DNA of 64,000 bases, from NCBI RefSeq assembly GCF_020511115.1, contig NZ_JAJAVH010000006.1, positions 1 through 64,000 on the forward strand, written 5' to 3'. The notes below the pieces were generated by a model that saw only the letters and a program-made list of their open reading frames with translations, did no database searches and was not told the origin of the DNA. The position numbers were made by a program, and so were the translations under genes. This DNA is from Luteimonas panaciterrae. GTDB taxonomy: Bacteria; Pseudomonadota; Gammaproteobacteria; Xanthomonadales; Xanthomonadaceae. Positions 1 through 64,000 of this stretch are shown in pieces; the stretch's first letter is position 1, and each line of letters starts with the position of its first letter.

Positions 1-20
1 TTTCGCCGGAATGACGAGCA
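1..20. repeat. Possible right half of a dispersed palindromic (REP-like) repeat
   Basis: Thirteen bases at 8-20 (GGAATGACGAGCA) are identical to the right arm of the perfect palindrome at 13602-13637. The left arm would lie outside the window. If this is a repeat fragment, the in-frame ATG at 11 lies inside it and is an unlikely start for the following gene. Confidence 0.35.
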
Positions 21-49
21 AAAAACAACAGCAACAACAAAAGCAGACG

Positions 50-1285
50 ATGAAAAAAACGTCCTACCCCAAACGCGACATCCGCATCCTCCTCCTCGAA
101 GGCATCAGCCCCACCGCCGTCGAGACCTTCCAGGCCGCCGGCTACACCCAGATCGAGCAACACGCCAAGTCGCTCCCGGAAGACGAACTCAAGCGCCGCA
201 TCGTCGACGCCCACTTCATCGGCATCCGCTCGCGCACTCACCTGAGCGCGGAGGTACTGGCCGAGGCGCGGCGCCTGCTCGCGATCGGCTGCTTCTGCAT
301 CGGCACCAACCAAGTCGACACCGACGCGGCGGAACTGGCGGGCATCCCCGTCTTCAACGCCCCTTACTCCAACACCCGCAGCGTGGCCGAACTGGTCGTA
401 GCCGAGGCAATCATGCTGCTGCGCGGCATCCCGCAGAAATCCGCCGAATGCCATCGCGGCGGCTGGTCGAAATCGGCCGCCGGCAGTCACGAGGCGCGCG
501 GCAAGACCATCGGCATCGTCGGTTACGGCCACATCGGCACCCAGGTCGGTGTGCTGGCCGAGTCGCTCGGCATGCAGGTGCTGTTCCACGACATCGAGAC
601 CAAGCTCTCGCTCGGCAACGCACGCCCGTCGACCGATCTCGACGACCTGCTGCAACGCTCCGACGTGGTCACGCTGCACGTGCCGGAAACGCCGGCCACG
701 AAGCTGATGTTCGGCGCCAAGCAGATCGCGCGCATGCGCCCCGGCGCACACCTGATCAATGCTTCGCGCGGCACCGTGGTCGATATCGACGCGCTGGCGA
801 CGGCGCTGCAGTCCGGCCACATCGGCGGCGCGGCGGTGGATGTGTTCCCGGTGGAACCGAAAGGCAACGACGACGCCTTCGAATCGCCGCTGCGCGGCCG
901 CGACAACACCATTCTCACCCCGCACGTCGGTGGCAGCACGCTGGAAGCGCAGGACAACATCGGCGTGGAAGTGGCCGCGAAACTGGTGCGCTACAGCGAC
1001 AACGGCAGCACGCTCTCGGCGGTGAACTTCCCCGAGGTCACCCTGCCCGAGCACGCCGCCAGCCATCGCCTGCTGCACATCCATCGCAACGTGCCCGGCG
1101 TGCTGTCGCAGATCAACGACATCTTCAGCAAGCGCAACATCAACATCGACGGCCAGTTCCTACGCACCGACTCCAAGGTCGGCTACGTGGTGATCGACGT
1201 GACCGCCGATCAAGCGCAAGCCGGAGAGCTGCGCGCGGCACTGTCGGAGATTCCAGGAACGCTGAAGACGCGCGTGCTGTACTGA
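50..1285 (+). CDS. serA: D-3-phosphoglycerate dehydrogenase (serine biosynthesis)
   Basis: Cytosolic enzyme oxidising 3-phosphoglycerate to 3-phosphohydroxypyruvate with NAD+, the first step of serine synthesis. At 411 residues it matches the E. coli-type short form (about 410). The nucleotide-binding loop GYGHIG is at residues 158-163. The catalytic-domain signature NASRGTVVD follows, and the catalytic His is in HVGGSTLEAQ at about residue 292. The last 75 residues form an ACT domain (HIHRNVPGVLSQINDIF), which in the family binds serine for feedback inhibition. I chose the ATG at 50: the upstream in-frame ATG at 11 would add a Gln-rich tail (KKQQQQQKQ) and lies in a probable repeat fragment. 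Convergent with the LysR gene 26 bp downstream. Confidence 0.93.
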   Translation: MKKTSYPKRDIRILLLEGISPTAVETFQAAGYTQIEQHAKSLPEDELKRRIVDAHFIGIRSRTHLSAEVLAEARRLLAIGCFCIGTNQVDTDAAELAGIPVFNAPYSNTRSVAELVVAEAIMLLRGIPQKSAECHRGGWSKSAAGSHEARGKTIGIVGYGHIGTQVGVLAESLGMQVLFHDIETKLSLGNARPSTDLDDLLQRSDVVTLHVPETPATKLMFGAKQIARMRPGAHLINASRGTVVDIDALATALQSGHIGGAAVDVFPVEPKGNDDAFESPLRGRDNTILTPHVGGSTLEAQDNIGVEVAAKLVRYSDNGSTLSAVNFPEVTLPEHAASHRLLHIHRNVPGVLSQINDIFSKRNINIDGQFLRTDSKVGYVVIDVTADQAQAGELRAALSEIPGTLKTRVLY

Positions 1286-1311
1286 CGCGCGATCCGGTTA
1301 TCCGGCGACCG

Positions 1312-2262
1312 CTATGTCCGGCCGCCGGCGGAGGTTCCCGTCGCGCCGCGGATGATGTCGATTACTTGTCCGCGGAACCAGGCATGCGCCTGATCGTGCT
1401 GTCGTGATTCGTGCCAGTAGGCCAGGATCGGAAAAGGTTTGACGCGTAGCGGCAACGGCCGCATCACGATCGGCAACTGGCCGGAAAGATGATTCGCGTA
1501 CGACTGCGGCAACGTCAGCAGCAGATCGCTGCCGGCGACGACCTGACAGGCCGCGAAATAGTGCTGGCACACCAGACGAATCGCACGGAACAGCCCGCTC
1601 TGCCCCAACAGCACGTCGAGCGTGTGCGGTTCGCCGAGCAGTGACACCGCGACGTGTTGCGCACCGAGATAATCGGCGCGGCGCAAGGCACCCGCGGCCA
1701 ATGGATGCTCCCGGCGCATCGCCACCACCAGGGTATCGTCGATCAGGTAATCGGTGATCAGACGCGGCCCCACGGGAAGCCGGCGATCGATCACCAGATC
1801 CACCCGGCCGATACTCAATTCGCGCTCGATCTCGCCAACCGCGACCCGTCGGCTCACCAGCCGCAACCGCGGCGACGATCGCGCCAGTTGCGCGAGCAGC
1901 GGCGGCAATGCGATCGATTCCAGCGCGTCGCGGAACCCCACCGAGAATTCCATCTCCAGCACGGCCGGATCGAAGTCGGCGCGGATGCGCGAAGCGGCCT
2001 GCAATCCTTTCAGATGCACCTGCACTTCGGCGATCACCGCGCGCGTGCGCTCGGTGGGAAACATGCGATTGCCCTGTCGCACGAACAGCGGATCGTCGAA
2101 ATGCGCGCGTAGCCGGTTCAACGCATGCGTGACCGCCGGCTGGGTGAGATGCAGCGCACGCGCCGCGGCGCCGATGCCGCCGTGCACGTAGACCGCATCC
2201 AGGATACGGAACAGGTTGAGGTCGACGCGGCTGTCCGGGCTGGCCATCCACTCATTATCCAT
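1312..2262 (-). CDS. LysR-family transcriptional regulator
   Basis: A 316-residue DNA-binding regulator of usual LysR length. The N-terminal winged helix-turn-helix (about residues 15-75) contains AAARALHLTQPAVTHALNRL followed by DDPLFVRQGNRMFPTERT, the classic LysR pattern. The rest is a periplasmic-binding-protein-like effector domain. It is divergently transcribed from the acyl-CoA dehydrogenase operon starting at 2348. The 85-bp intergenic region is AT-rich near 2275-2300, so by the usual LysR arrangement it probably controls that operon and itself; the inducer is unknown. An alternative ATG lies five codons downstream (2247). Confidence 0.88.
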   Translation of the reverse strand: MDNEWMASPDSRVDLNLFRILDAVYVHGGIGAAARALHLTQPAVTHALNRLRAHFDDPLFVRQGNRMFPTERTRAVIAEVQVHLKGLQAASRIRADFDPAVLEMEFSVGFRDALESIALPPLLAQLARSSPRLRLVSRRVAVGEIERELSIGRVDLVIDRRLPVGPRLITDYLIDDTLVVAMRREHPLAAGALRRADYLGAQHVAVSLLGEPHTLDVLLGQSGLFRAIRLVCQHYFAACQVVAGSDLLLTLPQSYANHLSGQLPIVMRPLPLRVKPFPILAYWHESRQHDQAHAWFRGQVIDIIRGATGTSAGGRT

Positions 2263-2347
2263 GCGAATGACCCCGCATAAAACATATTCATTTCATGGAT
2301 GACAGGAACCGGCGTAGGCTCGATCGCGTCAACCGGAGCCGAGCGCC

Positions 2348-3604
2348 ATGGAGTTCTCCCCGTCCGACCATTGCCGAGCCATCAGCGCGCGCCTGCTGCG
2401 CTTCATGCAGGAGGAAATCCTGCCGGCCGAAGCCACCCATGCCGCCCAACTGGCCGGCGGAGACGACTGGCGCCTCTGGCGGCAACCGCCGGTGATGGAG
2501 GAGCTGAAGGCAAAGGCTCGCGCGGCCGGGCTGTGGAATCTGTTCCTGCCGAGTGAATCTTCATCCGAAGGCGATCACGGCGACATCGGCCTGAGCAATG
2601 TCGATTACGCGCCGCTGGCCGAGATCATGGGCCACTCCTTCATCGCGCCCGAGGTCTTCAACTGTAATGCGCCGGACACCGGCAACATGGAAGTGCTGGC
2701 CCGCTACGGTTCGCCCGAACAAAAACAGCAATGGCTGGCACCGCTGTTGAACGGTGAAATCCGCTCGGCCTTCTGCATGACCGAGCCGCAGGTCGCCTCC
2801 TCCGATGCCACCAACATGCAGGCGACCGCCGTCGTCGATGGCGACGACGTAGTGCTCAACGGCCGCAAATGGTGGTCCACCGGCATCGGCCATCCGAACT
2901 GCCGCTTCGTGATCTTCATGGGCCTGAGTAATCCGGAGGCCGAACCGCATCGCCGACATGCGATGGTGATCTGCCCGCTCGACGCACCGGGTGTGAAGAT
3001 CGAACGCATGCTGCCAGTATTCAACACCTACGACGAACCATTCGGCCATGGCGAAGTGAGCTTCACCGATGTGCGCTTGCCGGCCACCCACATCATCCTC
3101 GGGCCTGGCCGCGGCTTCGAAATCGCCCAGGGCCGATTGGGGCCGGGCCGCATCCACCATTGCATGCGCGCGTTGGGCGCCGCCGAACGCGCACTTGCCC
3201 TGCTATGCACGCGCGCGGCGGACCGGCAGGCATTCGGCCAGCCACTGATCCGGCTCGGCGGCAACGCCGATCTCATCGCCGACCTGCGCATGACGATCGA
3301 GCAGGCACGGCTGCTCACGCTGAAAGCCGCATGGACGATCGACACGCAAGGCCCGAAGGCGGCGCTGAGCCTGGTTTCGCAGATCAAGGTCGTGGTGCCG
3401 GCGGTGGCGCAGCGTGCCGCCGATGCGGCGATCCAGATCCACGGCGCCGCCGGCCTGTCGAACGACTTCCCGCTCGCGGCGCTCTACACCTACGCGCGTG
3501 TGCTGCGACTCGCCGACGGCCCCGATGAAGTGCATCGCGCCGTGGTCGCCAAACTCGAAATCCGGCAACAATCAGAAGCGCAGCAATTGGGAGCGCGGGC
3601 ATGA
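2348..3604 (+). CDS. Acyl-CoA dehydrogenase, ACAD10/11-type
   Basis: FAD-dependent acyl-CoA dehydrogenase of 418 residues. The N-terminal, middle and C-terminal ACAD domains are recognisable (AFCMTEPQVASSDATNMQ; DRQAFGQPLIRLGG; AIQIHGAAGLSNDFPLA). In ordinary ACADs the catalytic base is the Glu of a YEGT-like motif. Here the aligned segment reads RLADGPDEVH, with Asp390 in that position, a feature I associate with the ACAD10/11 branch. A GGAG Shine-Dalgarno lies 9 bases before the ATG. The stop overlaps the start of the phosphotransferase gene by 4 bp. Adjacent ACAD and kinase genes are the split form of the single ACAD10/11 protein of animals, so the likely substrate is a phosphorylated 4-hydroxyacyl-CoA; that is inference. 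Confidence 0.85.
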   Translation: MEFSPSDHCRAISARLLRFMQEEILPAEATHAAQLAGGDDWRLWRQPPVMEELKAKARAAGLWNLFLPSESSSEGDHGDIGLSNVDYAPLAEIMGHSFIAPEVFNCNAPDTGNMEVLARYGSPEQKQQWLAPLLNGEIRSAFCMTEPQVASSDATNMQATAVVDGDDVVLNGRKWWSTGIGHPNCRFVIFMGLSNPEAEPHRRHAMVICPLDAPGVKIERMLPVFNTYDEPFGHGEVSFTDVRLPATHIILGPGRGFEIAQGRLGPGRIHHCMRALGAAERALALLCTRAADRQAFGQPLIRLGGNADLIADLRMTIEQARLLTLKAAWTIDTQGPKAALSLVSQIKVVVPAVAQRAADAAIQIHGAAGLSNDFPLAALYTYARVLRLADGPDEVHRAVVAKLEIRQQSEAQQLGARA

Positions 3605-4677
3605 CCGCGGAGATCGCGATCGACCAGGCCCGCCCGGTACGCGAAGAGGATGCGTTCGATCTCGCCCGCGTCGATGCCTTCCTCAAGGATCGCATCGAAG
3701 GCCTGTCGGGCGATCCGGAACTGCGCCAGTTTCCCGGTGGCGCATCGAATCTGACTTATCTGCTGCGCTATGGCGATCGCGAACTCGTCCTGCGCCGCCC
3801 GCCCGCCGGCGTGAAAGCCAAATCCGCGCACGACATGCTGCGCGAGGCGCGGGTGATGGCGGCGCTGAAGCCGCACTATCCCCTTGTACCGACGATCCTG
3901 GCCAGTTGCGACGATCCCGATGTGATCGGACAGGATTTCTATGTGATGGAACGGCTGCGCGGTGTGATCCTGCGCCGCGACCTGCCCGAAGGGCTTGGCC
4001 TGGATGCAAACGGCGTGCGCCGTTTGTGCACCGGCTTCGTCGATCGCCTGATCGAATTGCATGACATCGGCGCGCACGCACCGGACATCGCCGCCCTAGG
4101 CAAGGGCGAAGGCTACGTCGCGCGTCAGGTCGCCGGCTGGAGCGAGCGCTGGCGGCAGTCGCTCACCGAGGGCACCGATGCCTGCGAGGACGTGCTGACG
4201 TGGCTATCTGAAAAACAGCCCGCGCGCGAAACCGCGATCTGCGTGATCCACAACGATTACCGCTTCGACAACGTCGTGCTCGACCCTGATCATCCCTTGT
4301 CCATCGTTGGAGTTCTCGATTGGGAAATGGCGACGCTCGGCGATCCCCTGATGGATCTCGGCGGCTCCCTCGCCTACTGGGTACAGGCCGATGACGACGA
4401 CACCTTCCAGATGTTCCGTCGCCAACCGACCAACGCGCCCGGCATGCTCGGCCGCCGCGAGATCGTCGACTACTACGCCACACGCACTGGTCGCGACGTG
4501 GGCGTGTTTGATTTCTACGAAGTGTTCGGCCTGTTCCGGCTGATGGTGATCATCCAGCAGATCTACCGCCGCTTCGTGCTCGGCCAGACCACCAACCCGC
4601 AGTTCGCCGGCTTCGGACAGGCCGCGCGCTACATGGGCCATCGGTGCCGCAACGTGATCGCGGGTTCGGATCTGTAG
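3601..4677 (+). CDS. APH-fold phosphotransferase (ACAD10/11 kinase-domain type)
   Basis: A 358-residue aminoglycoside-phosphotransferase-fold protein. It has the nucleotide-binding lobe (FPGGASNLTYLLRYGDRELVLRRPP), the catalytic loop HNDYRFDN (His217, Asp219, Asn224) and the metal-binding DWE (Asp240). Such proteins fused or adjacent to ACADs correspond to the kinase half of ACAD10/11 and to LvaA of the levulinate pathway, which phosphorylate the 4-hydroxyl of 4-hydroxyacyl-CoAs. Translationally coupled to the dehydrogenase (ATGA overlap), with the phosphatase gene starting 2 bp after its stop. A role in antibiotic resistance is unlikely given the context. Confidence 0.85.
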   Translation: MTAEIAIDQARPVREEDAFDLARVDAFLKDRIEGLSGDPELRQFPGGASNLTYLLRYGDRELVLRRPPAGVKAKSAHDMLREARVMAALKPHYPLVPTILASCDDPDVIGQDFYVMERLRGVILRRDLPEGLGLDANGVRRLCTGFVDRLIELHDIGAHAPDIAALGKGEGYVARQVAGWSERWRQSLTEGTDACEDVLTWLSEKQPARETAICVIHNDYRFDNVVLDPDHPLSIVGVLDWEMATLGDPLMDLGGSLAYWVQADDDDTFQMFRRQPTNAPGMLGRREIVDYYATRTGRDVGVFDFYEVFGLFRLMVIIQQIYRRFVLGQTTNPQFAGFGQAARYMGHRCRNVIAGSDL

Positions 4678-4679
4678 CG

Positions 4680-5372
4680 ATGGCCGATCTGCTCCTCATC
4701 CGGCACGGCCAGGCCAGCTTCGGCGCGGCCGATTACGACAAATTATCGGACACGGGCGAGGAACAATCACGCCGGCTCGGCGCCTGGCTCGCACGCAGTG
4801 GCGCCACCGCGCAACTGGTCGCGACCGGACGCATGCAGCGGCATGCACGCACCGCCGCGCTGTGTCTCGAGACCTCGGGGACCACCGATCTTCCACGCTT
4901 GGAACTCGCCGGCCTGGACGAACTCGACCACGTCGAAGTGTTGAAGCGTCACCGCCCCGACCTCGCCGACTACGACGGCTTTTCCCGCGAACTGCGCAGC
5001 CATGCCGATCCGCATCGCGCCTTCCAGGAAATGTTCACCGAAGCGGTGGCGCGCTGGAGCGGCGGCAACCACGATCACGAGTATGCTCGGAGCTGGCCGG
5101 ATTTCCGCCGGGAGACGCTCTCCGCGCTGCGAACACTTTCCGAACATCCTGCCCGCGAAATCTGGGCCTTTACCTCCGGCGGTCCGATCGCAGTGATCGC
5201 CACTGAGCTCCTCGGCGCGCCGGTCGAGCGCACGTTCTCGCTCAGCTGGAATCTCGTGAACACCGGCATCACCCGCATCCGCTTCCGGCGCGGCGGCGCG
5301 CAACTGATCACCTACAACGCCTGGCCGCATCTGGCCGATGCGGAAGATGCACGACTGATCACCTATCGCTGA
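4680..5372 (+). CDS. Histidine phosphatase superfamily protein lacking the usual second His
   Basis: A 230-residue protein beginning MADLLLIRHGQ. RHG at residues 8-10 is the phosphate-accepting histidine motif of branch-1 histidine phosphatases. The C-terminal motif that normally reads HGG is TSGGPI here, with Ser166 where the second catalytic His is expected. It may be a sub-family variant or may not be a conventional phosphatase. The start at 4680 is 2 bp after the phosphotransferase stop, so the genes are probably translationally coupled. Context suggests it acts on a phosphorylated intermediate of the same acid-degradation pathway; that is inference. Confidence 0.8.
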   Translation: MADLLLIRHGQASFGAADYDKLSDTGEEQSRRLGAWLARSGATAQLVATGRMQRHARTAALCLETSGTTDLPRLELAGLDELDHVEVLKRHRPDLADYDGFSRELRSHADPHRAFQEMFTEAVARWSGGNHDHEYARSWPDFRRETLSALRTLSEHPAREIWAFTSGGPIAVIATELLGAPVERTFSLSWNLVNTGITRIRFRRGGAQLITYNAWPHLADAEDARLITYR

Positions 5373-5395
5373 TCGATTCCTTTGGAACCACTGCC

Positions 5396-6175
5396 ATGAC
5401 CGACGCTTCCTTCTCCGATCCCTTCGACCTCAGCGGCAAGATCGCCCTCGTCACCGGCGCCAGCCGTGGTATCGGTGCAGAGATCGCCAAACTGCTCGCC
5501 GCCAAGGGCGCGCACGTGATCGTGTCCAGCCGCAAACAGGATGATTGCCAGAAAGTCGTCGACGAGATCACTAGCGCGGGCGGCGCGGCCGAGGCCGTCG
5601 CCTGTCACATCGGCGAGCCGGCGCAGATCGATACCCTGTTCGCCGCGCTCACGGCAAAACATGGCCGGCTCGATGTCCTGGTCAACAACGCCGCGACCAA
5701 TCCCTACTTCGGGCCGATTGTGGACACCGATCCCGGCGTGTTCCAGAAAACGGTGGACGTGAACATCCGCGGCTATTTCTACATGTCCGCCAACGCCGCG
5801 AAGCTCATGGCCGCGAACGGCGGCGGCTCCATCGTCAACGTGGCCTCGGTCAACGGCGTGGTGCCCGGTTTTCAGCAAGGCATCTACTCGATCACCAAGG
5901 CCGCGGTGATTTCGATGACCAAGGCCTTCGCGGTGGAATGCGCTTCGGCCGGCGTGCGCTGCAATGCCTTGCTGCCTGGACTGACCGACACCAAGTTCGC
6001 ATCCGTGCTGGTGAACACGCCTGAGATCCTCAAGCTCGCGCTCGCGCACGTGCCGATGCGGCGCGTGGCGCAACCATCTGAAATGGCCGGCGCAGTGCTG
6101 TATTTCGCCTCGCCGGCATCCTCGTACACCACCGGCGCCGTGCTCAATGTCGATGGCGGTTATCTCTCCGTCTGA
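5396..6175 (+). CDS. SDR-family oxidoreductase (first of two)
   Basis: Classical short-chain dehydrogenase of 259 residues. The nucleotide-binding TGASRGIG is at residues 20-27 and NNAA lies mid-domain. The active-site Tyr164 and Lys168 are in YSITK, preceded by the VASVNG serine segment. The terminal GGYLSV resembles FabG-like enzymes. It lies 23 bp after the phosphatase gene. In this operon the plausible role is a 3-hydroxyacyl-CoA/3-ketoacyl dehydrogenase acting after the ACAD step, but the substrate cannot be read from the sequence. Confidence 0.85.
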   Translation: MTDASFSDPFDLSGKIALVTGASRGIGAEIAKLLAAKGAHVIVSSRKQDDCQKVVDEITSAGGAAEAVACHIGEPAQIDTLFAALTAKHGRLDVLVNNAATNPYFGPIVDTDPGVFQKTVDVNIRGYFYMSANAAKLMAANGGGSIVNVASVNGVVPGFQQGIYSITKAAVISMTKAFAVECASAGVRCNALLPGLTDTKFASVLVNTPEILKLALAHVPMRRVAQPSEMAGAVLYFASPASSYTTGAVLNVDGGYLSV

Positions 6176-6221
6176 TTCTCTCTGCCTGCCCCTCTTCGTC
6201 ACTCCATCCGGAGATTTTCGA

Positions 6222-7010
6222 ATGCCACAATCCATCGCGCCACGTCTTGCCGGTAAACAGGCCTTCATCACCGGCGCCGCCGGCGGGCTGGGCCGTGCCA
6301 TCGCGCAGCGCTTCGCTCTGCAGGGGGCCAAGCTGTTCATCACCGACCTCGACAGCGCGCGCGTCGCCGAAGTCGCCGACGCCATCAATGCCGAAGCAGG
6401 GGCACAAGTCGCGTGGGCCGCCGCGCAGGATGTCCGAGACGAAGCGGTCTGGGAGGCTTTGTTGAGCGAGGCGAACGCAGTCATGGGCGGGCTCTCGATC
6501 CTGGTCAACAATGCCGGAACCGGTTCGATGGGCCGGATCGAGCAGATCGAGCAAAAGGAATGGCGTCGCGTGATGGCGGTGAACGTGGAGAGCATCGTCT
6601 TCAGCTGCAAGCACGCCCTGCCCTATCTGCGCGAACGGCAGCCGGCATCGATCGTCAATATTTCCTCGCTCGCCGCCTTCAAGATCGAGCCCGACTACAC
6701 CGCCTACAACGCATCGAAAGCCGCGGTGGCCTCGTTGAGCAAATCCATCGCCGTGGATTGCGCGCGACAGAAGATCGACGTGCGTTGCAATTCGATCCAT
6801 CCTGCCTTCATCCGTACCGGCATCGTGGAGCCGTTCTTCCAGCAACTGGGCGAGGAGGAAGCCACTCGCAAGCTGGTGCGCGGCATCCCGATGCGCCGGC
6901 TCGGCGATCCGGACGACGTGGCCTATGCCGCGATCTATCTCGCTTCCGATGAAAGCCGCTACGTCACCGCCGCTGAACTTGTCATCGACGGCGGCGCACG
7001 CGCGATCTAA
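6222..7010 (+). CDS. SDR-family oxidoreductase (second of two)
   Basis: Classical short-chain dehydrogenase of 262 residues with TGAAGGLG at residues 17-24, NNAG, the catalytic-serine segment NISSLA, and Tyr162/Lys166 in YNASK. The ATG at 6222 follows a GGAG about 10 bases upstream; a longer in-frame extension to 6147 overlaps the previous gene and is unlikely. It is clearly distinct from the preceding SDR, so the operon carries two different alcohol or ketone redox steps. Substrate unknown. Confidence 0.85.
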   Translation: MPQSIAPRLAGKQAFITGAAGGLGRAIAQRFALQGAKLFITDLDSARVAEVADAINAEAGAQVAWAAAQDVRDEAVWEALLSEANAVMGGLSILVNNAGTGSMGRIEQIEQKEWRRVMAVNVESIVFSCKHALPYLRERQPASIVNISSLAAFKIEPDYTAYNASKAAVASLSKSIAVDCARQKIDVRCNSIHPAFIRTGIVEPFFQQLGEEEATRKLVRGIPMRRLGDPDDVAYAAIYLASDESRYVTAAELVIDGGARAI

Positions 7011-7046
7011 TCTCTTTCTTTTTTCTCGTTCTATTCCCCCCTCGAC

Positions 7047-7826
7047 ATGCCATTCCTCGCGCTTACGCAGTACGGCCTGCATTACCGAGTCGACGGTCTC
7101 GCCGATCGCCCGTGGCTGACCCTATGCAATTCGATCGGCACCGATCTGCACATGTGGGACGACCAAATCGATGTGCTTGGCCAGCATTTCCGCATTCTGC
7201 GCTACGACTGTCGCGGACATGCCCGTTCGATCGCGCCACCGCCACCGTGGACCATCGCCAATCTCGGCCACGATGTGCTGGCATTGTTCGACGTGCTCGG
7301 GATCGAGCGCACCCATTTCTGCGGCCTGTCGCTTGGCGGGCTGGTCGGACAGTGGCTGGCGCTGCAGGCACCGCAACGTATCGGCCGTATGATCGTCTGT
7401 AGCACGGCGGCGAAGATCGGCAGCACGGAAGCCTGGCGCGCCCGCATCGCGCAGCTGCGCGAGCACGGCCTGGACGGCATCGCGGCGGCGACGCCATCGC
7501 GATGGTTTACCGATGCCTTCACGGAAACCCATCCCGCCCGCATACAGGCACTCGTGGCCCCGCTGCGCGCCATGCCTCCCGAGATATATGCCGCTTTTTG
7601 CGAGGTCCTCATCGCGACCGACTTCCGCCACGACCTGTCGGAGATCGCGGCGCCGCTCCTGGCCATCGCCGGCAGCGACGACACCACCACGCCTCCCGTC
7701 GACCTGCGTTTCATAGCCGAACACGTGAAGAATGGCCGTTATCTCGAACTTCCCGGCCGCCATTTGACCAATGTGGAATCGGCGCCCGCATTCACACGCG
7801 CGGTGCATGACTTCCTGCATTCCTGA
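7047..7826 (+). CDS. Alpha/beta hydrolase, 3-oxoadipate enol-lactonase (PcaD)-like
   Basis: A 259-residue alpha/beta hydrolase. The nucleophile is Ser95 in GLSLGG, the acidic residue lies in AGSDDTTTPP and the catalytic His in GRHLTN. The N-terminal pattern (NSIGTDLHMWDDQ, RYDCRGHARS) closely resembles PcaD 3-oxoadipate enol-lactonases. No other protocatechuate genes are present here, so it may hydrolyse another lactone or ester made by this operon; a 4-hydroxyacid lactone would fit the ACAD10/11-like genes (inference). Confidence 0.78.
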   Translation: MPFLALTQYGLHYRVDGLADRPWLTLCNSIGTDLHMWDDQIDVLGQHFRILRYDCRGHARSIAPPPPWTIANLGHDVLALFDVLGIERTHFCGLSLGGLVGQWLALQAPQRIGRMIVCSTAAKIGSTEAWRARIAQLREHGLDGIAAATPSRWFTDAFTETHPARIQALVAPLRAMPPEIYAAFCEVLIATDFRHDLSEIAAPLLAIAGSDDTTTPPVDLRFIAEHVKNGRYLELPGRHLTNVESAPAFTRAVHDFLHS

Positions 7827-7849
7827 TCCCTCCAACTGCGAACCCTGCC

Positions 7850-8866
7850 ATGTCCACAACCAACCGCCAATTGCGCCTGAAAACCCGTCCCGAAGGCGCG
7901 GTCCGCAAGGAGGATTTCGATCTCGTCGAGCAGCCTTTGCCCGAACTCAAGGACGGCGAAGTGCTGGTGCGCGTGCTGTACCTGTCGATGGACCCGACCA
8001 ACCGGGTTTGGATGCGTGATATCCCGCAGTACATGCCGCCGGTGGCGATCGGCGAGGTGATGCGCGCCGCGGGCATCGGCCGCGTGGTTGCATCGAAGTC
8101 CGCGCGCTACGCCGAAGGCGATCTGGTGCAAGGCTTGCTGGGCTGGCAGGACTACGCGCTGTTCCATGAGGATAAGGCGCAGGGTTACGTCAAATTCCCC
8201 GCGCAACCGGGACTGCCCCTGCCCACCCTGCTTGGCGCCTGCGGCATGAGCGGAATGACCGCCTACTACGGCCTGACCGAAATCGCGCCGGTGCAGCCCG
8301 GCGAAACGCTGGTGGTCTCCGCCGCCGCCGGCTCGGTCGGTTCGATCGCTGGACAGATCGGCAAGATCCACGGCGCGCGCGTGGTCGGTATCGCCGGCGG
8401 CGCCGACAAGTGCCGTTATCTGGTCGAGGAACTCGGATTCGACGCCGCCGTCGACTACAAGGCCGCCGACTGGAAACAGGCGCTCAAGGCCGCCACGCCC
8501 GATGGCGTGCATGTGAACTTCGAGAACGTCGGCGGCGAGATCATGCGCGCCGTGCTCTCGCGCATGGTGATCGGCGGCCGCGTCGCGCTGTGCGGCGTGA
8601 TCGCCAACTACAACAGTGACAGCCGCCCCACCGACGATTTCAGCGTCGCGATCTTCAAGCGCCTAACCATCCGCGGCTTTCTCATCCTGGACTACAAGCA
8701 CGCGAAGGAAGCCGTGCAGGCGATCAGCGGATGGCTGCGCGACGGCAAGCTCAAGACCGAGGAAACCGTCGCGGACGGCCTGGAGAACGCGCCGCTCGTG
8801 CTCAACCGCCTGTTCGACGGCAGTCATCGCGGCAAGCTGGTGCTGCGCGTCGATCCGACCGCCTGA
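7850..8866 (+). CDS. NADP-dependent oxidoreductase, CurA/prostaglandin-reductase family
   Basis: A 338-residue zinc-independent medium-chain dehydrogenase/reductase. The N-terminal LYLSMDPTNRVWM segment and the cofactor loop AAAGSVGSIAGQIGK mark the leukotriene-B4-dehydrogenase/CurA group, which reduces C=C bonds of enones using NADPH. The segment NVGGEIMRAVLSRM before the C-terminal fold also fits. Last gene of the run beginning at 2348, 23 bp after the hydrolase. In this pathway it may reduce an alpha,beta-unsaturated intermediate; not provable from sequence. Confidence 0.85.
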   Translation: MSTTNRQLRLKTRPEGAVRKEDFDLVEQPLPELKDGEVLVRVLYLSMDPTNRVWMRDIPQYMPPVAIGEVMRAAGIGRVVASKSARYAEGDLVQGLLGWQDYALFHEDKAQGYVKFPAQPGLPLPTLLGACGMSGMTAYYGLTEIAPVQPGETLVVSAAAGSVGSIAGQIGKIHGARVVGIAGGADKCRYLVEELGFDAAVDYKAADWKQALKAATPDGVHVNFENVGGEIMRAVLSRMVIGGRVALCGVIANYNSDSRPTDDFSVAIFKRLTIRGFLILDYKHAKEAVQAISGWLRDGKLKTEETVADGLENAPLVLNRLFDGSHRGKLVLRVDPTA

Positions 8867-9137
8867 GCATGTGCCTCCACCTCGTCATCAAGACTCCTGC
8901 ATTTCAATAAACGGCCTCCGCGCGGGACTTCCCATGTACCGCGCGCCTTCTGTATGATCGCCGCTCGCTTCGCCGAGGAAGCCTTCATGCAAAGTGTCCG
9001 CATCCGCGCCTGACGCAGGCAATCCCGCCTCAGGTCGCCTACCAGCTCCGCTGGTCAGCACGTCTCAGCACTGAATCCCGCTGAAGCGCACTTCCCGTGT
9101 GCGGTGTCGCCGCACGCCTTTCGGAAACAAATCCATC
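8867..9137 (+). other. Intergenic leader before the efflux gene
   Basis: No convincing gene. A TATGAT box is at 8953-8958 with no good -35. A nine-codon-or-shorter reading frame (MQSVRIRA) lies at 8987-9013 behind a GAGGAA. Several small inverted repeats follow (for example CCAGC/GCTGG near 9050 and CGCAC/GTGTGCG near 9090). It could be an attenuator-type leader, but the evidence is weak. Confidence 0.25.
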
Positions 9138-10391
9138 ATGTCTATTCCTGCCTTTCGCGCCGGCAAGGCGGCGATCGCGTTCATCCTCGTCACCGCGATG
9201 CTCGACATCGTGGCGATGGGGATCGTCATCCCCGTTCTGCCCCCTCTCATCGAACAATTCGCTGGCGATAGCTCACGCGCCGGCATCATCAATGGCGTCT
9301 TCGTGGCGCTGTGGGCGTTCATGCAATTCGTGGCGTCGCCCGTCATCGGCTCTTTGTCTGATCAGTACGGCCGGCGCCCGGTCATCCTGCTGTCGACCGC
9401 AGGCCTCGCCGCCGACTACATGCTGATGGCACTGGCGCCGAACCTATGGTGGCTGGCCCTGGGCCGCATCATTGCCGGCGTCACTTCCGCCAGCTTCACC
9501 ACCGTGTACGCCTACATGGCCGACGTCACCACGCCGGAGAATCGTGCGCGCGGCTACGGCCTGGTCGGTGCTGCGTTCAGCGCCGGCTTCGTCGCCGGTC
9601 CGTTGCTGGGCGGCGTGCTCGGCGAATGGTCGCCGCGTGCGCCGTTCTGGGTAGCGGCGGCGATGAGCGCCATGGCGTTCCTCTACGGCGCTTTCATCCT
9701 GCCGGAATCGTTGCCGAAGGAACGGCGCATGACCTTCTCGTGGAAACGCGCCAACCCGCTCGGCGCGTTGCGGTTGCTGCGCTCGCATCCGGAACTGACC
9801 GGGCTGGCCACCGTCAACTTCCTGCTCTACTTCTCCCACCACGTGTTCTCCGCGGTGTTCGTGCTGTACGCGGGGCATCGCTACGGACTGGGAGCGTGGC
9901 AGGTCGGTCTGATGCTCGCGTTGGCGGGCGTGCTCGAGCTGATCGTGCAGGGTGTGCTCACCGGTCCCGCGGTGAAGCGTTTCGGCGATCGCAAGGTGAT
10001 GGTATTCGGCCTGTTCGCCGGCACCGTCGGCATCGCCTGCATGGGACTGGCGCCGACCGGCCTGGCCTTCACCCTGGCGCTGTTCCCGAACGCGCTATGG
10101 ACGCTGGCGATGCCGACGCTGCAATCACTGATGACGCAGCGCGTTTCGGAGTCGGAACAGGGACAGTTGCAGGGCGCCAACCACAGCGTCGGCAGTATCG
10201 CCGGCGTGTTGTCGCCACTGTTCTTCGGTGCGGTGTATGCCGCATCCGTCGGGCCCGATGCGCCGTTCCCGCACATCGGCGCCGCGTTCCTGATCGCCGC
10301 GTTGGTGTTGCTGGCCGCGGCGGTGCTCGGCTGGCTGGTGGCGCGTCGCGCGCAGCGCGGCCACGACGTCGAGATCGTCACCGATCCCTGA
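9138..10391 (+). CDS. MFS efflux transporter, TetA-like (DHA1 family)
   Basis: Inner-membrane major-facilitator protein of 417 residues with about 12 hydrophobic segments. Motif A between TM2 and TM3 reads SLSDQYGRRPV. The segments YAYMADVTTPENRARGYGL and GPLLGGVLGEWSPRAPFW are characteristic of tetracycline/H+ antiporter-type DHA1 pumps. I prefer the ATG at 9138; an in-frame GTG at 9099 would add 13 atypical residues. No tetR-like regulator is adjacent. The substrate is not predictable; similar chromosomal proteins often do not confer tetracycline resistance. Confidence 0.82.
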   Translation: MSIPAFRAGKAAIAFILVTAMLDIVAMGIVIPVLPPLIEQFAGDSSRAGIINGVFVALWAFMQFVASPVIGSLSDQYGRRPVILLSTAGLAADYMLMALAPNLWWLALGRIIAGVTSASFTTVYAYMADVTTPENRARGYGLVGAAFSAGFVAGPLLGGVLGEWSPRAPFWVAAAMSAMAFLYGAFILPESLPKERRMTFSWKRANPLGALRLLRSHPELTGLATVNFLLYFSHHVFSAVFVLYAGHRYGLGAWQVGLMLALAGVLELIVQGVLTGPAVKRFGDRKVMVFGLFAGTVGIACMGLAPTGLAFTLALFPNALWTLAMPTLQSLMTQRVSESEQGQLQGANHSVGSIAGVLSPLFFGAVYAASVGPDAPFPHIGAAFLIAALVLLAAAVLGWLVARRAQRGHDVEIVTDP

Positions 10392-10405
10392 CCCGGCGCC
10401 TTCAA

Positions 10406-10434
10406 ACCGCCGCTTCCATTCGCGAAGCGGCGGT
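10406..10434 (+). terminator. Strong hairpin after the MFS gene
   Basis: Perfect 11-bp stem (ACCGCCGCTTC / GAAGCGGCGGT) with a 7-base loop, 15 bp after the stop codon. No T tract follows, so it is either a weak intrinsic terminator or an mRNA-stabilising hairpin. Confidence 0.5.
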
Positions 10435-10602
10435 GCTTCCTGTGGGGAAACTTGTCCGAAAACGGCCAGCGCGATGAGTGCCGGCACGGCATAACGATCG
10501 CACGCGATGTCCCCTCATCGCGCCGCAGGCACAACGGCATTCTTTCCAACTCCGACGGCCTCGCGCTGTCGCAACGGGTTCGCTTGGCCCGAAGGAGACC
10601 TC

Positions 10603-11016
10603 ATGAAGCCACTCCGCAAATCCTCCCTGCTGGCCATGACACTGACCGCATTGCTCGCTGGCGCCGCACATGGCGCTGAGCGAAGCGAGACGAGCACTGC
10701 TGGCACATTCGTCGTCCGCTATCGCATCGCGCTCCTGCCCTCATCCACGGGCACTTCCACTTCGGGCAGCAGCATCAACGAATGGCGGCAGGTCGTCGGC
10801 CAATCCTGCGATGCCGGCGACCACTGCGTCGGCTTCCTGTGGCAGAGCGGCAAGATGACCGACCTCAACACGCTGCTCTCGCCAAGTTTCGACGGAACGA
10901 TCCTCACCGCCAACGACATCGACGATTTCGGTCGGATCACAGGACAGGCGATCGATATGGCTAGCGGAACCTCCGTGGCGTTCGTCGCCACTCCCTACCT
11001 CATCCGCTATCCATGA
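10603..11016 (+). CDS. Secreted HAF-repeat protein
   Basis: A 137-residue protein with a clear Sec signal peptide (MKPLRKSSLLAMTLTALLAG..., probable cleavage after AHGA). The mature part contains two copies of the HAF-type repeat pattern: INEWRQVVGQS with HCVGFLWQSGKMTDL, and ANDIDDFGRITGQA. HAF (probable extracellular repeat) proteins are usually longer; no catalytic residues are apparent and the function is unknown. The ATG at 10603 has a GAAGGAG 6 bases upstream. A strong terminator follows at 11060. Confidence 0.75.
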   Translation: MKPLRKSSLLAMTLTALLAGAAHGAERSETSTAGTFVVRYRIALLPSSTGTSTSGSSINEWRQVVGQSCDAGDHCVGFLWQSGKMTDLNTLLSPSFDGTILTANDIDDFGRITGQAIDMASGTSVAFVATPYLIRYP

Positions 11017-11059
11017 CGTCTGCCAGCCGTAACGATTGTCCGGGTTCGGCCTATTGCCA

Positions 11060-11091
11060 ACCGGCGGTTGGAGGGCCGCCGGTCTTTTTTT
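11060..11091 (+). terminator. Rho-independent terminator
   Basis: Perfect 8-bp stem ACCGGCGG / CCGCCGGT with an 8-base loop, followed after one C by seven T residues (11085-11091). It ends the HAF-protein transcript and isolates it from the ECF42 module. Confidence 0.85.
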
Positions 11092-11166
11092 GTGCTTGCT
11101 TGTTTCAAGCCTGCTCGCCGGCCAGCAAAACACTAGCTGAACAATTCAGGACATCAGCGATCGCAT

Positions 11167-11193
11167 TGTCGATCCGCCCTCTCTCCGCTCGTC
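11167..11193 (+). promoter_or_regulatory. Candidate ECF42-dependent promoter of the DGPF-VOC-sigma operon
   Basis: TGTCGA at 11167-11172, then 17 bases, then CGTC at 11190-11193, 55 bp before the DGPF gene start. The same hexamer, spacing and CGWC box recurs upstream of the DUF1428 gene (16832-16806, - strand). My recollection of the ECF42 literature (Streptomyces venezuelae) is a -35 of TGTCGA and a -10 of CG(A/T)C, which both sites fit exactly. Confidence 0.72.
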
Positions 11194-11248
11194 GCCCTGA
11201 CAAGAGCCGGCAATCAAGCCGGTTCACCAGTCACCCAAGGAGACAGCC

Positions 11249-11674
11249 ATGAGAGTCCTAGTCATCGTCAAAGCCACCCAGAGTTCGGAAGCCGGCATCC
11301 TGCCCAGCCAGCAATTGCTCACCGACATGGGCCGCTACAACGAAGAGCTGGTCAAGGCCGGCATCATGCTCGCCGGCGAAGGCCTGCATCCGAGTTCGAA
11401 AGGCGCACGCGTCCACTTCTCCGGCCACAACCGCAGCGTCATCGACGGCCCGTTCGCCGAAACCAAGGAACTGGTCGCCGGCTTCTGGATCTGGCAGGTG
11501 CGCTCGCTGGACGAGGCGATCGAGTGGGTGAAGCGCTGCCCCAATCCGCACGAAGAAGCGTGCGACATCGAGATCCGTCCGCTGTTCGAAGCCGAGGATT
11601 TCGGCGAGGAATTCACCCCGGAACTACGCGAACAGGAAAACCGTCTGCGCGAGCAGATCGGCCAGAACTTCTGA
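11249..11674 (+). CDS. YCII-related DGPF-domain protein
   Basis: Small cytosolic protein of 141 residues with the family signature in VIDGPFAETKELVAGFWIW. DGPF/YCII proteins adopt a ferredoxin-like fold and have no firmly assigned reaction. They are the hallmark neighbours of ECF42 sigma factors. An AAGGAGA Shine-Dalgarno precedes the ATG, and the gene is first in the operon behind the TGTCGA-N17-CGTC promoter. The VOC gene follows 35 bp downstream and the sigma factor after that, so it is probably part of the sigma factor's own regulon. Confidence 0.87.
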   Translation: MRVLVIVKATQSSEAGILPSQQLLTDMGRYNEELVKAGIMLAGEGLHPSSKGARVHFSGHNRSVIDGPFAETKELVAGFWIWQVRSLDEAIEWVKRCPNPHEEACDIEIRPLFEAEDFGEEFTPELREQENRLREQIGQNF

Positions 11675-11709
11675 TTTCCCTCCCCTCATCCATCCAGGAG
11701 ATCCTTCCC

Positions 11710-12129
11710 ATGCAATTCAATCCCTACATCACCTTCAACGGCAACTGTCGCGAAGCGTTCGAGTTCTACGCGAAGACCTTCGGCGGCAAGATCCAAGCCA
11801 TGATGAGCTTCCGCGATTCGCCGGCAGCCGAGCATGCACCGCCGGGCGCCGAGGACCAGATCATGCACGCCTGCCTGATCGTCGGCGACCAGGTGCTGAT
11901 GGCTTCCGACAACTGCGGACAGCCTTACGACAAACCGCAAGGCCTGCATGTCGCGGTCGAGGTCGATACGCCCGAAGAAGCCGAACGCATCTTCCAGGCG
12001 CTGTCGGAAAACGGAAACATCGTCATGCCGCTCGGCGAAACCTTCTGGGCGAAGCGCTTCGGCATGCTGTCCGATCGCTTCGGCACGCCGTGGTTCATCA
12101 ACTGCCCGTGCGAACTGCCGCCGGCGTGA
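11710..12129 (+). CDS. VOC-superfamily protein, PhnB-like
   Basis: A 139-residue protein beginning MQFNPYITFNGNCREAFEFY, the canonical PhnB/3-demethylubiquinone-methyltransferase-like glyoxalase-fold signature. It continues with FGGKIQAMMSF and ends FGTPWFINCPCE. The reaction is unknown; many members bind a metal or small ligand as dimers. An AGGAG is present upstream. It is a regular companion of DGPF proteins in ECF42 clusters. Confidence 0.87.
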   Translation: MQFNPYITFNGNCREAFEFYAKTFGGKIQAMMSFRDSPAAEHAPPGAEDQIMHACLIVGDQVLMASDNCGQPYDKPQGLHVAVEVDTPEEAERIFQALSENGNIVMPLGETFWAKRFGMLSDRFGTPWFINCPCELPPA

Positions 12130-12155
12130 GCCGGCGCATCGCCAAAACCGGATCG

Positions 12156-12173
12156 CCCCGGCATGTGCCGGGG
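12156..12173 (+). other. Palindromic hairpin between the VOC and sigma-factor genes
   Basis: CCCCGGCA-TG-TGCCGGGG, a perfect 8-bp arm palindrome 27 bp after the VOC stop and 140 bp before the sigma-factor start. No T tract. It could attenuate or stabilise the mRNA so that the sigma factor is made at a lower level than the DGPF and VOC proteins. Confidence 0.4.
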
Positions 12174-12312
12174 TGGAATCCCTTGAACATCGAGATCGCA
12201 AGCAACGGCTGATCCCACGCTTCGTTCTTGGACAGTCGTCATACCGATTCACGGAGTCTCACACCCATGCGGGACTTGCGCGCACCCAGCGATGATGTTG
12301 TGATCGGCCGCC

Positions 12313-13575
12313 ATGACGACGGCCGACATTCACCGCACCATCGATACGGTCTGGCGCATGGAATCGCCGCGCCTGATCGCCGGTCTCGTGCGCATGGTGC
12401 GCGACGTCGGACTGGCGGAAGAGCTGGCGCAGGATGCCCTGGTCGTGGCGCTGGAGCGCTGGCCGGACGACGGAGTTCCCGACAATCCCGGCGCCTGGTT
12501 GATGGCGACCGCCAAGCATCGCGCGATCGATCGCTTGCGCCGCAGCAAACTGCAGCAGCGCAAGCACGAGGAGATCGCCTACGAGTTGGAATCCGAGCAG
12601 GACATGGCCGGCTCTGACGCCATCGACGCGCTCGACGACGACATCGGCGACGATCTGCTGCGGCTGATCTTCACCGCCTGCCATCCCGTGCTGCCCATGG
12701 AAGCCCGCGTAGCGCTCACGCTGCGCCTGCTTGGCGGCCTCACCACCGACGAGATCGCGCGCGCCTTCCTGATGCCGGAACCGACCGTCGCGCAGCGCAT
12801 CGTGCGCGCCAAGCGCACGCTCTCCGAAAAACAGGTGCCATACGAAGTGCCGCGCGGCGAAGAACTCGCCGAACGCCTGGCCGCCGTGTTGCACGTGATC
12901 TATCTCATCTTCAATGAAGGCTATTCGGCGACCGCAGGCGATGACTGGATGCGTCCGGCGCTGTGCCAGGAAGCCTTGCGCCTCGGCCGCGTGCTGGCCG
13001 GCCTTGCGCCGCGCGAACCGGAAGTCCACGGATTGGTCGCGCTAATGGAGATCCAGGCCTCGCGCACGCGTGCGCGCACGGGGCCATCCGGCGAACCGGT
13101 GCTGCTGCTCGAGCAGAATCGCGCGCGCTGGGATCGACTGCTGATCAACCACGGCCTCGAGGCACTGCAGCGCGCAGAGCGCCTCGGCGGCACCGATGGT
13201 CCATACGCGCTGCAAGCCGCGATCGCCGCCTGCCATGCGCGCGCATTGACTGCGGAGGCGACCGACTGGCATCGCATCGCCGCGCTCTACGCGAGACTCG
13301 CCGAGGTGATGCCCTCGCCCATCGTCGAGCTCAATCGCTCCGTGGCGTTGTCGATGGCCGATGGTCCCGCGGCCGGTCTGGCGCATGTGGATACGCTGCA
13401 AGCCGAGCCGGCGCTCAAGGACTATCACCTGTTGCCAAGTGTTCGCGGCGATTTCCTGAAGAAACTCGGCCGCCTGGATGAAGCGCGCGCGGAGTTCGAA
13501 CGTGCCGCGTCACTCACGCGCAACGCCCGCGAGCGCGAGCTGCTGCTGAACCGCGCGCAGGCTTGCGTCGAATAG
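12313..13575 (+). CDS. ECF42-type RNA polymerase sigma factor with C-terminal extension
   Basis: A 420-residue sigma factor. Sigma2 (about residues 8-80) includes LAEELAQDALVVALERWP and NPGAWLMATAKHRAIDRLRR. Sigma4 (about 105-160) includes LTLRLLGGLTTDEIARAFL and VAQRIVRAKRTL. It continues into an extension of over 200 residues containing LHVIYLIFNEGYSAT and helical, TPR-like pairs (ALQRAERLGGTDGPYALQAAIAACHA; GRLDEARAEFERA). This architecture, the length and the DGPF neighbours define the ECF42 group, in which no classical anti-sigma factor is found and the extension is thought to control activity. It likely recognises the TGTCGA-N17-CGWC sites at 11167 and 16832. Confidence 0.9.
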   Translation: MTTADIHRTIDTVWRMESPRLIAGLVRMVRDVGLAEELAQDALVVALERWPDDGVPDNPGAWLMATAKHRAIDRLRRSKLQQRKHEEIAYELESEQDMAGSDAIDALDDDIGDDLLRLIFTACHPVLPMEARVALTLRLLGGLTTDEIARAFLMPEPTVAQRIVRAKRTLSEKQVPYEVPRGEELAERLAAVLHVIYLIFNEGYSATAGDDWMRPALCQEALRLGRVLAGLAPREPEVHGLVALMEIQASRTRARTGPSGEPVLLLEQNRARWDRLLINHGLEALQRAERLGGTDGPYALQAAIAACHARALTAEATDWHRIAALYARLAEVMPSPIVELNRSVALSMADGPAAGLAHVDTLQAEPALKDYHLLPSVRGDFLKKLGRLDEARAEFERAASLTRNARERELLLNRAQACVE

Positions 13576-13601
13576 CCAATCCACGGTTTAAAGCATCTCT
13601 T

Positions 13602-13637
13602 TGCTCGTCATTCCCGCGAAGGCGGGAATGACGAGCA
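13602..13637. repeat. Perfect REP-like palindrome
   Basis: Two 16-base arms (TGCTCGTCATTCCCGC and its exact complement) flank a GAAG loop, 26 bp after the sigma-factor stop, between two convergent operons. A 13-base piece of the right arm recurs at 8-20 of the window. The sequence resembles dispersed 'GTCATTCCCGCG' palindromes common in proteobacterial chromosomes. It could also act as a bidirectional terminator. Confidence 0.75.
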
Positions 13638-13695
13638 GATTCTCAGATGTCGTGCGCGCATGCGGGACATGCGTTGCCCACCCTTCATGAGCGAA

Positions 13696-13718
13696 GCCGG
13701 CACGCATTACGTGCCGGC
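13696..13718 (-). terminator. Hairpin after the DHA2 efflux gene
   Basis: Perfect 9-bp stem GCCGGCACG / CGTGCCGGC with loop CATTA, starting 6 bp beyond the stop of the - strand efflux gene. No T tract, so termination efficiency is uncertain. Confidence 0.5.
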
Positions 13719-13724
13719 GCGGCG

Positions 13725-15197
13725 TCACGCTGCGGGCGAATCCGGGACTTCGGCATCCGGATTGGCCGTGGGCGCAGGCTTCAACAACAAGGCGCCAAGG
13801 ATCGCCGCCAGTGCGGCGAAGCAGGCACCGACCAGGAACGCCACGCGATAGCCATCGTTGAGCGCGACCAGCTGATCGGCACCACCCGCCAATGCTGAGC
13901 TGGTACGCGCCGAGGCAAGACTGGCCAGCACCGCCAAACCGAGCGCGCCACCCATCATGAAGGCCGTGTTGACCACGCCGGAAGCGAGTCCGGATTCGTC
14001 CGCCGGCACGTCGCTCATTGCCGCCAGCAACACCGGATTGAAGGCCATGCCAGCGCCCAATCCGAGCAGCAGCATGCCGGGCAGCACGTGGGCGACGAAA
14101 TTGCCGCCGACCGGCGCCTGCGCGAACAACATCAAGCCCGCCGTCGCCAGGATCAATCCACCGGCCAGCGGCACCCGGATTCCGAAGCGCATCACCAGCT
14201 TGGCCGACAGTCCGAGTGAGAACGCCGCCATGATCAGGTTCGCCGGCAGGAATGCCAATCCCACCTGCATCGGCCCGTAGCCGAGCACCAGCTGCATGTA
14301 GAGGGCGGACAGGAAGAACCAGGAGAACATCCCCGCCGCCCACAGCACACCGATAACATTCGCCGTGCTGACATTGCGCGAGGCAAACAGGCGCAGCGGC
14401 ATCAGTGGCACGCGCACGCGTGCCTCGATCCATAGGAATGCACCGAGCAGCACCGCGGAAACGGCGAGCATGCCAAGCGTCCTGGCCGTCAGCCAGCCGA
14501 CTTCGTTGCCGTTGACGATCGCGTATACGGCCAGCATCAGCGACACCGTCACCGTCACGGCGCCAGCGACGTCCAGCTCGCGGCTTTCGGGCGCATTGTG
14601 CGAGGCCGGCAGCAGATTCCGCGACAGCAGGAACACCACCGCGCCGATCGGGATGTTGATCAGGAAGATCCAATGCCAGTTCAGGGCGCTGGTCAGCAGA
14701 CCGCCGAGCAGTACGCCGATGCTACCGCCGCCCGCGCAGACGAAGCTGTACACGCCCATCGCCTTCGCGCGCTCGGCCGTTTCGGTGAACAGCATCATGA
14801 TCAGTGACAGCGCCACCGCGGTCACGACCGCGCCGCCGAAGCCCTGGATCGCACGTGCCGCCACCAGGAACGCCTGCGAATTGGCCAATCCGCATGCCAG
14901 CGACGCCAGTGTGAACAGCGTGATGCCGATCAGGAACAGGCGTCGGTGCCCGAACAGATCGCCCAGCCGCCCGCCGAGCAGCATGAAGCCGCCGAAAGTG
15001 AGCAGATAGGCATTCACCACCCAGGCCAGCGCGGCGTCGGAGAACCCGAGATCGTCGCGGATCGACGGCAGCGCGACGTTCACGACCGTCGAATCGAGCA
15101 CGATCATCAGCACGCCGAGGCAGACGACGATCAGCGCCTGCCAGCGATGGCCATGGGCATATTTCGTTTCGCCCGAAGCATTCGTTTCGATACTCAC
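13725..15197 (-). CDS. MFS transporter, DHA2 family (EmrB/QacA-like, 14 TM)
   Basis: A 490-residue inner-membrane drug:H+ antiporter-type protein. N-terminal VCLGVLMIVLDSTVVNVALP is the DHA2 motif D1 and GGRLGDLFGHRRLF is motif A. RAIQGFGGAVVTAVALSLI and the motif-C-like GGGSIGVLLGGLL follow. The length and hydrophobic pattern fit 14 helices. It starts 1 bp after the stop of the YCII gene, so the two are translationally coupled. It is the last gene of the putative ECF42-controlled - strand operon, suggesting export of whatever compound this regulon responds to (inference). Confidence 0.88.
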   Translation of the reverse strand: MSIETNASGETKYAHGHRWQALIVVCLGVLMIVLDSTVVNVALPSIRDDLGFSDAALAWVVNAYLLTFGGFMLLGGRLGDLFGHRRLFLIGITLFTLASLACGLANSQAFLVAARAIQGFGGAVVTAVALSLIMMLFTETAERAKAMGVYSFVCAGGGSIGVLLGGLLTSALNWHWIFLINIPIGAVVFLLSRNLLPASHNAPESRELDVAGAVTVTVSLMLAVYAIVNGNEVGWLTARTLGMLAVSAVLLGAFLWIEARVRVPLMPLRLFASRNVSTANVIGVLWAAGMFSWFFLSALYMQLVLGYGPMQVGLAFLPANLIMAAFSLGLSAKLVMRFGIRVPLAGGLILATAGLMLFAQAPVGGNFVAHVLPGMLLLGLGAGMAFNPVLLAAMSDVPADESGLASGVVNTAFMMGGALGLAVLASLASARTSSALAGGADQLVALNDGYRVAFLVGACFAALAAILGALLLKPAPTANPDAEVPDSPAA

Positions 15198-15602
15198 TCA
15201 ACCACTCCTTGTGGCGGATTCTTGCTTGCGCTTCAGGATGCCGACCTGTTCGCAGGGCCTGACTTCGATGCCGCCGCCCACGTATTGGCCGACATATCCG
15301 CCCGGGTGTTTCGCCGCGATCGCGGTGGCGGCCTCGAGATCGTCCGCCTCGACGATGAAAAAGGCGCCGATCTGCTCGCGGCCGTCAGTATAGGCGCCAC
15401 GGCTGATCGTCGGAGCACCTTCGCCCGGACGGATGATCGCCGCTTCCGAAGGAAACGCCAGTGAAGCGACGAATTCCAGGCCGGGATCGGCATGCAGCTG
15501 CTCATCATGCGGCTTGCAGGCACGCATCATCGCTTCGATGTCGTCTTGGGTCATCGCATCGAACTTCTTCGGCTCGTAGTAGCAAAAACATATGAATTTC
15601 AT
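15198..15602 (-). CDS. YCII-related protein (second copy)
   Basis: A 134-residue protein beginning MKFICFCYYEPKKFDAM, typical of YCII/DGPF-family members, with a degenerate core (ISRGAYTDGREQIGAFFIVE) and an EVRPCE ending. An AGGAAATGAGAA precedes the ATG. It is distinct from the protein at 11249 and represents a different YCII subgroup; ECF42 loci often carry several such paralogues. It lies between yceI and the efflux gene on the - strand. Confidence 0.82.
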   Translation of the reverse strand: MKFICFCYYEPKKFDAMTQDDIEAMMRACKPHDEQLHADPGLEFVASLAFPSEAAIIRPGEGAPTISRGAYTDGREQIGAFFIVEADDLEAATAIAAKHPGGYVGQYVGGGIEVRPCEQVGILKRKQESATRSG

Positions 15603-15674
15603 TTCTCATTTCCTGAGACTTGGCGAGTGCGATGAGGTCCGCGAACGATTGCGCTTACCGATCGTCAAGAACCA

Positions 15675-16292
15675 TCATTCCTTGACGATAGCTTCCACCT
15701 GGATGCGCAATTCGACGTCCATGCTGAATCCGTAATCCTTGCCCGCATCCATACCAAACGCATCGCGCTTGATCGTGGCCGCGGCATCGGCGCCGCACAG
15801 TTCGCGCTTGAACATCGGATGCGGCATGCACTTGAAGGAGCGGACCGTCAGCGTGACCGGCTTGGTGACGCCATGCAGCGTCAGCTCGCCCTCCACCTTC
15901 GTCGGCTTGCCGTCGACGAAATCGGCCAGCTTGCCTTTGTAGGTCGCGGTCGGATACTTGGCGGCATCGAACAGCTTGTCGCTCTTGGCCATGTCGTTCA
16001 TCGCATCCAGGCCGTAATCGATGCTCGCCACGTCCACGGTGACGTCGACCGAGCCGGTCTTTGCGGCCTTGTCGAGCGTGATCGTGCCGGAAGTCTTGTT
16101 GAACTTGCCGCGCCATACCGAGACACCGCCCATGTGATCGGCTTCGAAACTCGGATAGGTGTGCATCGGGTCGATTTCATAAATTTTCTCGGAAGCCGTC
16201 GTCTCGGCGGCGCTGGCGGCGCCCGAGACCAGCAGCGCCAGAGACGCCAGCTGACACAACCGAGTCGTGATGTGCTTTCTGATGTTCGACAT
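15675..16292 (-). CDS. Periplasmic YceI-family protein
   Basis: A 205-residue protein with a Sec signal peptide ([16 protein letters not shown]). The mature part is a YceI lipocalin-like domain: [25 protein letters not shown], then [27 protein letters not shown] and [16 protein letters not shown]. YceI proteins bind isoprenoid or other lipophilic ligands in the periplasm. It lies 93 bp downstream of the DUF1428 gene and 72 bp upstream of the YCII gene on the same strand, so it is likely co-transcribed from the TGTCGA promoter at 16832. Confidence 0.88.
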
Positions 16293-16385
16293 GGTGGATT
16301 TCCCTGGATTTTTTGGATGAGTGCCGGAGGCGCGCCATTCTGCTGCGCGCGCCTTCGGCAGGGACGTGATGGACTACGCGGATGC

Positions 16386-16742
16386 TCAGAATTGGACGAT
16401 CGGCTTGAAACCGCCCCAGAACATGCGCTTACCGTCGAATGGCATGGTGTTGATATTCATGTTGGCCAGGCGCGGATCGGCCATCACCTTCTTGTTGATG
16501 CTGTCGCGCTGCTTGCGCGTCTTGAACACGATCCAGGAAAAGATCACCACTTCGCCCTTCTTGAGCTTGACGCTCTGCGGGAACGAGGTGAGCTTGCCGG
16601 GTTTGACGTCATCCTCCACGGTCTCCACGTATTGCAGCGCGCCATATTCCATCCAGATGCGGCCGGCCTTGCGGGCCAGGGCACGGTATTTGGCGAGGTT
16701 CTTCTTCGGGACCGGAAGCACGTAACCGTCGACGTAACTCAT
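16386..16742 (-). CDS. DUF1428 (YbaA-like) protein
   Basis: A 118-residue protein beginning MSYVDGYVLPVPKKNLAKY, the DUF1428 signature. It also has LKKGEVVIFSWIVFKTRKQRDSINKKVMADPR and ends PFDGKRMFWGGFKPIVQF. It has the ferredoxin-like dimeric alpha/beta-barrel fold related to YCII proteins, and its reaction is unknown. An AGGAG lies 8 bases before the ATG. First gene of the - strand operon, 64 bp downstream of a candidate ECF42 promoter. DUF1428 proteins are recurrent members of ECF42 neighbourhoods. Confidence 0.87.
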   Translation of the reverse strand: MSYVDGYVLPVPKKNLAKYRALARKAGRIWMEYGALQYVETVEDDVKPGKLTSFPQSVKLKKGEVVIFSWIVFKTRKQRDSINKKVMADPRLANMNINTMPFDGKRMFWGGFKPIVQF

Positions 16743-16805
16743 GGCAGAACTCCTGTATGGGATGTAGGCGGCGCCGGCGTCGCGTTGCCTGGCGCTCATG
16801 ACAAC

Positions 16806-16832
16806 GTCGATCCAGGACATCCGGAATCGACA
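16806..16832 (-). promoter_or_regulatory. Candidate ECF42-dependent promoter of the DUF1428-yceI-YCII-efflux operon
   Basis: On the - strand TGTCGA (16832-16827), 17 bases, CGAC (16809-16806), 64 bp before the DUF1428 start. Hexamer and spacing are identical to the site at 11167-11193. Together they imply that all seven genes from 11249 to 16742 form one sigma-factor regulon. Confidence 0.7.
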
Positions 16833-16920
16833 TGCCATATTCGATGCGGCTGAAATATTCAGGCTTCGTTTATCCAAATCGGCCGGCACACCCCCTATCG
16901 CGATCGGATAGCATCTCGCG

Positions 16921-17712
16921 ATGTGCCTGATCGCTGTCGCCTGGCGGGTCCACCCGCGCTATCCGCTCGCCCTGATCGCCAATCGCGACGAGTTCCATGC
17001 CCGCCCCACCGCCGCTGCCGGCACCGATCCGGACGCGCCCGACGTGTATGGCGGCCGCGATCTGCTGCAGGGCGGCAGCTGGCTGCAGGTCTCGACGCGT
17101 GGGCGCCTGGCGGCGGTTACCAACGTGCGCGATGGCATCAGTAAGGAAGCCGCCCCGCGATCGCGCGGCAGCCTGGTGAAGCATTTCATCCGCGCGACGA
17201 GCGATGCCCTGCCCGCCGCGCAGGCGCTGGCACCGACGGCGACCGAGTACGGACGCTTCAATCTGCTGACCTGGGACGGCACGGCACTGGCCTTCGCCAG
17301 CAATCATCCGCGATTTGCCTCATATGCTGTCGCGCCGGGCATGCATGCGATGTCGAACGGGGCCTTCGATGCCCCGTGGCCGAAAAGCGGCCGGGCGACG
17401 CGGGCACTCACTGCATGGCTGCAGACGCCCGCGGTCGATGCCTGGGCGGAAGGCGATGCCACGGTGCTCTCACCCCTGTTCGATGCGCTCGCGGATGCGA
17501 CGCCGGCGCCGGACGAGGAACTTCCCGACACCAAGGTCGGCCTCGACTTGGAGCGTGCCCTGTCGTCACCCTTCGTGCTCGGCGAGCACTACGGCACGCG
17601 CTGCAGCAGCGTCGTGTTGATCGGAGAAGACAGGATCGCTTTCGCTGAACGCCGTTTCGGCCCGAACGCCAGCGCGGCGGGCGACACATTCACGACGTTG
17701 ACGATTGCGTGA
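16921..17712 (+). CDS. NRDE-family protein (TANGO2 homologue)
   Basis: A 263-residue protein beginning MCLIAVAWRVHPRYPLALIANRDEFHARPT. Cys2 and the NRDE box (residues 22-25) are the family hallmarks, and GGRDLLQGGSWLQVS and GRLAAVTNVRD follow. The fold resembles Ntn hydrolases, with the exposed Cys2 as a possible nucleophile. Eukaryotic and bacterial TANGO2/HtpA-type members have been linked to haem mobilisation; the role here is not known. Divergent from the ECF42-regulated operon, with a 178-bp intergenic region. Confidence 0.85.
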   Translation: MCLIAVAWRVHPRYPLALIANRDEFHARPTAAAGTDPDAPDVYGGRDLLQGGSWLQVSTRGRLAAVTNVRDGISKEAAPRSRGSLVKHFIRATSDALPAAQALAPTATEYGRFNLLTWDGTALAFASNHPRFASYAVAPGMHAMSNGAFDAPWPKSGRATRALTAWLQTPAVDAWAEGDATVLSPLFDALADATPAPDEELPDTKVGLDLERALSSPFVLGEHYGTRCSSVVLIGEDRIAFAERRFGPNASAAGDTFTTLTIA

Positions 17713-17778
17713 CCACACTTCTTCAGGGATTTGCGGCGCGCTCGTGAGAAGGCTTATGCACTTCTCGCGCTATCCTTC

Positions 17779-17861
17779 TGATCGCGATCAATAAGGAAAC
17801 GAATCCGCATAAAGCAGAAGGCCCAGTCTTGCGGATTTCTCCGTTCGGCTGAGCCTTCTTT
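17779..17861. other. Interleaved inverted repeats in a convergent intergenic region
   Basis: The 294-bp space 17713-18006 has no gene. It contains the palindrome TGATCGCGATCA (17779-17790) and two overlapping inverted repeats in A-B-A'-B' order: AATCCGCA (17802) with TGCGGATT (17830), and AGAAGGC (17816) with GCCTTCT (17853). Another AGAAGGC lies at 17747. The two stems are mutually exclusive unless they form a pseudoknot. It may be a bidirectional terminator or a small structured RNA. Confidence 0.4.
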
Positions 17862-18006
17862 GTCGAAGCGATTGCGTCCGGCTTTCACCTTTCGCTTTTT
17901 CTCCGACGGTTACAGCGTATCTCAATGACCGTTATGTGACTGTAAAACACGGCGACCGTTCGTCGGCAGCCTGTGCGTCAATGATTTGAAACTTCCATTA
18001 CACGCA

Positions 18007-18486
18007 CTACGCGTGTTCTCGCGTGAACGGCCACCAGCCGCGCCCTTCGCGTGCATAACGATCGGCGGCGCGCTCGAACCGATTGCGCACGCTGATGCCG
18101 CCGCACAATAGATACAGCGGCAGGAACAGCGGGCCCAACGTCATATATTGGTAAACATGCGCGCGTTCGTGATCGACGAGCAGGATCTCGGGCTCTTCGC
18201 CGAGCCCCGCGCGATGCGCGTACGTGATGCACGTGGCATCGAGCGTATCGCCCGTATGCAGGATGACGTTGCCGAGCGTGAGCGCTCCGCCCGGTCCCCA
18301 CGGCCAGTTGTGGAAGACCAATGCGAAATCGGAACGTCGCAGATGCACGTGCGCGCCGAACGCCATTCCGACGGCGCCCAATATCAATCCGATCAGAGTG
18401 TTCGGCAACGCCCAGACGATCCCGCAGACCTGCAACGCGCGCAATCCGGCGCGCGAGAACCCTGTTCGCGCCGGCTCGGCGCTCAA
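18007..18486 (-). CDS. Small membrane protein with an HExxH motif
   Basis: About 159 residues, family not named. Two or three hydrophobic segments are visible (GIVWALPNTLIGLILGAVGMAF; LGPLFLPLYLLCGGI). Between them is VDHERAHVYQY, in which HERAH fits the HExxH zinc-protease consensus. The tail RFERAADRYARE is amphipathic. No ATG is suitably placed; I propose the TTG at 18486, whose TTGA overlaps the stop of the pspC-like gene, implying coupling. It could be a membrane-embedded metalloprotein or peptidase; the motif alone is not proof. Confidence 0.6.
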   Translation of the reverse strand: MSAEPARTGFSRAGLRALQVCGIVWALPNTLIGLILGAVGMAFGAHVHLRRSDFALVFHNWPWGPGGALTLGNVILHTGDTLDATCITYAHRAGLGEEPEILLVDHERAHVYQYMTLGPLFLPLYLLCGGISVRNRFERAADRYAREGRGWWPFTREHA

Positions 18487-18683
18487 TCGTCGCCTTCCGG
18501 CATCAGCAGCCACAAGATCAGATACACCAGGATGCCGGGAAAGGCCGCCGACAGGATCGATACCGCGACGTAAAGCACCCGCACCAGCGTCGAATTCCAG
18601 CGAAGGCGGCGTGCGACGCCGCCGAGCACGCCGGCCAGCACGCGATCGTTGATGGAACGGGAAAGAGTTCGTGGCTGGCTCAT
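18483..18683 (-). CDS. PspC-domain membrane protein
   Basis: A 66-residue protein consisting of a single PspC domain. RSINDRVLAGVLGGVARRL is the conserved amphipathic entry, and YVAVSILSAAFPGILVYLILWLLMP is the following transmembrane segment. PspC domains occur in phage-shock/envelope-stress regulators, but single-domain proteins of this size are mostly uncharacterised. Start chosen at the ATG giving MSQPRTLSR. Its stop overlaps the start of the HExxH protein, suggesting the two membrane proteins act together. Confidence 0.82.
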   Translation of the reverse strand: MSQPRTLSRSINDRVLAGVLGGVARRLRWNSTLVRVLYVAVSILSAAFPGILVYLILWLLMPEGDD

Positions 18684-18715
18684 CGGATACGACAGCGGCT
18701 GGCGATGCGGGCAGT

Positions 18716-19093
18716 CTAGCGCGTCCCGTCGCCGCGCTGGCGTCGCAGCTCGCGCTCGAACCACTCGGATGCCGGAATCGACGCCTGATCACCGCAGTGC
18801 ATGTGATAGGCCTTCCCGCTGATGCTGCTGCGGGTCGCGGCGCGTTCGATGAACTGCTCGGCCGTTCCGGCCGCGTCGCGCTTGCGCAGCCAGTCGTATT
18901 TCCGCTGCAGATGCGACTGCGCGGCAGCGGCTTCGTACCACTTGCCGTTGCGCTCGAATTGACAACCTGAACGGCCAACGGCCTGGATCAGGCCGTCGAT
19001 TTCCTTTGGTGCTTCGGCAGCATTAACGCAGACGGAAACTGCGCAAAGCATTCCCAATAGAAGTATTCGATGCCATCCATGGCGCAACACCAT
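18716..19093 (-). CDS. DUF5329-family exported protein
   Basis: A 125-residue protein with an N-terminal signal peptide (RILLLGMLCAVSVCVNAAEA). The mature domain matches DUF5329 as I recall it: IDGLIQAVGRSGCQFERNGKWYEA, AQSHLQRKYDWLRKR, FIERAATRSSISGKAYHM and HCGD. Two Cys (SGC and HCG) could form a disulfide in the periplasm. Function unknown. Start set at the ATG at 19093, as further upstream sequence is low-quality coding. It lies between phaC and the pspC-like gene on the same strand. Confidence 0.75.
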   Translation of the reverse strand: MVLRHGWHRILLLGMLCAVSVCVNAAEAPKEIDGLIQAVGRSGCQFERNGKWYEAAAAQSHLQRKYDWLRKRDAAGTAEQFIERAATRSSISGKAYHMHCGDQASIPASEWFERELRRQRGDGTR

Positions 19094-19109
19094 GACTACG
19101 AAACGTCCC

Positions 19110-19168
19110 GCCCGGCCATCCCTGGCCGGGCTTTCGGGATCGCAGCCGATGCCGACAGGGCATCGGCT
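19110..19168 (-). terminator. Two hairpins downstream of phaC
   Basis: AGCCGATGCC/GGCATCGGCT (10-bp stem, 19144-19168) overlaps the phaC stop codon. GCCCGGCCA/TGGCCGGGC (9-bp stem, 19110-19131) follows 12 bp further on. Neither has a T run on the - strand; they may protect or end the phaEC mRNA. Confidence 0.45.
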
Positions 19169-20258
19169 AAGCGCGATCCCGAAGCCATTCATGAATCGCT
19201 CCAGGCACTTCCTTCTGCGCGCGGCTCGACACGTAAATGCCAATGTGGCCGCCGCGGAACGAAAGCTCGGAATAATCGCTGCTGCCGATCAAGCCCTTCA
19301 GCGGTTTGGAAGCCGATGGCGGCACCAGATGATCCTGCTCGGCGAAGATGTTCAGCACCGGCATTTCGACCAATCCGAGATGCACTTCGCGATCGCCGAT
19401 CGTGATGCCGCCGTTGACGAATCCGTTGCCCTGATAGAACTGCTTGACGAACTGGCGAAAGGCCTCGCCGGCCTGGTCGGGCGAATCGAAGATCCACTTT
19501 TCCATGCGCAGGAAATCCTCGACCGCGCGCTTGTCGTCGAGGATGTCGACGAGTCCGACGTACTTCTGCACGAACAGCCGCCACGGCTTGAGCGTGAGGT
19601 AGCACAGGTTCATCGTGTCGGCCGGCACGTTGCCGAGCGTGTCGACGAACAGGTCGACGTTCATGTTCCGCACCCAGTTCGACAGCATGTTGTCGTCGGT
19701 GTGGAAATCCACCGGCGTCACCATGGTGATCAGGTTCTTGATCTTGTCCGGATGCAGCGCCGCGTAGCACAGCGCGAACGCGCCGCCCTGGCAGATGCCG
19801 AGCAGGTTCACGGCATCGAGGCCGTGGGTGTCGCGCAGATGGTCGACGGCGCCGCCGATGAAGCGTTCGATGTAATCCTCGAGCGTGAGGAAGCGATCGG
19901 AACGGTCCGGATAGCCCCAGTCGATGATGTAGACGTCCTCGCCGCGCGCGAGCAGATTGCGCACGATCGACTTGTCGCTTTGCAGGTCGACCATGTACGG
20001 ACGGTTGACCAGCGCATAGCTGATCAGTAGCGGTATTTTCGCGGTGGGCGCCTCTTCGCCGCGCTGACGGCGCGGCTCGGTGCCGATGAAGCGGTACAAC
20101 ACCGTCTTGCCGTCGCGCCAGACTTCCTGGCGGGTGGTGGCACCGAAATCGACGTCATCCACCTCGCGCAAGGTGGCGAGGCCGGCACCGAGTTTCTGTT
20201 GCAGCGTGGCGGCTTCTTCCGCCAGCGCGTCAGCGCTGAAATTGAGCGGACCGTTCAT
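19167..20258 (-). CDS. phaC: Class III polyhydroxyalkanoate synthase, catalytic subunit PhaC
   Basis: A 363-residue catalytic subunit polymerising (R)-3-hydroxyacyl-CoA at the granule surface. Its size fits class III; classes I and II are about 550-630. The nucleophile is Cys156 in GICQGG, the lipase-like box with Cys, and the catalytic Asp lies in EQDHLVPP and the His in GGHIGIY. N-terminal PLLISYALVNRPYMVDLQ and EDVYIIDWGYPDRSDR are typical. It starts 1 bp after the phaE stop. A partner PhaE is required for activity in this class and is present. Confidence 0.94.
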   Translation of the reverse strand: MNGPLNFSADALAEEAATLQQKLGAGLATLREVDDVDFGATTRQEVWRDGKTVLYRFIGTEPRRQRGEEAPTAKIPLLISYALVNRPYMVDLQSDKSIVRNLLARGEDVYIIDWGYPDRSDRFLTLEDYIERFIGGAVDHLRDTHGLDAVNLLGICQGGAFALCYAALHPDKIKNLITMVTPVDFHTDDNMLSNWVRNMNVDLFVDTLGNVPADTMNLCYLTLKPWRLFVQKYVGLVDILDDKRAVEDFLRMEKWIFDSPDQAGEAFRQFVKQFYQGNGFVNGGITIGDREVHLGLVEMPVLNIFAEQDHLVPPSASKPLKGLIGSSDYSELSFRGGHIGIYVSSRAQKEVPGAIHEWLRDRA

Positions 20259-20259
20259 C

Positions 20260-21486
20260 TCAGCGCCCCTTCTTAGCGGATTTCGCCGTCTTGGCCGTAC
20301 CCACCGACATCGGCTCCGGCGCCAGCGGCGTGGGAATGCCGGACATGGCGAACAGCGGGCCGCGCTTCACGCTGCGCGCCGCATGTGTTTCCTTGGCGGC
20401 CGTCTTCTTCTTGACGGGTTCGGTGGCGGATGCGCGCGCCGGCTTGCGTCGCGCGGAAGCGCTCGATTTCGCAGCGCGCGCAGGCGGCTTCTTCGTTTCC
20501 TTGCCGGCAGCCACCATCTCCGCATGTGCCGCGGATGCATTGGATGCGGTTGTGTTCGCGGATGCACGCCCCTGGCTTTCGCGTAGACGCCGCATCTGAC
20601 GTTCCAGTTCGACGATCTTGCGATGCGCGCCGTCAAGCTCGGTGCGCGTGGGCATGTCGAACAAGGCGCAAGCCTGCTCCACCTCGCGCTGGATGCCCGC
20701 GCGCAGACGCATCTGCGCATCGACCATCTGGCCGTAGACCTCGCGGAATTCCCGCGACAAGGCGATCTTCGCGTACGCCTCCTCCGCCGCGTCGATCCAC
20801 AGATCGAACAGCGCGCGCGCCGATTCGATCTTCTTGCCGTTTTCCGCGCTTTCGGACAGCTTGCGCTCGAACAGTCCGTAGGCATCCTCGGTCGCCTTGA
20901 ACATCAGCACGTTGTAATCCTGGGTGCGCTGCTGGTAGTCGAGGTGCGCCTGCGCCAGACCCTGCCAGCGTTCCTGATGTTCGCGCGTCAGGCCGAACGT
21001 CGGCATGTGCAACCAGGCCGCGCCTTCGTGGCGCCAGGCGTCCAGCGCATTCATCCACGGAGCGGCCTGCGTGAGCCAGCGTTCGAAACTCTGCGCGCCC
21101 TGCCCGTGCATCGAGCCGGTCACGTGTGCGAAGGGATTGCCGCCCGCGGCGCCCAGCATGCGCTTCCAGGCCTGTGCGATCTCGCCCGCGCCGGCATTGG
21201 CGCCGGCGAACTGCGCCGCCAGCTGCTGCATCTGTCCGAGCCAATGGCCGGCCTGGGTCCTGAGCCGCCCGACCGCGTCGTTCGCCTCCGGCAATCCGCC
21301 CTGCGCGAACGCCGCCCAGCCATCCAGCGCGGCCTGCCACGGCGAAGCCGGCGCGGGCCGCGCCTGCGCGAAGCCGCCACCCGCGGCCATGCCGCGCAGC
21401 GCCTCGTTCCAGGCTTTCCAATACTGCCGGGTGAGCGCGTCGAAACCGTCCGGCGCGCCGGCGCCGCCTTGATAGCCGTCCTGCAT
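20260..21486 (-). CDS. phaE: Class III polyhydroxyalkanoate synthase subunit PhaE, with basic Ala/Lys-rich tail
   Basis: A 408-residue partner subunit. The N-terminal part has the PhaE pattern of W-rich amphipathic helices (LTRQYWKAWNEALRG; SPWQAALDGW), then YNVLMFKATEDAYGLFERKL and DLWIDAAEEAYAKIALSREFREVYGQMVDAQMRLR. The last 90 or so residues after EMVAAGKETKKPP are low-complexity Lys/Ala/Arg-rich, like the tails of PhaF phasins or histone-like proteins. GGAGGA precedes the ATG at 21486; the GTG one codon earlier is an alternative. PhaE activates and stabilises PhaC. Confidence 0.87.
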   Translation of the reverse strand: MQDGYQGGAGAPDGFDALTRQYWKAWNEALRGMAAGGGFAQARPAPASPWQAALDGWAAFAQGGLPEANDAVGRLRTQAGHWLGQMQQLAAQFAGANAGAGEIAQAWKRMLGAAGGNPFAHVTGSMHGQGAQSFERWLTQAAPWMNALDAWRHEGAAWLHMPTFGLTREHQERWQGLAQAHLDYQQRTQDYNVLMFKATEDAYGLFERKLSESAENGKKIESARALFDLWIDAAEEAYAKIALSREFREVYGQMVDAQMRLRAGIQREVEQACALFDMPTRTELDGAHRKIVELERQMRRLRESQGRASANTTASNASAAHAEMVAAGKETKKPPARAAKSSASARRKPARASATEPVKKKTAAKETHAARSVKRGPLFAMSGIPTPLAPEPMSVGTAKTAKSAKKGR

Positions 21487-21559
21487 CACCGTCCTCCGAA
21501 ACCTGGCGCGATGATAACAATGCCCGGCGACAGGAAACGTTCGTTTCCCGTCCGCGGCT

Positions 21560-22180
21560 TCAGAGTTTGGGGATACGCAGTGTCTTGCTGATCATCATCG
21601 ACCCGGACAGGGCATAAAGCAGCGTCAGCGGATGCAGCTGCCACGGCCCCAGCGACCAGACGCCGAGCCACAGCCCCTCGCCGATGTGGCCGCCGTATGC
21701 GGCGATCGCCAGCACGATCACGATGACGAGGCTGGTCGGGATCGGCGTGCCTTCGAAATATTTCACCTTGTCGCCGCCGTCGGCCAAGGTCTCGGCGGTG
21801 ACGTTGTAGCGCGCGAGGCGGCTGACGCCGCAGCCGACGAAGTAGCTGAGGATCACCCAGTCCCAGCCGCCCTGCAGGCCACAGGCGTAGCCCAGCGCGG
21901 CCGGCGCGACGCCGAAGGAGATCACGTCGGCGAGCGAATCCAGTTCGCGCCCGAGCGTGGACGCCACCTTGCGCCAGCGCGCGATGCGGCCGTCGAGCGC
22001 GTCGAAGATGAAGGCCAGCGGGATCAGCGCCATGCCGATCATCAGATCGCGAACGACACCGTCCTGCAGGAAACGCATCGCCGCGAACACCGCCCCCGTG
22101 CCGCAGAACGCATTGCCGAGGGTGAACCAGTCGGCGAGCTGGAAGTCGCGAAGCATGGAGAAATGGCGGGGGCGCTGCAT
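21560..22180 (-). CDS. pssA: CDP-diacylglycerol--serine O-phosphatidyltransferase
   Basis: Integral membrane CDP-alcohol phosphatidyltransferase of about 206 residues. The catalytic signature DALDGRIAR...GRELDSLAD fits DG-x2-AR-x8-G-x3-D-x3-D. The surrounding LADWFTLGNAFCGTGAVFAAM, ISFGVAPAALGYA and FEGTPIPTSLVIVIV indicate the PssA (phosphatidylserine synthase) branch rather than PgsA. It makes phosphatidylserine from CDP-diacylglycerol at the inner membrane. I chose the ATG at 22180; an in-frame GTG at 22264 would add 28 non-conserved residues. It is unrelated to PHA metabolism and probably just a neighbour. Confidence 0.82.
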   Translation of the reverse strand: MQRPRHFSMLRDFQLADWFTLGNAFCGTGAVFAAMRFLQDGVVRDLMIGMALIPLAFIFDALDGRIARWRKVASTLGRELDSLADVISFGVAPAALGYACGLQGGWDWVILSYFVGCGVSRLARYNVTAETLADGGDKVKYFEGTPIPTSLVIVIVLAIAAYGGHIGEGLWLGVWSLGPWQLHPLTLLYALSGSMMISKTLRIPKL

Positions 22181-22276
22181 GACGGGGTCCGGCGTGGAAA
22201 GCGACAGCGTGCCAAATTCCGCGTGCGCGTGGGGCGATCCCTGCAGGATCGCCGCATTCGTCACTCTTTTTCGCCG

Positions 22277-24142
22277 CTAGCGCGGCAGCGCCAGGTGCTC
22301 CGCGGCCAGCGGCTTGCCCGCGCCGCGCGGCGTGCTCTCGACGACGGCATCGGCGGGCATGCGCGCGGTACCGTCGAGCACGGCGTCGACGCGATCGAGC
22401 GCGGCGTACACATAGGGCAGCAGCGGCACGTAGCGCGCGGCATAGTCCGGGAAGCCGAGAAAGGCGTCGAAATGCTGGGCATGCCGCACCTGCCAGTAGC
22501 GCACGTCGCGGCCGGCGGCCTGCGCCTTGGCCACCCACGGCCGGCTGCTGAAGGCGATCGGCACCAGGCCGTCGTCGATGCCGTGCACCACCAGCACCGG
22601 CAGGTCGCGGCGCGGCAGACCGGCGCGAACCTCGGCGATGCCCTTGCGCACGCGTTGCGCATCGGTGCTGTCGCCGTCGTTCAATGCGCGCAGGCATTGC
22701 AGGCCGGCGAAGCCCGGATCAGGCAATGCCGCCTTGGCGTCGACCAGCCCCACCGCGGCGCCCGGCGGAATGCCGGCGGCATCGCTCCACCACGCCGCGC
22801 GCTCCTCGGCGGTGGCCGCACGCGGGCGCAAGTCGGCGCTCTGGGCCGAGAAGGCATAGCCGCAGGGATGTTCGCCCACACCATAGCGCCCGTAGGCCGA
22901 AGCGTAAGTGGTGGCGATCGCTCGCCACAGATCGAAACCGGCCGAAGCCACGCCGGCACGCAGCGAGGCTTCGCTCCAGCCGTTATCGAGCATGCGCCGG
23001 TAGGCCGATGCCGATTGCGCGGCGACGTCGTCGCCTTCGATCATGCCCGCGGCCTTGAGCGAGGCGCAGCGGGCAGTCCACAACGGTTCGACCTGGGCGC
23101 GCAGCGGCGGCTGCGCAAGATCCTTCAGATGCAGCAACGCACACGGCATCAGCAATGCGGCCTCGGTGCTGTAGTCGTAAAGCGAACGCGCGCCCTCGAC
23201 CTGCACATTGGGTTCGCCGGCGACTACCGCATCGAGCCAGTCGCCTTCCAGTTCGGCCGCGCGCAGCACCGCCCCACCACCGTTGGAAATACCCACGGCG
23301 ATCACACGCGTGTTGTCGAACGTGAAAGGCGCGGCGTCGGGCATCGCCTCGCCCAACGCGTGCAACGCGAACTCGGCAGCCTGCTTCACGTGCCGGCCCC
23401 AGTCCGCCTCGGGATTGTCGAGCGAATGCGCGTGCTTGAAGGCCACGCCGGATGCGTTCACCGGTGCATCGGGCACGAAGGCCAGATCGGCATCGACGCC
23501 GAGCGTGCCCGGCGTGCCGTTGGCGCGCGCGCCGGATTGCGCATCGAGATCGAAATAATCAGTGCCCGCGCCCTTGTCGGTGTACGCCACCGCGCAGCCC
23601 TTCGGCAGGCCCCAGGCACCGGCGACGGCGATCGCGCCGTAGATGCCGCGCGAACCGGAGGATGCCGTCACCACCACGCAGCGCTTCTTCGTATCGAAGG
23701 TATCGGGCACCTGCACCAGCACGCGATGCGGCTGATGCGCGCCCGGCACCTTGGCGTAGGCCGAGTATTCGCGGCCGGGCACCGCGGCCAGCGTGCCGTA
23801 CAGCTCGCCGAAGCCGCCCCCCGGTGCCAGATCGGCGATGCCGCGCCAGTTGTGCCAGATCGCACGCCGCCGCAGCTCCGAGGTACTCGGGTGGGCGGCA
23901 TCGGCGAAGGCCGGTGGCGTCATCGCGCGCAGACCGTCGCGTCCGAGCCCGGCGCTGAGCAGATCGTCGGTGCCGCGATGCTCGCTGCTGCGTTCGGACG
24001 TGAACATGTTGGACGCGAGCATGGTGAGCTCCGTGGCGCTACGTTGCGGCCCGCTGGCGCAGGCGCCGAGCAGCAGAACGGGCACCAAGATAGCGCTGAC
24101 GCGCGGGAGGATGGCGCTGGCGCGAATCGAAAGTCTGGTCAT
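22277..24142 (-). CDS. D-(-)-3-hydroxybutyrate oligomer hydrolase (lipoprotein)
   Basis: A 621-residue hydrolase with a lipoprotein signal: lipobox LLLGACAS, Cys28 the lipidated residue. The domain has VVTASSGSRGIYGAIAVAGAWGLPKGCAV, AYTDKGAGTDYFDLD and the nucleophile Ser286 in GISNGGG, characteristic of 3HB-oligomer hydrolases (EC 3.1.1.22). These cleave oligomers released from poly-3-hydroxybutyrate to the monomer. Localisation is at the inner or outer membrane, periplasmic or outside. It lies close to phaEC and upstream of a GntP-type permease, consistent with scavenging external PHB products. Confidence 0.85.
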   Translation of the reverse strand: MTRLSIRASAILPRVSAILVPVLLLGACASGPQRSATELTMLASNMFTSERSSEHRGTDDLLSAGLGRDGLRAMTPPAFADAAHPSTSELRRRAIWHNWRGIADLAPGGGFGELYGTLAAVPGREYSAYAKVPGAHQPHRVLVQVPDTFDTKKRCVVVTASSGSRGIYGAIAVAGAWGLPKGCAVAYTDKGAGTDYFDLDAQSGARANGTPGTLGVDADLAFVPDAPVNASGVAFKHAHSLDNPEADWGRHVKQAAEFALHALGEAMPDAAPFTFDNTRVIAVGISNGGGAVLRAAELEGDWLDAVVAGEPNVQVEGARSLYDYSTEAALLMPCALLHLKDLAQPPLRAQVEPLWTARCASLKAAGMIEGDDVAAQSASAYRRMLDNGWSEASLRAGVASAGFDLWRAIATTYASAYGRYGVGEHPCGYAFSAQSADLRPRAATAEERAAWWSDAAGIPPGAAVGLVDAKAALPDPGFAGLQCLRALNDGDSTDAQRVRKGIAEVRAGLPRRDLPVLVVHGIDDGLVPIAFSSRPWVAKAQAAGRDVRYWQVRHAQHFDAFLGFPDYAARYVPLLPYVYAALDRVDAVLDGTARMPADAVVESTPRGAGKPLAAEHLALPR

Positions 24143-24237
24143 TCTGAAACGCTAACAGGCGCGGGGCGGACGTTCATCGTACTTTGGTACCACACGCGCG
24201 TCCGCGCATCGGGCTCGATTCCTGCCAGAATCGGGAT

Positions 24238-24903
24238 ATGCCGCTCTTGCTGATCGCCGACGACCATCCGCTGTTCCGCGCCGCCCTGCGCCAGGCCGCG
24301 GCCGATGCCGTCGACGACCTGCAAGTGCGCGAAGCCGACTCGCTGGACGGCGTACTGGCAGCGCTGGACGCCGAACCGGGCATCGACCTGGTCCTGCTCG
24401 ATCTGCACATGCCCGGCAATCACGGCCTGGCTGGGCTGGCCGCCATCCGCGCGCAGCATCCCGGCGTGGCGGTGATCGTGGTCTCGGCGAATGACGATCC
24501 GCAAGTGGTGCGGCGCGCGCTCGACCACGGCGCTGCCGGCTATCTGCCCAAGAGCGCGGGCCTGGACGAGCTGCGCGAGGCGATCCGCAGCGTGATGGCC
24601 TGTGAGCAATGGCTGCCCGCCTCTTTGCGTGCCTCGGTGGCGCGCGCGCAGTCGTCCGGCTACGACAGCGCACTGGCCGCGCGGCTGGCCAGCCTGTCGC
24701 CGCAGCAGTTCCGGGTATTGGCGCTGGTGGCGGAAGGATTGCTCAACAAGCAGATCGCCGATCGTCTCGACGTGCAGGAACGCACGGTGAAGGCGCATCT
24801 GTCGGCGATCTTCGATCGACTCGGCGTGCGCAATCGCACCCAGGCCGGCGTGGTGCTGCGCGAATTGGAATTGCGCGATCCGGCGCGGCAGATCGCGTCC
24901 TGA
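24238..24903 (+). CDS. NarL/LuxR-type response regulator (CrbR/ErdR-like)
   Basis: A 221-residue response regulator. The receiver domain has IADDHPLFRAALRQA (acidic pair) and the phosphorylatable Asp55 in LVLLDLHMPG, with VVSANDD and PKSAGLDELREAI. The C-terminal LuxR helix-turn-helix has LSPQQFRVLALVAEGLLNKQIA and RTVKAHLSAIFDRLGV. It converges on the SSS-domain hybrid kinase with only 3 bp between the stop codons, and the pairing matches CrbS/CrbR and MxtR/ErdR systems controlling acetate or short-chain carbon use. The likely targets are metabolic genes such as acs elsewhere (inference). Confidence 0.85.
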   Translation: MPLLLIADDHPLFRAALRQAAADAVDDLQVREADSLDGVLAALDAEPGIDLVLLDLHMPGNHGLAGLAAIRAQHPGVAVIVVSANDDPQVVRRALDHGAAGYLPKSAGLDELREAIRSVMACEQWLPASLRASVARAQSSGYDSALAARLASLSPQQFRVLALVAEGLLNKQIADRLDVQERTVKAHLSAIFDRLGVRNRTQAGVVLRELELRDPARQIAS

Positions 24904-24906
24904 CTT

Positions 24907-27900
24907 TCACGCCGCGCGCGCAGCGAGCAGCCTGTCGAGCACCGATTTCAACGCCAGCGGCTTGAGCGGCTTGGCCAGCAACGGCAACCCTGCCTCATGC
25001 ACGGCACGACGCACGGTCTCGCCACCATCGGCGCTGAGGATCAACACCGGGCGCGGGCCGAAGCGCTGCGTCAGGCGCGCGTGCAACGCGGCGCCGGTGT
25101 CGCCATCGTCGAGGTGATAGTCGAACAGCCATAGCGCCGCCTCGTGCTGCGCCAGCGCAGCCTCCGCCTGCGTGCCGTTGGAAGCGGCCGTTACTTCGCA
25201 CCCCCACCCTTCCAGCAACGCGCGCAGCGACTGCAGCGCCGCTGGTTCGTTGTCCACGATCAGCACGCGCGTCCCGGCGATGCCGGCGCGTCCCGTCGTC
25301 GCCACCGCCTGCGCGCGCGCGGCCACGCGCGGCACCGACAGCGCGAACACGGTGCCGCGGCCGACGCGACTGCGCAGCGACAACGGCGCCTCCAGCAATC
25401 GCGCGATGCGATCGGCGATCGCCAGCCCAAGGCCCAGCCCCTGTCCCGCCGCGCCCTCGCCGCGACGGAACTCCTCGAAGATCGCCGCGCGTTGCTCCTC
25501 CACGATGCCGGGGCCAGTGTCGTGTACTTCGATGCGCAGCAGATCGCCGTCACGGCGAACACCAAGCAACACACCGCCACGTGTCGTATAGCGCACGGCG
25601 TTGGCGAGGAAGTTCTGCAGCACACGGCGTAGCAATTGCGGATCGCTGCGCACCCAGGCCGCGGTCGGCACGCAGGCGAAACTCAAACCACGCTCCGCCG
25701 CCAATGCGCGAAACTCCGAAGCCAGTGGATCAAGCACCTCGGCCAACGGAAACTCGCGCGGCTGCGGCACCAGGCCTCCCGCTTCCAGCCGCGACATGTC
25801 GAACAGGCCGGTGAGCAGATCGGTGGTGGAATCCAATGCGCCGCGAATCTGGATCACCGCCTCACGTTGCGCCGGCCCGACGATCTGCTGCGAGAGCGTG
25901 TCCGTGAACAGACGCGCGGCATGCAGTGGCTGCATCAGATCGTGGCCGACGGCGGTGAGGAAGCGACTCTTGGCATCGTTGGCGTGTTCGGCTTCACGCT
26001 TGGCCGATTCCAGCAGCGCGGTGCGTTCGCCCACGCGCTGCTCCAGCGTTTCGTTGGCCTGGCGCAAACCGCGTTCGACACGGCGGAACGCGGTGACATC
26101 GGTAAAGGTGGCCACGAATCCGCCACCCGGCAGCGGATTGCCGCGAATTTCGACGATGATGCCTTCCGCGCTGCTGCCATCGGGCATCACACGCTCGGAC
26201 AGATGCGGCGTGCCGGCACGCATCCAGGCCAGGCGCCGTTGCAGCGCGTGTTCGATCTCGTGTTCGGGCAGCAATCGCCGCAAGGTCCAGCGGCTGAGAT
26301 CGGCGATCGGGCGACCGACCTGCAACAGTTCCGGCGGATAGCCGAACAACTCGGCGTAGCGGCGATTCCATGCCACCAGCCGCAACTGTGCGTCGACCAC
26401 ACTGATGCCCTGGCTCATGTTCTCCAGCGCGCCTTCGAGCAAACGCTGGTTGAAACGCAAATCCTGCGAGGCCTCGCCGACGATCGTGGCGACGGTATCG
26501 AGATCGGGGCCGATATCAGGACCCGCCTGCCGACGTGCGGCATCGAGCAACAGCCGCGCCGACGCGCTGCCGAGCACGGCGGCGAGTTCGCGTTCGAGCC
26601 GCGCTTCGATCTCCGCCGGCACGGGACCATTCTCGGGCGCATCGCGGAGCAACTCATCGACGCTGCGCGCGGAGAGAAAACGGCGCCCGGCGCCACGCAA
26701 CGTGCGCACGTCGGCGCCGCGTGCGGCCGCGCGCGGCGCCACGCGCACCACCGCCACCAGCAATGTCGCCAACGTGCCCGTGAACAAGCTGGCGCCAACC
26801 GCGCGGCCGAGCCGGCTCCAGCCGGTCAAGCCGAACAACGCATCCGGCGACAGCCACGTGAGACCAAGCGGGCCATGTCGCAGCCAGCCTTCCTCACCGT
26901 TTACACCCACCCACATCGGCGCCAGCATCACCCAGGCCCAGGTCGCGAAAGCCACCAGCACACCGATACTGGCCGCGCGTGCCGGTGTCTGCGGCCGCCA
27001 CACCGCGAAGGCCAATGCCGGCGTCAATGTCGCCAGCGCCGAGAACGACACCGCGCCGACGTCGGCGAGCGCGTCGTTGCCCGCGATCAACCGGCTGTAA
27101 GCCCAGGCCAGCAACATGATCGCGATGATGCCGCCGCGCCGCAGCAACAGCACATCGCCGCGGCGATCGGTGCTATCACCATTGCGCCCGCGCGACCACG
27201 CGCCGCGCAATAGGCCCGGTGCGAACCAGTGGTTGCCGATCATCAAGCTCAGCGTGAGCGTACTCACCACCACCATGCCGGTGGCCGCGCTCAGGCCGCC
27301 GAGGAAGGCGAACAGCGCCACGCCCTCATGCCCGCGCGAGAACGGCAGTGCCAGTGCGTACATGTCCGAGGGCACGCTATCACCAAGCAATGCAGCGCCC
27401 GCGCGTGCCAGCGGCAATGCCGGCAGCGCGATCAGCAGCAGATACAGCGGAAACTGCCACCGCGCGGTGCGCACGTCGCCCTCTTCGCGGCATTCGACCA
27501 CGCCGACGTGGAACTGGTGCGGCAGGATGAACATCGCCAACCCGCCCAGCAGCACCAGCGGCGCGAAGCCGTCACTGGTCTGCTGTGCGGATGGAGGCGG
27601 CGTCTGCGGCAGCGCATCGAGTCCGAACCAGACGAAGGCGCCCAGCGCCAGCATCGCCGCCAGCTTGAACAGCGATTCGAATGCGATCGCCAGCACCAGG
27701 CCGCGATTGTGCTCGACCGCGCTGGCGCGGCGCGTGCCGAACAGCATCGCGAACAGCGCCATCGCCAGCGCCACGTACAGCGCGCCGTCGCGCCAGAACG
27801 ACACTTCGGCGACGGCGCCGCCACCGGTCAGCGTGGAAAAGCTCATCGTCACCGCCTTCAACTGCAAGGCGATGTACGGGATCAGGCCAAGCGCGGCGAT

Positions 27901-28260
27901 CAACGTGACCACTGCGGCCAGCCACGCGTCCTTGCCCAGGCGCGTGGCGATCAGATCGGCCAGGGAGGTGGCATTGGTCTCGCGCGCGAGCCGGACCAAT
28001 CGCATCATGAAAGCAACGGCCAGCGCGTAGAACGCGATCGCGCCGAGAAACGTCGGCGGCAGCGGCCAGCCGTAGCGCGCGGCCTGGGTGACGGTGCCGT
28101 AGAACGACCACGAGGTGCAATGCACCGCCAGCGACAGCGCATAGACATGACGCCAGTGCCGCGCCAGCGCCGCCGGATGCCGCTCGCCGTACAAGGCCGT
28201 GCCGAACATCAGCGCCAGCCACAGCACCGCGGCCAGCACGACCACGCCGATGCTCAGCAT
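24907..28260 (-). CDS. Hybrid sensor histidine kinase with sodium:solute-symporter domain (CrbS/MxtR-like)
   Basis: A 1117-residue membrane kinase. Residues 1 to about 480 form an SSS-transporter-like domain of about 13 hydrophobic helices (GERHPAALARHWRHVYALSLAVHCTSW; FMMRLVRLARETNATSLADL). A linker and a PAS domain follow (about 610-730, ISVVDAQLRLVAWNRRYAELFGYP). The HisKA His773 is in FLTAVGHDLMQPL, the ATPase boxes are NFLANAVRY, DTGPGI and GLGLGLAI, and a C-terminal receiver has Asp1047 in LFDYHLDDGD. This architecture is that of CrbS/CbrA-type kinases, in which the transporter-like domain senses or moves a small carboxylate. A 15-bp direct repeat lies 20 bp upstream of the start. Confidence 0.9.
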   Translation of the reverse strand: MLSIGVVVLAAVLWLALMFGTALYGERHPAALARHWRHVYALSLAVHCTSWSFYGTVTQAARYGWPLPPTFLGAIAFYALAVAFMMRLVRLARETNATSLADLIATRLGKDAWLAAVVTLIAALGLIPYIALQLKAVTMSFSTLTGGGAVAEVSFWRDGALYVALAMALFAMLFGTRRASAVEHNRGLVLAIAFESLFKLAAMLALGAFVWFGLDALPQTPPPSAQQTSDGFAPLVLLGGLAMFILPHQFHVGVVECREEGDVRTARWQFPLYLLLIALPALPLARAGAALLGDSVPSDMYALALPFSRGHEGVALFAFLGGLSAATGMVVVSTLTLSLMIGNHWFAPGLLRGAWSRGRNGDSTDRRGDVLLLRRGGIIAIMLLAWAYSRLIAGNDALADVGAVSFSALATLTPALAFAVWRPQTPARAASIGVLVAFATWAWVMLAPMWVGVNGEEGWLRHGPLGLTWLSPDALFGLTGWSRLGRAVGASLFTGTLATLLVAVVRVAPRAAARGADVRTLRGAGRRFLSARSVDELLRDAPENGPVPAEIEARLERELAAVLGSASARLLLDAARRQAGPDIGPDLDTVATIVGEASQDLRFNQRLLEGALENMSQGISVVDAQLRLVAWNRRYAELFGYPPELLQVGRPIADLSRWTLRRLLPEHEIEHALQRRLAWMRAGTPHLSERVMPDGSSAEGIIVEIRGNPLPGGGFVATFTDVTAFRRVERGLRQANETLEQRVGERTALLESAKREAEHANDAKSRFLTAVGHDLMQPLHAARLFTDTLSQQIVGPAQREAVIQIRGALDSTTDLLTGLFDMSRLEAGGLVPQPREFPLAEVLDPLASEFRALAAERGLSFACVPTAAWVRSDPQLLRRVLQNFLANAVRYTTRGGVLLGVRRDGDLLRIEVHDTGPGIVEEQRAAIFEEFRRGEGAAGQGLGLGLAIADRIARLLEAPLSLRSRVGRGTVFALSVPRVAARAQAVATTGRAGIAGTRVLIVDNEPAALQSLRALLEGWGCEVTAASNGTQAEAALAQHEAALWLFDYHLDDGDTGAALHARLTQRFGPRPVLILSADGGETVRRAVHEAGLPLLAKPLKPLALKSVLDRLLAARAA

Positions 28261-28280
28261 CGGTGTAGCCCAGCTTGCAG

Positions 28281-28310
28281 TCGGAATGCTTGCGCTCGGA
28301 ATGCTTGCGC
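28281..28310 (-). repeat. Tandem 15-bp direct repeat before the kinase start
   Basis: Two exact copies of TCGGAATGCTTGCGC (28281-28295, 28296-28310), with partial matches on each side, 20 bp upstream of the kinase start. The rest of the 231-bp gap 28261-28491 shows no gene. Direct repeats in this position could be a regulator-binding site, or simply slippage. Confidence 0.6.
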
Positions 28311-28491
28311 TCGCGATGATTGGATCTTGCCCATGCCCGCCCCCACCTCACACGGGAGCATAGCGGTGGACGCGACGGAAGTCGCGATGCGTCGCAGCGA
28401 CGGCACCGTGATGCGGCCTAGCCGGACCCGAGGCAGTCGCCGCATCCTTGCGGCCGCAGCATCCCCTGCTGAAACCCTTTCCTTGATTGCC

Positions 28492-30720
28492 TCAGAACTC
28501 GTAACGCGCGCTGAGCGTGTACTGGCGCGGCGGACCGTAGAAACCAGTGAGCACGCCGTAGGCGGCGATGTTGTAGCCGGTGGTGCGGTATTCCTTGTCG
28601 GTGAGGTTGCTGCCCTGCAGCGAGAACGACCAATGGTCGTCGTGACGCCAGGTCACGCCCGCGCCGAGCAGACCGTAAGCGCCTTGCCGGATCAGCGGAC
28701 TCAAATCAGTGGTCGGCCACACCTCGCTCTGATAGCTGTAACCCACGCGCGCCGACAGATTGCCGCCGTTGGCCAGATCGGTGCGGTATTCCACGTTGAG
28801 CGCGCCCGAGAAGTCCGGCGCATTGGTGAACTTCTGCGTGTCGGCGACGTTGACGCCGGCGGTGATGAACTCGTCGTACTTGGCGTCGAGCCAGGCCAAA
28901 TTGCCGCTGACGACCCAGTTCGGTGTCGGCAGGTACTGGAATTCGACTTCAGCACCGTCGACAGTGCCCTTGCCGGCATTGGTGAAGTCGCCGAAGAAGC
29001 TCTGGCTGCCGTTGGGCAACGTGTAGGAGGTGAACACCGACAGCTGAATGTCCTTGTACACGTTGTGGAACAGCGACAAGTTCAGGAACAGGCGCTGATC
29101 CAGCAGCGACATCTTGCTGCCGATCTCGTAACTGTCGACGGATTCGTCGTCGAAGGGTTCGCCCGAGCGCGGCACCGCGGTGGTATTGGCGCGGATATTG
29201 AAGCCGCCCGACTTGAAGCCACGGCTGGCCAGGCCGTAGATCATGATGTCCGGCGTGACCTGGTAATCCAGCGAGATCTTCGGCGAGACGTTCTCGAAGC
29301 TCACCGTCTTGTCAAAATTGGCGGCCGTGCCCCAGGCCGTATCGTAGTTTCCGTTCGTGTAGAAGCGGTTCAATGCGATCGCGTGCTTCTCTTCATCGGT
29401 GTAGCGCGCGCCGACGTCGAGCTTGAGGCGGTCGGTGAGATCGAACGTCCAGTCCGCGTACAGCGCCACGCTCTTGGTCAGCACCTTGCCTTGCGTGTCG
29501 CCATATAGCGGATTGGTCAGCGAGGGCGGCAGGAACGGATTCTCGAAATGGTTGCGCACCTGGCCGCCGGCCTCGCCGTCGAAGAAGTACAGGCCCATCA
29601 CGCCGCGCGCGCGGCCGCCGGCGTCGTAGTTGGCCTGCAATTCGTGGCTGACCTGCTCGTCGTTGTAGAACGCCAGCACGTCGACGAGCGGCAGCGGCGT
29701 TTCGTCGAAGTCGATGTTGGTCTCGGTATCGGATTCGCGCTTGGCCACCACGTACTTGAACGCCCAGTCCGCGTTCGGGCGCCAGTTGACCGTGGCCGAG
29801 GCGCCTTTCATGGTGGTGTCGTTGACGTTGGGCATGCCGCTGCGGATGTCGTAGCGGTCGTTCAACGGCTGATATGCCGGCGCCAGCGGATTGGGTGCCA
29901 GCAGCTTTGCGCCGCGAACGCCGGACTGATCGTCCAGCCAGTCCATCGCGAACTGCACATCGAACTGCTCGGTCGCGAAAGCACCGAGCTGAAAGCGGAC
30001 CGCGTTGATCTCCTTGTCGCTGACTTCCTGATCGTTGACCAGGTTCTTGCCGAATCCGTCGCGGTTGAGGCTGGCCACCGACAGGCGTCCGCGCAATGCC
30101 TCGCTGCCGCCGATCGGGCCACCGATCGCCGCCTTGGCGTCGAGCTGGTCGTGGCTGCCCACGGTGATCTGGCCGAAACCATGGACCTCCTTGGGCAGTT
30201 CGCGCGAGATGTACTTGATGGCGCCGCCGATGGTGTTCTTGCCGTACAGCGTGCCCTGTGGCCCGCGCAGCACTTCGATGCGGCCGACGTCGAACACGTC
30301 CAGCAGCGCGCCCTGCGGCCTGGCGATGTAGACATCATCCAGATAGATGCCCACGCCCGGATCCACGCCCCACAGCGGATCGGCCTGGCCGATGCCGCGG
30401 ATATAGGCGGTGGCGGTGCTGCTGGAGCCGCGCGCGGCGTAGATGGTGAGGTTCGGCACCTGTGCGTCGAGATCGCCGATGTCCTGGATGTTGAGCTTGT
30501 CGAGCAGGGCCGGCGTGAACGCGGTGACCGCGACCGGCACGTCCTGCAGTGTTTCCTCGCGCTTGCGCGCGGTGACGGTGATGCTGTCGAGCGTGGTCGC
30601 GGCGGCACGGTCAGGCTCGGCGGGCGCGGCCGCCTCCTGCGCATGCAGCGCGGGAGCGGCCGACAGGCCCAATGCGATGGCCAGACTGAGTGTGCTGTGC
30701 TTGCGGGTGGCGCGCGTCAT
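28492..30720 (-). CDS. TonB-dependent outer-membrane receptor
   Basis: A 742-residue outer-membrane transporter with a signal peptide (LSLAIALGLSAAPALHAQ). The TonB-box/plug entry is SITVTARKREETLQDVPVAVTAFT and the plug has VGIYLDDVYIARPQGALLDVFDVGRIEVLRGPQGTLYGKNTIGGAI. A 22-strand barrel ends in YTLSARYEF with the terminal Phe needed for barrel assembly. The plug style is of the large uncharacterised receptor group of xanthomonads and sphingomonads; the substrate is unknown. GAGGGGA precedes the ATG at 30720; the frame upstream is open but non-coding in character. Divergent from the GntP permease with 199 bp between, so co-regulation is possible. Confidence 0.88.
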   Translation of the reverse strand: MTRATRKHSTLSLAIALGLSAAPALHAQEAAAPAEPDRAAATTLDSITVTARKREETLQDVPVAVTAFTPALLDKLNIQDIGDLDAQVPNLTIYAARGSSSTATAYIRGIGQADPLWGVDPGVGIYLDDVYIARPQGALLDVFDVGRIEVLRGPQGTLYGKNTIGGAIKYISRELPKEVHGFGQITVGSHDQLDAKAAIGGPIGGSEALRGRLSVASLNRDGFGKNLVNDQEVSDKEINAVRFQLGAFATEQFDVQFAMDWLDDQSGVRGAKLLAPNPLAPAYQPLNDRYDIRSGMPNVNDTTMKGASATVNWRPNADWAFKYVVAKRESDTETNIDFDETPLPLVDVLAFYNDEQVSHELQANYDAGGRARGVMGLYFFDGEAGGQVRNHFENPFLPPSLTNPLYGDTQGKVLTKSVALYADWTFDLTDRLKLDVGARYTDEEKHAIALNRFYTNGNYDTAWGTAANFDKTVSFENVSPKISLDYQVTPDIMIYGLASRGFKSGGFNIRANTTAVPRSGEPFDDESVDSYEIGSKMSLLDQRLFLNLSLFHNVYKDIQLSVFTSYTLPNGSQSFFGDFTNAGKGTVDGAEVEFQYLPTPNWVVSGNLAWLDAKYDEFITAGVNVADTQKFTNAPDFSGALNVEYRTDLANGGNLSARVGYSYQSEVWPTTDLSPLIRQGAYGLLGAGVTWRHDDHWSFSLQGSNLTDKEYRTTGYNIAAYGVLTGFYGPPRQYTLSARYEF

Positions 30721-30919
30721 CGAAGTCCCCTCGACGGATGTGGCGGTGTGCGCGGCCGGTAGCCGCGCGCAGACGGTGGCGACCAACGGCCGCCGATGGG
30801 GCAAGACTCTAGGCTTGGCGCGGGGATGCCCGCATCGTACCTTCGGACAATGGGCCGGTATCGGCCGCGCGCCGACACTGCCCCCGCGATGCGCGGCCTC
30901 CACGCGCAGGGATCGTCGA

Positions 30920-32323
30920 ATGGCTTTCGTAATCGTGCTGGCCGCGCTGTGTTTCTTGATGTTCGTCGCCTATCGCGGCTACAGCGTGATCCTGTTCGCG
31001 CCGGTCGCCGCGCTGGGTGCGGTGCTGTTGACCGACCCGTCGCTGGTGGCGCCGATGTTCACCGGCTTGTTCATGGACAAGATGGTCGGCTTCCTGAAGC
31101 TGTATTTCCCGGTGTTCCTGCTGGGTGCCGTGTTCGGGAAGCTGATCGAGCTTTCCGGGTTCTCCAAGGCCATTGTTTCTGCCGTCATCAAGGTGGTCGG
31201 CGCCCGCCGCGCGATGCTGTCAATCGTGTTGGTCTGCGCGCTGCTCACCTACGGTGGCGTGTCGTTGTTCGTGGTGGTGTTCGCGGTGTATCCGTTCGCG
31301 GCCGAACTATTCCGCCAGGGCAACATTCCCAAGCGCCTGATTCCCGGCACGATCGCGCTCGGCGCCTTCACCTTCACCATGGACGCGCTGCCGGGCACGC
31401 CGCAGATCCAGAACATCATCCCCACCTCGTTCTTCGGCACCGACACCTGGGCCGCGCCCTGGCTCGGCACGCTCGGCGGTGTCTTCATCCTGATCGTGGG
31501 CATGACCTATCTCGAATGGCGCCGTCGCAGCGCGCTCGCGGCCGGCGAAGGCTACGGCGACCCGGCCGCGCTGGTGAACGAACCCGCGCCGTTCACCGGC
31601 GGCAAGCTCGCCAATCCGATCCTGGCGATCCTGCCGCTGATCGTGGTCGGTGTCGCCAACAAACTGCTCACCGTGTGGATTCCACAGGTCTACGGCAGCA
31701 GCCACGAGTTCGTCCCGGCCGTCACCGGCAAGGCGGCGCCGGTGGTGCAGGAAATCTCGAAAGTCGCGGCGATCTGGGCGGTCGAGGGCGCGCTGCTGCT
31801 CGGCATCGCCACGATCCTGGTCTTCGCCTGGAAACCCGTGCTCGCGAGCTTCGCCGAAGGCAGCAAGTCGGCGATCGGCGGTGCCCTGCTCGCATCGATG
31901 AACACGGCATCGGAATATGGCTTCGGTGCGGTGATCGCCGCCCTGCCCGGCTTCCTGGTCGTCGCCGATGCCTTGGCTTCGATCCCGAGCCCGCTGGTCA
32001 ATGAAGCCGTCACTGTCACCGCGCTGGCCGGCATCACCGGTTCGGCCTCGGGTGGCATGAGCATCGCGCTCGCCGCCATGGGCGAGACCTTCATCGCCAA
32101 CGCGCATGCCGCCGGGATTCCGATGGAAGTCCTGCATCGCGTCGCGTCGATGGCCTCCGGCGGCATGGACACGTTGCCACACAACGGCGCGGTCATTACC
32201 CTGCTAGCCGTCACGGGCCTGACCCATCGTCAGGCGTACAAGGACGTCTTCGCCATCACGATCGTGAAGACGCTGGCCGTATTCGTGGTGATCGCCCTGT
32301 TCCACCTGACCGGACTGACATGA
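30920..32323 (+). CDS. GntP-family permease, possible 3-hydroxybutyrate/short hydroxyacid transporter
   Basis: A 467-residue inner-membrane transporter with about 12 hydrophobic segments. GGVSLFVVVFAVYPFAAELF, FTMDALPGTPQIQNIIPTSFF and TGSASGGMSIALAAMGETF are typical of the GntP/hydroxyacid:H+ symporter family, whose members take up gluconate, glycerate or beta-hydroxybutyrate. The context (PHB-oligomer hydrolase, PHA synthase, lipase, CrbS-like sensor) favours a hydroxybutyrate-type substrate; that is inference. The ATG at 30920 is preceded by AGGGA. Its stop overlaps the lipase start by 4 bp (ATGA). Confidence 0.82.
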   Translation: MAFVIVLAALCFLMFVAYRGYSVILFAPVAALGAVLLTDPSLVAPMFTGLFMDKMVGFLKLYFPVFLLGAVFGKLIELSGFSKAIVSAVIKVVGARRAMLSIVLVCALLTYGGVSLFVVVFAVYPFAAELFRQGNIPKRLIPGTIALGAFTFTMDALPGTPQIQNIIPTSFFGTDTWAAPWLGTLGGVFILIVGMTYLEWRRRSALAAGEGYGDPAALVNEPAPFTGGKLANPILAILPLIVVGVANKLLTVWIPQVYGSSHEFVPAVTGKAAPVVQEISKVAAIWAVEGALLLGIATILVFAWKPVLASFAEGSKSAIGGALLASMNTASEYGFGAVIAALPGFLVVADALASIPSPLVNEAVTVTALAGITGSASGGMSIALAAMGETFIANAHAAGIPMEVLHRVASMASGGMDTLPHNGAVITLLAVTGLTHRQAYKDVFAITIVKTLAVFVVIALFHLTGLT

Positions 32324-33519
32324 CCCCACCGCATCACGGCGACGATCTGCGCGGTATCAACCGGCTGACCGTCGACGCGATCACCGGAATCGTCGATCTG
32401 GTCGAGCAGATGCATGCCAGCATCTCGCAGCTGCCGGGCATCCTGGCCAAGCCCGTGCAGGGTCCGGCCGGCGGTATCGCCGGATTGGTCTACCGCAGCA
32501 TCCGCGGCGTCACCGGCGTTGTCGGCAACGGACTCGACGCGGTCATCGGCAGGCTCTCGCCCCTCATCGACAGGATCGGCCCGCTACCGCAACGCGAAGC
32601 CGCCATCGCGGCGCTCAATGGCGTGCTCGGCGATCATCTCGACGCCACCGGCAATCCGCTCGCCATCACGATGGAGCTGCGCAGCGGCGGTACGTCATTG
32701 CCCATGCATCGCGGCAAGCTCGCCACGGCATTGCCCGCACCCAGCGGCCGATTGCTGGTGCTGGCGCACGGCTTGTGCATGAACGATCTGCAATGGAATT
32801 ACGGCGGGCACGATCATGGCGCGGCATTGGCACGGGATCTGGGCTACACGCCGGTCTATCTGCATTACAACAGCGGCCGCCACATCTCCGAAAACGGCCG
32901 CGATTTCGCTGCCTTGCTGAAGCAGCTTGTGCGGCATTGGCCGGTTCCGGTTGAGCGGATCGCCATCGTCTGCCACAGCATGGGAGGACTGGTGACGCGT
33001 AGCGCCTGCCTTGTCGCCGAACGCGAAAAGCATGCCTGGCTGCGCAATCTGGATACCCTGGTCTTCCTGGGCACACCGCACCACGGCGCCCCGCTCGAAC
33101 GCGCCGGCAGTTGGGCGGACATGCTGATCGGCCTGAGTCCGTACAGCGCGCCTTTCGTGAGGCTCGGGAAAATGCGCAGCGCCGGTATTCAGGATCTGCG
33201 CTACGGGAATGTGCGCGACGAGGACTGGCATCAGCGCAGCGGCAACGATCTCAACGATGTTCGCGTGCCGACGCCGCTCCCCCGCAATGTCGCCGCCTAT
33301 GCGATGGCCGCCAGCACCGCGCGGCGGCGCGCGCGCAAGGGCCAGCTACCGACGGGTGATGGCCTGGTGTCCGTCTCCAGCGCCTTGGGCAGGCATGCCG
33401 ATACGGCGTTCGACCTGCAATTTCCCGAAGCGCGGCAACAGGTCGTGTATGGCACTCATCATCTTGACCTGCTGGGGGAAGGCGACGTCTATCGCCAGCT
33501 CAAAAGCTGGCTGAAATGA
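32320..33519 (+). CDS. Alpha/beta hydrolase, lipase/esterase type
   Basis: A 399-residue hydrolase. LVLAHGLCMNDLQWN supplies the oxyanion segment, the nucleophile Ser220 is in CHSMGG, and LDTLVFLGTPHHGAPLERAG is a lipase/PGAP1-like signature. An acidic residue in the late DGLVSVSSALG region and the His of GTHHLDLL could complete the triad. No signal peptide is seen; residues 1-110 are helical and of unknown role. Translationally coupled to the GntP permease, so it may hydrolyse esters or oligomers of the imported hydroxyacid in the cytoplasm (inference). Confidence 0.8.
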   Translation: MTPPHHGDDLRGINRLTVDAITGIVDLVEQMHASISQLPGILAKPVQGPAGGIAGLVYRSIRGVTGVVGNGLDAVIGRLSPLIDRIGPLPQREAAIAALNGVLGDHLDATGNPLAITMELRSGGTSLPMHRGKLATALPAPSGRLLVLAHGLCMNDLQWNYGGHDHGAALARDLGYTPVYLHYNSGRHISENGRDFAALLKQLVRHWPVPVERIAIVCHSMGGLVTRSACLVAEREKHAWLRNLDTLVFLGTPHHGAPLERAGSWADMLIGLSPYSAPFVRLGKMRSAGIQDLRYGNVRDEDWHQRSGNDLNDVRVPTPLPRNVAAYAMAASTARRRARKGQLPTGDGLVSVSSALGRHADTAFDLQFPEARQQVVYGTHHLDLLGEGDVYRQLKSWLK

Positions 33520-33613
33520 CTTTCCATCAATAAAACATGACAGGCACCACACTCCGCATCGTGATCCGGTAACAGCAGCGTCAATTCAGCGAAGGACACC
33601 GGACTTTTGATCA

Positions 33614-33641
33614 TTCTTTTTGAACATTTCCCTCCTATACT
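33614..33641 (+). promoter_or_regulatory. Possible sigma-70-type promoter of the DUF1800 gene
   Basis: TATACT at 33636-33641 with TTCTTT 16 bases upstream, in an AT-rich island in otherwise high-GC DNA. A start point near 33648 would put the in-frame ATG at 33620 upstream of transcription and favour the ATG at 33674. Confidence 0.4.
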
Positions 33642-33673
33642 CGAAAACAGGGGATATGCCAGGGGGAAACCGA

Positions 33674-35593
33674 ATGTCTTCTCTGAAATTCACGGATACG
33701 GAGAGATTTCTCCGTCGTCCCGGTCCTGTTGATTCTTCGAGCAAAACACCGCCAGCGCCAAGCGCATCCGGCGGGAGCGCACCTGGCGGAAGCATGCCTA
33801 GTGGGAGCACGCCTAGCGGGATTGCGCCGAGCCAGGCCAATATCCGAGCGATGCTGGAAAAACGCTACGGCCACGGCAGGCCGCTGCATTACCAGCCCAA
33901 TCTGAAACAACCTGCTCTGAAACAGAGCACCAACGGCCGCACAGGTGCCGCCTTGAATTCGGCCATGGCAATCCCGCCGATCTCATCGCCGCTTCCGCCA
34001 CGACAGCCTGCCGTTCCTCAATTGCCGGTACCGCCCTTCGCGGTGCGCGTGCTCAACAATTTGAGCTTCGGCGTGACCGCCGCCGAAATCACCGCGTTCA
34101 ACGCACTCGGCAGCGATGACGTCTCGCGGCTCACCGCCTACGTCGACAAGCAGCTGAACTGGAGCGCGATCGACGACAGCGCGGTCGAATCACGGCTCAC
34201 CACCGCCGGCTACAACACCCTCGGCAAGAGCCTCACCCAGCTCTGGGCCGATCACGTGCTGCCCGATCCGGCCTGGGAAGTCCGCATGCGACCCGCCTGG
34301 GAAGTGCAACGTGCCGCCCTCGTGCGCGCGGTGCATTCCAAGCGGCAGTTGCGCGAAGTGATGGTCATGTTCTGGCATGACCATTTCAACGTCATGGCCA
34401 CGGATTTCTCGACCGGCCCGGTCTACGTGCATTACGACCGCGACGTGATCCGCCAGCACGCCTTCGGCAATTTCCGCGCGATGCTCGAGTCCGTGGCCTC
34501 CAGCACGTCGATGCTGTACTACCTCGACAACCAGTCGAACACGCGCGCCGGCCCCAACGAGAACTTCGCGCGCGAACTGCTCGAACTGCACACCTTCGGC
34601 AGCGAGAACTACCTGGGCCTGATGGATCCGTTCCAGGTGCCGCCCTGTCCGGAAGACCCGAACTTCCCGATCGGCTACACCGACATCGACGTTTACGAAA
34701 CCGCCGCGGCGTTCACCGGCTGGGCGATCAAGAACGGCCACTGGCAATTCCCGACCGAGAACGACGGCACCTTCGTCTATCGTTCCACCTGGCACGACAC
34801 CGGGCCGAAGTATCCGCTCGGCATGTTCCTCTATCCCGAGCAGGCCGCGCTCAAGGACGGACGCGACATCCTCGACCGCATCGCGCAGCATCCGCGCGTG
34901 GCGAAATTCATCTGCAAGAAACTGATCCGCCGTTTCTTCACCGATACGCCAGACCAGGCCTTGATCGACAGCGCCGCGGCGGTGTTCCGCGCCAACTGGC
35001 AGCGCGCGGATCAGATCAAGCTCACCCTGCGCCATATCCTGCTCTCCTCCGCCGCCTACAACAGCTGGGGACAGAAGATCCGGCGGCCGTTCGAGGCCGT
35101 CGCCGCGGCGCTTCGCGCGCTCGGCAGCCAATGGACGCTGCCCATCGGCCAGCCCGGCGACGAATACACATGGCGGATGGGACTCGCGGGACACACACCC
35201 TACGACTGGCCCGCGCCCAACGGTTATCCGGACACGGCGGCGGCATGGTCGGGCTCGAACACGTTCGGCATGACCTGGAACCTGCTCGGCTGGCTCACGG
35301 AAAAATCCATCGACAGCGTGCCGATCGCGCCGATCCTGGCCACCACCCGCAGCAGCGTCACGCAGTGGACATCGCGCAACCTCGTCGACTTCTGGTGCCA
35401 GCGCATCCTCGGCTACCTGCCGGCGCGGCGCCAGATCCTGGTCGATTTCATGCGCCAGAACGGCGCCGAGACGGAGGTCATCACCGATACCGACACGTGG
35501 TCGCTCAACGACCTGAGGAAGCACTACAACCAGCAACGGTTGCGCAGCATGGTCGCGATGATCCTGCTGTCACCCGAATTCTTCGCGCGCTGA
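33674..35593 (+). CDS. DUF1800 domain protein with Gly/Ser/Pro-rich N-terminal repeats
   Basis: A 639-residue protein. Residues 1-100 are low-complexity, including an imperfect pentapeptide repeat (GGSAP, GGSMP, SGSTP, SGIAP). The remainder is a DUF1800 domain: VLNNLSFGVTAAEITAFNALG, MVMFWHDHFNV, GPNENFARELLELHTFG, ETAAAFTGW, TWHDTGPK and ending MVAMILLSPEFF. DUF1800 proteins almost always occur beside DUF1501 proteins, as here (10 bp apart), and are probably surface or periplasmic; the function is unknown. No clear signal peptide. Start at 33674 (after GGGGG); 33656 and 33620 are in-frame alternatives. Confidence 0.83.
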   Translation: MSSLKFTDTERFLRRPGPVDSSSKTPPAPSASGGSAPGGSMPSGSTPSGIAPSQANIRAMLEKRYGHGRPLHYQPNLKQPALKQSTNGRTGAALNSAMAIPPISSPLPPRQPAVPQLPVPPFAVRVLNNLSFGVTAAEITAFNALGSDDVSRLTAYVDKQLNWSAIDDSAVESRLTTAGYNTLGKSLTQLWADHVLPDPAWEVRMRPAWEVQRAALVRAVHSKRQLREVMVMFWHDHFNVMATDFSTGPVYVHYDRDVIRQHAFGNFRAMLESVASSTSMLYYLDNQSNTRAGPNENFARELLELHTFGSENYLGLMDPFQVPPCPEDPNFPIGYTDIDVYETAAAFTGWAIKNGHWQFPTENDGTFVYRSTWHDTGPKYPLGMFLYPEQAALKDGRDILDRIAQHPRVAKFICKKLIRRFFTDTPDQALIDSAAAVFRANWQRADQIKLTLRHILLSSAAYNSWGQKIRRPFEAVAAALRALGSQWTLPIGQPGDEYTWRMGLAGHTPYDWPAPNGYPDTAAAWSGSNTFGMTWNLLGWLTEKSIDSVPIAPILATTRSSVTQWTSRNLVDFWCQRILGYLPARRQILVDFMRQNGAETEVITDTDTWSLNDLRKHYNQQRLRSMVAMILLSPEFFAR

Positions 35594-35603
35594 GGAGACT
35601 GCC

Positions 35604-37085
35604 ATGTCACGACCCATGTCACGTTTAGCCCTCAATCGCCGCGAATTCCTCAAGGGCTGCGGCGCCACGGTCGCCGGCGGCGTCGCAGGCCCTGCGCTGT
35701 TCTTCTCCGATCCCGCCTTTGCCGCGGCCAATACCTACGACACCGTCGTGCACGTGTTCCTGCGCGGCGGCATCGACGGGCTCAATCTGGTGCCGCCGAT
35801 TGCCGGCAACGACCGCACGTTCTACGAACAGGCACGTCCGGACCTCGCCATCGCCGCCACCGGCACCTACGCCGCGCTGCCACTGACGCTCGCCGACGGC
35901 AGCGCCACGGGCTTCGGCCTGCATCCTTCCGCGACCGGCCTGCGCGACATCTGGGCCGACGGCAAACTGGCGATCGTGCAATCCTGCGGCATGCTGACGA
36001 CGGTGACGCGCAGCCATTTCGATGCGCAGCTCTATCTCGATCTCGGCACGCCCGGACAACACGGCAGCGGCACCGGCTGGATCACCCGCGCCTGGAACAC
36101 GCAGCCCGGCACCATCGGCAACGAAATCATGCCGGCGCTGGCCGTCAACAGCCGCACGCCGGCGAACCTGCTCGGCGCGACGCAGGCGCTCAGCATGGGC
36201 AACCCGCAGGACTTCGCGCTCAACGCAACCGCCTGGGCATGGCAGAAGCGGCGCGACGGCGATCCGGCCGGCTACAAGGGCGTCAGCGAAACGCTGGCCT
36301 CCCTTTGGGCCGGCAGCACCGCGCTGGAGGCGAGTGGACAACGCGCCGATCGCTCGCTGCGCGTGATCGCGGCGCAACCCTATGCCGCGCTGCCGGCCGG
36401 ATGGCCGACCACCGAATTCGCGCGCCAGTTGTGGACGGTGGCGCAATCGATCCGCTTCAACCTCGGCATGCGCTATGCCGCGATCGATCTCGGTGGGTGG
36501 GACACACACGAGAGCCAAGGCACCGCCGGCAGCGGCTACCACTACTACCAGAACAAGATCGCCGAACTGTCGCAGGCGCTGACCGCGTTCTACGCCAATC
36601 TCAAGACCGGTGGCGAGATCGGGCGCGTGACCGTGATCGTGCAATCCGAATTCGGTCGCCGCGTGCGCCAGAATGGCAGCGGCGGCACCGATCATGGCTA
36701 CGGCAATCCGCTGCTGGTGTTCGGCGGCGCGGTCAACGGCCGCAGGATGTACGGACAGTGGAAGGGGCTGGACCCGGAAGTGCTGTCGTCCTACTTCGGC
36801 GATATTCCGGTCACCACCGACTACCGCCGCGTGCTCTCGGAATTGCTGATTCAGCGCATGGGCAACTCACAGATCAGCACGGTGTTCCCCGGTTACACCG
36901 GCTACGTGCCGCTCGGCCTGTTCGCCAGCAGCAACCTCACGCCGCCGCCCACCGGCACGCAACCCGCGTTGCCCGGCGATTCGCCCACGCGACACATCGA
37001 GGTTCCGACGAAACGATTCATCTCGACGAAACGGCGCACCTTCTATTGGCATGTGCTGCGCTGGCTGGAGTTGATGTTCAAGTAA
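35604..37085 (+). CDS. DUF1501 protein with Tat signal
   Basis: A 493-residue protein with a twin-arginine signal: NRREFLKG followed by CGATVAGGVAGPALFFSDPAFAAA. The domain has VVHVFLRGGIDGLNLVPP, FGLHPSATGLRDIW, IDLGGWDTHESQG and EFGRRVRQNGSGGTDHGYGNPLLVFGG, the latter resembling the metal-binding segments of alkaline-phosphatase/sulfatase-superfamily proteins to which DUF1501 is related. It is thus a folded, probably metal-containing periplasmic or exported protein. GAGGAGA precedes the ATG; operon with the DUF1800 gene. Function unknown. Confidence 0.85.
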   Translation: MSRPMSRLALNRREFLKGCGATVAGGVAGPALFFSDPAFAAANTYDTVVHVFLRGGIDGLNLVPPIAGNDRTFYEQARPDLAIAATGTYAALPLTLADGSATGFGLHPSATGLRDIWADGKLAIVQSCGMLTTVTRSHFDAQLYLDLGTPGQHGSGTGWITRAWNTQPGTIGNEIMPALAVNSRTPANLLGATQALSMGNPQDFALNATAWAWQKRRDGDPAGYKGVSETLASLWAGSTALEASGQRADRSLRVIAAQPYAALPAGWPTTEFARQLWTVAQSIRFNLGMRYAAIDLGGWDTHESQGTAGSGYHYYQNKIAELSQALTAFYANLKTGGEIGRVTVIVQSEFGRRVRQNGSGGTDHGYGNPLLVFGGAVNGRRMYGQWKGLDPEVLSSYFGDIPVTTDYRRVLSELLIQRMGNSQISTVFPGYTGYVPLGLFASSNLTPPPTGTQPALPGDSPTRHIEVPTKRFISTKRRTFYWHVLRWLELMFK

Positions 37086-37117
37086 CTTCGCCGCCGCGTC
37101 GATGATGCGACGACAAT

Positions 37118-37147
37118 GCGCGCCGGCCATGACTCTGGCCGGCGCGC
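37118..37147. terminator. Bidirectional hairpin between DUF1501 and TonB-receptor genes
   Basis: Perfect 12-bp stem GCGCGCCGGCCA / TGGCCGGCGCGC with a 6-base loop between two convergent genes. There is no long T run on either side, but it is the strongest hairpin in this stretch. Confidence 0.6.
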
Positions 37148-37159
37148 TTCGCACTCGGC

Positions 37160-39931
37160 TCAATCGAAGTGCAGGTTGTACTCCAGCCAGAACTGCCGGC
37201 CATACGGATCGTAGTTGCCGACCGGGTAATACGGCCAACCACCCTCGCCCGTCTTGTCCAGCGGCGGATGCGTGTTGCGCAGGTTGTTGACGATCAGCGA
37301 CAGCGAATTGTTGTCGTCGAACCGATAGCCGACGCTGCCGTTGTAGAGCATGTAAGGCGCGATGCGGCCGGTGCCGTCGGCATTGGGCAGGCTGCCGTAG
37401 CGGATGCCGTAGAGCGTTGCTGACCACGGCCCGCGCTGCCAGCTCACGTTGCCGTTGAGCTTGCTGCGCCAGCCGTAGAAATCGAGCCCGTTGCGCATGT
37501 CGATGGTGTCGGGATCGTCGGGAAACTGACGATATTCGTGCTTGATCACCAGGCTGTAGGCCAGGCCGGCACGGAAATCGCCGTAGGTACCGGCATTCCA
37601 GCGATAGTTGGTCTTCAGATCGATGCCGCTGACCCGTTCGTAGGATGCGTTGATCGCATTGGTGAGTACGCGCCGGACCTGGTCCGGCTGCACGGAAGCA
37701 TCCGGAGGATTGCGCAGCACGCGACTGATCGCATCCTGGCAAAGCGGCGAATTGATATCGCGCGGTTCACCGCTGAGGGTACTACCGAGGCGGCAATCCG
37801 CTTCGGTGCGCAGGATGCGGTCGGTATCGAGGTCGGTGACCTGATTATCGAGACGGACGTTGTAGTAATCCACGGACAGATCGAAGTTCTGCGAGGGCGA
37901 CCACACGAAGCCGAAACCGTAGGACTTCCCGTTTTCCGGCTTGAGTTCCGGGTTTCCGGTGCTGGTGTAGTCGATCGCCAATCCCGAGTAATCGCATTCG
38001 TCATACGGCTGCCCAGCGGTGCGGCAGCGCCAGTAGTCGGTCATGCCCGGGTTATAGCCGCGCGTCTCGGCGGCGAAGACATAGTTCATGTCCGGCGCGC
38101 GGAAGCTGGTGGCGGCGGTGGCGCGCAGCAGCAGGCTCTGCACAGGACGGAACTCAAGACCGGCGTTCCACGTGCTCTTGCTGATCTTGCGGCCGCCGAA
38201 ACGGAACTCGTCATAACGTGCGGCCGCGTTCGCCGTCAGCTTCTCGAAGATCGGCACCTTGATCTCGGCGCCAATCGCGTAGCGGTCGCGCTCGCCTCGG
38301 GCCGGCACGCCCGCGGTCGTGTTCCAGAAAACGCCCTGCCCCAGTCTCGGATCGGGCCTGTTGCTGTAGCCCTGCTGCCCCGCCTCGACCACGGCGGCCA
38401 GATCCACGCCGCCCGCCGGCAAGTCGAACAGCTTGCCGTTGACGGTGAAGCTGAAGTTCTCGATCCAGGAACTGTTGACGCTCTCGTAGCGACCGCTCAG
38501 CGCGTCGTATTCGGACGAATTCAGCGGCCTGTAAAACCGTGACAGATCCGGGTTGTAGACGTTGACCCCGTCGATCTCGCCCAGCTTCGGACCCAGGAAG
38601 AATTCGTTGACGCCAACGAGCAACGCACGCCGCTTGGTGCGGTTCTCGTAACGCCCGCGATTGTAGGCGGCCTCGTAGCCCCAGTCGGAATCGCCGAAAC
38701 TGCCCTTCGCCCCGACCGTGAACGCCCAGCTTTTCTCGAGATACCGCCGGTTGTTGGCGTGCGCCGAGGTGATTTCCTCCGGCATGAAGTTGCGCTGCAG
38801 GATTTCCGGATTCCCGGTCGCCTGATTGATGAAATAACCGTTGCTGCTGGCATCCGAAGTCCAGGTCGGCACGCTCGTGTTGTTCTGGATGCTGGCGATG
38901 CCGAGCGCTACGTCGGCGAAGAGTTCGGTACGATCGTTCAAGTGCCAGGTCAGGGCACCGTAGGCATCGGCGTTCTTCTTCTCGGTCTGGATGGTCCAGT
39001 ACAGCGGCCTCGCCTCGTAGCTGCCGCAGTAGTAGCCCTGCCTGGGATTGAAGGCGCGGAACACGCTGTCCCCAGCCAGATAGCCGGCCGCGGAGCAGGC
39101 TTCCTCGCCGGGATCGATGTAACTGTTGCGCGACAGGTCGGCGCGACGGCGATTGAACACCGTGTACGGCAATCCCGGCACGCCAGTGGGCTCGTCGGCG
39201 TAGGAGTCCATGTAATCGCGCTGCGATCCCCAGATCGGCTTGCGATGCAGGAATTCGATGCCGTACACCACATCAATGGTGTCGTTCGAGAATCCGCTGG
39301 TGAACTGCAGGCGCTGATTCTGCCCGCCGCCTTCCTGCGTGCCACCGATGCGCACGTTGAGATCGCTGCCGTCGTAATGCTTCTTGAGAATGATGTTGAC
39401 CACGCCGGCGACCGCGTCCGATCCGTACACGGCCGACGCGCCACCCGCCAGCACCTCGATGCGCTCGATCAAGGCGCTGGGAATGTTGGCCAGATTGACG
39501 ATGCTGAGCGATCCCTCGTACGCGAGCGGATAGTCGGCCAGTCGCCGGCCGTTGAGCAGAATCAGGGTGTGGTTCGGCCCGAGACCGCGCAGATTGATCG
39601 TATTGGCCGCCGGGGTGAAGGTGTTGCCGAAATCCTCGCCCTGCACAGAACCATTGTTCTGGACCAGCGAACTGATCGCATCGAACACGCTGCGGAAACC
39701 CTGTGCATCGATTTCCTCCTTCTTGATCACGGTGACCGGCGACGGCCCCTCGAGCGTCGCGCGCGGGATACGCGAGCCGGTGACCACGACGTTCTCCAAA
39801 CTGGTGACCTCGCCTTGCGATGTGGGTTTCGCTTCCTCCACGGTTTGCGCGACAGCGGCACCGGACAATCCGGCGAGAAGAAAAAGGGATGCCCACGGCA
39901 ACGGGCGTCGCGATCGTCTTGCGGCGTACAT
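37160..39931 (-). CDS. TonB-dependent outer-membrane receptor beside the RiPP cluster
   Basis: A 923-residue receptor with a signal peptide (PWASLFLLAGLSGAAVAQ). The plug contains SLENVVVTGSRIPRATLEGP, TINLRGLGPNHTLILLNGRR and AGGASAVYGSDAVAGVVNII, the signature of the large 'TonB-dependent receptor/plug' group of Xanthomonadales that often handles peptides or glycans. The barrel ends FWLEYNLHFD, so the final residue is Asp after Phe. GAGGACA precedes the ATG. It is divergent from the HlyD/C39-transporter operon across 314 bp, so it may be co-regulated with the peptide genes and serve uptake or secretion of the product (inference). Confidence 0.88.
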   Translation of the reverse strand: MYAARRSRRPLPWASLFLLAGLSGAAVAQTVEEAKPTSQGEVTSLENVVVTGSRIPRATLEGPSPVTVIKKEEIDAQGFRSVFDAISSLVQNNGSVQGEDFGNTFTPAANTINLRGLGPNHTLILLNGRRLADYPLAYEGSLSIVNLANIPSALIERIEVLAGGASAVYGSDAVAGVVNIILKKHYDGSDLNVRIGGTQEGGGQNQRLQFTSGFSNDTIDVVYGIEFLHRKPIWGSQRDYMDSYADEPTGVPGLPYTVFNRRRADLSRNSYIDPGEEACSAAGYLAGDSVFRAFNPRQGYYCGSYEARPLYWTIQTEKKNADAYGALTWHLNDRTELFADVALGIASIQNNTSVPTWTSDASSNGYFINQATGNPEILQRNFMPEEITSAHANNRRYLEKSWAFTVGAKGSFGDSDWGYEAAYNRGRYENRTKRRALLVGVNEFFLGPKLGEIDGVNVYNPDLSRFYRPLNSSEYDALSGRYESVNSSWIENFSFTVNGKLFDLPAGGVDLAAVVEAGQQGYSNRPDPRLGQGVFWNTTAGVPARGERDRYAIGAEIKVPIFEKLTANAAARYDEFRFGGRKISKSTWNAGLEFRPVQSLLLRATAATSFRAPDMNYVFAAETRGYNPGMTDYWRCRTAGQPYDECDYSGLAIDYTSTGNPELKPENGKSYGFGFVWSPSQNFDLSVDYYNVRLDNQVTDLDTDRILRTEADCRLGSTLSGEPRDINSPLCQDAISRVLRNPPDASVQPDQVRRVLTNAINASYERVSGIDLKTNYRWNAGTYGDFRAGLAYSLVIKHEYRQFPDDPDTIDMRNGLDFYGWRSKLNGNVSWQRGPWSATLYGIRYGSLPNADGTGRIAPYMLYNGSVGYRFDDNNSLSLIVNNLRNTHPPLDKTGEGGWPYYPVGNYDPYGRQFWLEYNLHFD

Positions 39932-40245
39932 TCGATGTCCTCAACGGAAAGTGCGGCCCCTGCGCGCGCAATCGTGCGGGGAGCCATGCGACGATTCTGT
40001 CTTTGCTGCACCGCGGCATACAATGAAGGCACGTCATGTCGTGATACCCGACACTTATTTGCGACTCGCGTCCGCTTCATGCTGCGAACGCACAGACAGC
40101 GCTTGCAACACTTGCCGGCTTTTGCCAGCCTCCGCACTTTCCCCCTGCAGCGGACCCCATGACCGATCACGCCCCTGCCCCGACGGATCTCCTGACTCCG
40201 TGCACGGCGTGACCATGCTCGATCTCCGCACAGCCTCCCGATGCC
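39932..40245. other. Divergent intergenic region between TonB receptor and RiPP operon
   Basis: 314 bp without a convincing gene. It must carry promoters for both directions. On the + strand a TACAAT at 40019-40024 is the best -10-like hexamer, but the -35 (TCTGTC, 17 bp upstream) is poor. A 17-codon frame at 40165 (MTDHAPAPTDLLTPCTA) has no ribosome site and no relatives here. Nothing resembling a regulator gene is present. Confidence 0.4.
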
Positions 40246-41511
40246 ATGAATGACGGATTGTTCCGGCGCGAGGTACTCGACGCCAGAAAGGAGCAATGGC
40301 TAGGGACGGTACGATTGACCACGTCGCGGCTGGGCTGGCCGATGGCGCTGATCGCCGCTGCCGCCGTGCTGGCGTTGCTGCTGGTGCTGGCGTTCGGCAG
40401 CTATGCGCGCAAGGAGCGCGTGCAGGGGCGCCTGATCCCGTCCGGAGGATTGCTGAGTGTGGCGGCACCGGCGAAGGGGGTCGTCGCGCGTGTGCTGGTG
40501 CGCGAGGGCGATGCGGTACGCCGCGGCCAGGAACTCCTGGAAATCTCCTCGGACCTCGACGCCCCCGATATGGAAGGCGGATTGAGCGCGACCATCGGCG
40601 CGGCGCTGCAACAGAAACGCGAGCGCCTGCAAACCGACCTCAATGACCTGCGCCGAAGCGAAGCGCAACGCACGGCGGCGCTACGGGAGAAGATCGCATC
40701 ACTGTCGCAGCAGCGCACGGCGGCGGAACAGCGCCATCGCCTGCGCAGCACCCAGGCCCGCAACGCGCGTGCGCTGCTGGAACGCGTGCAGCCACTGGAA
40801 AGGCAGCAGATCGTCAGTGCCGTGCAAATCCAGGGCTACGAAGCCGCCGCGCTGGAAGCCGAAGCCGCGGCGGAAACCAGCCGGCAGGAACAACTCGACA
40901 TCGAACAGACGCTCGCCGCCACGCGCGCCGAGTTGAACGCACTGCCGCTGGACACCGCCACGCGTCGCAGCGAGATCGAACGCCTGCTGGCGGACGTCTC
41001 CGAGGACAGCGCACGCAATCGCGTGGAAGGCGGCTTGCGGCTGCGCGCGCCGCGCGCGGGGACGATCGCGGGCCTGTCGGTCTCGGCCGGTGACGCCGTC
41101 GGCCAGAGCCAGCGCCTGCTCTCGCTCATCCCGGAGCGCTCAGCGCTGCAAGCGGAGCTGTGGGTGCCGAGCCGCGCCGCCGGCATGCTGAAGACCGGTA
41201 CGCGCGTGGCGATGCGTTACCACGCCTTCCCCTATCAGCAATACGGGCAACGTTTCGGCCGCATCGTCGAACTTTCCGGCAGCGCGTTGCCGGCGCAGGA
41301 AATCCTGGCACGCAGCGGCATCCGCCTCGATGCGCCAGCCTATCGCGCGATCGTCGCGCTGGATGCGGACACCGGCGCCGCCCTGCCCTTGCGCGCGACC
41401 ATGACGCTCGACGCCGATCTGCTGCTCGAACGCAGACGCCTCTACCAGTTCATCCTCGATCCGCTGCGTACCGTCGACCCGCCGCAAGGCACGGCCGGAG
41501 GCACGCCGTGA
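40246..41511 (+). CDS. HlyD-family periplasmic adaptor of the peptide exporter
   Basis: A 421-residue membrane-fusion protein: a short cytoplasmic N-terminus, one TM segment (MALIAAAAVLALLLVLAFGSYA), and the lipoyl half-motifs VQGRLIPSGGLLSVAAPAKGVVARVLVREGDAV and LRAPRAGTIAGLSVSAGDAVGQ. These flank a long coiled-coil hairpin (about residues 120-270, Glu/Arg/Gln/Ala-rich). It bridges the inner-membrane ABC transporter to an outer-membrane channel such as TolC, which is not encoded here. Its stop overlaps the transporter GTG start (GTGA), so the two are co-translated. First gene of the graspetide-like cluster. Confidence 0.87.
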   Translation: MNDGLFRREVLDARKEQWLGTVRLTTSRLGWPMALIAAAAVLALLLVLAFGSYARKERVQGRLIPSGGLLSVAAPAKGVVARVLVREGDAVRRGQELLEISSDLDAPDMEGGLSATIGAALQQKRERLQTDLNDLRRSEAQRTAALREKIASLSQQRTAAEQRHRLRSTQARNARALLERVQPLERQQIVSAVQIQGYEAAALEAEAAAETSRQEQLDIEQTLAATRAELNALPLDTATRRSEIERLLADVSEDSARNRVEGGLRLRAPRAGTIAGLSVSAGDAVGQSQRLLSLIPERSALQAELWVPSRAAGMLKTGTRVAMRYHAFPYQQYGQRFGRIVELSGSALPAQEILARSGIRLDAPAYRAIVALDADTGAALPLRATMTLDADLLLERRRLYQFILDPLRTVDPPQGTAGGTP

Positions 41512-43643
41512 AACTTTCGGACCAGAAGCGGCTCCCCGTGGTGCAGCAGAGCGAGATCGCCGAATGTGGCCTCGCCTGTCTGGTGATGATCGCCCGTTAT
41601 CACGGCCACGACATCGACCTGGCCAGCATGCGGCGGCGTTTCCCGATCTCGCTCAAGGGCGCCGGCCTGTCGCGGCTGATCTCGATCGCCGGCACGCTCG
41701 GTTTCGAGACGCGGCCGCTGCGCGCCGAAGTGGAGCATCTGCGCGAGATCACGCCACCCTGCATCCTGCACTGGGACCTCAATCATTTCGTCGTACTGAA
41801 GCAGATCGACCGCGAACGTGCTGTCGTCCACGATCCCGCGCGCGGCGAAGTATCGATGTCCCTGGCCGAATTCGGGCGCCACTATACCGGCGTGGCACTG
41901 GAACTGACGCCCGCCTCCGGATTCGAACCGGTGCGCGAACGCCAGCGCATCTCCGTGTCGTCGCTGGTCGGCCGCGTCACCGGCGTGCGCCGCGCGCTGG
42001 CGCAAGTCCTGCTACTGGCGTTTTCGCTGGAAGTGTTGACGCTGGCGCTGCCGCTGTCGATGCAGTGGGTGGTCGACGACGTCCTGGTCTCGGCCGACCT
42101 CGGGCTGTTGACGCTGATCGGCATCAGTTTCCTCGCCATCGTCGTGCTTCAGTCCGCCACCGCCGCGATGCGCGGCTGGGTGGTGGCCAGCATCGGGGCT
42201 TCGCTCAATTCGCAATGGCTGAGCAACCTGTTCGGCCATCTATTGCGACTGCCGCTGGATTACTTCGAGAAGCGCAGCGTCGGCGGCGTGCTGTCACGCT
42301 TCATGTCGCTGCAGACGATCCAGCAGACCCTCACCGGCAGCTTCGTCGAAGCGGTACTGGACGGCCTGACGGTATCCCTGGTGCTGATCCTGTTGCTGCT
42401 CTACAGCCCGCTGCTCACCGGGCTGGTGCTCGGCGCCTTCGCCATCTATGCCCTGCTGCGCTGGCTGGCCTATCGCAAGCTGTGGTCGCTGAAGGAAGAG
42501 CAGCTGACCTTCGTGGCGCGTCAGCAGACGCAGCTGATCGAATCCATCCACGGCGTGCAGACCATCAAACTGGCGAACCAGCAGGCGCAGCGGCGCGCGC
42601 GTGTCGCCAATGCCACCGTGGAAGTCGCCAACCGTGAAGCCGCGATCGGTCGCGTGGCGGCGCTGTTCGGCGGACTGTCGCGGCTGGTCTTCGGCACGCA
42701 GCGCGTGTTGCTGATCTGGATCGCCGCCTGGATGACGCTGCGCGGACAGTTCAGCGCCGGCATGCTTGTCGTCTTCGTCGCCTACGCCGATCTCTTCGCC
42801 ACCCGGACGAGCAGCTTGATCGACAAGTTCGTCGATCTGCGGTTGCTCGGCCTGCATGGCCAGCGCATCGCCGACGTCGCGCTGGAACCACCGGAGCCGC
42901 ACGTCACCGGTCAGTATTCCGGTCCCGTGCCGGAGCCGACGCTGGTCGTGGACGGCGTCAGTTTCCGCTACGCCGAGGACGAGCCGTGGATCCTGCGCGA
43001 TTGCAGTCTGCGCATCGAGGCCGGCGAATCGGTCGCCATCGTCGGCCCCTCTGGATGCGGCAAGACCACGCTGGCCAAGCTGCTGCTCGGTCTGCTGCAT
43101 CCCGCGCACGGCAAGATCGAGATCGGTGGTGTCGACATTCGCCATTACGGCCTCGGCAACTATCGCGCCCGCTTCGGCACCGTGATGCAGGACGATGCCC
43201 TGTTCGCGGGATCGATCGCGGAGAACATCAGCGGTTTCGACACCGATGCGACGCCGGAAGCCATCGAGGCCGCCGCGCGCGCCGCGCAGATCCACGACGA
43301 CATCCTGCGCATGCCCATGGGCTACGAATCGCTGGTCGGCGATATGGGGTCCACGCTTTCCGGCGGCCAGAAGCAACGCGTGCTGCTGGCGCGGGCGCTG
43401 TATCGCGAACCCTCCATCCTGCTACTGGACGAAGCGACCAGCCATCTTGACGTCGCGCGTGAACGCGCGATCAACGATTGCATCGCGGAATTGGCGATGA
43501 CACGCATCGTCATCGCGCATCGCCCGGAGACAATCCTCAGCACCGATCGCGTTATCGAATTGCGCGACGGCGCAGCGATCGTGCGAAGCGCATCAGAATA
43601 CGCAGGCGTATCGATCAGGGAGCGTGCGAGACATCACGATTAA
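41508..43643 (+). CDS. Peptidase-containing ABC transporter (C39 PCAT) for double-glycine peptides
   Basis: A 711-residue protein processing and exporting leader peptides. The N-terminal C39 peptidase has the catalytic Cys20 in QQSEIAECGLACLVMIARYHG, His93 in LNHFVVLK and Asp109 in VHDPARG, all intact. A six-helix TM domain follows (about 160-440). The ATPase has Walker A GPSGCGKTT, signature TLSGGQKQRV, Walker B ILLLDEATS and the H-loop IAHRPE. C39 peptidases cut after GG; both downstream precursors carry IAGG at the predicted site. Start is the GTG overlapping the adaptor stop; a longer open frame to 41160 is a shadow of the adaptor gene. Confidence 0.93.
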   Translation: MKLSDQKRLPVVQQSEIAECGLACLVMIARYHGHDIDLASMRRRFPISLKGAGLSRLISIAGTLGFETRPLRAEVEHLREITPPCILHWDLNHFVVLKQIDRERAVVHDPARGEVSMSLAEFGRHYTGVALELTPASGFEPVRERQRISVSSLVGRVTGVRRALAQVLLLAFSLEVLTLALPLSMQWVVDDVLVSADLGLLTLIGISFLAIVVLQSATAAMRGWVVASIGASLNSQWLSNLFGHLLRLPLDYFEKRSVGGVLSRFMSLQTIQQTLTGSFVEAVLDGLTVSLVLILLLLYSPLLTGLVLGAFAIYALLRWLAYRKLWSLKEEQLTFVARQQTQLIESIHGVQTIKLANQQAQRRARVANATVEVANREAAIGRVAALFGGLSRLVFGTQRVLLIWIAAWMTLRGQFSAGMLVVFVAYADLFATRTSSLIDKFVDLRLLGLHGQRIADVALEPPEPHVTGQYSGPVPEPTLVVDGVSFRYAEDEPWILRDCSLRIEAGESVAIVGPSGCGKTTLAKLLLGLLHPAHGKIEIGGVDIRHYGLGNYRARFGTVMQDDALFAGSIAENISGFDTDATPEAIEAAARAAQIHDDILRMPMGYESLVGDMGSTLSGGQKQRVLLARALYREPSILLLDEATSHLDVARERAINDCIAELAMTRIVIAHRPETILSTDRVIELRDGAAIVRSASEYAGVSIRERARHHD

Positions 43644-43702
43644 GACGCTTCTAACAACCAATCAATGGACTTTGCCTTAGCATCGAGCACGACCATAGCC
43701 GA

Positions 43703-43727
43703 TGCCGGACGGCTTTCGTTTCCGGCA
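43703..43727 (+). other. Hairpin before the first precursor gene
   Basis: TGCCGGA / TCCGGCA 7-bp stem with an 11-base loop in the 98-bp gap between transporter and precursor, ending 14 bp before the precursor ATG. It may be a partial terminator or an RNase/processing site that uncouples precursor mRNA from transporter mRNA. Confidence 0.35.
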
Positions 43728-43741
43728 CAAGAGGACATGTC

Positions 43742-43906
43742 ATGAGCCAGAAAGACATCAGCGAAACCAGCCGCCCGCTTGCCCGCAACGTCGCTCGCGA
43801 ATTGACGCCGGCCGAAATCGAAGCCATCGCCGGCGGCCGTCCCGCAACCACCCACGCCACCGGCCCGAACGGTGACGACCCGGCCGATCCGGGCGATCTT
43901 GCTTAA
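43742..43906 (+). CDS. Double-glycine RiPP precursor peptide 1 (graspetide-like)
   Basis: A 54-residue peptide, start behind AGAGGA. The leader has RPLARNVARELT, then PAEIEAIAGG, with GG at residues 31-32 forming a C39-type cleavage site. The predicted core is 22 residues, beginning RPATTHATGPNG and ending DDPADPGDLA. It has Thr acceptors (three: positions 4, 5 and 8 of the core) and Asp donors (13, 14, 17, 20) and no Cys, so it is unsuited to lanthionine chemistry but suited to Thr-Asp ester cross-links by the ATP-grasp enzyme. The leader segment PLAR...AREL recalls the PFFARFL helix recognised by microviridin ligases. Confidence 0.82.
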   Translation: MSQKDISETSRPLARNVARELTPAEIEAIAGGRPATTHATGPNGDDPADPGDLA

Positions 43907-44005
43907 GGCCGCATAGGCCAACGCACGGACGCGCATCCTGCTTCATTCAATACAACTCATTCGCACCGGCCGCACGAGCCGGCCCGCGACATTCAGGAGA
44001 CATCC

Positions 44006-44176
44006 GTGAGCAAGTTTGAAACGCAGAAAGACCAGACTGCACGTCCGTTCGCCCGCGTCGCCGCGCGCGAGCTGACGAGGGAAGAAATCGAAGTCATCGC
44101 CGGTGGCCGTCCGCCGCCGGATCACACCCATGCCACGGGTGCCAACGGCGACGATCCCAGCGATCCCGGCGTTTGA
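44006..44176 (+). CDS. Double-glycine RiPP precursor peptide 2 (graspetide-like)
   Basis: A 56-residue peptide with a GTG start behind AGGAGA. The leader has RPFARVAARELT, then REEIEVIAGG, with GG at residues 33-34. The predicted core is also 22 residues, beginning RPPPDHTHATGANG and ending DDPSDPGV. It shares THATGxNGDDPxDPG with precursor 1 while the flanking core residues differ; the leaders align through AREL and IAGGRP. No Cys. The conserved Thr (core 7 and 10) and Asp (core 15, 16, 19) are the obvious cross-link candidates. Two paralogous precursors, 99 bp apart, imply gene duplication with selection on the core motif. Confidence 0.82.
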   Translation: MSKFETQKDQTARPFARVAARELTREEIEVIAGGRPPPDHTHATGANGDDPSDPGV

Positions 44177-44186
44177 TGCCATCCCA

Positions 44187-44238
44187 CCGCCCGTTCGGGC
44201 GGCAGCAGAACGTGCGCCCCGCAAGCCGGGGCGCATTT
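44187..44238 (+). terminator. Tandem hairpins between precursor 2 and the ATP-grasp gene
   Basis: First CCGCCC-GTTC-GGGCGG (44187-44202). Then TGCGCCCC / GGGGCGCA (8-bp stem, 7-base loop, 44213-44235) followed by only TTT. It looks like a leaky terminator, which would keep the modifying enzyme at lower expression than the precursors, as is common in RiPP operons. Confidence 0.55.
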
Positions 44239-44269
44239 GCATCCAGAGACGCCGGAGTCCGCATCCCGC

Positions 44270-45379
44270 ATGAAGAGAAGTCCGCTGATCCTTTCCGTCT
44301 ACGCGCACGACATCCACGCCCATGCGGTGTGCTGGGGCTTGCGCCGCAATGGCGTCGCACCGGTCTGGGCGCGCAGTCTGGCCGACGATGCGCTCGCGCC
44401 GATCTCGTTCGAATGCGACGATCGCAATGGCCTCGTCGCTACGGGCGCGTTCGCGCCGGAATCGGTCGGCAGCATCTGGTTCCGGCGTCCGAGGATTCCC
44501 GAAGAGTTTCCCAACACTCGCGAGAGCGATCTCCCGTTCGTGCGCAACGAATGGAAGCGCTTCATCCACAACGCCTACGCGGTCGCCGATGCACTACCTG
44601 GCGCGTTCTGGGTCAATCGTCCGAGCGCGGCCGTCGAAGCCGAGAACAAGTTGACGCAGTTGCTCGTCGCGCAACGCTGCGGATTGACGTTTCCGCGCAC
44701 GCTGGTGTCGTCCGACCCGGCACGAATCCGTCGCTTCGTCGCCGACAACAAGCAAGTCGTCTACAAACCCTTCCAGACCCACACCTGGCAGGACGCCGAC
44801 GGCCGGATGTACAGCACTTACGCGCGCACCATCGACGCCAGCATGCTCGAGGACGACGACAGCCTGCGCCAATGCCCCGGCATCTACCAGGCGTTGGTGC
44901 GCAAGACGCATGATGTCCGCGTCACTGTCATCGGCGATCACTTCTTCGCCGCCAGACTGCAAGGCGACGACGATCCGACCTTCGTCGACTGGCGCTCCTC
45001 CTCCATCGGCAATCGCGTGCGCAGCGGTGTCGCGACCTTGCCCACGGCGCTGGAAACGAAGATCTCCGCGCTGATGCGCGAACTCGGCATCGTCTTCGGC
45101 TGCGTCGATCTGGCCATCGATGCCGATGGCGATGCCCACTTCCTGGAGATCAACCAGTCCGGGCAATTCCTGTTCCTGGAAGATTCCGTGCCGGAATTGC
45201 CTATCCTGCAGGCGATGTGCGCGATGCTGGCGCAAGGCCGCACCGATTACGCGCTGGATGCGATCACGGACGTGTCGTATGCCGACTATCTCGCCGGTGA
45301 GGAACACCGACAATGGTGGGATAGCGTCAGCGGCGGCATTCGCGAAGGTGGACGGATTCCTGGCGTGAGCCTGGAGTAA
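44270..45379 (+). CDS. MvdD-like ATP-grasp peptide ligase (graspetide maturase)
   Basis: A 369-residue ATP-grasp enzyme. The pre-ATP-grasp part has SVWF-like SIWFRRPRIPEEF. The linker NRPSAAVEAENKLTQLLVAQ followed by CGLTFPRTLVSSDP is the signature of MvdC/MvdD and related graspetide ligases. VVYKPFQTHTW provides the ATP-binding Lys, KTHDVRVTVIGD the central strand, and DLAIDADGDAHFLEINQSGQ the Mg-binding Asp/Glu/Asn set. The enzyme would form ester (Thr/Ser) or amide bonds with Asp/Glu side chains of the two precursors. Only one ligase is present. The ATG at 44270 is preferred; a TTG at 44237 is in frame upstream. Confidence 0.88.
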   Translation: MKRSPLILSVYAHDIHAHAVCWGLRRNGVAPVWARSLADDALAPISFECDDRNGLVATGAFAPESVGSIWFRRPRIPEEFPNTRESDLPFVRNEWKRFIHNAYAVADALPGAFWVNRPSAAVEAENKLTQLLVAQRCGLTFPRTLVSSDPARIRRFVADNKQVVYKPFQTHTWQDADGRMYSTYARTIDASMLEDDDSLRQCPGIYQALVRKTHDVRVTVIGDHFFAARLQGDDDPTFVDWRSSSIGNRVRSGVATLPTALETKISALMRELGIVFGCVDLAIDADGDAHFLEINQSGQFLFLEDSVPELPILQAMCAMLAQGRTDYALDAITDVSYADYLAGEEHRQWWDSVSGGIREGGRIPGVSLE

Positions 45380-45399
45380 TCGCGCCGCACCGGTCTCGA

Positions 45400-46215
45400 T
45401 CAGGCCGCCAACAACCGCGAGGCTTCCCGCGCGACCGCCAGCGGATGGGCGGCATCCTCCTCGTTGCCGTCGCCCAGCCACCATGCGGCCGACAGTCCGG
45501 TGTAGGCCAGCAACCATTGCAGCAGTCGCCGCGGCTCGATCGCGGCGGCCTCGGCGATGATCTCGAGGCGGCCCGCCACGCGCTCCGGCGCGAGACCGAA
45601 TTCTTCTTCCGGATTGCAGAGCATGTTCGCGTAATCGAAACCGCGCTCGCCGTAGACGCGTTTCGGATCGATGACGAGCCAGCCGCGTTCCTCGCCGAAA
45701 TCGAGTACGTTGTCGTGATGCAGATCGCCGTGCAGTACCGTGATGTCTCGCGGCTCGGCGAGCAGCTGTCTGAAGACGGCTAGCGATTCCGTCAGCACAC
45801 CGCCGTACTGATTCGCCATCGGTTCCAGATCGCGAAACCATTCCTGCAACGTCAGCAGGTTGGGCGGCGGAGGCGCCTTCTGTGCATGCAATCGCTCGGC
45901 GGCCGCGCAGAGGATGCGACAGGCTTCGTCGTCCCTGCCTTCCCGCACCATGCGCGTCAGCGAGCGCGTTCCCGTGGCGCGCTCCATCAGCAACGCGCCG
46001 CTCTCGGTGTCGTGCGCAAGCACGCGCGCGGCGCCGTTGCCGTTCCACCAGGCCATCAGCAGGCCGCCCAGCTTCTCTTCGGCCTCGCGCGCGAGCTTGA
46101 GCATGGCCGGCACGCCATTGGCGCACCGCACCGGCATCAGATCGCTGCTATGAGTGTTGAAAGCCTCGCCGTCGGGCGTCAGTTCCCAGCGGTCGAGATA
46201 AGGTGCGAATAGCAT
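45400..46215 (-). CDS. APH(6)-like aminoglycoside phosphotransferase family protein
   Basis: A 271-residue kinase-like protein beginning MLFAPYLDRWELTPDGEAF, as in APH(6) streptomycin kinases. It has the catalytic loop LHGDLHHDNVLDFG and the metal segment IDPKRVYGERGFDYANMLCNPE, both close to APH(6)-family signatures. GGAGA precedes the ATG at 46215. Convergent with the ATP-grasp gene (20 bp between stops), hence not part of that operon. A role in streptomycin resistance is possible from family membership, but chromosomal relatives can act on other sugars or remain silent. Confidence 0.8.
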   Translation of the reverse strand: MLFAPYLDRWELTPDGEAFNTHSSDLMPVRCANGVPAMLKLAREAEEKLGGLLMAWWNGNGAARVLAHDTESGALLMERATGTRSLTRMVREGRDDEACRILCAAAERLHAQKAPPPPNLLTLQEWFRDLEPMANQYGGVLTESLAVFRQLLAEPRDITVLHGDLHHDNVLDFGEERGWLVIDPKRVYGERGFDYANMLCNPEEEFGLAPERVAGRLEIIAEAAAIEPRRLLQWLLAYTGLSAAWWLGDGNEEDAAHPLAVAREASRLLAA

Positions 46216-46302
46216 CAGCTGATGTCTCCGGAGATTCGTCCCGAATGCCCGCGACACGTGTCCACGAAGACAACTGTCAAACGGACATCGGAACCATCCG
46301 GA

Positions 46303-46734
46303 TCACTTGAGGTCTTCGTCCTTGATCTTCAAGTCGAAGCACTGCTTGCCGGCTCCATGCTCCCAGTTCCTGGCGACCCAGTCCACGTCACGTGTCTTGG
46401 CGGTGTCGGTCGTGAAATGCGCGCACAACCGGAAATTGTCCTTCCCATCCGTGCTGTAGACATAAGGCGTGCCATCGACGGGATCGGCGATGTCCAGATG
46501 AGCACCCGGCTGGCGAGTTAGAGTTCCCAGATCAGGCGGTGGTTGCCCGTGCTTCTTCGCGTATGCGCGCACGGTGTTCGCGACCTCGTCGAGATCACGC
46601 GCTCGGCGCTGATCCAGCCGTATCTCACGCTGTGCCGCCGGCGACCCCATCACCGCGACCGCTCCGGCCACCGCCGCAACGATCGCTACCGAAGCCGCGA
46701 TCAACATCCATTTTCCCACCGGCTTGGTGCTCAT
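46303..46734 (-). CDS. Single-span membrane protein, pseudopilin-like sequence
   Basis: A 143-residue protein of unassigned family. One N-terminal TM segment (MLIAASVAIVAAVAGAVAVMG) is followed by a periplasmic part. There, RARDLDEVANTVRAYAKKHGQPPPDLGTL and DPVDGTPYVYSTDGKDNFRLCAHF resemble the region after the N-terminal helix in type II secretion pseudopilins (an alpha-helix followed by a 'DPWG.PY.Y' type strand). No prepilin cleavage site is seen. Its start overlaps the stop of the DUF5671 gene by 4 bp, so the two are co-translated. Confidence 0.65.
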   Translation of the reverse strand: MSTKPVGKWMLIAASVAIVAAVAGAVAVMGSPAAQREIRLDQRRARDLDEVANTVRAYAKKHGQPPPDLGTLTRQPGAHLDIADPVDGTPYVYSTDGKDNFRLCAHFTTDTAKTRDVDWVARNWEHGAGKQCFDLKIKDEDLK

Positions 46735-47375
46735 GCCTCACCTTCCTCGCGGCGCAGATCGTACAGGTAGTAACCGAATACGCTGCCGGCGATCAGCGCG
46801 GCCACCAGCACCTTGAGCAGGAAGCGCGTGCTCAGTTCACCGCCAAGCAGGTTGTACACCAAGGTCGTCATGTCCCCGACCAGCACCGCGGCGGCGATGA
46901 ACAAGGTCAGATAGGTCAGCCAGCGTCGAACCGGAGACAATCGTTTGATCGGATGCTTCGCCACTTCACGAGTAATCAGATGCGACATGAAGACGAATAC
47001 CGGGAACGCGATGATCAGCGCCGCCGTCGACCAGCGTATCTCGCTGCCGAGCCGCACTATCGCGTACTCCGGGACCGCCGGATCCGGCCAGAAATGGTTG
47101 ATCAGATCGAACAGGAGACTGCCCAGGTTCCAGGCTGCGAAGTACAGCGTTGCGAACAACACCAGATACAGGAAGGCCTCGCGCGCGGACAGCGAGGCGC
47201 GTGGCTTGGGCACGGGTACCGGGAAACCGACATCGGCATAGGCGTCGAGCACGCCACGGGTCTGATCGGGCGTCCAACCAGCCTTCCCCAGCGCCTGCGC
47301 GATCGCCTCCTTGGACTGCCCGCGCAGCAGCGCCTCACGGACGAACAGCTCCAACTCCTGTGTTGCTGCGGCCAT
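46731..47375 (-). CDS. DUF5671 membrane protein
   Basis: A 214-residue membrane protein. A short soluble N-terminal domain (ELFVREALLRGQSKEAIAQALGKAGW, a helix-hairpin resembling SHOCT/UBA-like segments) precedes five hydrophobic segments, including FLYLVLFATLYFAAWNLGSLLFDLI, RWSTAALIIAFPVFVFMSHL, YLTLFIAAAVLVGDMTTLVYNLL and LVAALIAGSVFGYYLYDLRR, the DUF5671 pattern. A strong AGGAGAGG precedes the ATG at 47375. Function unknown; operon with the pseudopilin-like protein suggests an envelope pair. Confidence 0.78.
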   Translation of the reverse strand: MAAATQELELFVREALLRGQSKEAIAQALGKAGWTPDQTRGVLDAYADVGFPVPVPKPRASLSAREAFLYLVLFATLYFAAWNLGSLLFDLINHFWPDPAVPEYAIVRLGSEIRWSTAALIIAFPVFVFMSHLITREVAKHPIKRLSPVRRWLTYLTLFIAAAVLVGDMTTLVYNLLGGELSTRFLLKVLVAALIAGSVFGYYLYDLRREEGEA

Positions 47376-47505
47376 GCCACCTCTCCTGACGGGACGGGGC
47401 GAATCTAGCAGTTCCGTGAAGATTTGCGAGGACGGCAAGCGAAGTGTCGTTGAACGATACCGGCGGAAGCGGAAGCCGCTACCACGGAACCTCCGAGGCA
47501 CGCGC

Positions 47506-47533
47506 AAAAGAAAAGCGGGCCGAAGCCCGCTTT
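47506..47533 (-). terminator. Rho-independent terminator of pnp
   Basis: On the - strand AAAGCGGGC-TTCG-GCCCGCTTT, then TTCTTTT. Nine-bp stem with a stable TTCG tetraloop, 25 bp beyond the pnp stop. Confidence 0.9.
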
Positions 47534-47558
47534 CCCGAATCGCTGCGACAGTGCCCGC

Positions 47559-49667
<2,109 letters not shown>

Positions 49668-49755
49668 GTTGGGAATTCCTAAAAGGGGCTAGCGATGAAC
49701 CGCGCGGGACCCTTGCCCCTGGCGGGCGGATCGCGCGACGGTCCGCGCGATCCAT

Positions 49756-49785
49756 AAAAGAACCGCGGCGCATTGCTGCGCCGCG
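49756..49785 (-). terminator. Terminator between rpsO and pnp
   Basis: On the - strand CGCGGCGCA-GCAA-TGCGCCGCG (9-bp stem) followed by GTTCTTTT. The stem begins 16 bp beyond the rpsO stop. It probably gives partial termination with readthrough into pnp. Confidence 0.8.
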
Positions 49786-49800
49786 ATCGGGATATTTCGA

Positions 49801-50061
49801 TTATCGACGCAGACCGAGCTTCTCGATCAGGGCCTTGTACCGCGTCGCGTCTTTGCGATGCAGGTAGTCGAGCAGGCTGCGACGGCGGTTGACCATCTTC
49901 AGCAGGCCGCGACGGCTGTGGTGATCGTGCTTGTGCGTCTTGAAGTGTTCGGTGAGGTGGCTGATGCGCGCGGTGAGCAGGGCGACCTGCACTTCCGGCG
50001 AGCCGGTATCGTTGTCACCGCGCTTGTTGTCGGCGATGACTTGACTGGTATCGATAGACAT
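49801..50061 (-). CDS. rpsO: 30S ribosomal protein S15
   Basis: An 86-residue ribosomal protein with the S15 signature [25 protein letters not shown] (here [10 protein letters not shown]), [23 protein letters not shown] and KLGLRR at the end. It binds 16S rRNA helices 20-22 early in 30S assembly. In E. coli it represses its own translation via the leader. It has its own promoter (50204-50176) and a 5' UTR of roughly 110 bases, in which autoregulation could occur. Confidence 0.97.
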
Positions 50062-50175
50062 CTGAATTGCCTCTGGTAGACGCGAGACCGACAGGAACGT
50101 CCCGGGATGTACCGGAAACGCACCGTAGGGTTCGCCGTGAACGGGGGTGGATTTGGCCGGAAAATCGGCGCCGAA

Positions 50176-50204
50176 ATTGTAACGGTGGAGGCCTTGTGAA
50201 ACAA
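50176..50204 (-). promoter_or_regulatory. Sigma-70 promoter of rpsO-pnp
   Basis: On the - strand TTGTTT (50204-50199), a 17-base spacer, TACAAT (50181-50176). Close to consensus, about 115 bp upstream of the rpsO start. It makes rpsO-pnp independent of truB despite the inserted gene. Confidence 0.78.
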
Positions 50205-50511
50205 GGCGTTAAACAGCGCGGCGGTCTCTGACGGGCATGTGCCCGGACCAGCCACGATCAGGCCGCGGCCCGGCCTTCGGGCCTGGTGGAGGCTCTCGGA
50301 ACCGGCAGCGGCCTGCCGTCGGGCTTCTTTTCACCCGGCTTCGGCCGCTTTAAGGTCGCTCCCGGGCTCGAAACATCCCGCCCCCCCTCAGCAGCGTCAT
50401 GACTGGCATGGCCTTGGACTTGATCGTACCCGCCCCCGTTCAGCTCCAGCGCCTGCCTGGGCCATCCTCTCGGGGGGGCCGCCGGTGATCGCGGAGGGCG
50501 ATCACTGGCGA
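50205..50511. other. GC-rich intergenic region upstream of rpsO
   Basis: About 300 bp with no convincing gene on either strand. It contains several hairpins: GGCCC/GGGCC around a CTTCG-type loop near 50268-50290, and GTGATCGC/GCGATCAC at 50485-50505 just after the upstream gene. Homopolymer G/C runs lie at 50383-50390 and 50470-50478. It might hold a structured RNA but matches none I recognise (not RNase P, tmRNA or SRP RNA). Confidence 0.35.
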
Positions 50512-51183
50512 TCAGGCGCCACAGGCAACAAAGTATGGCTTGCCTGCCGACGCATCGATCTCGATGACCTGGACCACGGGATCGGCCTTCGGCGCCTTCT
50601 TCGACAGGGCAATCCGCGGGATATCCCTTTCATGCTCATCGCGCACCTCGACATGAGGCGTCCCGATCATTTGCGGACAGTTGCCCTGTCCCGCCTGATG
50701 GAAGACGAAGCTTCCCAGGTAAACGTGCTTCCCGGCCTCCACGACAAATGGAACGTGGACGAGCTGCTTGCTGACCATGTCCCCGAACTTCAGACCGACC
50801 AGCTCGTAGCGCCCGGGCTTCAGGCACATGGTGAAAATGCTGCTTTTCACCGCGCCATCGGTGTACACCACATTCTTCTCGAAGATGTCGCTGCTACTGC
50901 TATAGCCGAAATACGCGTGCTTGCGGTAGCTGTCCGAATTCTTTTCCGAAGCAAAGACGACGTAGAAGCTGAAGTTGCGGATGTCGTAGCTGGTCCCGAC
51001 GCTTCCGGAAACGCACCCGCCGCCGTTTTCCAGCTTCTGCTTGTAAGGCGCCCAAACGGTGCCGTAGAAAACCACGTCGTCCGCCATCGCCGGACCGGCA
51101 AGAAAACAAGCGCCGACTGCAAACAACAGTAGCCATGCGATCGCGTCGCGCATGCGCGAAACCGGCCTTGCTCCCTGATGCAT
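50512..51183 (-). CDS. Secreted protein of unknown function inserted between truB and rpsO
   Basis: A 223-residue protein with a signal peptide (AIAWLLLFAVGACFLAGPAMA, cut before DDV). The mature protein is strand-rich with VVFYGTVWAPYKQKLENGG, SYDIRNFSFYVVFASEKNSDSY, FTMCLKPGRYELVGLKFG and VVEAGKHVYLGSFVF. This resembles small periplasmic or lipoprotein-like beta domains, in which 'PGRYEL...G' and 'AGKxxYLG' recur, but I cannot name the family. The ATG at 51183 has an AGGGGGA upstream; 51153 is an alternative. Its presence in the otherwise conserved truB-rpsO interval is unusual. Confidence 0.72.
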   Translation of the reverse strand: MHQGARPVSRMRDAIAWLLLFAVGACFLAGPAMADDVVFYGTVWAPYKQKLENGGGCVSGSVGTSYDIRNFSFYVVFASEKNSDSYRKHAYFGYSSSSDIFEKNVVYTDGAVKSSIFTMCLKPGRYELVGLKFGDMVSKQLVHVPFVVEAGKHVYLGSFVFHQAGQGNCPQMIGTPHVEVRDEHERDIPRIALSKKAPKADPVVQVIEIDASAGKPYFVACGA

Positions 51184-51290
51184 CCGTCCCCCTGCAGTTG
51201 TAATAACCTTAGTCCGGCCAATCCGGAGCATCGCGATACGTCGGCGAATTGCAGCATGGCGGCCGAATCAGCTTCTCGCGGCACCGATTT

Positions 51291-52274
51291 TCAAGCTTCG
51301 GCGCGCGTGCCGCCAGCCACTGCCCAACCGAACATGCGCTGCGGGCGCAAATGTCCCGCATCATCGACCTCTCCCAAGCCGAGCGCGCGACCGCGCAGAT
51401 CGAAAATGGCCACGGCCCCCGCGGGACGGAATCCACCCTCCACTCCCTGCCCATACGCCAGCCGCGCCGCTTGCGCCGGATTCACGTCGACTGTCGGCCA
51501 CGAGGCCATGCCGGTCTCGATCGGCAGCAGGCAGGCATCGAGCCCCTGCTCGCTGCGCCTGGCCAGCGCCTCCAGGGCTTCGAACGTCCATAGCCGCGGA
51601 TCGCGGAACGGATCCACCCACAGCCGTCGCAGTTCCGCGACGTGTGCGCCGCAGCCGAGTGCCTCGCCGAGATCGCGCACCAGGCTGCGCACGTAGGTGC
51701 CGGAACCGCATTCGACGTGCAGCCGCAACTGCGGCGCGTCCGGATGATGCAGGTTGTCGAGCAGATCAGCGGCCGACTGCAGTTCGAAGGCATGCACGTC
51801 GACTTCGCGCTCTTCCACCTCGACGATCTCGCCGCGTCGCGCCTTGGCGTAGAGCGGCTCGCCACCGCGCTTGAGCGCCGAATAGATCGGCGGCCGCTGG
51901 CGGATCCTGCCGATGAAGGCACTCAACGCGTGATCGATGACATCGATCGTCAGCTCGGGAACCGGACGCTCGCGCAACGGTTGGCCGTCGGCGTCGTCGC
52001 TGTCGGTGACGATGCCCAGGCGCGCCACCACGTCGTAGGCCTTGCGCGCGCCGAGCAGGCCGCCGGCGATCTTGGTGGCCTCGCCGAAACACACCGGCAG
52101 CAGGCCGGTGGCGAGCGGGTCCAGGCTGCCGGTATGCCCGCCCTTCTCCGCGCGGAACAAATGACGCACGCGCTGCAGCGCCTGGTTCGAGCTGATGCCT
52201 TGCGGTTTGTCGAGCAGCAGGATGCCGTCCAGCTTACGGAACGTGCCCTTGCGCGTGCGCGGCTTCTGGCTCAT
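51291..52274 (-). CDS. truB: tRNA pseudouridine(55) synthase
   Basis: A 327-residue enzyme converting U55 of the tRNA T-loop to pseudouridine. [20 protein letters not shown] and [25 protein letters not shown] carry the catalytic Asp52. [25 protein letters not shown] and the C-terminal PUA-like region are also present. It ends with GTRAEA. It lies downstream of rbfA after a 174-bp gap that contains 15-bp tandem repeats, whereas these genes usually abut. Confidence 0.95.
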
Positions 52275-52330
52275 CGGGCTTGAGGATGCTGCTTCGACGG
52301 ACGCCGATCAAGACCTCGGCACGACGTTCG

Positions 52331-52375
52331 TGCGCTCGTCCGCAAGCAGGCCGTCCACAAGCGGGCCGTCCACAA
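52331..52375 (-). repeat. Tandem 15-bp repeats in the rbfA-truB gap
   Basis: Three units: a diverged TGCGCTCGTCCGCAA (52331-52345), GCAGGCCGTCCACAA (52346-52360) and GCGGGCCGTCCACAA (52361-52375). The last two differ at one base. They sit in a 174-bp space without a gene; a period of 15 would encode pentapeptides if translated, but no start and ribosome site are evident. Confidence 0.6.
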
Positions 52376-52448
52376 GCAAGAAGCCAGCCGGTCCGTCGGC
52401 CCATCGGATTTCGTCATGCGGGACGGGAGGAAATCGGCGCCGCGGCCG

Positions 52449-52814
52449 TCAGGTCGTCGTGCCGGAACCGTCCGGCAGATCGCGCAGCAGGTTGTCGATG
52501 CGCTCGCCGCGGTCGACCGAATCGTCGTAGTGGAAATGCAGCTCCGGCACGTGGCGCAGCTTCACAGCGCGCGCCAGCCGATAACGGATCTCCGGCGCGA
52601 TCGCCTTGAGGCCCTTCACGGCTTCGGCAGAGCGCTCTTCCTGCAACGCAGTCACGAAGACCTTGGCATGCGCCATGTCGCGCGTGACCTCCACGTCCGA
52701 CACGCTCACCGAAGGCAGGCCGTGCTCCTGCACGGCCTCGCGCACCAGCGTGCCCAGCTCGCGGCGGAGCTGGGCGGAAACGCGGTCGGTGCGATGGAAC
52801 GACTTCTGTGCCAT
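52449..52814 (-). CDS. rbfA: 30S ribosome-binding factor A
   Basis: A 121-residue KH-like assembly factor needed for 16S 5'-end maturation and cold adaptation. It has RVSAQLRRELGTLVREAVQEHGL, VSVSDVEVTRDMAHAKVFVTAL, RYRLARAVKLRHVPELHFHYDDSVDRGERIDNLL, all RbfA hallmarks. It starts 6 bp after the infB stop, as in other proteobacteria. Confidence 0.95.
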   Translation of the reverse strand: MAQKSFHRTDRVSAQLRRELGTLVREAVQEHGLPSVSVSDVEVTRDMAHAKVFVTALQEERSAEAVKGLKAIAPEIRYRLARAVKLRHVPELHFHYDDSVDRGERIDNLLRDLPDGSGTTT

Positions 52815-52820
52815 GGAGGA

Positions 52821-55433
52821 TTACAGCGTGCGCTGCACTTCGATACGCTCGAAGCACTCGATGTGGTCGCCAGGCTGCACGTCGTTGTACGCCTTCACGC
52901 CGATACCGCATTCGGTATTGACGCGGACTTCGTCGACGTTTTCCTTGAAGCGACGCAGCGATTCCAGCTCGCCCTCGAAGATGACGGTGTTGTCGCGCAG
53001 CACGCGGATCGGCTTGTTGCGCTTGACCACGCCCTCCACCACCATGCAGCCCGCCACGGCGCCGAACTTGGAGCTGCGGAACACGTCGCGCACCTCGGCG
53101 GTACCGATGATCTCCTCGCGGATTTCGACACCGAGAATGCCGGAAGCCACCTGCTTCACCTGGTCGATCACGTCGTAAATGATCGAGAAGTAACGCAGGT
53201 CCACGCCGTTGGATTCGATCACGCGGCGTGCCGACGCATCGGCGCGAACGTTGAAGCCGATGATCGTGGCCTTGGAGGTCGCCGCCGAATGGGCATCCGA
53301 CTCGGTGATGCCGCCCACGCCGGAGCTGATCACGTTGATCCGGATCGCATCGGTGGACAGCGCCGTCAGTGCTTCGCGCAAAGCCTGCACCGAACCCTGC
53401 ACGTCGGCCTTGATGATCAGCGGCAGGCTGAGCTGGCCTTCGGCCTGACCCATCTGCGCCATGATGTCTTCCATGCGGTTGCCCGGCACGGCGACCAGAC
53501 GCGATTCGCGGCGCTTGGCGTCGCGCTGCTGCGCCACGTCCTTGGCCAGGCGCTCATCGGCCACGACCACGAAATCGTCGCCGGCATCCGGCACGCCCGA
53601 GAGACCCAGCACCTGCACCGGGATCGACGGACCGGCGCTTTGCACCTGCTGGCCATTTTCGTCGAACAGCGCGCGCACGCGGCCGTACTGCACGCCGCAG
53701 ACCAGATAATCGGCCTTCTGCAGCAAGCCTTGCTGCACCAGCACGGTGGCGACCGGACCACGGCCCTTGTCGAGCGAGGACTCGATCACCACGCCCGTGG
53801 CACGGCCCGTCGGCGTGGCCTTCAGCTCCAGCACTTCGGCCTGCAACGAAATCGCGTCGAGCAGGTTGTCCACACCCTGCCCCGTCTTGGCCGAGAGCTC
53901 GACCATCTGCGTCTCGCCACCGAATTCCTCGGCGACGATTTCCTGGCCCAGCAGTTCGTTCTTGATACGGCTGGGATCGGCGTCGGACTTATCGATCTTG
54001 TTGATCGCCACGATCAGCGGCACACCGGCCGCCTTGGCATGCCGGATCGCCTCGATCGTCTGCGGCATCACGCCATCGTCGGCCGCGACCACCAGCACGA
54101 CGACGTCGGTAAGCTTGGCGCCGCGCGCGCGCATCGAACTGAACGCGGCGTGGCCCGGCGTGTCGAGGAAGCTGATCACGCCCTTGTCGGTTTCTACGTG
54201 ATACGCGCCGATGTGCTGAGTGATGCCGCCAGCCTCGCCGGATGCGACCTTGGTGCGACGGATGTAGTCGAGCAGCGAGGTCTTGCCATGGTCGACGTGG
54301 CCCATGATCGTGACCACGGGCGGACGCGGCACCTTGTCACCCTGCACCTCTTCGGTGTGGGCGATCAGTTCGCTTTCGACATCCCCTTCGTCGGCACGCA
54401 TGGCCTTGTGGCCGAGTTCTTCGGTCACCAGTACCGCGGTGTCGTGATCGATGCTTTGGGTGATGGTGGCCATCACACCCATCTTGAACAGCGCCTTGAC
54501 CACGTCGCCACCCTTGAGCGCGAGCTTCTGCGCCAGATCGGCCACGGTGATCGCGTCACCGATGGCGACCTCGCGCACGATCGGTGCGGTCGGACGCGAG
54601 AAGCCGTGTTCGCCGCCGCCGCTGCGCGATTGCTCCATGTTGCGGCGCGATGACTTCGGCTTGCCGCGCGCGGTGGTGCGGCGCGCACGCTCTGAAGCGG
54701 TGAGATGGAGCTGTCCCGCGAAACGCGCGGCGCTGTCGTCGTCCTCGACGCCCGACACCATCACGTGCGATCCGCGGGTCTTGTGCTTGTGCGCGGCGCC
54801 GCGATCATCATTGTTGCGCGGCGCGGGCGCCGGCTTCGGATGACCATGTCCGCTGGGCTTGCGCACGACGGTTTCGTCATCGCGCTGTTCGGCCGCGGCT
54901 GCCGCTGCGAGCTCGGCCTCGGCACGCAGTCGCGCGGCTTCCTCTTCTTCCTTGCGCTTGCGCTCGGCGGCCTCTTCGGCGCGGCGCTTGTCTTCCTCGG
55001 CCAGGCGCTGCTGCTCGGACAGGTTGCGCTGCCTGGATTCCTCCAGCTTGCGCAGGATCTCGGCCTGTTCGTCGTTCTGCGGCGCGCGCTGCTGCCCGGC
55101 GGCGCCAGTGGCCTCGCTCGGCTTGACCAGCGTGACCTTCTTGCGCACGACCACATCGACCGTGGTCTTGTTCTTGCCACCGCCGACGGTGAGTTCCTGC
55201 TTTCGGCTGCGGTTGAGCGTGATCTTCTTCGGCGCGACCGCTTCCTCGGCCGGCTTTTCGGCCTTGCCATGGGTGCGGCGGAGGAAGCCGAGCAGCTTGA
55301 CCTTCTCGGTACTGGTCACGACCTGATCGGGATCGTTGAAGGGCATGCCCGCTTCGGACAATTGCTCCAGCAACTTCTCGACCGGCGTGTTCACCAGTGC
55401 GGCCAGCTTGCGGATGGTGGTTTGCTGCGACAT
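52821..55433 (-). CDS. infB: Translation initiation factor IF-2
   Basis: An 870-residue GTPase that places fMet-tRNA on the 30S subunit. N-terminal IF2-N domain ([24 protein letters not shown]). A long charged Glu/Arg/Ala-rich linker (about residues 130-260, including [25 protein letters not shown]). G domain with [22 protein letters not shown] and NKIDK. C-terminal domains include [27 protein letters not shown]. Length is normal. Part of the nusA-infB-rbfA operon. Confidence 0.97.
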
Positions 55434-55542
55434 TCGGTTTCCGTGTTCTGATGCGCGGGCCGTGGCCTGCGCGTGATATGGCGATTTTAATTCATGGCCG
55501 GGGACCGTAGATCATGCGAATGGCTTCGGTTCCGGGCATTGC

Positions 55543-57054
55543 TCAGCCTTCCCGCTCCAACCGTGCGATCTCCTCGGCGCGCGCGGCCAGGATCAACGCG
55601 GCGGCGCGTGCCTCGTCGAGGCCTTCGATGCCGAATTCAACGACTTCGTCGGCGCCGAGATCCGACAGCTCCTCACTGGTGCGCACACCGTGCGCGGCCA
55701 ATGCGTAGGCGGTCTCGTCATCCATGCCCGACAGCTGCAGCAGGTCCTCGGCCGGCGCGTTCTCGTCGAGCTCCTCCTCGACCGCCAGCGCGTCGTTGAG
55801 CAGCGCGTCGCGGGCACGGGCGCGGAGTTCCTCGACGATGTCCTCGTCGAAGCCTTCCACCGCCAGCAGCTCGCCGACCGGCACGTAGGCGATTTCCTCG
55901 ACCGTGGTGAAGCCTTCCGAGACCAGGATGCCGGCGATTTCCTCGTCGACCTCGAGCTTCTCCTGGAACAGCTGGCGCGCGGCGGCCTGCTCGGCTTCCG
56001 ACTTCTCGGTCACCTGATCCTGCGTCATCACGTTGAGCTGCCAGCCCGACAGACGGCTGGCGAGGCGCACGTTCTGGCCGCCCTTGCCGATCGCCTGCGC
56101 CAAGCGCTCCTCGGCGACGGCCAGATCCATCGAATGCTTTTCCTCGTCCACGATGATCGACTGCACTTCCGCCGGCGCCATCGCGTTGATGACGAACTGG
56201 GCCGGATTGTCCGACCACAGCACGATGTCGACGCGCTCGCCGTTGAGTTCGTTCGACACCGCCTGCACGCGCGAACCGCGCATGCCGATGCAGGCGCCGA
56301 TCGGATCGGTGCGGTTGTCGTAGGCCACCACGGCGATCTTGGCGCGGTCGCCCGGATCGCGTGCGCAAGCCTTGATCTCGACGAGACCCTGGCCGACTTC
56401 CGGCACTTCCAGCTTGAACAGCTCCATCATGAACTCAGGCGCGGCGCGGCTGATGAACAGCTGCGGGCCACGCGGCTCGCTGCGCACGTCGTACAGGTAG
56501 CCGCGGATGCGGTCACCGGCGCGCACGACGTCGCGCGGGATCGCCTTGTCCTTCGGAATGAAGGCTTCGGCATTGCCGCCGAGATCGACGTAGACGTTGC
56601 CGCGCTCCACGCGCTTGACCACGCCCGTCACCAGCTCGCCGACGCGATGCTTCCATCCGTCGACCACCTGCGCCCGCTCGGCCTCGCGCACACGCTGCAC
56701 GATCACCTGCTTGGCGGCCTGCGCGGCGATGCGGCCGAATTCGGCGTTCTCGATCTGCTCTTCGATGTAGTCACCGACTTCGGCGCCTTCGCTCTCGTCG
56801 ACCGCGTCCATCAGGCGAATCTGACGGTCCGGCGATTCCATCACCACATCGTCGGCCACGACTTCCCAGCGGCGGAAGGTCTGGTAGCTGCCGTCCTTCG
56901 GATCGATCTGCACGCGCGTCAGCACGTCCTGGTCGTGGTAGCGCTTCTTCGCCGCGGTGGCGAGCGCCGCTTCGATCGCTTCCAGGATGACGGCCTCCGG
57001 CACGCCCTTTTCGTTGGCGACCGCGTCGACGACCAGCAACAGTTCCTTGCTCAT
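55543..57054 (-). CDS. nusA: Transcription termination/antitermination factor NusA
   Basis: A 503-residue RNA-polymerase-binding factor. It has an N-terminal domain (KELLLVVDAVANEKGVPEAVILEAIEAALATA), S1 (GELVTGVVKRVERGNVYVDLGGNAEAFIP), KH1/KH2 (IKACARDPGDRAKIAVVAYD, DPIGACIGMRGSRVQAVSNELNGERVDIV), and two C-terminal acidic repeats (ILVSEGFTTVEEIAYVPV; RTSEELSDLGADEVVEFGI). The presence of the acidic repeats is typical of gammaproteobacteria. Between rimP and infB. Confidence 0.97.
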   Translation of the reverse strand: MSKELLLVVDAVANEKGVPEAVILEAIEAALATAAKKRYHDQDVLTRVQIDPKDGSYQTFRRWEVVADDVVMESPDRQIRLMDAVDESEGAEVGDYIEEQIENAEFGRIAAQAAKQVIVQRVREAERAQVVDGWKHRVGELVTGVVKRVERGNVYVDLGGNAEAFIPKDKAIPRDVVRAGDRIRGYLYDVRSEPRGPQLFISRAAPEFMMELFKLEVPEVGQGLVEIKACARDPGDRAKIAVVAYDNRTDPIGACIGMRGSRVQAVSNELNGERVDIVLWSDNPAQFVINAMAPAEVQSIIVDEEKHSMDLAVAEERLAQAIGKGGQNVRLASRLSGWQLNVMTQDQVTEKSEAEQAAARQLFQEKLEVDEEIAGILVSEGFTTVEEIAYVPVGELLAVEGFDEDIVEELRARARDALLNDALAVEEELDENAPAEDLLQLSGMDDETAYALAAHGVRTSEELSDLGADEVVEFGIEGLDEARAAALILAARAEEIARLEREG

Positions 57055-57172
57055 TCTTTAAGACCTCTGAAACTTTCTGTGCCTGTACTTCGGTGACGAG
57101 GGTGAATGCCTCCACAACCCCGCCATTCGCAGCTTCGCTGCCAATGGCCGCCCCCTTAACTTAAGGGGGCTG

Positions 57173-57775
57173 TTACTTCGGCTGGGATTTCTGTTCGTTC
57201 ACCGGTTTATTGGTTTGCTTGTTCGCGGGGTGTTTCTTTGCTTGCTTGCCGGGGCGCGCGTCGCGTCCCGACTTGTCTTTCGCTGGGGCGTAGCCGAGTG
57301 CCACCCAATCGGGCACCAGCTTCGCCTTGTCGATATTGTCGAAGACGACCGCGACCGGTGCGCCGTCGACCTCGAACGTGATGGTGTTGCCTTCGACGCT
57401 CGCGATGACGCCCTGCAATTTGCGGCGGCCATCCTGCGGCAGCTTCAAGCCGACCTTGGCTTGCTCGCCCAGGAAGCGCGCGAACTGCTCCGGCGTGAAC
57501 AGCGGACGATCGACGCCCGGCGAGGAGACTTCCAGCGTGTAATGCCCGCTGATCGGATCCTCGACGTCGAGCTGGGCCGAGACCTCGCGGCTGACCGCTT
57601 CGCAATCCTCGATGCCGACCACGCGACCTTCCTCGGCATCCGCGGGCACGTCGATGTACAGACGCAGCACCGCGCTGCCCGGCGCCGGCAGATACTCGGC
57701 GCCCAACAGTTCGAGACCCAACGATTGCACCGTCGGCGTCAGCAAAGTCGAGATTTGGGTTGCTTTGTCCGTCAT
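57173..57775 (-). CDS. rimP: Ribosome maturation factor RimP, with Lys/Pro-rich tail
   Basis: A 200-residue 30S assembly factor. It has [67 protein letters not shown] and [16 protein letters not shown]. The core ends around residue 155 at [10 protein letters not shown], and the rest is a lysine/asparagine-rich tail ([19 protein letters not shown]) absent from most RimP proteins (about 150-160). The tail is probably disordered and may contact rRNA. First protein gene after the initiator tRNA. Confidence 0.92.
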
Positions 57776-57825
57776 CTCTTACCGTGGAAAATCTGCACTC
57801 GGGCTGCGTAACGCCCGAAAACAAC

Positions 57826-57895
57826 AAGGGGCCCTTCGGGCCCCTTGTCCGATACCACTGGATTTCGGCGCCGAAGCATGAAGCCTGCTTCGGCA
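57826..57895 (-). terminator. Hairpins between tRNA-fMet and rimP
   Basis: CAAGGGGCCC / GGGCCCCTTG (10-bp stem, 3-base loop, 57826-57848) followed on the - strand by TTGTTTTC, a plausible second terminator or attenuator. Upstream of it GCCGAAGCA / TGCTTCGGC (9-bp stem, 57871-57895). Together they separate the tRNA from rimP and may regulate entry into the operon. Confidence 0.6.
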
Positions 57896-57915
57896 AAGCC
57901 CGACTTTTCACTATC

Positions 57916-57940
57916 AAAAAAGCCTCTTGCAGAGGCTTTT
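57916..57940 (-). terminator. Terminator of the initiator tRNA gene
   Basis: On the - strand AAAAGCCTCT-GCA-AGAGGCTTTT with six T in total at the end. A 10-bp perfect stem 17 bp beyond the tRNA CCA. Confidence 0.9.
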
Positions 57941-57957
57941 CGTCGACCGCGAAAAGC

Positions 57958-58034
<77 letters not shown>

Positions 58035-58045
58035 GCAGAAGCGGA

Positions 58046-58074
58046 ATTATGGTGACTGGGGCCAATGATTGCAA
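58046..58074 (-). promoter_or_regulatory. Sigma-70 promoter of the initiator tRNA
   Basis: On the - strand TTGCAA (58074-58069), 17-base spacer, CATAAT (58051-58046). The first tRNA base is 11 bp downstream of the -10, so a very short 5' leader is expected. Confidence 0.78.
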
Positions 58075-58182
58075 GCCCATGTCTGAATCGCGGCCAGTGC
58101 GTGTGGGCGTGCGCGTCGATCGCCGCGGGTGTATCCGAGCAGGCGTTCCGACTGAACGATCCCGCAAACCGCCGCCCTTTCG

Positions 58183-59664
58183 TCAGGCGGCGAACGCCTT
58201 CTGGCACCAATCCATGACCGGGTTCCAGGCCAGTCCCAGCACCAGCAGCGCCAGCGCGTTGACGGCGAACATCGCGCGCAGCGGCCGGTTCGAACGCACC
58301 TGCAGCGGCTCGCCGGCCGGCTCGTCGAAATACATGACCTTGATCACGCGCAGGTAGTAGTACGCGCCGATCACCGCGAACACGATCGCGACGATGGCCA
58401 GCCAGAGCAGATCGCCCTGCAACGCCGCGCGCAGCACCGCCAGCTTGGCCCAGAAACCGAGGAACGGCGGCACGCCGGCCAGCGAGGCCATGATGCACAG
58501 CACCAGCCCCGCCATCCACGGGTTGCGCGCGTTCAAGCCCTTGAAATCGTCGATGCGATCGGCTTCGAAACCGCGACGCGACAGCAGCACGATGGCACCG
58601 AATCCAGCCGCCGACATGATCGCGTAGCTGATCGCATAGAACATCGCCGACGCGTAGCCCTGCGCGGTGCCGCTGGCAAGGCCGAGGAACAGGAAGCCGA
58701 CGTGCGACACCGTCGAGTACGCCAGCATGCGCTTCAGATTGGTCTGCGCGATCGCCAGCAGGTTGCCGATGCCCAGCGACAGCGCCGCGAGACCGGCCAG
58801 CAGCAGATGCCATTGCTCGCCCAGCGGGCCGATGCCCGATTCCAGCAGACGATAGGTCATGCCGAACGCCGCCAGCTTGGGCGCGGAACCGATGAACAGC
58901 GTGATCGGCGTCGGGGCGCCGTGATAGGTATCCGGCAGCCACATGTGGAATGGCGCGGCGCCGAACTTGAACGCGATGCCGACGACCAGGAACACGGTGC
59001 CCGTGAGCAGCAGCAGGCGATCCGCGCCTTCAACGGTACCGGCGGCCACGTTGATGCCGCCCAGATCGAGCGTGTGGCTCGCGCCATACACCAGCGACAT
59101 GCCGTAGAGCAGCATGCCCGAGGCCAATGCGCCGAGCACGAAGTACTTCATCGCCGCTTCCGACGACAGCGGGCTGTCGCGGTCGATCGCGACCAGCGCG
59201 TACGAACTCAGCGCCAGCAATTCGAGGCCGAGGTAGACCGTGGTGAGGTTGCCGGCCGAGACCAGCAGCATCATGCCGGAGGCGGCGAACAAGGTGAGGA
59301 TCGGCACCTCGCCCTTGTACAACCCGCGCTCGCGCAGGAAGGTCCAGCCGTAGCCGAGCGACAGTGCGCTGGTCAGCAGGATGACGATCTTGAGCACGTC
59401 GGCCGCGGTGTCGCGGACGAACATGCCGTCCATCACACTGATTGAAGCCGCCGTGCCCTGCCCGCCCGTGCCGGTGACGATCAACGCCGCGGCGGCCAGC
59501 AGCACACCGATGGCGAGGGTCTGGGTGATGATGCGGCGGCGCTCGTCCAGGAACAGATCGAGCATCAGCAGCGCGAACGCGCCGAGGATCACTATCAATT
59601 CGGGCGCCAGCGGCGCCACGTCGGCGAGGGTACGGACTTGCGGGGTCATGGCTTCCACGGTCAT
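58183..59664 (-). CDS. nuoN: NADH-quinone oxidoreductase subunit N
   Basis: A 493-residue antiporter-like membrane subunit of complex I with about 14 helices. It has YLGLELLALSSYALVA, EAAMKYFVLGALASGMLLYGMSL, FKFGAAPFHMWLPDTYHGAPTPITLFI, KRMLAYSTVSHVGFLFLG and PPFLGFWAKL. The ionisable residues of the proton channel sit in broken helices. Last gene of the nuo operon; a GC hairpin overlapping its stop (58165-58190) lacks a T run. Start at ATG 59664; an in-frame Met five codons downstream is possible. Confidence 0.96.
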   Translation of the reverse strand: MTVEAMTPQVRTLADVAPLAPELIVILGAFALLMLDLFLDERRRIITQTLAIGVLLAAAALIVTGTGGQGTAASISVMDGMFVRDTAADVLKIVILLTSALSLGYGWTFLRERGLYKGEVPILTLFAASGMMLLVSAGNLTTVYLGLELLALSSYALVAIDRDSPLSSEAAMKYFVLGALASGMLLYGMSLVYGASHTLDLGGINVAAGTVEGADRLLLLTGTVFLVVGIAFKFGAAPFHMWLPDTYHGAPTPITLFIGSAPKLAAFGMTYRLLESGIGPLGEQWHLLLAGLAALSLGIGNLLAIAQTNLKRMLAYSTVSHVGFLFLGLASGTAQGYASAMFYAISYAIMSAAGFGAIVLLSRRGFEADRIDDFKGLNARNPWMAGLVLCIMASLAGVPPFLGFWAKLAVLRAALQGDLLWLAIVAIVFAVIGAYYYLRVIKVMYFDEPAGEPLQVRSNRPLRAMFAVNALALLVLGLAWNPVMDWCQKAFAA

Positions 59665-59677
59665 CGCGACGCGTCCT

Positions 59678-61189
59678 TCAAAGCTTGCTTGCGGCGAGCT
59701 GGCTCGCCAGTTGCGCGATGGCCGGCTCCATCAGATCGGTCAGCGGCTTCGGCCAGACGCCGATCAGCAGCACGCCGGCCGCGAACACACCGAGCACCAG
59801 CGACTCGCGCCAGTTGATGTCCTGCAGTTCGGCCACGTGCGCGTTGCCGACCTCGCCGAACATCACACGCTTGACCAGCCACAGCGTGTAGGCCGCGCCG
59901 ATGATCAGGGTGAAGGCAGCCGCGAAGGCGATCAGCGGACTGTGCTGGAAGCTGGCCAGGATCACCATGAACTCGCCGACGAAACCCGACGTACCCGGCA
60001 GACCCGAGTTCGCCATCGCGAACAGCACCATGAAGAAGGCGAACCACGGCATCACATTGGCCACGCCGCCGTAGTCCTTGATCATGCGCGTGTGCATGCG
60101 GTCGTAGAGCACGCCGACGCAGGAGAACATCGCGCCGGAGATGAAGCCGTGCGAGACCATCTGCACCATCGCGCCCTGCAGGCCCAGTCGCGCTGCATCG
60201 GTATTGCCCCCATCCCGCACCAGCGCGAAGGCGATGAAGGTACCGAGCGTGACGAAGCCCATGTGCGAGACCGACGAATAGGCGATTAGCTTCTTCATGT
60301 CGTCCTGCACCAGCGCCACCAGACCAACGTAGATCACCGCGATCAGGCTGAGCGCAATCACCAGCCAGGCCCATTCGTGGCCGGCATCCGGCAGGATCGG
60401 CAGGCTGAAGCGCAGGAAGCCGTATCCGCCGATCTTCAGCATGATCGCGGCCAGGATCACCGAACCGCCGGTCGGCGCCTCCACGTGCGCATCCGGCAAC
60501 CAGGTGTGCACCGGGAACATCGGCACCTTGACCGCGAAGGCGACCAGGAAGGCGAAGAACAACCACATCTGTTCGGTGGCCGTCAGCGGCAGCTGGTACA
60601 GGTCCGGCAGCTGCCAGCTGCCGCCCTTCAAATACAGGTAGATCAACCCGACGAGCATGAACACCGACCCGAGGAAGGTGTACAGGAAGAACTTCACCGA
60701 CGCATATACGCGGCGCGGTCCACCCCAGACGCCGATGATGATGAACATCGGGATCAGCATGCCTTCGAAGAAGACATAGAACAGCATCGCGTCGACGGCC
60801 GAGAACACGCCGATCATCAGGCCTTCGAGGAACAGGAACGCGGCGTAGTACTGGCTGACGCGCTTCTCCACCGAGGCCCAGGCACCGATCAGCACCAGCA
60901 CCGTGGTCAGCGTGGTCAGCACGATCAGCGCCACCGAGATGCCATCGGCACCGAGGTGATACTGGATGTCGTAGGACGGAATCCACTCGCGGCGTTCGAG
61001 GAACTGCAGGCCCGCGTTCGCGTAATCGAATCCGGTGAAGAGCGGAATGCTCAACACGAACACGACCAGGGCGATGAGCAGCGACAACCAGCGGGCGGCA
61101 CCCGGACGCGCGTTTCCGAGCGCGAGCACAAGCGCGCCGCCGATGATCGGCAGCCAGATCAGGAGACTGAGAAGAGGCCAGCTCTGCAT
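59678..61189 (-). CDS. nuoM: NADH-quinone oxidoreductase subunit M
   Basis: A 503-residue antiporter-like subunit: FFEGMLIPMFIIIGVWGG, FLVAFAVKVPMFPVHTWLPDAHVEAPTGGSVILA, KKLIAYSSVSHMGFVTLG, QMVSHGFISGAMFSCVGVLYDRMHTR and GLPGTSGFVGEFMVI. About 14 hydrophobic helices and normal length. Between nuoL and nuoN, 25 and 13 bp away respectively. Confidence 0.97.
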   Translation of the reverse strand: MQSWPLLSLLIWLPIIGGALVLALGNARPGAARWLSLLIALVVFVLSIPLFTGFDYANAGLQFLERREWIPSYDIQYHLGADGISVALIVLTTLTTVLVLIGAWASVEKRVSQYYAAFLFLEGLMIGVFSAVDAMLFYVFFEGMLIPMFIIIGVWGGPRRVYASVKFFLYTFLGSVFMLVGLIYLYLKGGSWQLPDLYQLPLTATEQMWLFFAFLVAFAVKVPMFPVHTWLPDAHVEAPTGGSVILAAIMLKIGGYGFLRFSLPILPDAGHEWAWLVIALSLIAVIYVGLVALVQDDMKKLIAYSSVSHMGFVTLGTFIAFALVRDGGNTDAARLGLQGAMVQMVSHGFISGAMFSCVGVLYDRMHTRMIKDYGGVANVMPWFAFFMVLFAMANSGLPGTSGFVGEFMVILASFQHSPLIAFAAAFTLIIGAAYTLWLVKRVMFGEVGNAHVAELQDINWRESLVLGVFAAGVLLIGVWPKPLTDLMEPAIAQLASQLAASKL

Positions 61190-61214
61190 AGGGTCGTGTT
61201 CTTATCCGTTCTGA

Positions 61215-63347
61215 TCAGCGCCAATACCGGATGAGCACGGCCAACAGCACGATCAGGCCGAGAATCATCGCGAACGCATAGTGGTAGAGGTATCCGGACT
61301 GGATGCGGCGCAGCACTCCGGCGAAAAGGTCTGTGACGCGCGCGCTGCCGTTGACGAAGGCACCGTCGATCACCTTCTCGTCGCCCTTGCGCGACAGCTT
61401 GCCGAGCAGGACGCCGCCGCCGGCGAAGCCCTTGATCCACAAGTCGTCCATGCCGTACTTGTTGTTGAGGATGCGGATCGGCAGCGCTAGGACTTTCGCG
61501 ACCTTGGCGGGCAGGTCCGGCTTGATCAAGTACATCAACGTGGCCAGCGCGAAGCCAGCGAGCACCAGCCAGAACGCCGGCGCCGTGAAGCCGTGCAGCG
61601 CGAACGCGACCGGCCCGTGGAATTCCTCGGCCAGCTTGCCCATCACGTCATGACCTGCCAGCACGTCGATCGCGCCGGAGAAGAACGACATCGGCAGCTT
61701 TTCGTGCCCCATCACATCCGTGCCGAACAGCATCGGGCCGACGGTAAAGAAGCCGACCAGCACCGACGGGATCGCCAGCAGGATCAACGGCAACGTCACC
61801 ACCCACGGCGACTCATGCGGCTCGACCGGGCCGTGATGACCGTGGTCGTCGTGCGCGTGCTCTTCGTGGACGTGCTCTTCGTGGGCATGCTCTTCGTGCG
61901 CATGATCGTCGTGACCGTGCCCATGATCATCGTGGGCATGACGGAAGCGCTCTTCGCCGAAGTACGTCAGATACAGCAGGCGGAAGCTGTAGAACGAGGT
62001 CACGAAGGCACCGAGCAGCACCGCCCAATACCCGTAGGTCGCGATCCAGCTGTGCGCCTCGTGCGCGTGCTCGGCCGCGGCCTCGATGATCGTGTCCTTG
62101 GAGTAGAACCCGCTGAAGAACGGCGTGCCGATCAGCGCCAGCGTACCGATCACGCTGGTCCAGAAGGTGATCGGCATGTACTTGCGCAGGCCGCCCATCT
62201 TGCGCATGTCCTGCTCGTGGTGCATGCCAATGATCACGCTGCCGGCCGCCAGGAACAGCAGCGCCTTGAAGAAGGCGTGCGTCATCAGGTGATAGACCGC
62301 GGCCGAATAGGCCGACACGCCCAACGCCACCGTCATGTAACCCAGCTGCGACAGCGTGGAGTACGCCACCACGCGCTTGATGTCGTTCTGCACCATGCCG
62401 ATCAGGCCGGTGAAGAAGGCCGTGGTCGCGCCGATGAAGAGGATGAAGTTCAGCGCCGTCTCCGACAGCTCGAACAGCGGCGACATGCGCGCCACCATGA
62501 AGATGCCGGCGGTCACCATCGTCGCGGCGTGGATCAGCGCCGAGATCGGGGTCGGGCCTTCCATCGAATCCGGCAGCCAGACGTGCAGCGGCACCTGCGC
62601 CGACTTGCCCATCGCGCCGATGAACAGGCAGATGCAGATCACCGTCGCGATCGACCAGGAATGGCCGGCAAGGATCTCCACCGTCTGCCCGCCCCCGATC
62701 TTGTCGGCGGCGTTGGCGAACACGGTGGCGTAGTCGAGCGTGCCGAACCAGGTCAGCACAGCGGCGATGCCGAGTAGGAAGCCGAAGTCGCCGACACGGT
62801 TGACCAGGAAGGCCTTCAGGTTGGCGAAGATCGCCGTCGGCCGCTTGAACCAGAAACCGATCAGCAGGTACGAGACCAGACCCACCGCTTCCCAACCGAA
62901 GAACAGTTGCAGGAAGTTGTTGGACATCACCAGCATCAGCATCGAGAACGTGAACAGGCTGATGTAGCTGAAGAAGCGCTGGTAGCCGTCGTCGTCGGCC
63001 ATGTAGCCGATGGTGTAGATATGCACCAGCAGCGACACGAAGGTCACCACCACCATCATCATGGCGGTGAGCTTGTCGATCATGAAACCGATGTGCGCCT
63101 CGAAACCGCCGACCTGGAAGAAGGTGTAGACATTCTCGTTGAACGGCGCGGCACCCTGCCCGGCCAGCTGCCACAGCACGTAGATAGACAGTGCGCAGCT
63201 GATCGCCACGCCGAGGATCGTGACGCTGTGCGCGCCGACCCGCCCGACCTGCTTGCGGAACAGGCCGGCGACGATGGCACCGATCAACGGCGCCAGCACG
63301 ATGGCCAGCAGCACGGACTTGGAGATGGCGTGTTCCATACCCGGCAT
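61215..63347 (-). CDS. nuoL: NADH-quinone oxidoreductase subunit L, with His/Asp/Glu-rich insertion
   Basis: A 710-residue antiporter-like subunit with the long lateral helix. WEAVGLVSYLLIGFWF, GKSAQVPLHVWLPDSMEGPTPISALIHAATMVTAG, KRVVAYSTLSQLGYMTVALG and HALFKALLF-like HAFFKALLFLAAGSVI are present. At about residues 468-507 lies an insertion of repeated HEEHA/HDDHG units (coding DNA about 61828-61945, partly a 15-bp repeat), which explains the length above the usual 610-650. ATG at 63347, 4 bp after the nuoK stop; Met4 is an alternative. Confidence 0.95.
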   Translation of the reverse strand: MPGMEHAISKSVLLAIVLAPLIGAIVAGLFRKQVGRVGAHSVTILGVAISCALSIYVLWQLAGQGAAPFNENVYTFFQVGGFEAHIGFMIDKLTAMMMVVVTFVSLLVHIYTIGYMADDDGYQRFFSYISLFTFSMLMLVMSNNFLQLFFGWEAVGLVSYLLIGFWFKRPTAIFANLKAFLVNRVGDFGFLLGIAAVLTWFGTLDYATVFANAADKIGGGQTVEILAGHSWSIATVICICLFIGAMGKSAQVPLHVWLPDSMEGPTPISALIHAATMVTAGIFMVARMSPLFELSETALNFILFIGATTAFFTGLIGMVQNDIKRVVAYSTLSQLGYMTVALGVSAYSAAVYHLMTHAFFKALLFLAAGSVIIGMHHEQDMRKMGGLRKYMPITFWTSVIGTLALIGTPFFSGFYSKDTIIEAAAEHAHEAHSWIATYGYWAVLLGAFVTSFYSFRLLYLTYFGEERFRHAHDDHGHGHDDHAHEEHAHEEHVHEEHAHDDHGHHGPVEPHESPWVVTLPLILLAIPSVLVGFFTVGPMLFGTDVMGHEKLPMSFFSGAIDVLAGHDVMGKLAEEFHGPVAFALHGFTAPAFWLVLAGFALATLMYLIKPDLPAKVAKVLALPIRILNNKYGMDDLWIKGFAGGGVLLGKLSRKGDEKVIDGAFVNGSARVTDLFAGVLRRIQSGYLYHYAFAMILGLIVLLAVLIRYWR

Positions 63348-63351
63348 CGCG

Positions 63352-63675
63352 TCAGCCCTTCAAAGTATCGATTTCGGCGACGTTGATCGTGCGCCGGTTG
63401 CGGAACAGCGTGACCAGGATCGCGAGACCGATCGCGGCCTCGGCCGCAGCCACGGTGAGAATGAAGAACACGAAGATCTGCCCGGCGGCGTCGCCGAACT
63501 CGCGCGAGAACGCGACGAAGTTGATGTTGACGGCGAGCAGCATCAGCTCGATCGACATCAGCAGGATGATCACGTTCTTTCGATTGAGAAAGATGCCGGC
63601 GACGCTGATGCAGAACAGCACGGCGCCGAGCGCGAGGTAGTGGCCGAGGGCGAGGCCCTGTCCGAAGACTTCCAT
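63352..63675 (-). CDS. nuoK: NADH-quinone oxidoreductase subunit K
   Basis: A 107-residue membrane subunit with three helices: [47 protein letters not shown] (membrane Glu in SIELM) and [20 protein letters not shown] (second Glu in AAEAAIG), both needed for proton transfer. I use the ATG at 63675, which shares one base with the nuoJ stop; a GTG one codon earlier also exists. Confidence 0.96.
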
Positions 63676-64000
63676 CACTTCACCTCCGCCTTCGTTTCGG
63701 CTTCCGCCGCGGGTGCCTCGTCGACCACGGCCTTCTCCGAGATCATCTGCACCATGCGGAAACGGTCTGACGCCTTCACTCGCGCCTGTTCGCTCGGGTT
63801 CTGGTGCTTGGTGTTCTCACGCTTGCGCAAAGTCAGCGTCACCGCCGCAATCACGGCCACGGTCAGGATCAGCGCGGCGACCTCGAACGGCAGCAGGAAT
63901 TCGGTGAACAGACGGCGCGCCAGCCAGGTGGAATTGGCGATGCCCGCCTCCGCCGCCGGATCGGCGCCGAACGGCGTCGTGCGCGACTTGATGCCGATCA
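63675..64000 (-). CDS. nuoJ: NADH-quinone oxidoreductase subunit J (3' part only)
   Basis: The C-terminal ~108 residues of NuoJ; the 5' end lies outside the window. The last helix [31 protein letters not shown] is characteristic. It is followed by an unusually long hydrophilic tail ([20 protein letters not shown], then [11 protein letters not shown]). Overlaps nuoK by one base. Confidence 0.92.

Follow-up and report, generated by a model that had tools for sequence, protein, structure and literature searches.

A very probable thatisin-type graspetide cluster with two precursors in Luteimonas panaciterrae

A 64,000-nucleotide stretch of Luteimonas panaciterrae DNA (hereafter the window, meaning the whole stretch that was analyzed) carries a compact five-gene cluster that we assign, with high confidence, to the thatisin type of graspetides (group 16), the thatisin core used in this comparison being presumed from the name. 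We regard the identification with thatisin as strong but not sealed. The cluster itself is real and probably works as a graspetide producer and exporter. A previous reading of the window, made from its sequence alone, had proposed that a graspetide is made and exported here, and this proposal is well supported by the ligase family, the fold, the leader type, the C39 exporter and the conserved donor and acceptor residues.

Between positions 40246 and 45379 of the + strand, the sequence and its open reading frames agree with the gene order given in that sequence-only reading, namely HlyD, C39-ABC, two precursors and an ATP-grasp enzyme. The features are as follows:

40246-41511, + strand: HlyD-family periplasmic adaptor, 421 aa (HlyD_3, 65.9 bits against a Pfam cut-off of 22.2)
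41508-43643, + strand: C39-peptidase ABC exporter, 711 aa, GTG start (Peptidase_C39, ABC_membrane and ABC_tran above cut-off in Pfam)
43742-43906, + strand: precursor 1, 54 aa, leader ..RPLARNVARELTPAEIEAIAGG, predicted core RPATTHATGPNGDDPADPGDLA (from sequence)
44006-44176, + strand: precursor 2, 56 aa, predicted core RPPPDHTHATGANGDDPSDPGV (from sequence)
44205-44240, + strand: GC-rich hairpin, possible attenuator, between precursor 2 and the ligase (coordinates from sequence)
44270-45379, + strand: graspetide synthetase (ATP-grasp macrocyclase), 369 aa (NCBIfam, solved-structure matches, Foldseek)

The translational overlap noted between the HlyD and C39-ABC genes was confirmed and consists of GTGA, and both of the double-glycine peptides previously noted are present at the lengths claimed for them. 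The GTG start of precursor 2 is preceded by AGGAGA. The ligase reading frame was called mechanically from TTG 44237 to its end at 45379, but a start at ATG 44270 is more likely, given that the alignments of its relatives begin at residues 2-4 counted from that ATG and that the TTG falls within the hairpin.

By sequence and by modeled fold, the window enzyme groups with peptide macrocyclases. Its best NCBIfam model was TIGR04187 (204 bits, E 2.6e-60, under the curated cut-off of 350), and the MvdD and MvdC models gave 137 and 136 bits, both also under their curated cut-offs; Pfam matches were weak and under cut-offs. The enzyme had been described as MvdD-like, which is no more than an approximation, TIGR04187 outscoring both MvdD and MvdC. 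The same graspetide models were hit by all 24 ligases of our alignment, which comprises 20 of the 26 close ligases and four outgroups (omitted: L014, L016, L023, L024, L028 and L031). A sequence search against solved structures, with E up to 0.01, returned six matches (5ig8, 9bou, 5ig9, 7mgv, 7m4s and 7drm), every one a graspetide synthetase; the enzymes are MdnB, PruB, MdnC, CdnC (a Chryseobacterium RiPP-associated ligase), AMdnB and PsnB. When a structure model built from the 24 aligned sequences (mean pLDDT 86.8) was searched with Foldseek, ranks 1-32 were occupied by graspetide synthetases only, namely chains of MdnC, CdnC, PruB, AMdnB, MdnB and PsnB, and RimK folds appeared from rank 33.

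We considered whether the gene could instead encode an ATP-grasp enzyme of the RimK or glutathione-synthetase type that acts on a non-RiPP substrate and merely lies beside unrelated small reading frames and a bacteriocin-type exporter. Weak matches to the RimK model (35.6 bits), the glutathione synthase model (27.1 bits) and an S6-modifying phage family (41.8 bits, the single PHROGs match of the ligase) point in this direction, as do the RimK folds that follow in the Foldseek ranking. They are set against 136-204 bits for MvdC, MvdD and TIGR04187, against the 32 leading Foldseek ranks, on which we reject a RimK-like function for the ligase, and against the co-occurrence and synteny of precursor and ligase described below, and we consider this alternative barely conceivable. 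Grouping with non-peptide carboxylate-amine ligases, which the sequence-only reading had named as evidence that would speak against it, was seen in neither the sequence nor the fold searches. A PHROGs search with the precursors gave no matches. One ligase match was found genome-wide (five of eight first-look candidates scored), and no acetyltransferase was found among the five cluster genes and the five neighbors scanned. Methyltransferases were likewise not found among the five cluster genes and the five scanned neighbors (NCBIfam, Pfam).

The precursors were compared across 25 loci (L006-L030, the window's included; L031, from genome G228, was omitted since its ligase gene is cut off by the contig end), which yielded 28 sequences, 27 of them distinct. 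THATG and GDDPxDP are unchanged in all 28 while third codon positions differ, which argues that the precursors are more than chance reading frames; the invariant core residues vary in their third codon position with the exception of the first Asp, which is GAC in every copy. Both Thr residues of THAT and all three core Asp residues are invariant, so that at each of these loci a precursor with conserved Thr donors and Asp acceptors adjoins the ligase, the arrangement by which graspetides are recognized. The residue preceding THAT is T, H, S or N and, being variable, is unlikely to be a donor. THATG is followed by Pro in 27 of the 28 precursors, the lone exception being window precursor 2 with Ala, and the following position is occupied by Asn (26 copies) or Gly (two). 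In the leader, RP[LFI]AR occurs in 27 copies and RPLGR in the remaining one.

The core is much better conserved than either the ligase or the leader, with minimum pairwise identities of 79% for the 14-residue core, 47% for 20 in-group ligases and 45% for a 20-residue leader segment. Excerpts of PMC8939145 describe a leader motif, Phhx(1,2)h, in about half of graspetide precursors, which the window-type leader RP[LFI]AR fits, and report diverse cores even among closely related graspetide ligases. The near-constant core of the present loci contrasts with the diversity described in those excerpts and offers a lead on function. According to locus reading and a genome-wide count of the core pattern, two precursors are present in the window, G160 and G065, and one in each of the other 22 loci. 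The closest relative, Luteimonas aquatica (G070; ligase 80% identical), has precursor 1 only, with a single core pattern in its whole genome.

We surveyed 395 genomes of the Xanthomonadaceae, the window's genome counted. A ligase at 52-100% identity occurs in 26 of them, the next matches being at 38% or less. A scan with a degenerate DNA version of the core (HATGx[N/D/S/G]GDDP and similar) also gave matches in 26 genomes, comprising 25 of the 26 with a close ligase and one of the other 369; the control, the same pattern read backwards, gave 0 in each row listed. Pattern and close ligase therefore occur together in 25 of 395 genomes, the window's included. The genome with a ligase lacking the pattern is G228, whose contig ends within the ligase gene, and G261 was rejected as a further member because its pattern match sits in no precursor-like reading frame. 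Elsewhere in the family a THATGPNGDDPxDP core adjoins a ligase of 52-80% identity, with named Luteimonas and Lysobacter species among the hosts; relatives with the cluster include L. aquatica and Luteimonas suaedae (G244), both in the window's genus, and Lysobacter chinensis (G160). Occurrence within the window's genus is patchy (4 of 36 genomes, the window's included), and among 369 genomes spread across the class the core pattern was found in the window's genome and no other. The sequence-only reading had suspected a new or little-studied class. We abandoned a new class, since the same core recurs with the same type of ligase in these 25 genomes and fits the thatisin group.

Besides the window's genome, 25 genomes have a close ligase, and synteny was assessed in 20 of these with tblastn, hits being kept if they covered 30% or more of the query. 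All 20 loci have a precursor next to the ligase, 19 have a C39 exporter and 18 have HlyD, and the order HlyD-C39-precursor-ligase is present in 18. One locus (L040, in G089) retains precursor and ligase at 8160-9558, and HlyD and C39-ABC are absent from its 18-kb neighborhood; export there, if it happens, must go through another system. Another (L050) has a short HlyD-like reading frame of 205 aa. This short HlyD in a relative, together with the sole replacement by Ala of the Pro found in the other precursors, could be taken to mean that the window cluster is a decaying relic. We find this very unlikely, as all of the window genes are open, the C39, ABC, HlyD and ATP-grasp matches cover most of each model, and stretches resembling ribosome-binding sites precede both precursors.

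The genes pnp and rpsO lie at 47559-50061 (- strand) of the window, 2.2 kb past the ligase with three genes between. They were also found within a few kb downstream of the ligase in 5 of the 20 related loci (L036-L039 and L055), namely the three other loci of the window's genus (g1) and two of genus g20, and not near the ligase in the remaining 15; the site of the cluster looks stable in these two genera. Upstream of the cluster are a gene for a DUF1501 protein (35604-37085, + strand) and a TonB-dependent receptor gene (37160-39931, - strand), and an aminoglycoside/hydroxyurea kinase-family gene (45400-46257, - strand; APH_6_hur, 297.8 bits) is convergent with the ligase gene. We rejected these genes as parts of the cluster, as they lie beside it in 1 of the 20 loci, that of the closest relative (L036). 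The window's genome also contains, elsewhere, a second C39-peptidase gene (contig C45, 62342-62719), possibly belonging to another peptide exporter.

In all 25 loci the gap that separates the last precursor from the ligase contains a strong GC-rich hairpin; the gaps were folded up to a motif close to the N-terminus of the ligase and thus include the first ligase codons. In 19 of the 25 it was stronger than all 40 shuffles of the gap; the window hairpin, equalled by 2 of 40, is unimpressive by this test. A terminator scan requiring a T-rich tail did not include the window hairpin among its calls, and a promoter scan found no sites. We propose that the hairpin is a putative attenuator, which would reduce expression of the ligase relative to that of the precursors.

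In the ligase tree the window pairs with L007 (97/99). Its deeper placement is unresolved and two of the four outgroup sequences (L032 and L034) landed inside the in-group on a long branch, and for these reasons we draw no inference on vertical descent versus transfer. In the precursor tree, precursor 2 adjoins precursors of another genus, g14, with a support of 0.82 over about 50 residues, which is too weak to claim a transfer.

Thatisin and iso-thatisin reportedly come from Lysobacter antibioticus and contain two interlocking macrolactones, and thatisin presumably has a THAT core, as its name suggests. The window cluster resembles the thatisin system in having one graspetide synthetase, a GG leader, an NHLM-type C39 exporter, a Lysobacter-related host and the THAT core presumed for thatisin; it differs in its two precursors, its Luteimonas host and the Ala after THATG in precursor 2, in place of the Pro of the other 27 copies. 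In excerpts of PMC13097080, thatisin and iso-thatisin constitute group 16, proline cis/trans isomerism is described in the group, and its members often co-occur with NHLM-type exporters and DUF proteins. The top NCBIfam model of the window exporter is indeed NHLM_micro_ABC1 (TIGR03796; 461 bits, under the cut-off of 853), and an exporter is present in 19 of the 20 related loci. As for DUF proteins, the five cluster genes had no DUF match above cut-off in Pfam, and of the two DUF genes near the window cluster, the DUF1501 gene recurs at one of the 20 related loci and the DUF5671 gene at none. Thatisin is also listed with graspetides lacking a lactam ring in an extract of PMC9826346, and appears in an extract of PMC12127232 only as a similarity that antiSMASH gave for a Serratia. 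In the literature searched, the core string returned nothing relevant, no paper joined graspetides with Xanthomonadaceae or Luteimonas, and two joined them with Lysobacter.

The cluster might instead represent a separate, uncharacterized graspetide group that merely resembles thatisin, given that its core is likened to a presumed thatisin core and that Lysobacter has other graspetides: precursor cluster 859 has its own residue pattern (PMC8939145, Makarova et al., in part), and Gra-8 of Lysobacter capsici belongs to group 19 (PMC9576775, in part). We judge this improbable. The NHLM-type exporter agrees with what excerpts of PMC13097080 describe for the thatisin group, the GG leader, the host genus and the name agree with thatisin as well, and both ligase and core form a continuum that extends from the window's genus into other genera of the Xanthomonadaceae, one of which includes a named Lysobacter.

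The thatisin assignment can be set beside comparisons with other graspetide systems. Enzymes of the PruB/TIGR04187 type are similar in that TIGR04187 is the best NCBIfam model and the closest solved structures include PruB, and dissimilar in that the window cluster and its scanned neighbors lack a methyltransferase and the TIGR04187 score is under cut-off. Plesiocin (PsnA2/PsnB) is made with one ligase, as in the window cluster, from a precursor with repeated TTxxxxEE motifs, whereas the window has a single core with Asp acceptors; PsnB and the window ligase are 20-22% identical in fold alignments. Both are ester-only graspetides, as plesiocin is described in part of PMC9826346 and as the window product is predicted to be. 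Microviridin (MdnA/MdnB/MdnC) shares the enzyme fold and the presumed Thr/Ser to Asp/Glu ester chemistry; its two ligases, Lys-derived lactam and acetyltransferase (PMC9826346, in part) have no counterpart in the window cluster, which is without a second ligase or acetyltransferase and has no Lys in either predicted core.

In the mechanism that we propose for this thatisin-type cluster, the ligase would recognize the leader through RP[LFI][AG]RxxAREL and would use ATP to phosphorylate Asp side chains of the core. The two conserved Thr residues of THAT would then attack the activated Asp residues and form ester rings, with the loss of 18 Da for each. Two rings are expected because two Thr and three Asp are invariant, their number and pairing being predictions. 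The C39 domain would cut after GG, and the ABC/HlyD pair would export the 22-residue products.

What is new here is small, and consists of the two precursors, the Pro-to-Ala variant and a core that is near-constant over diverged ligases. The cluster extends a characterized graspetide group to Luteimonas in a natural two-product version, which published survey tables may already include. Precursor 2 would be a natural test of proline-dependent isomerism, if the Pro that it has lost is the isomerizing one. The most interesting point is that the core hardly varies, which hints less at an arms race than at a single fixed target, for example a receptor or protease that is itself conserved. Our fuller interpretation is offered only tentatively and is more likely wrong than right: that a core near-frozen across ligases down to 47% identity reflects one conserved target common to these Xanthomonadaceae, such as a self-directed signal or a conserved protease, and that the precursor 2 variant tests how the Pro following THATG contributes to cis/trans isomerism.
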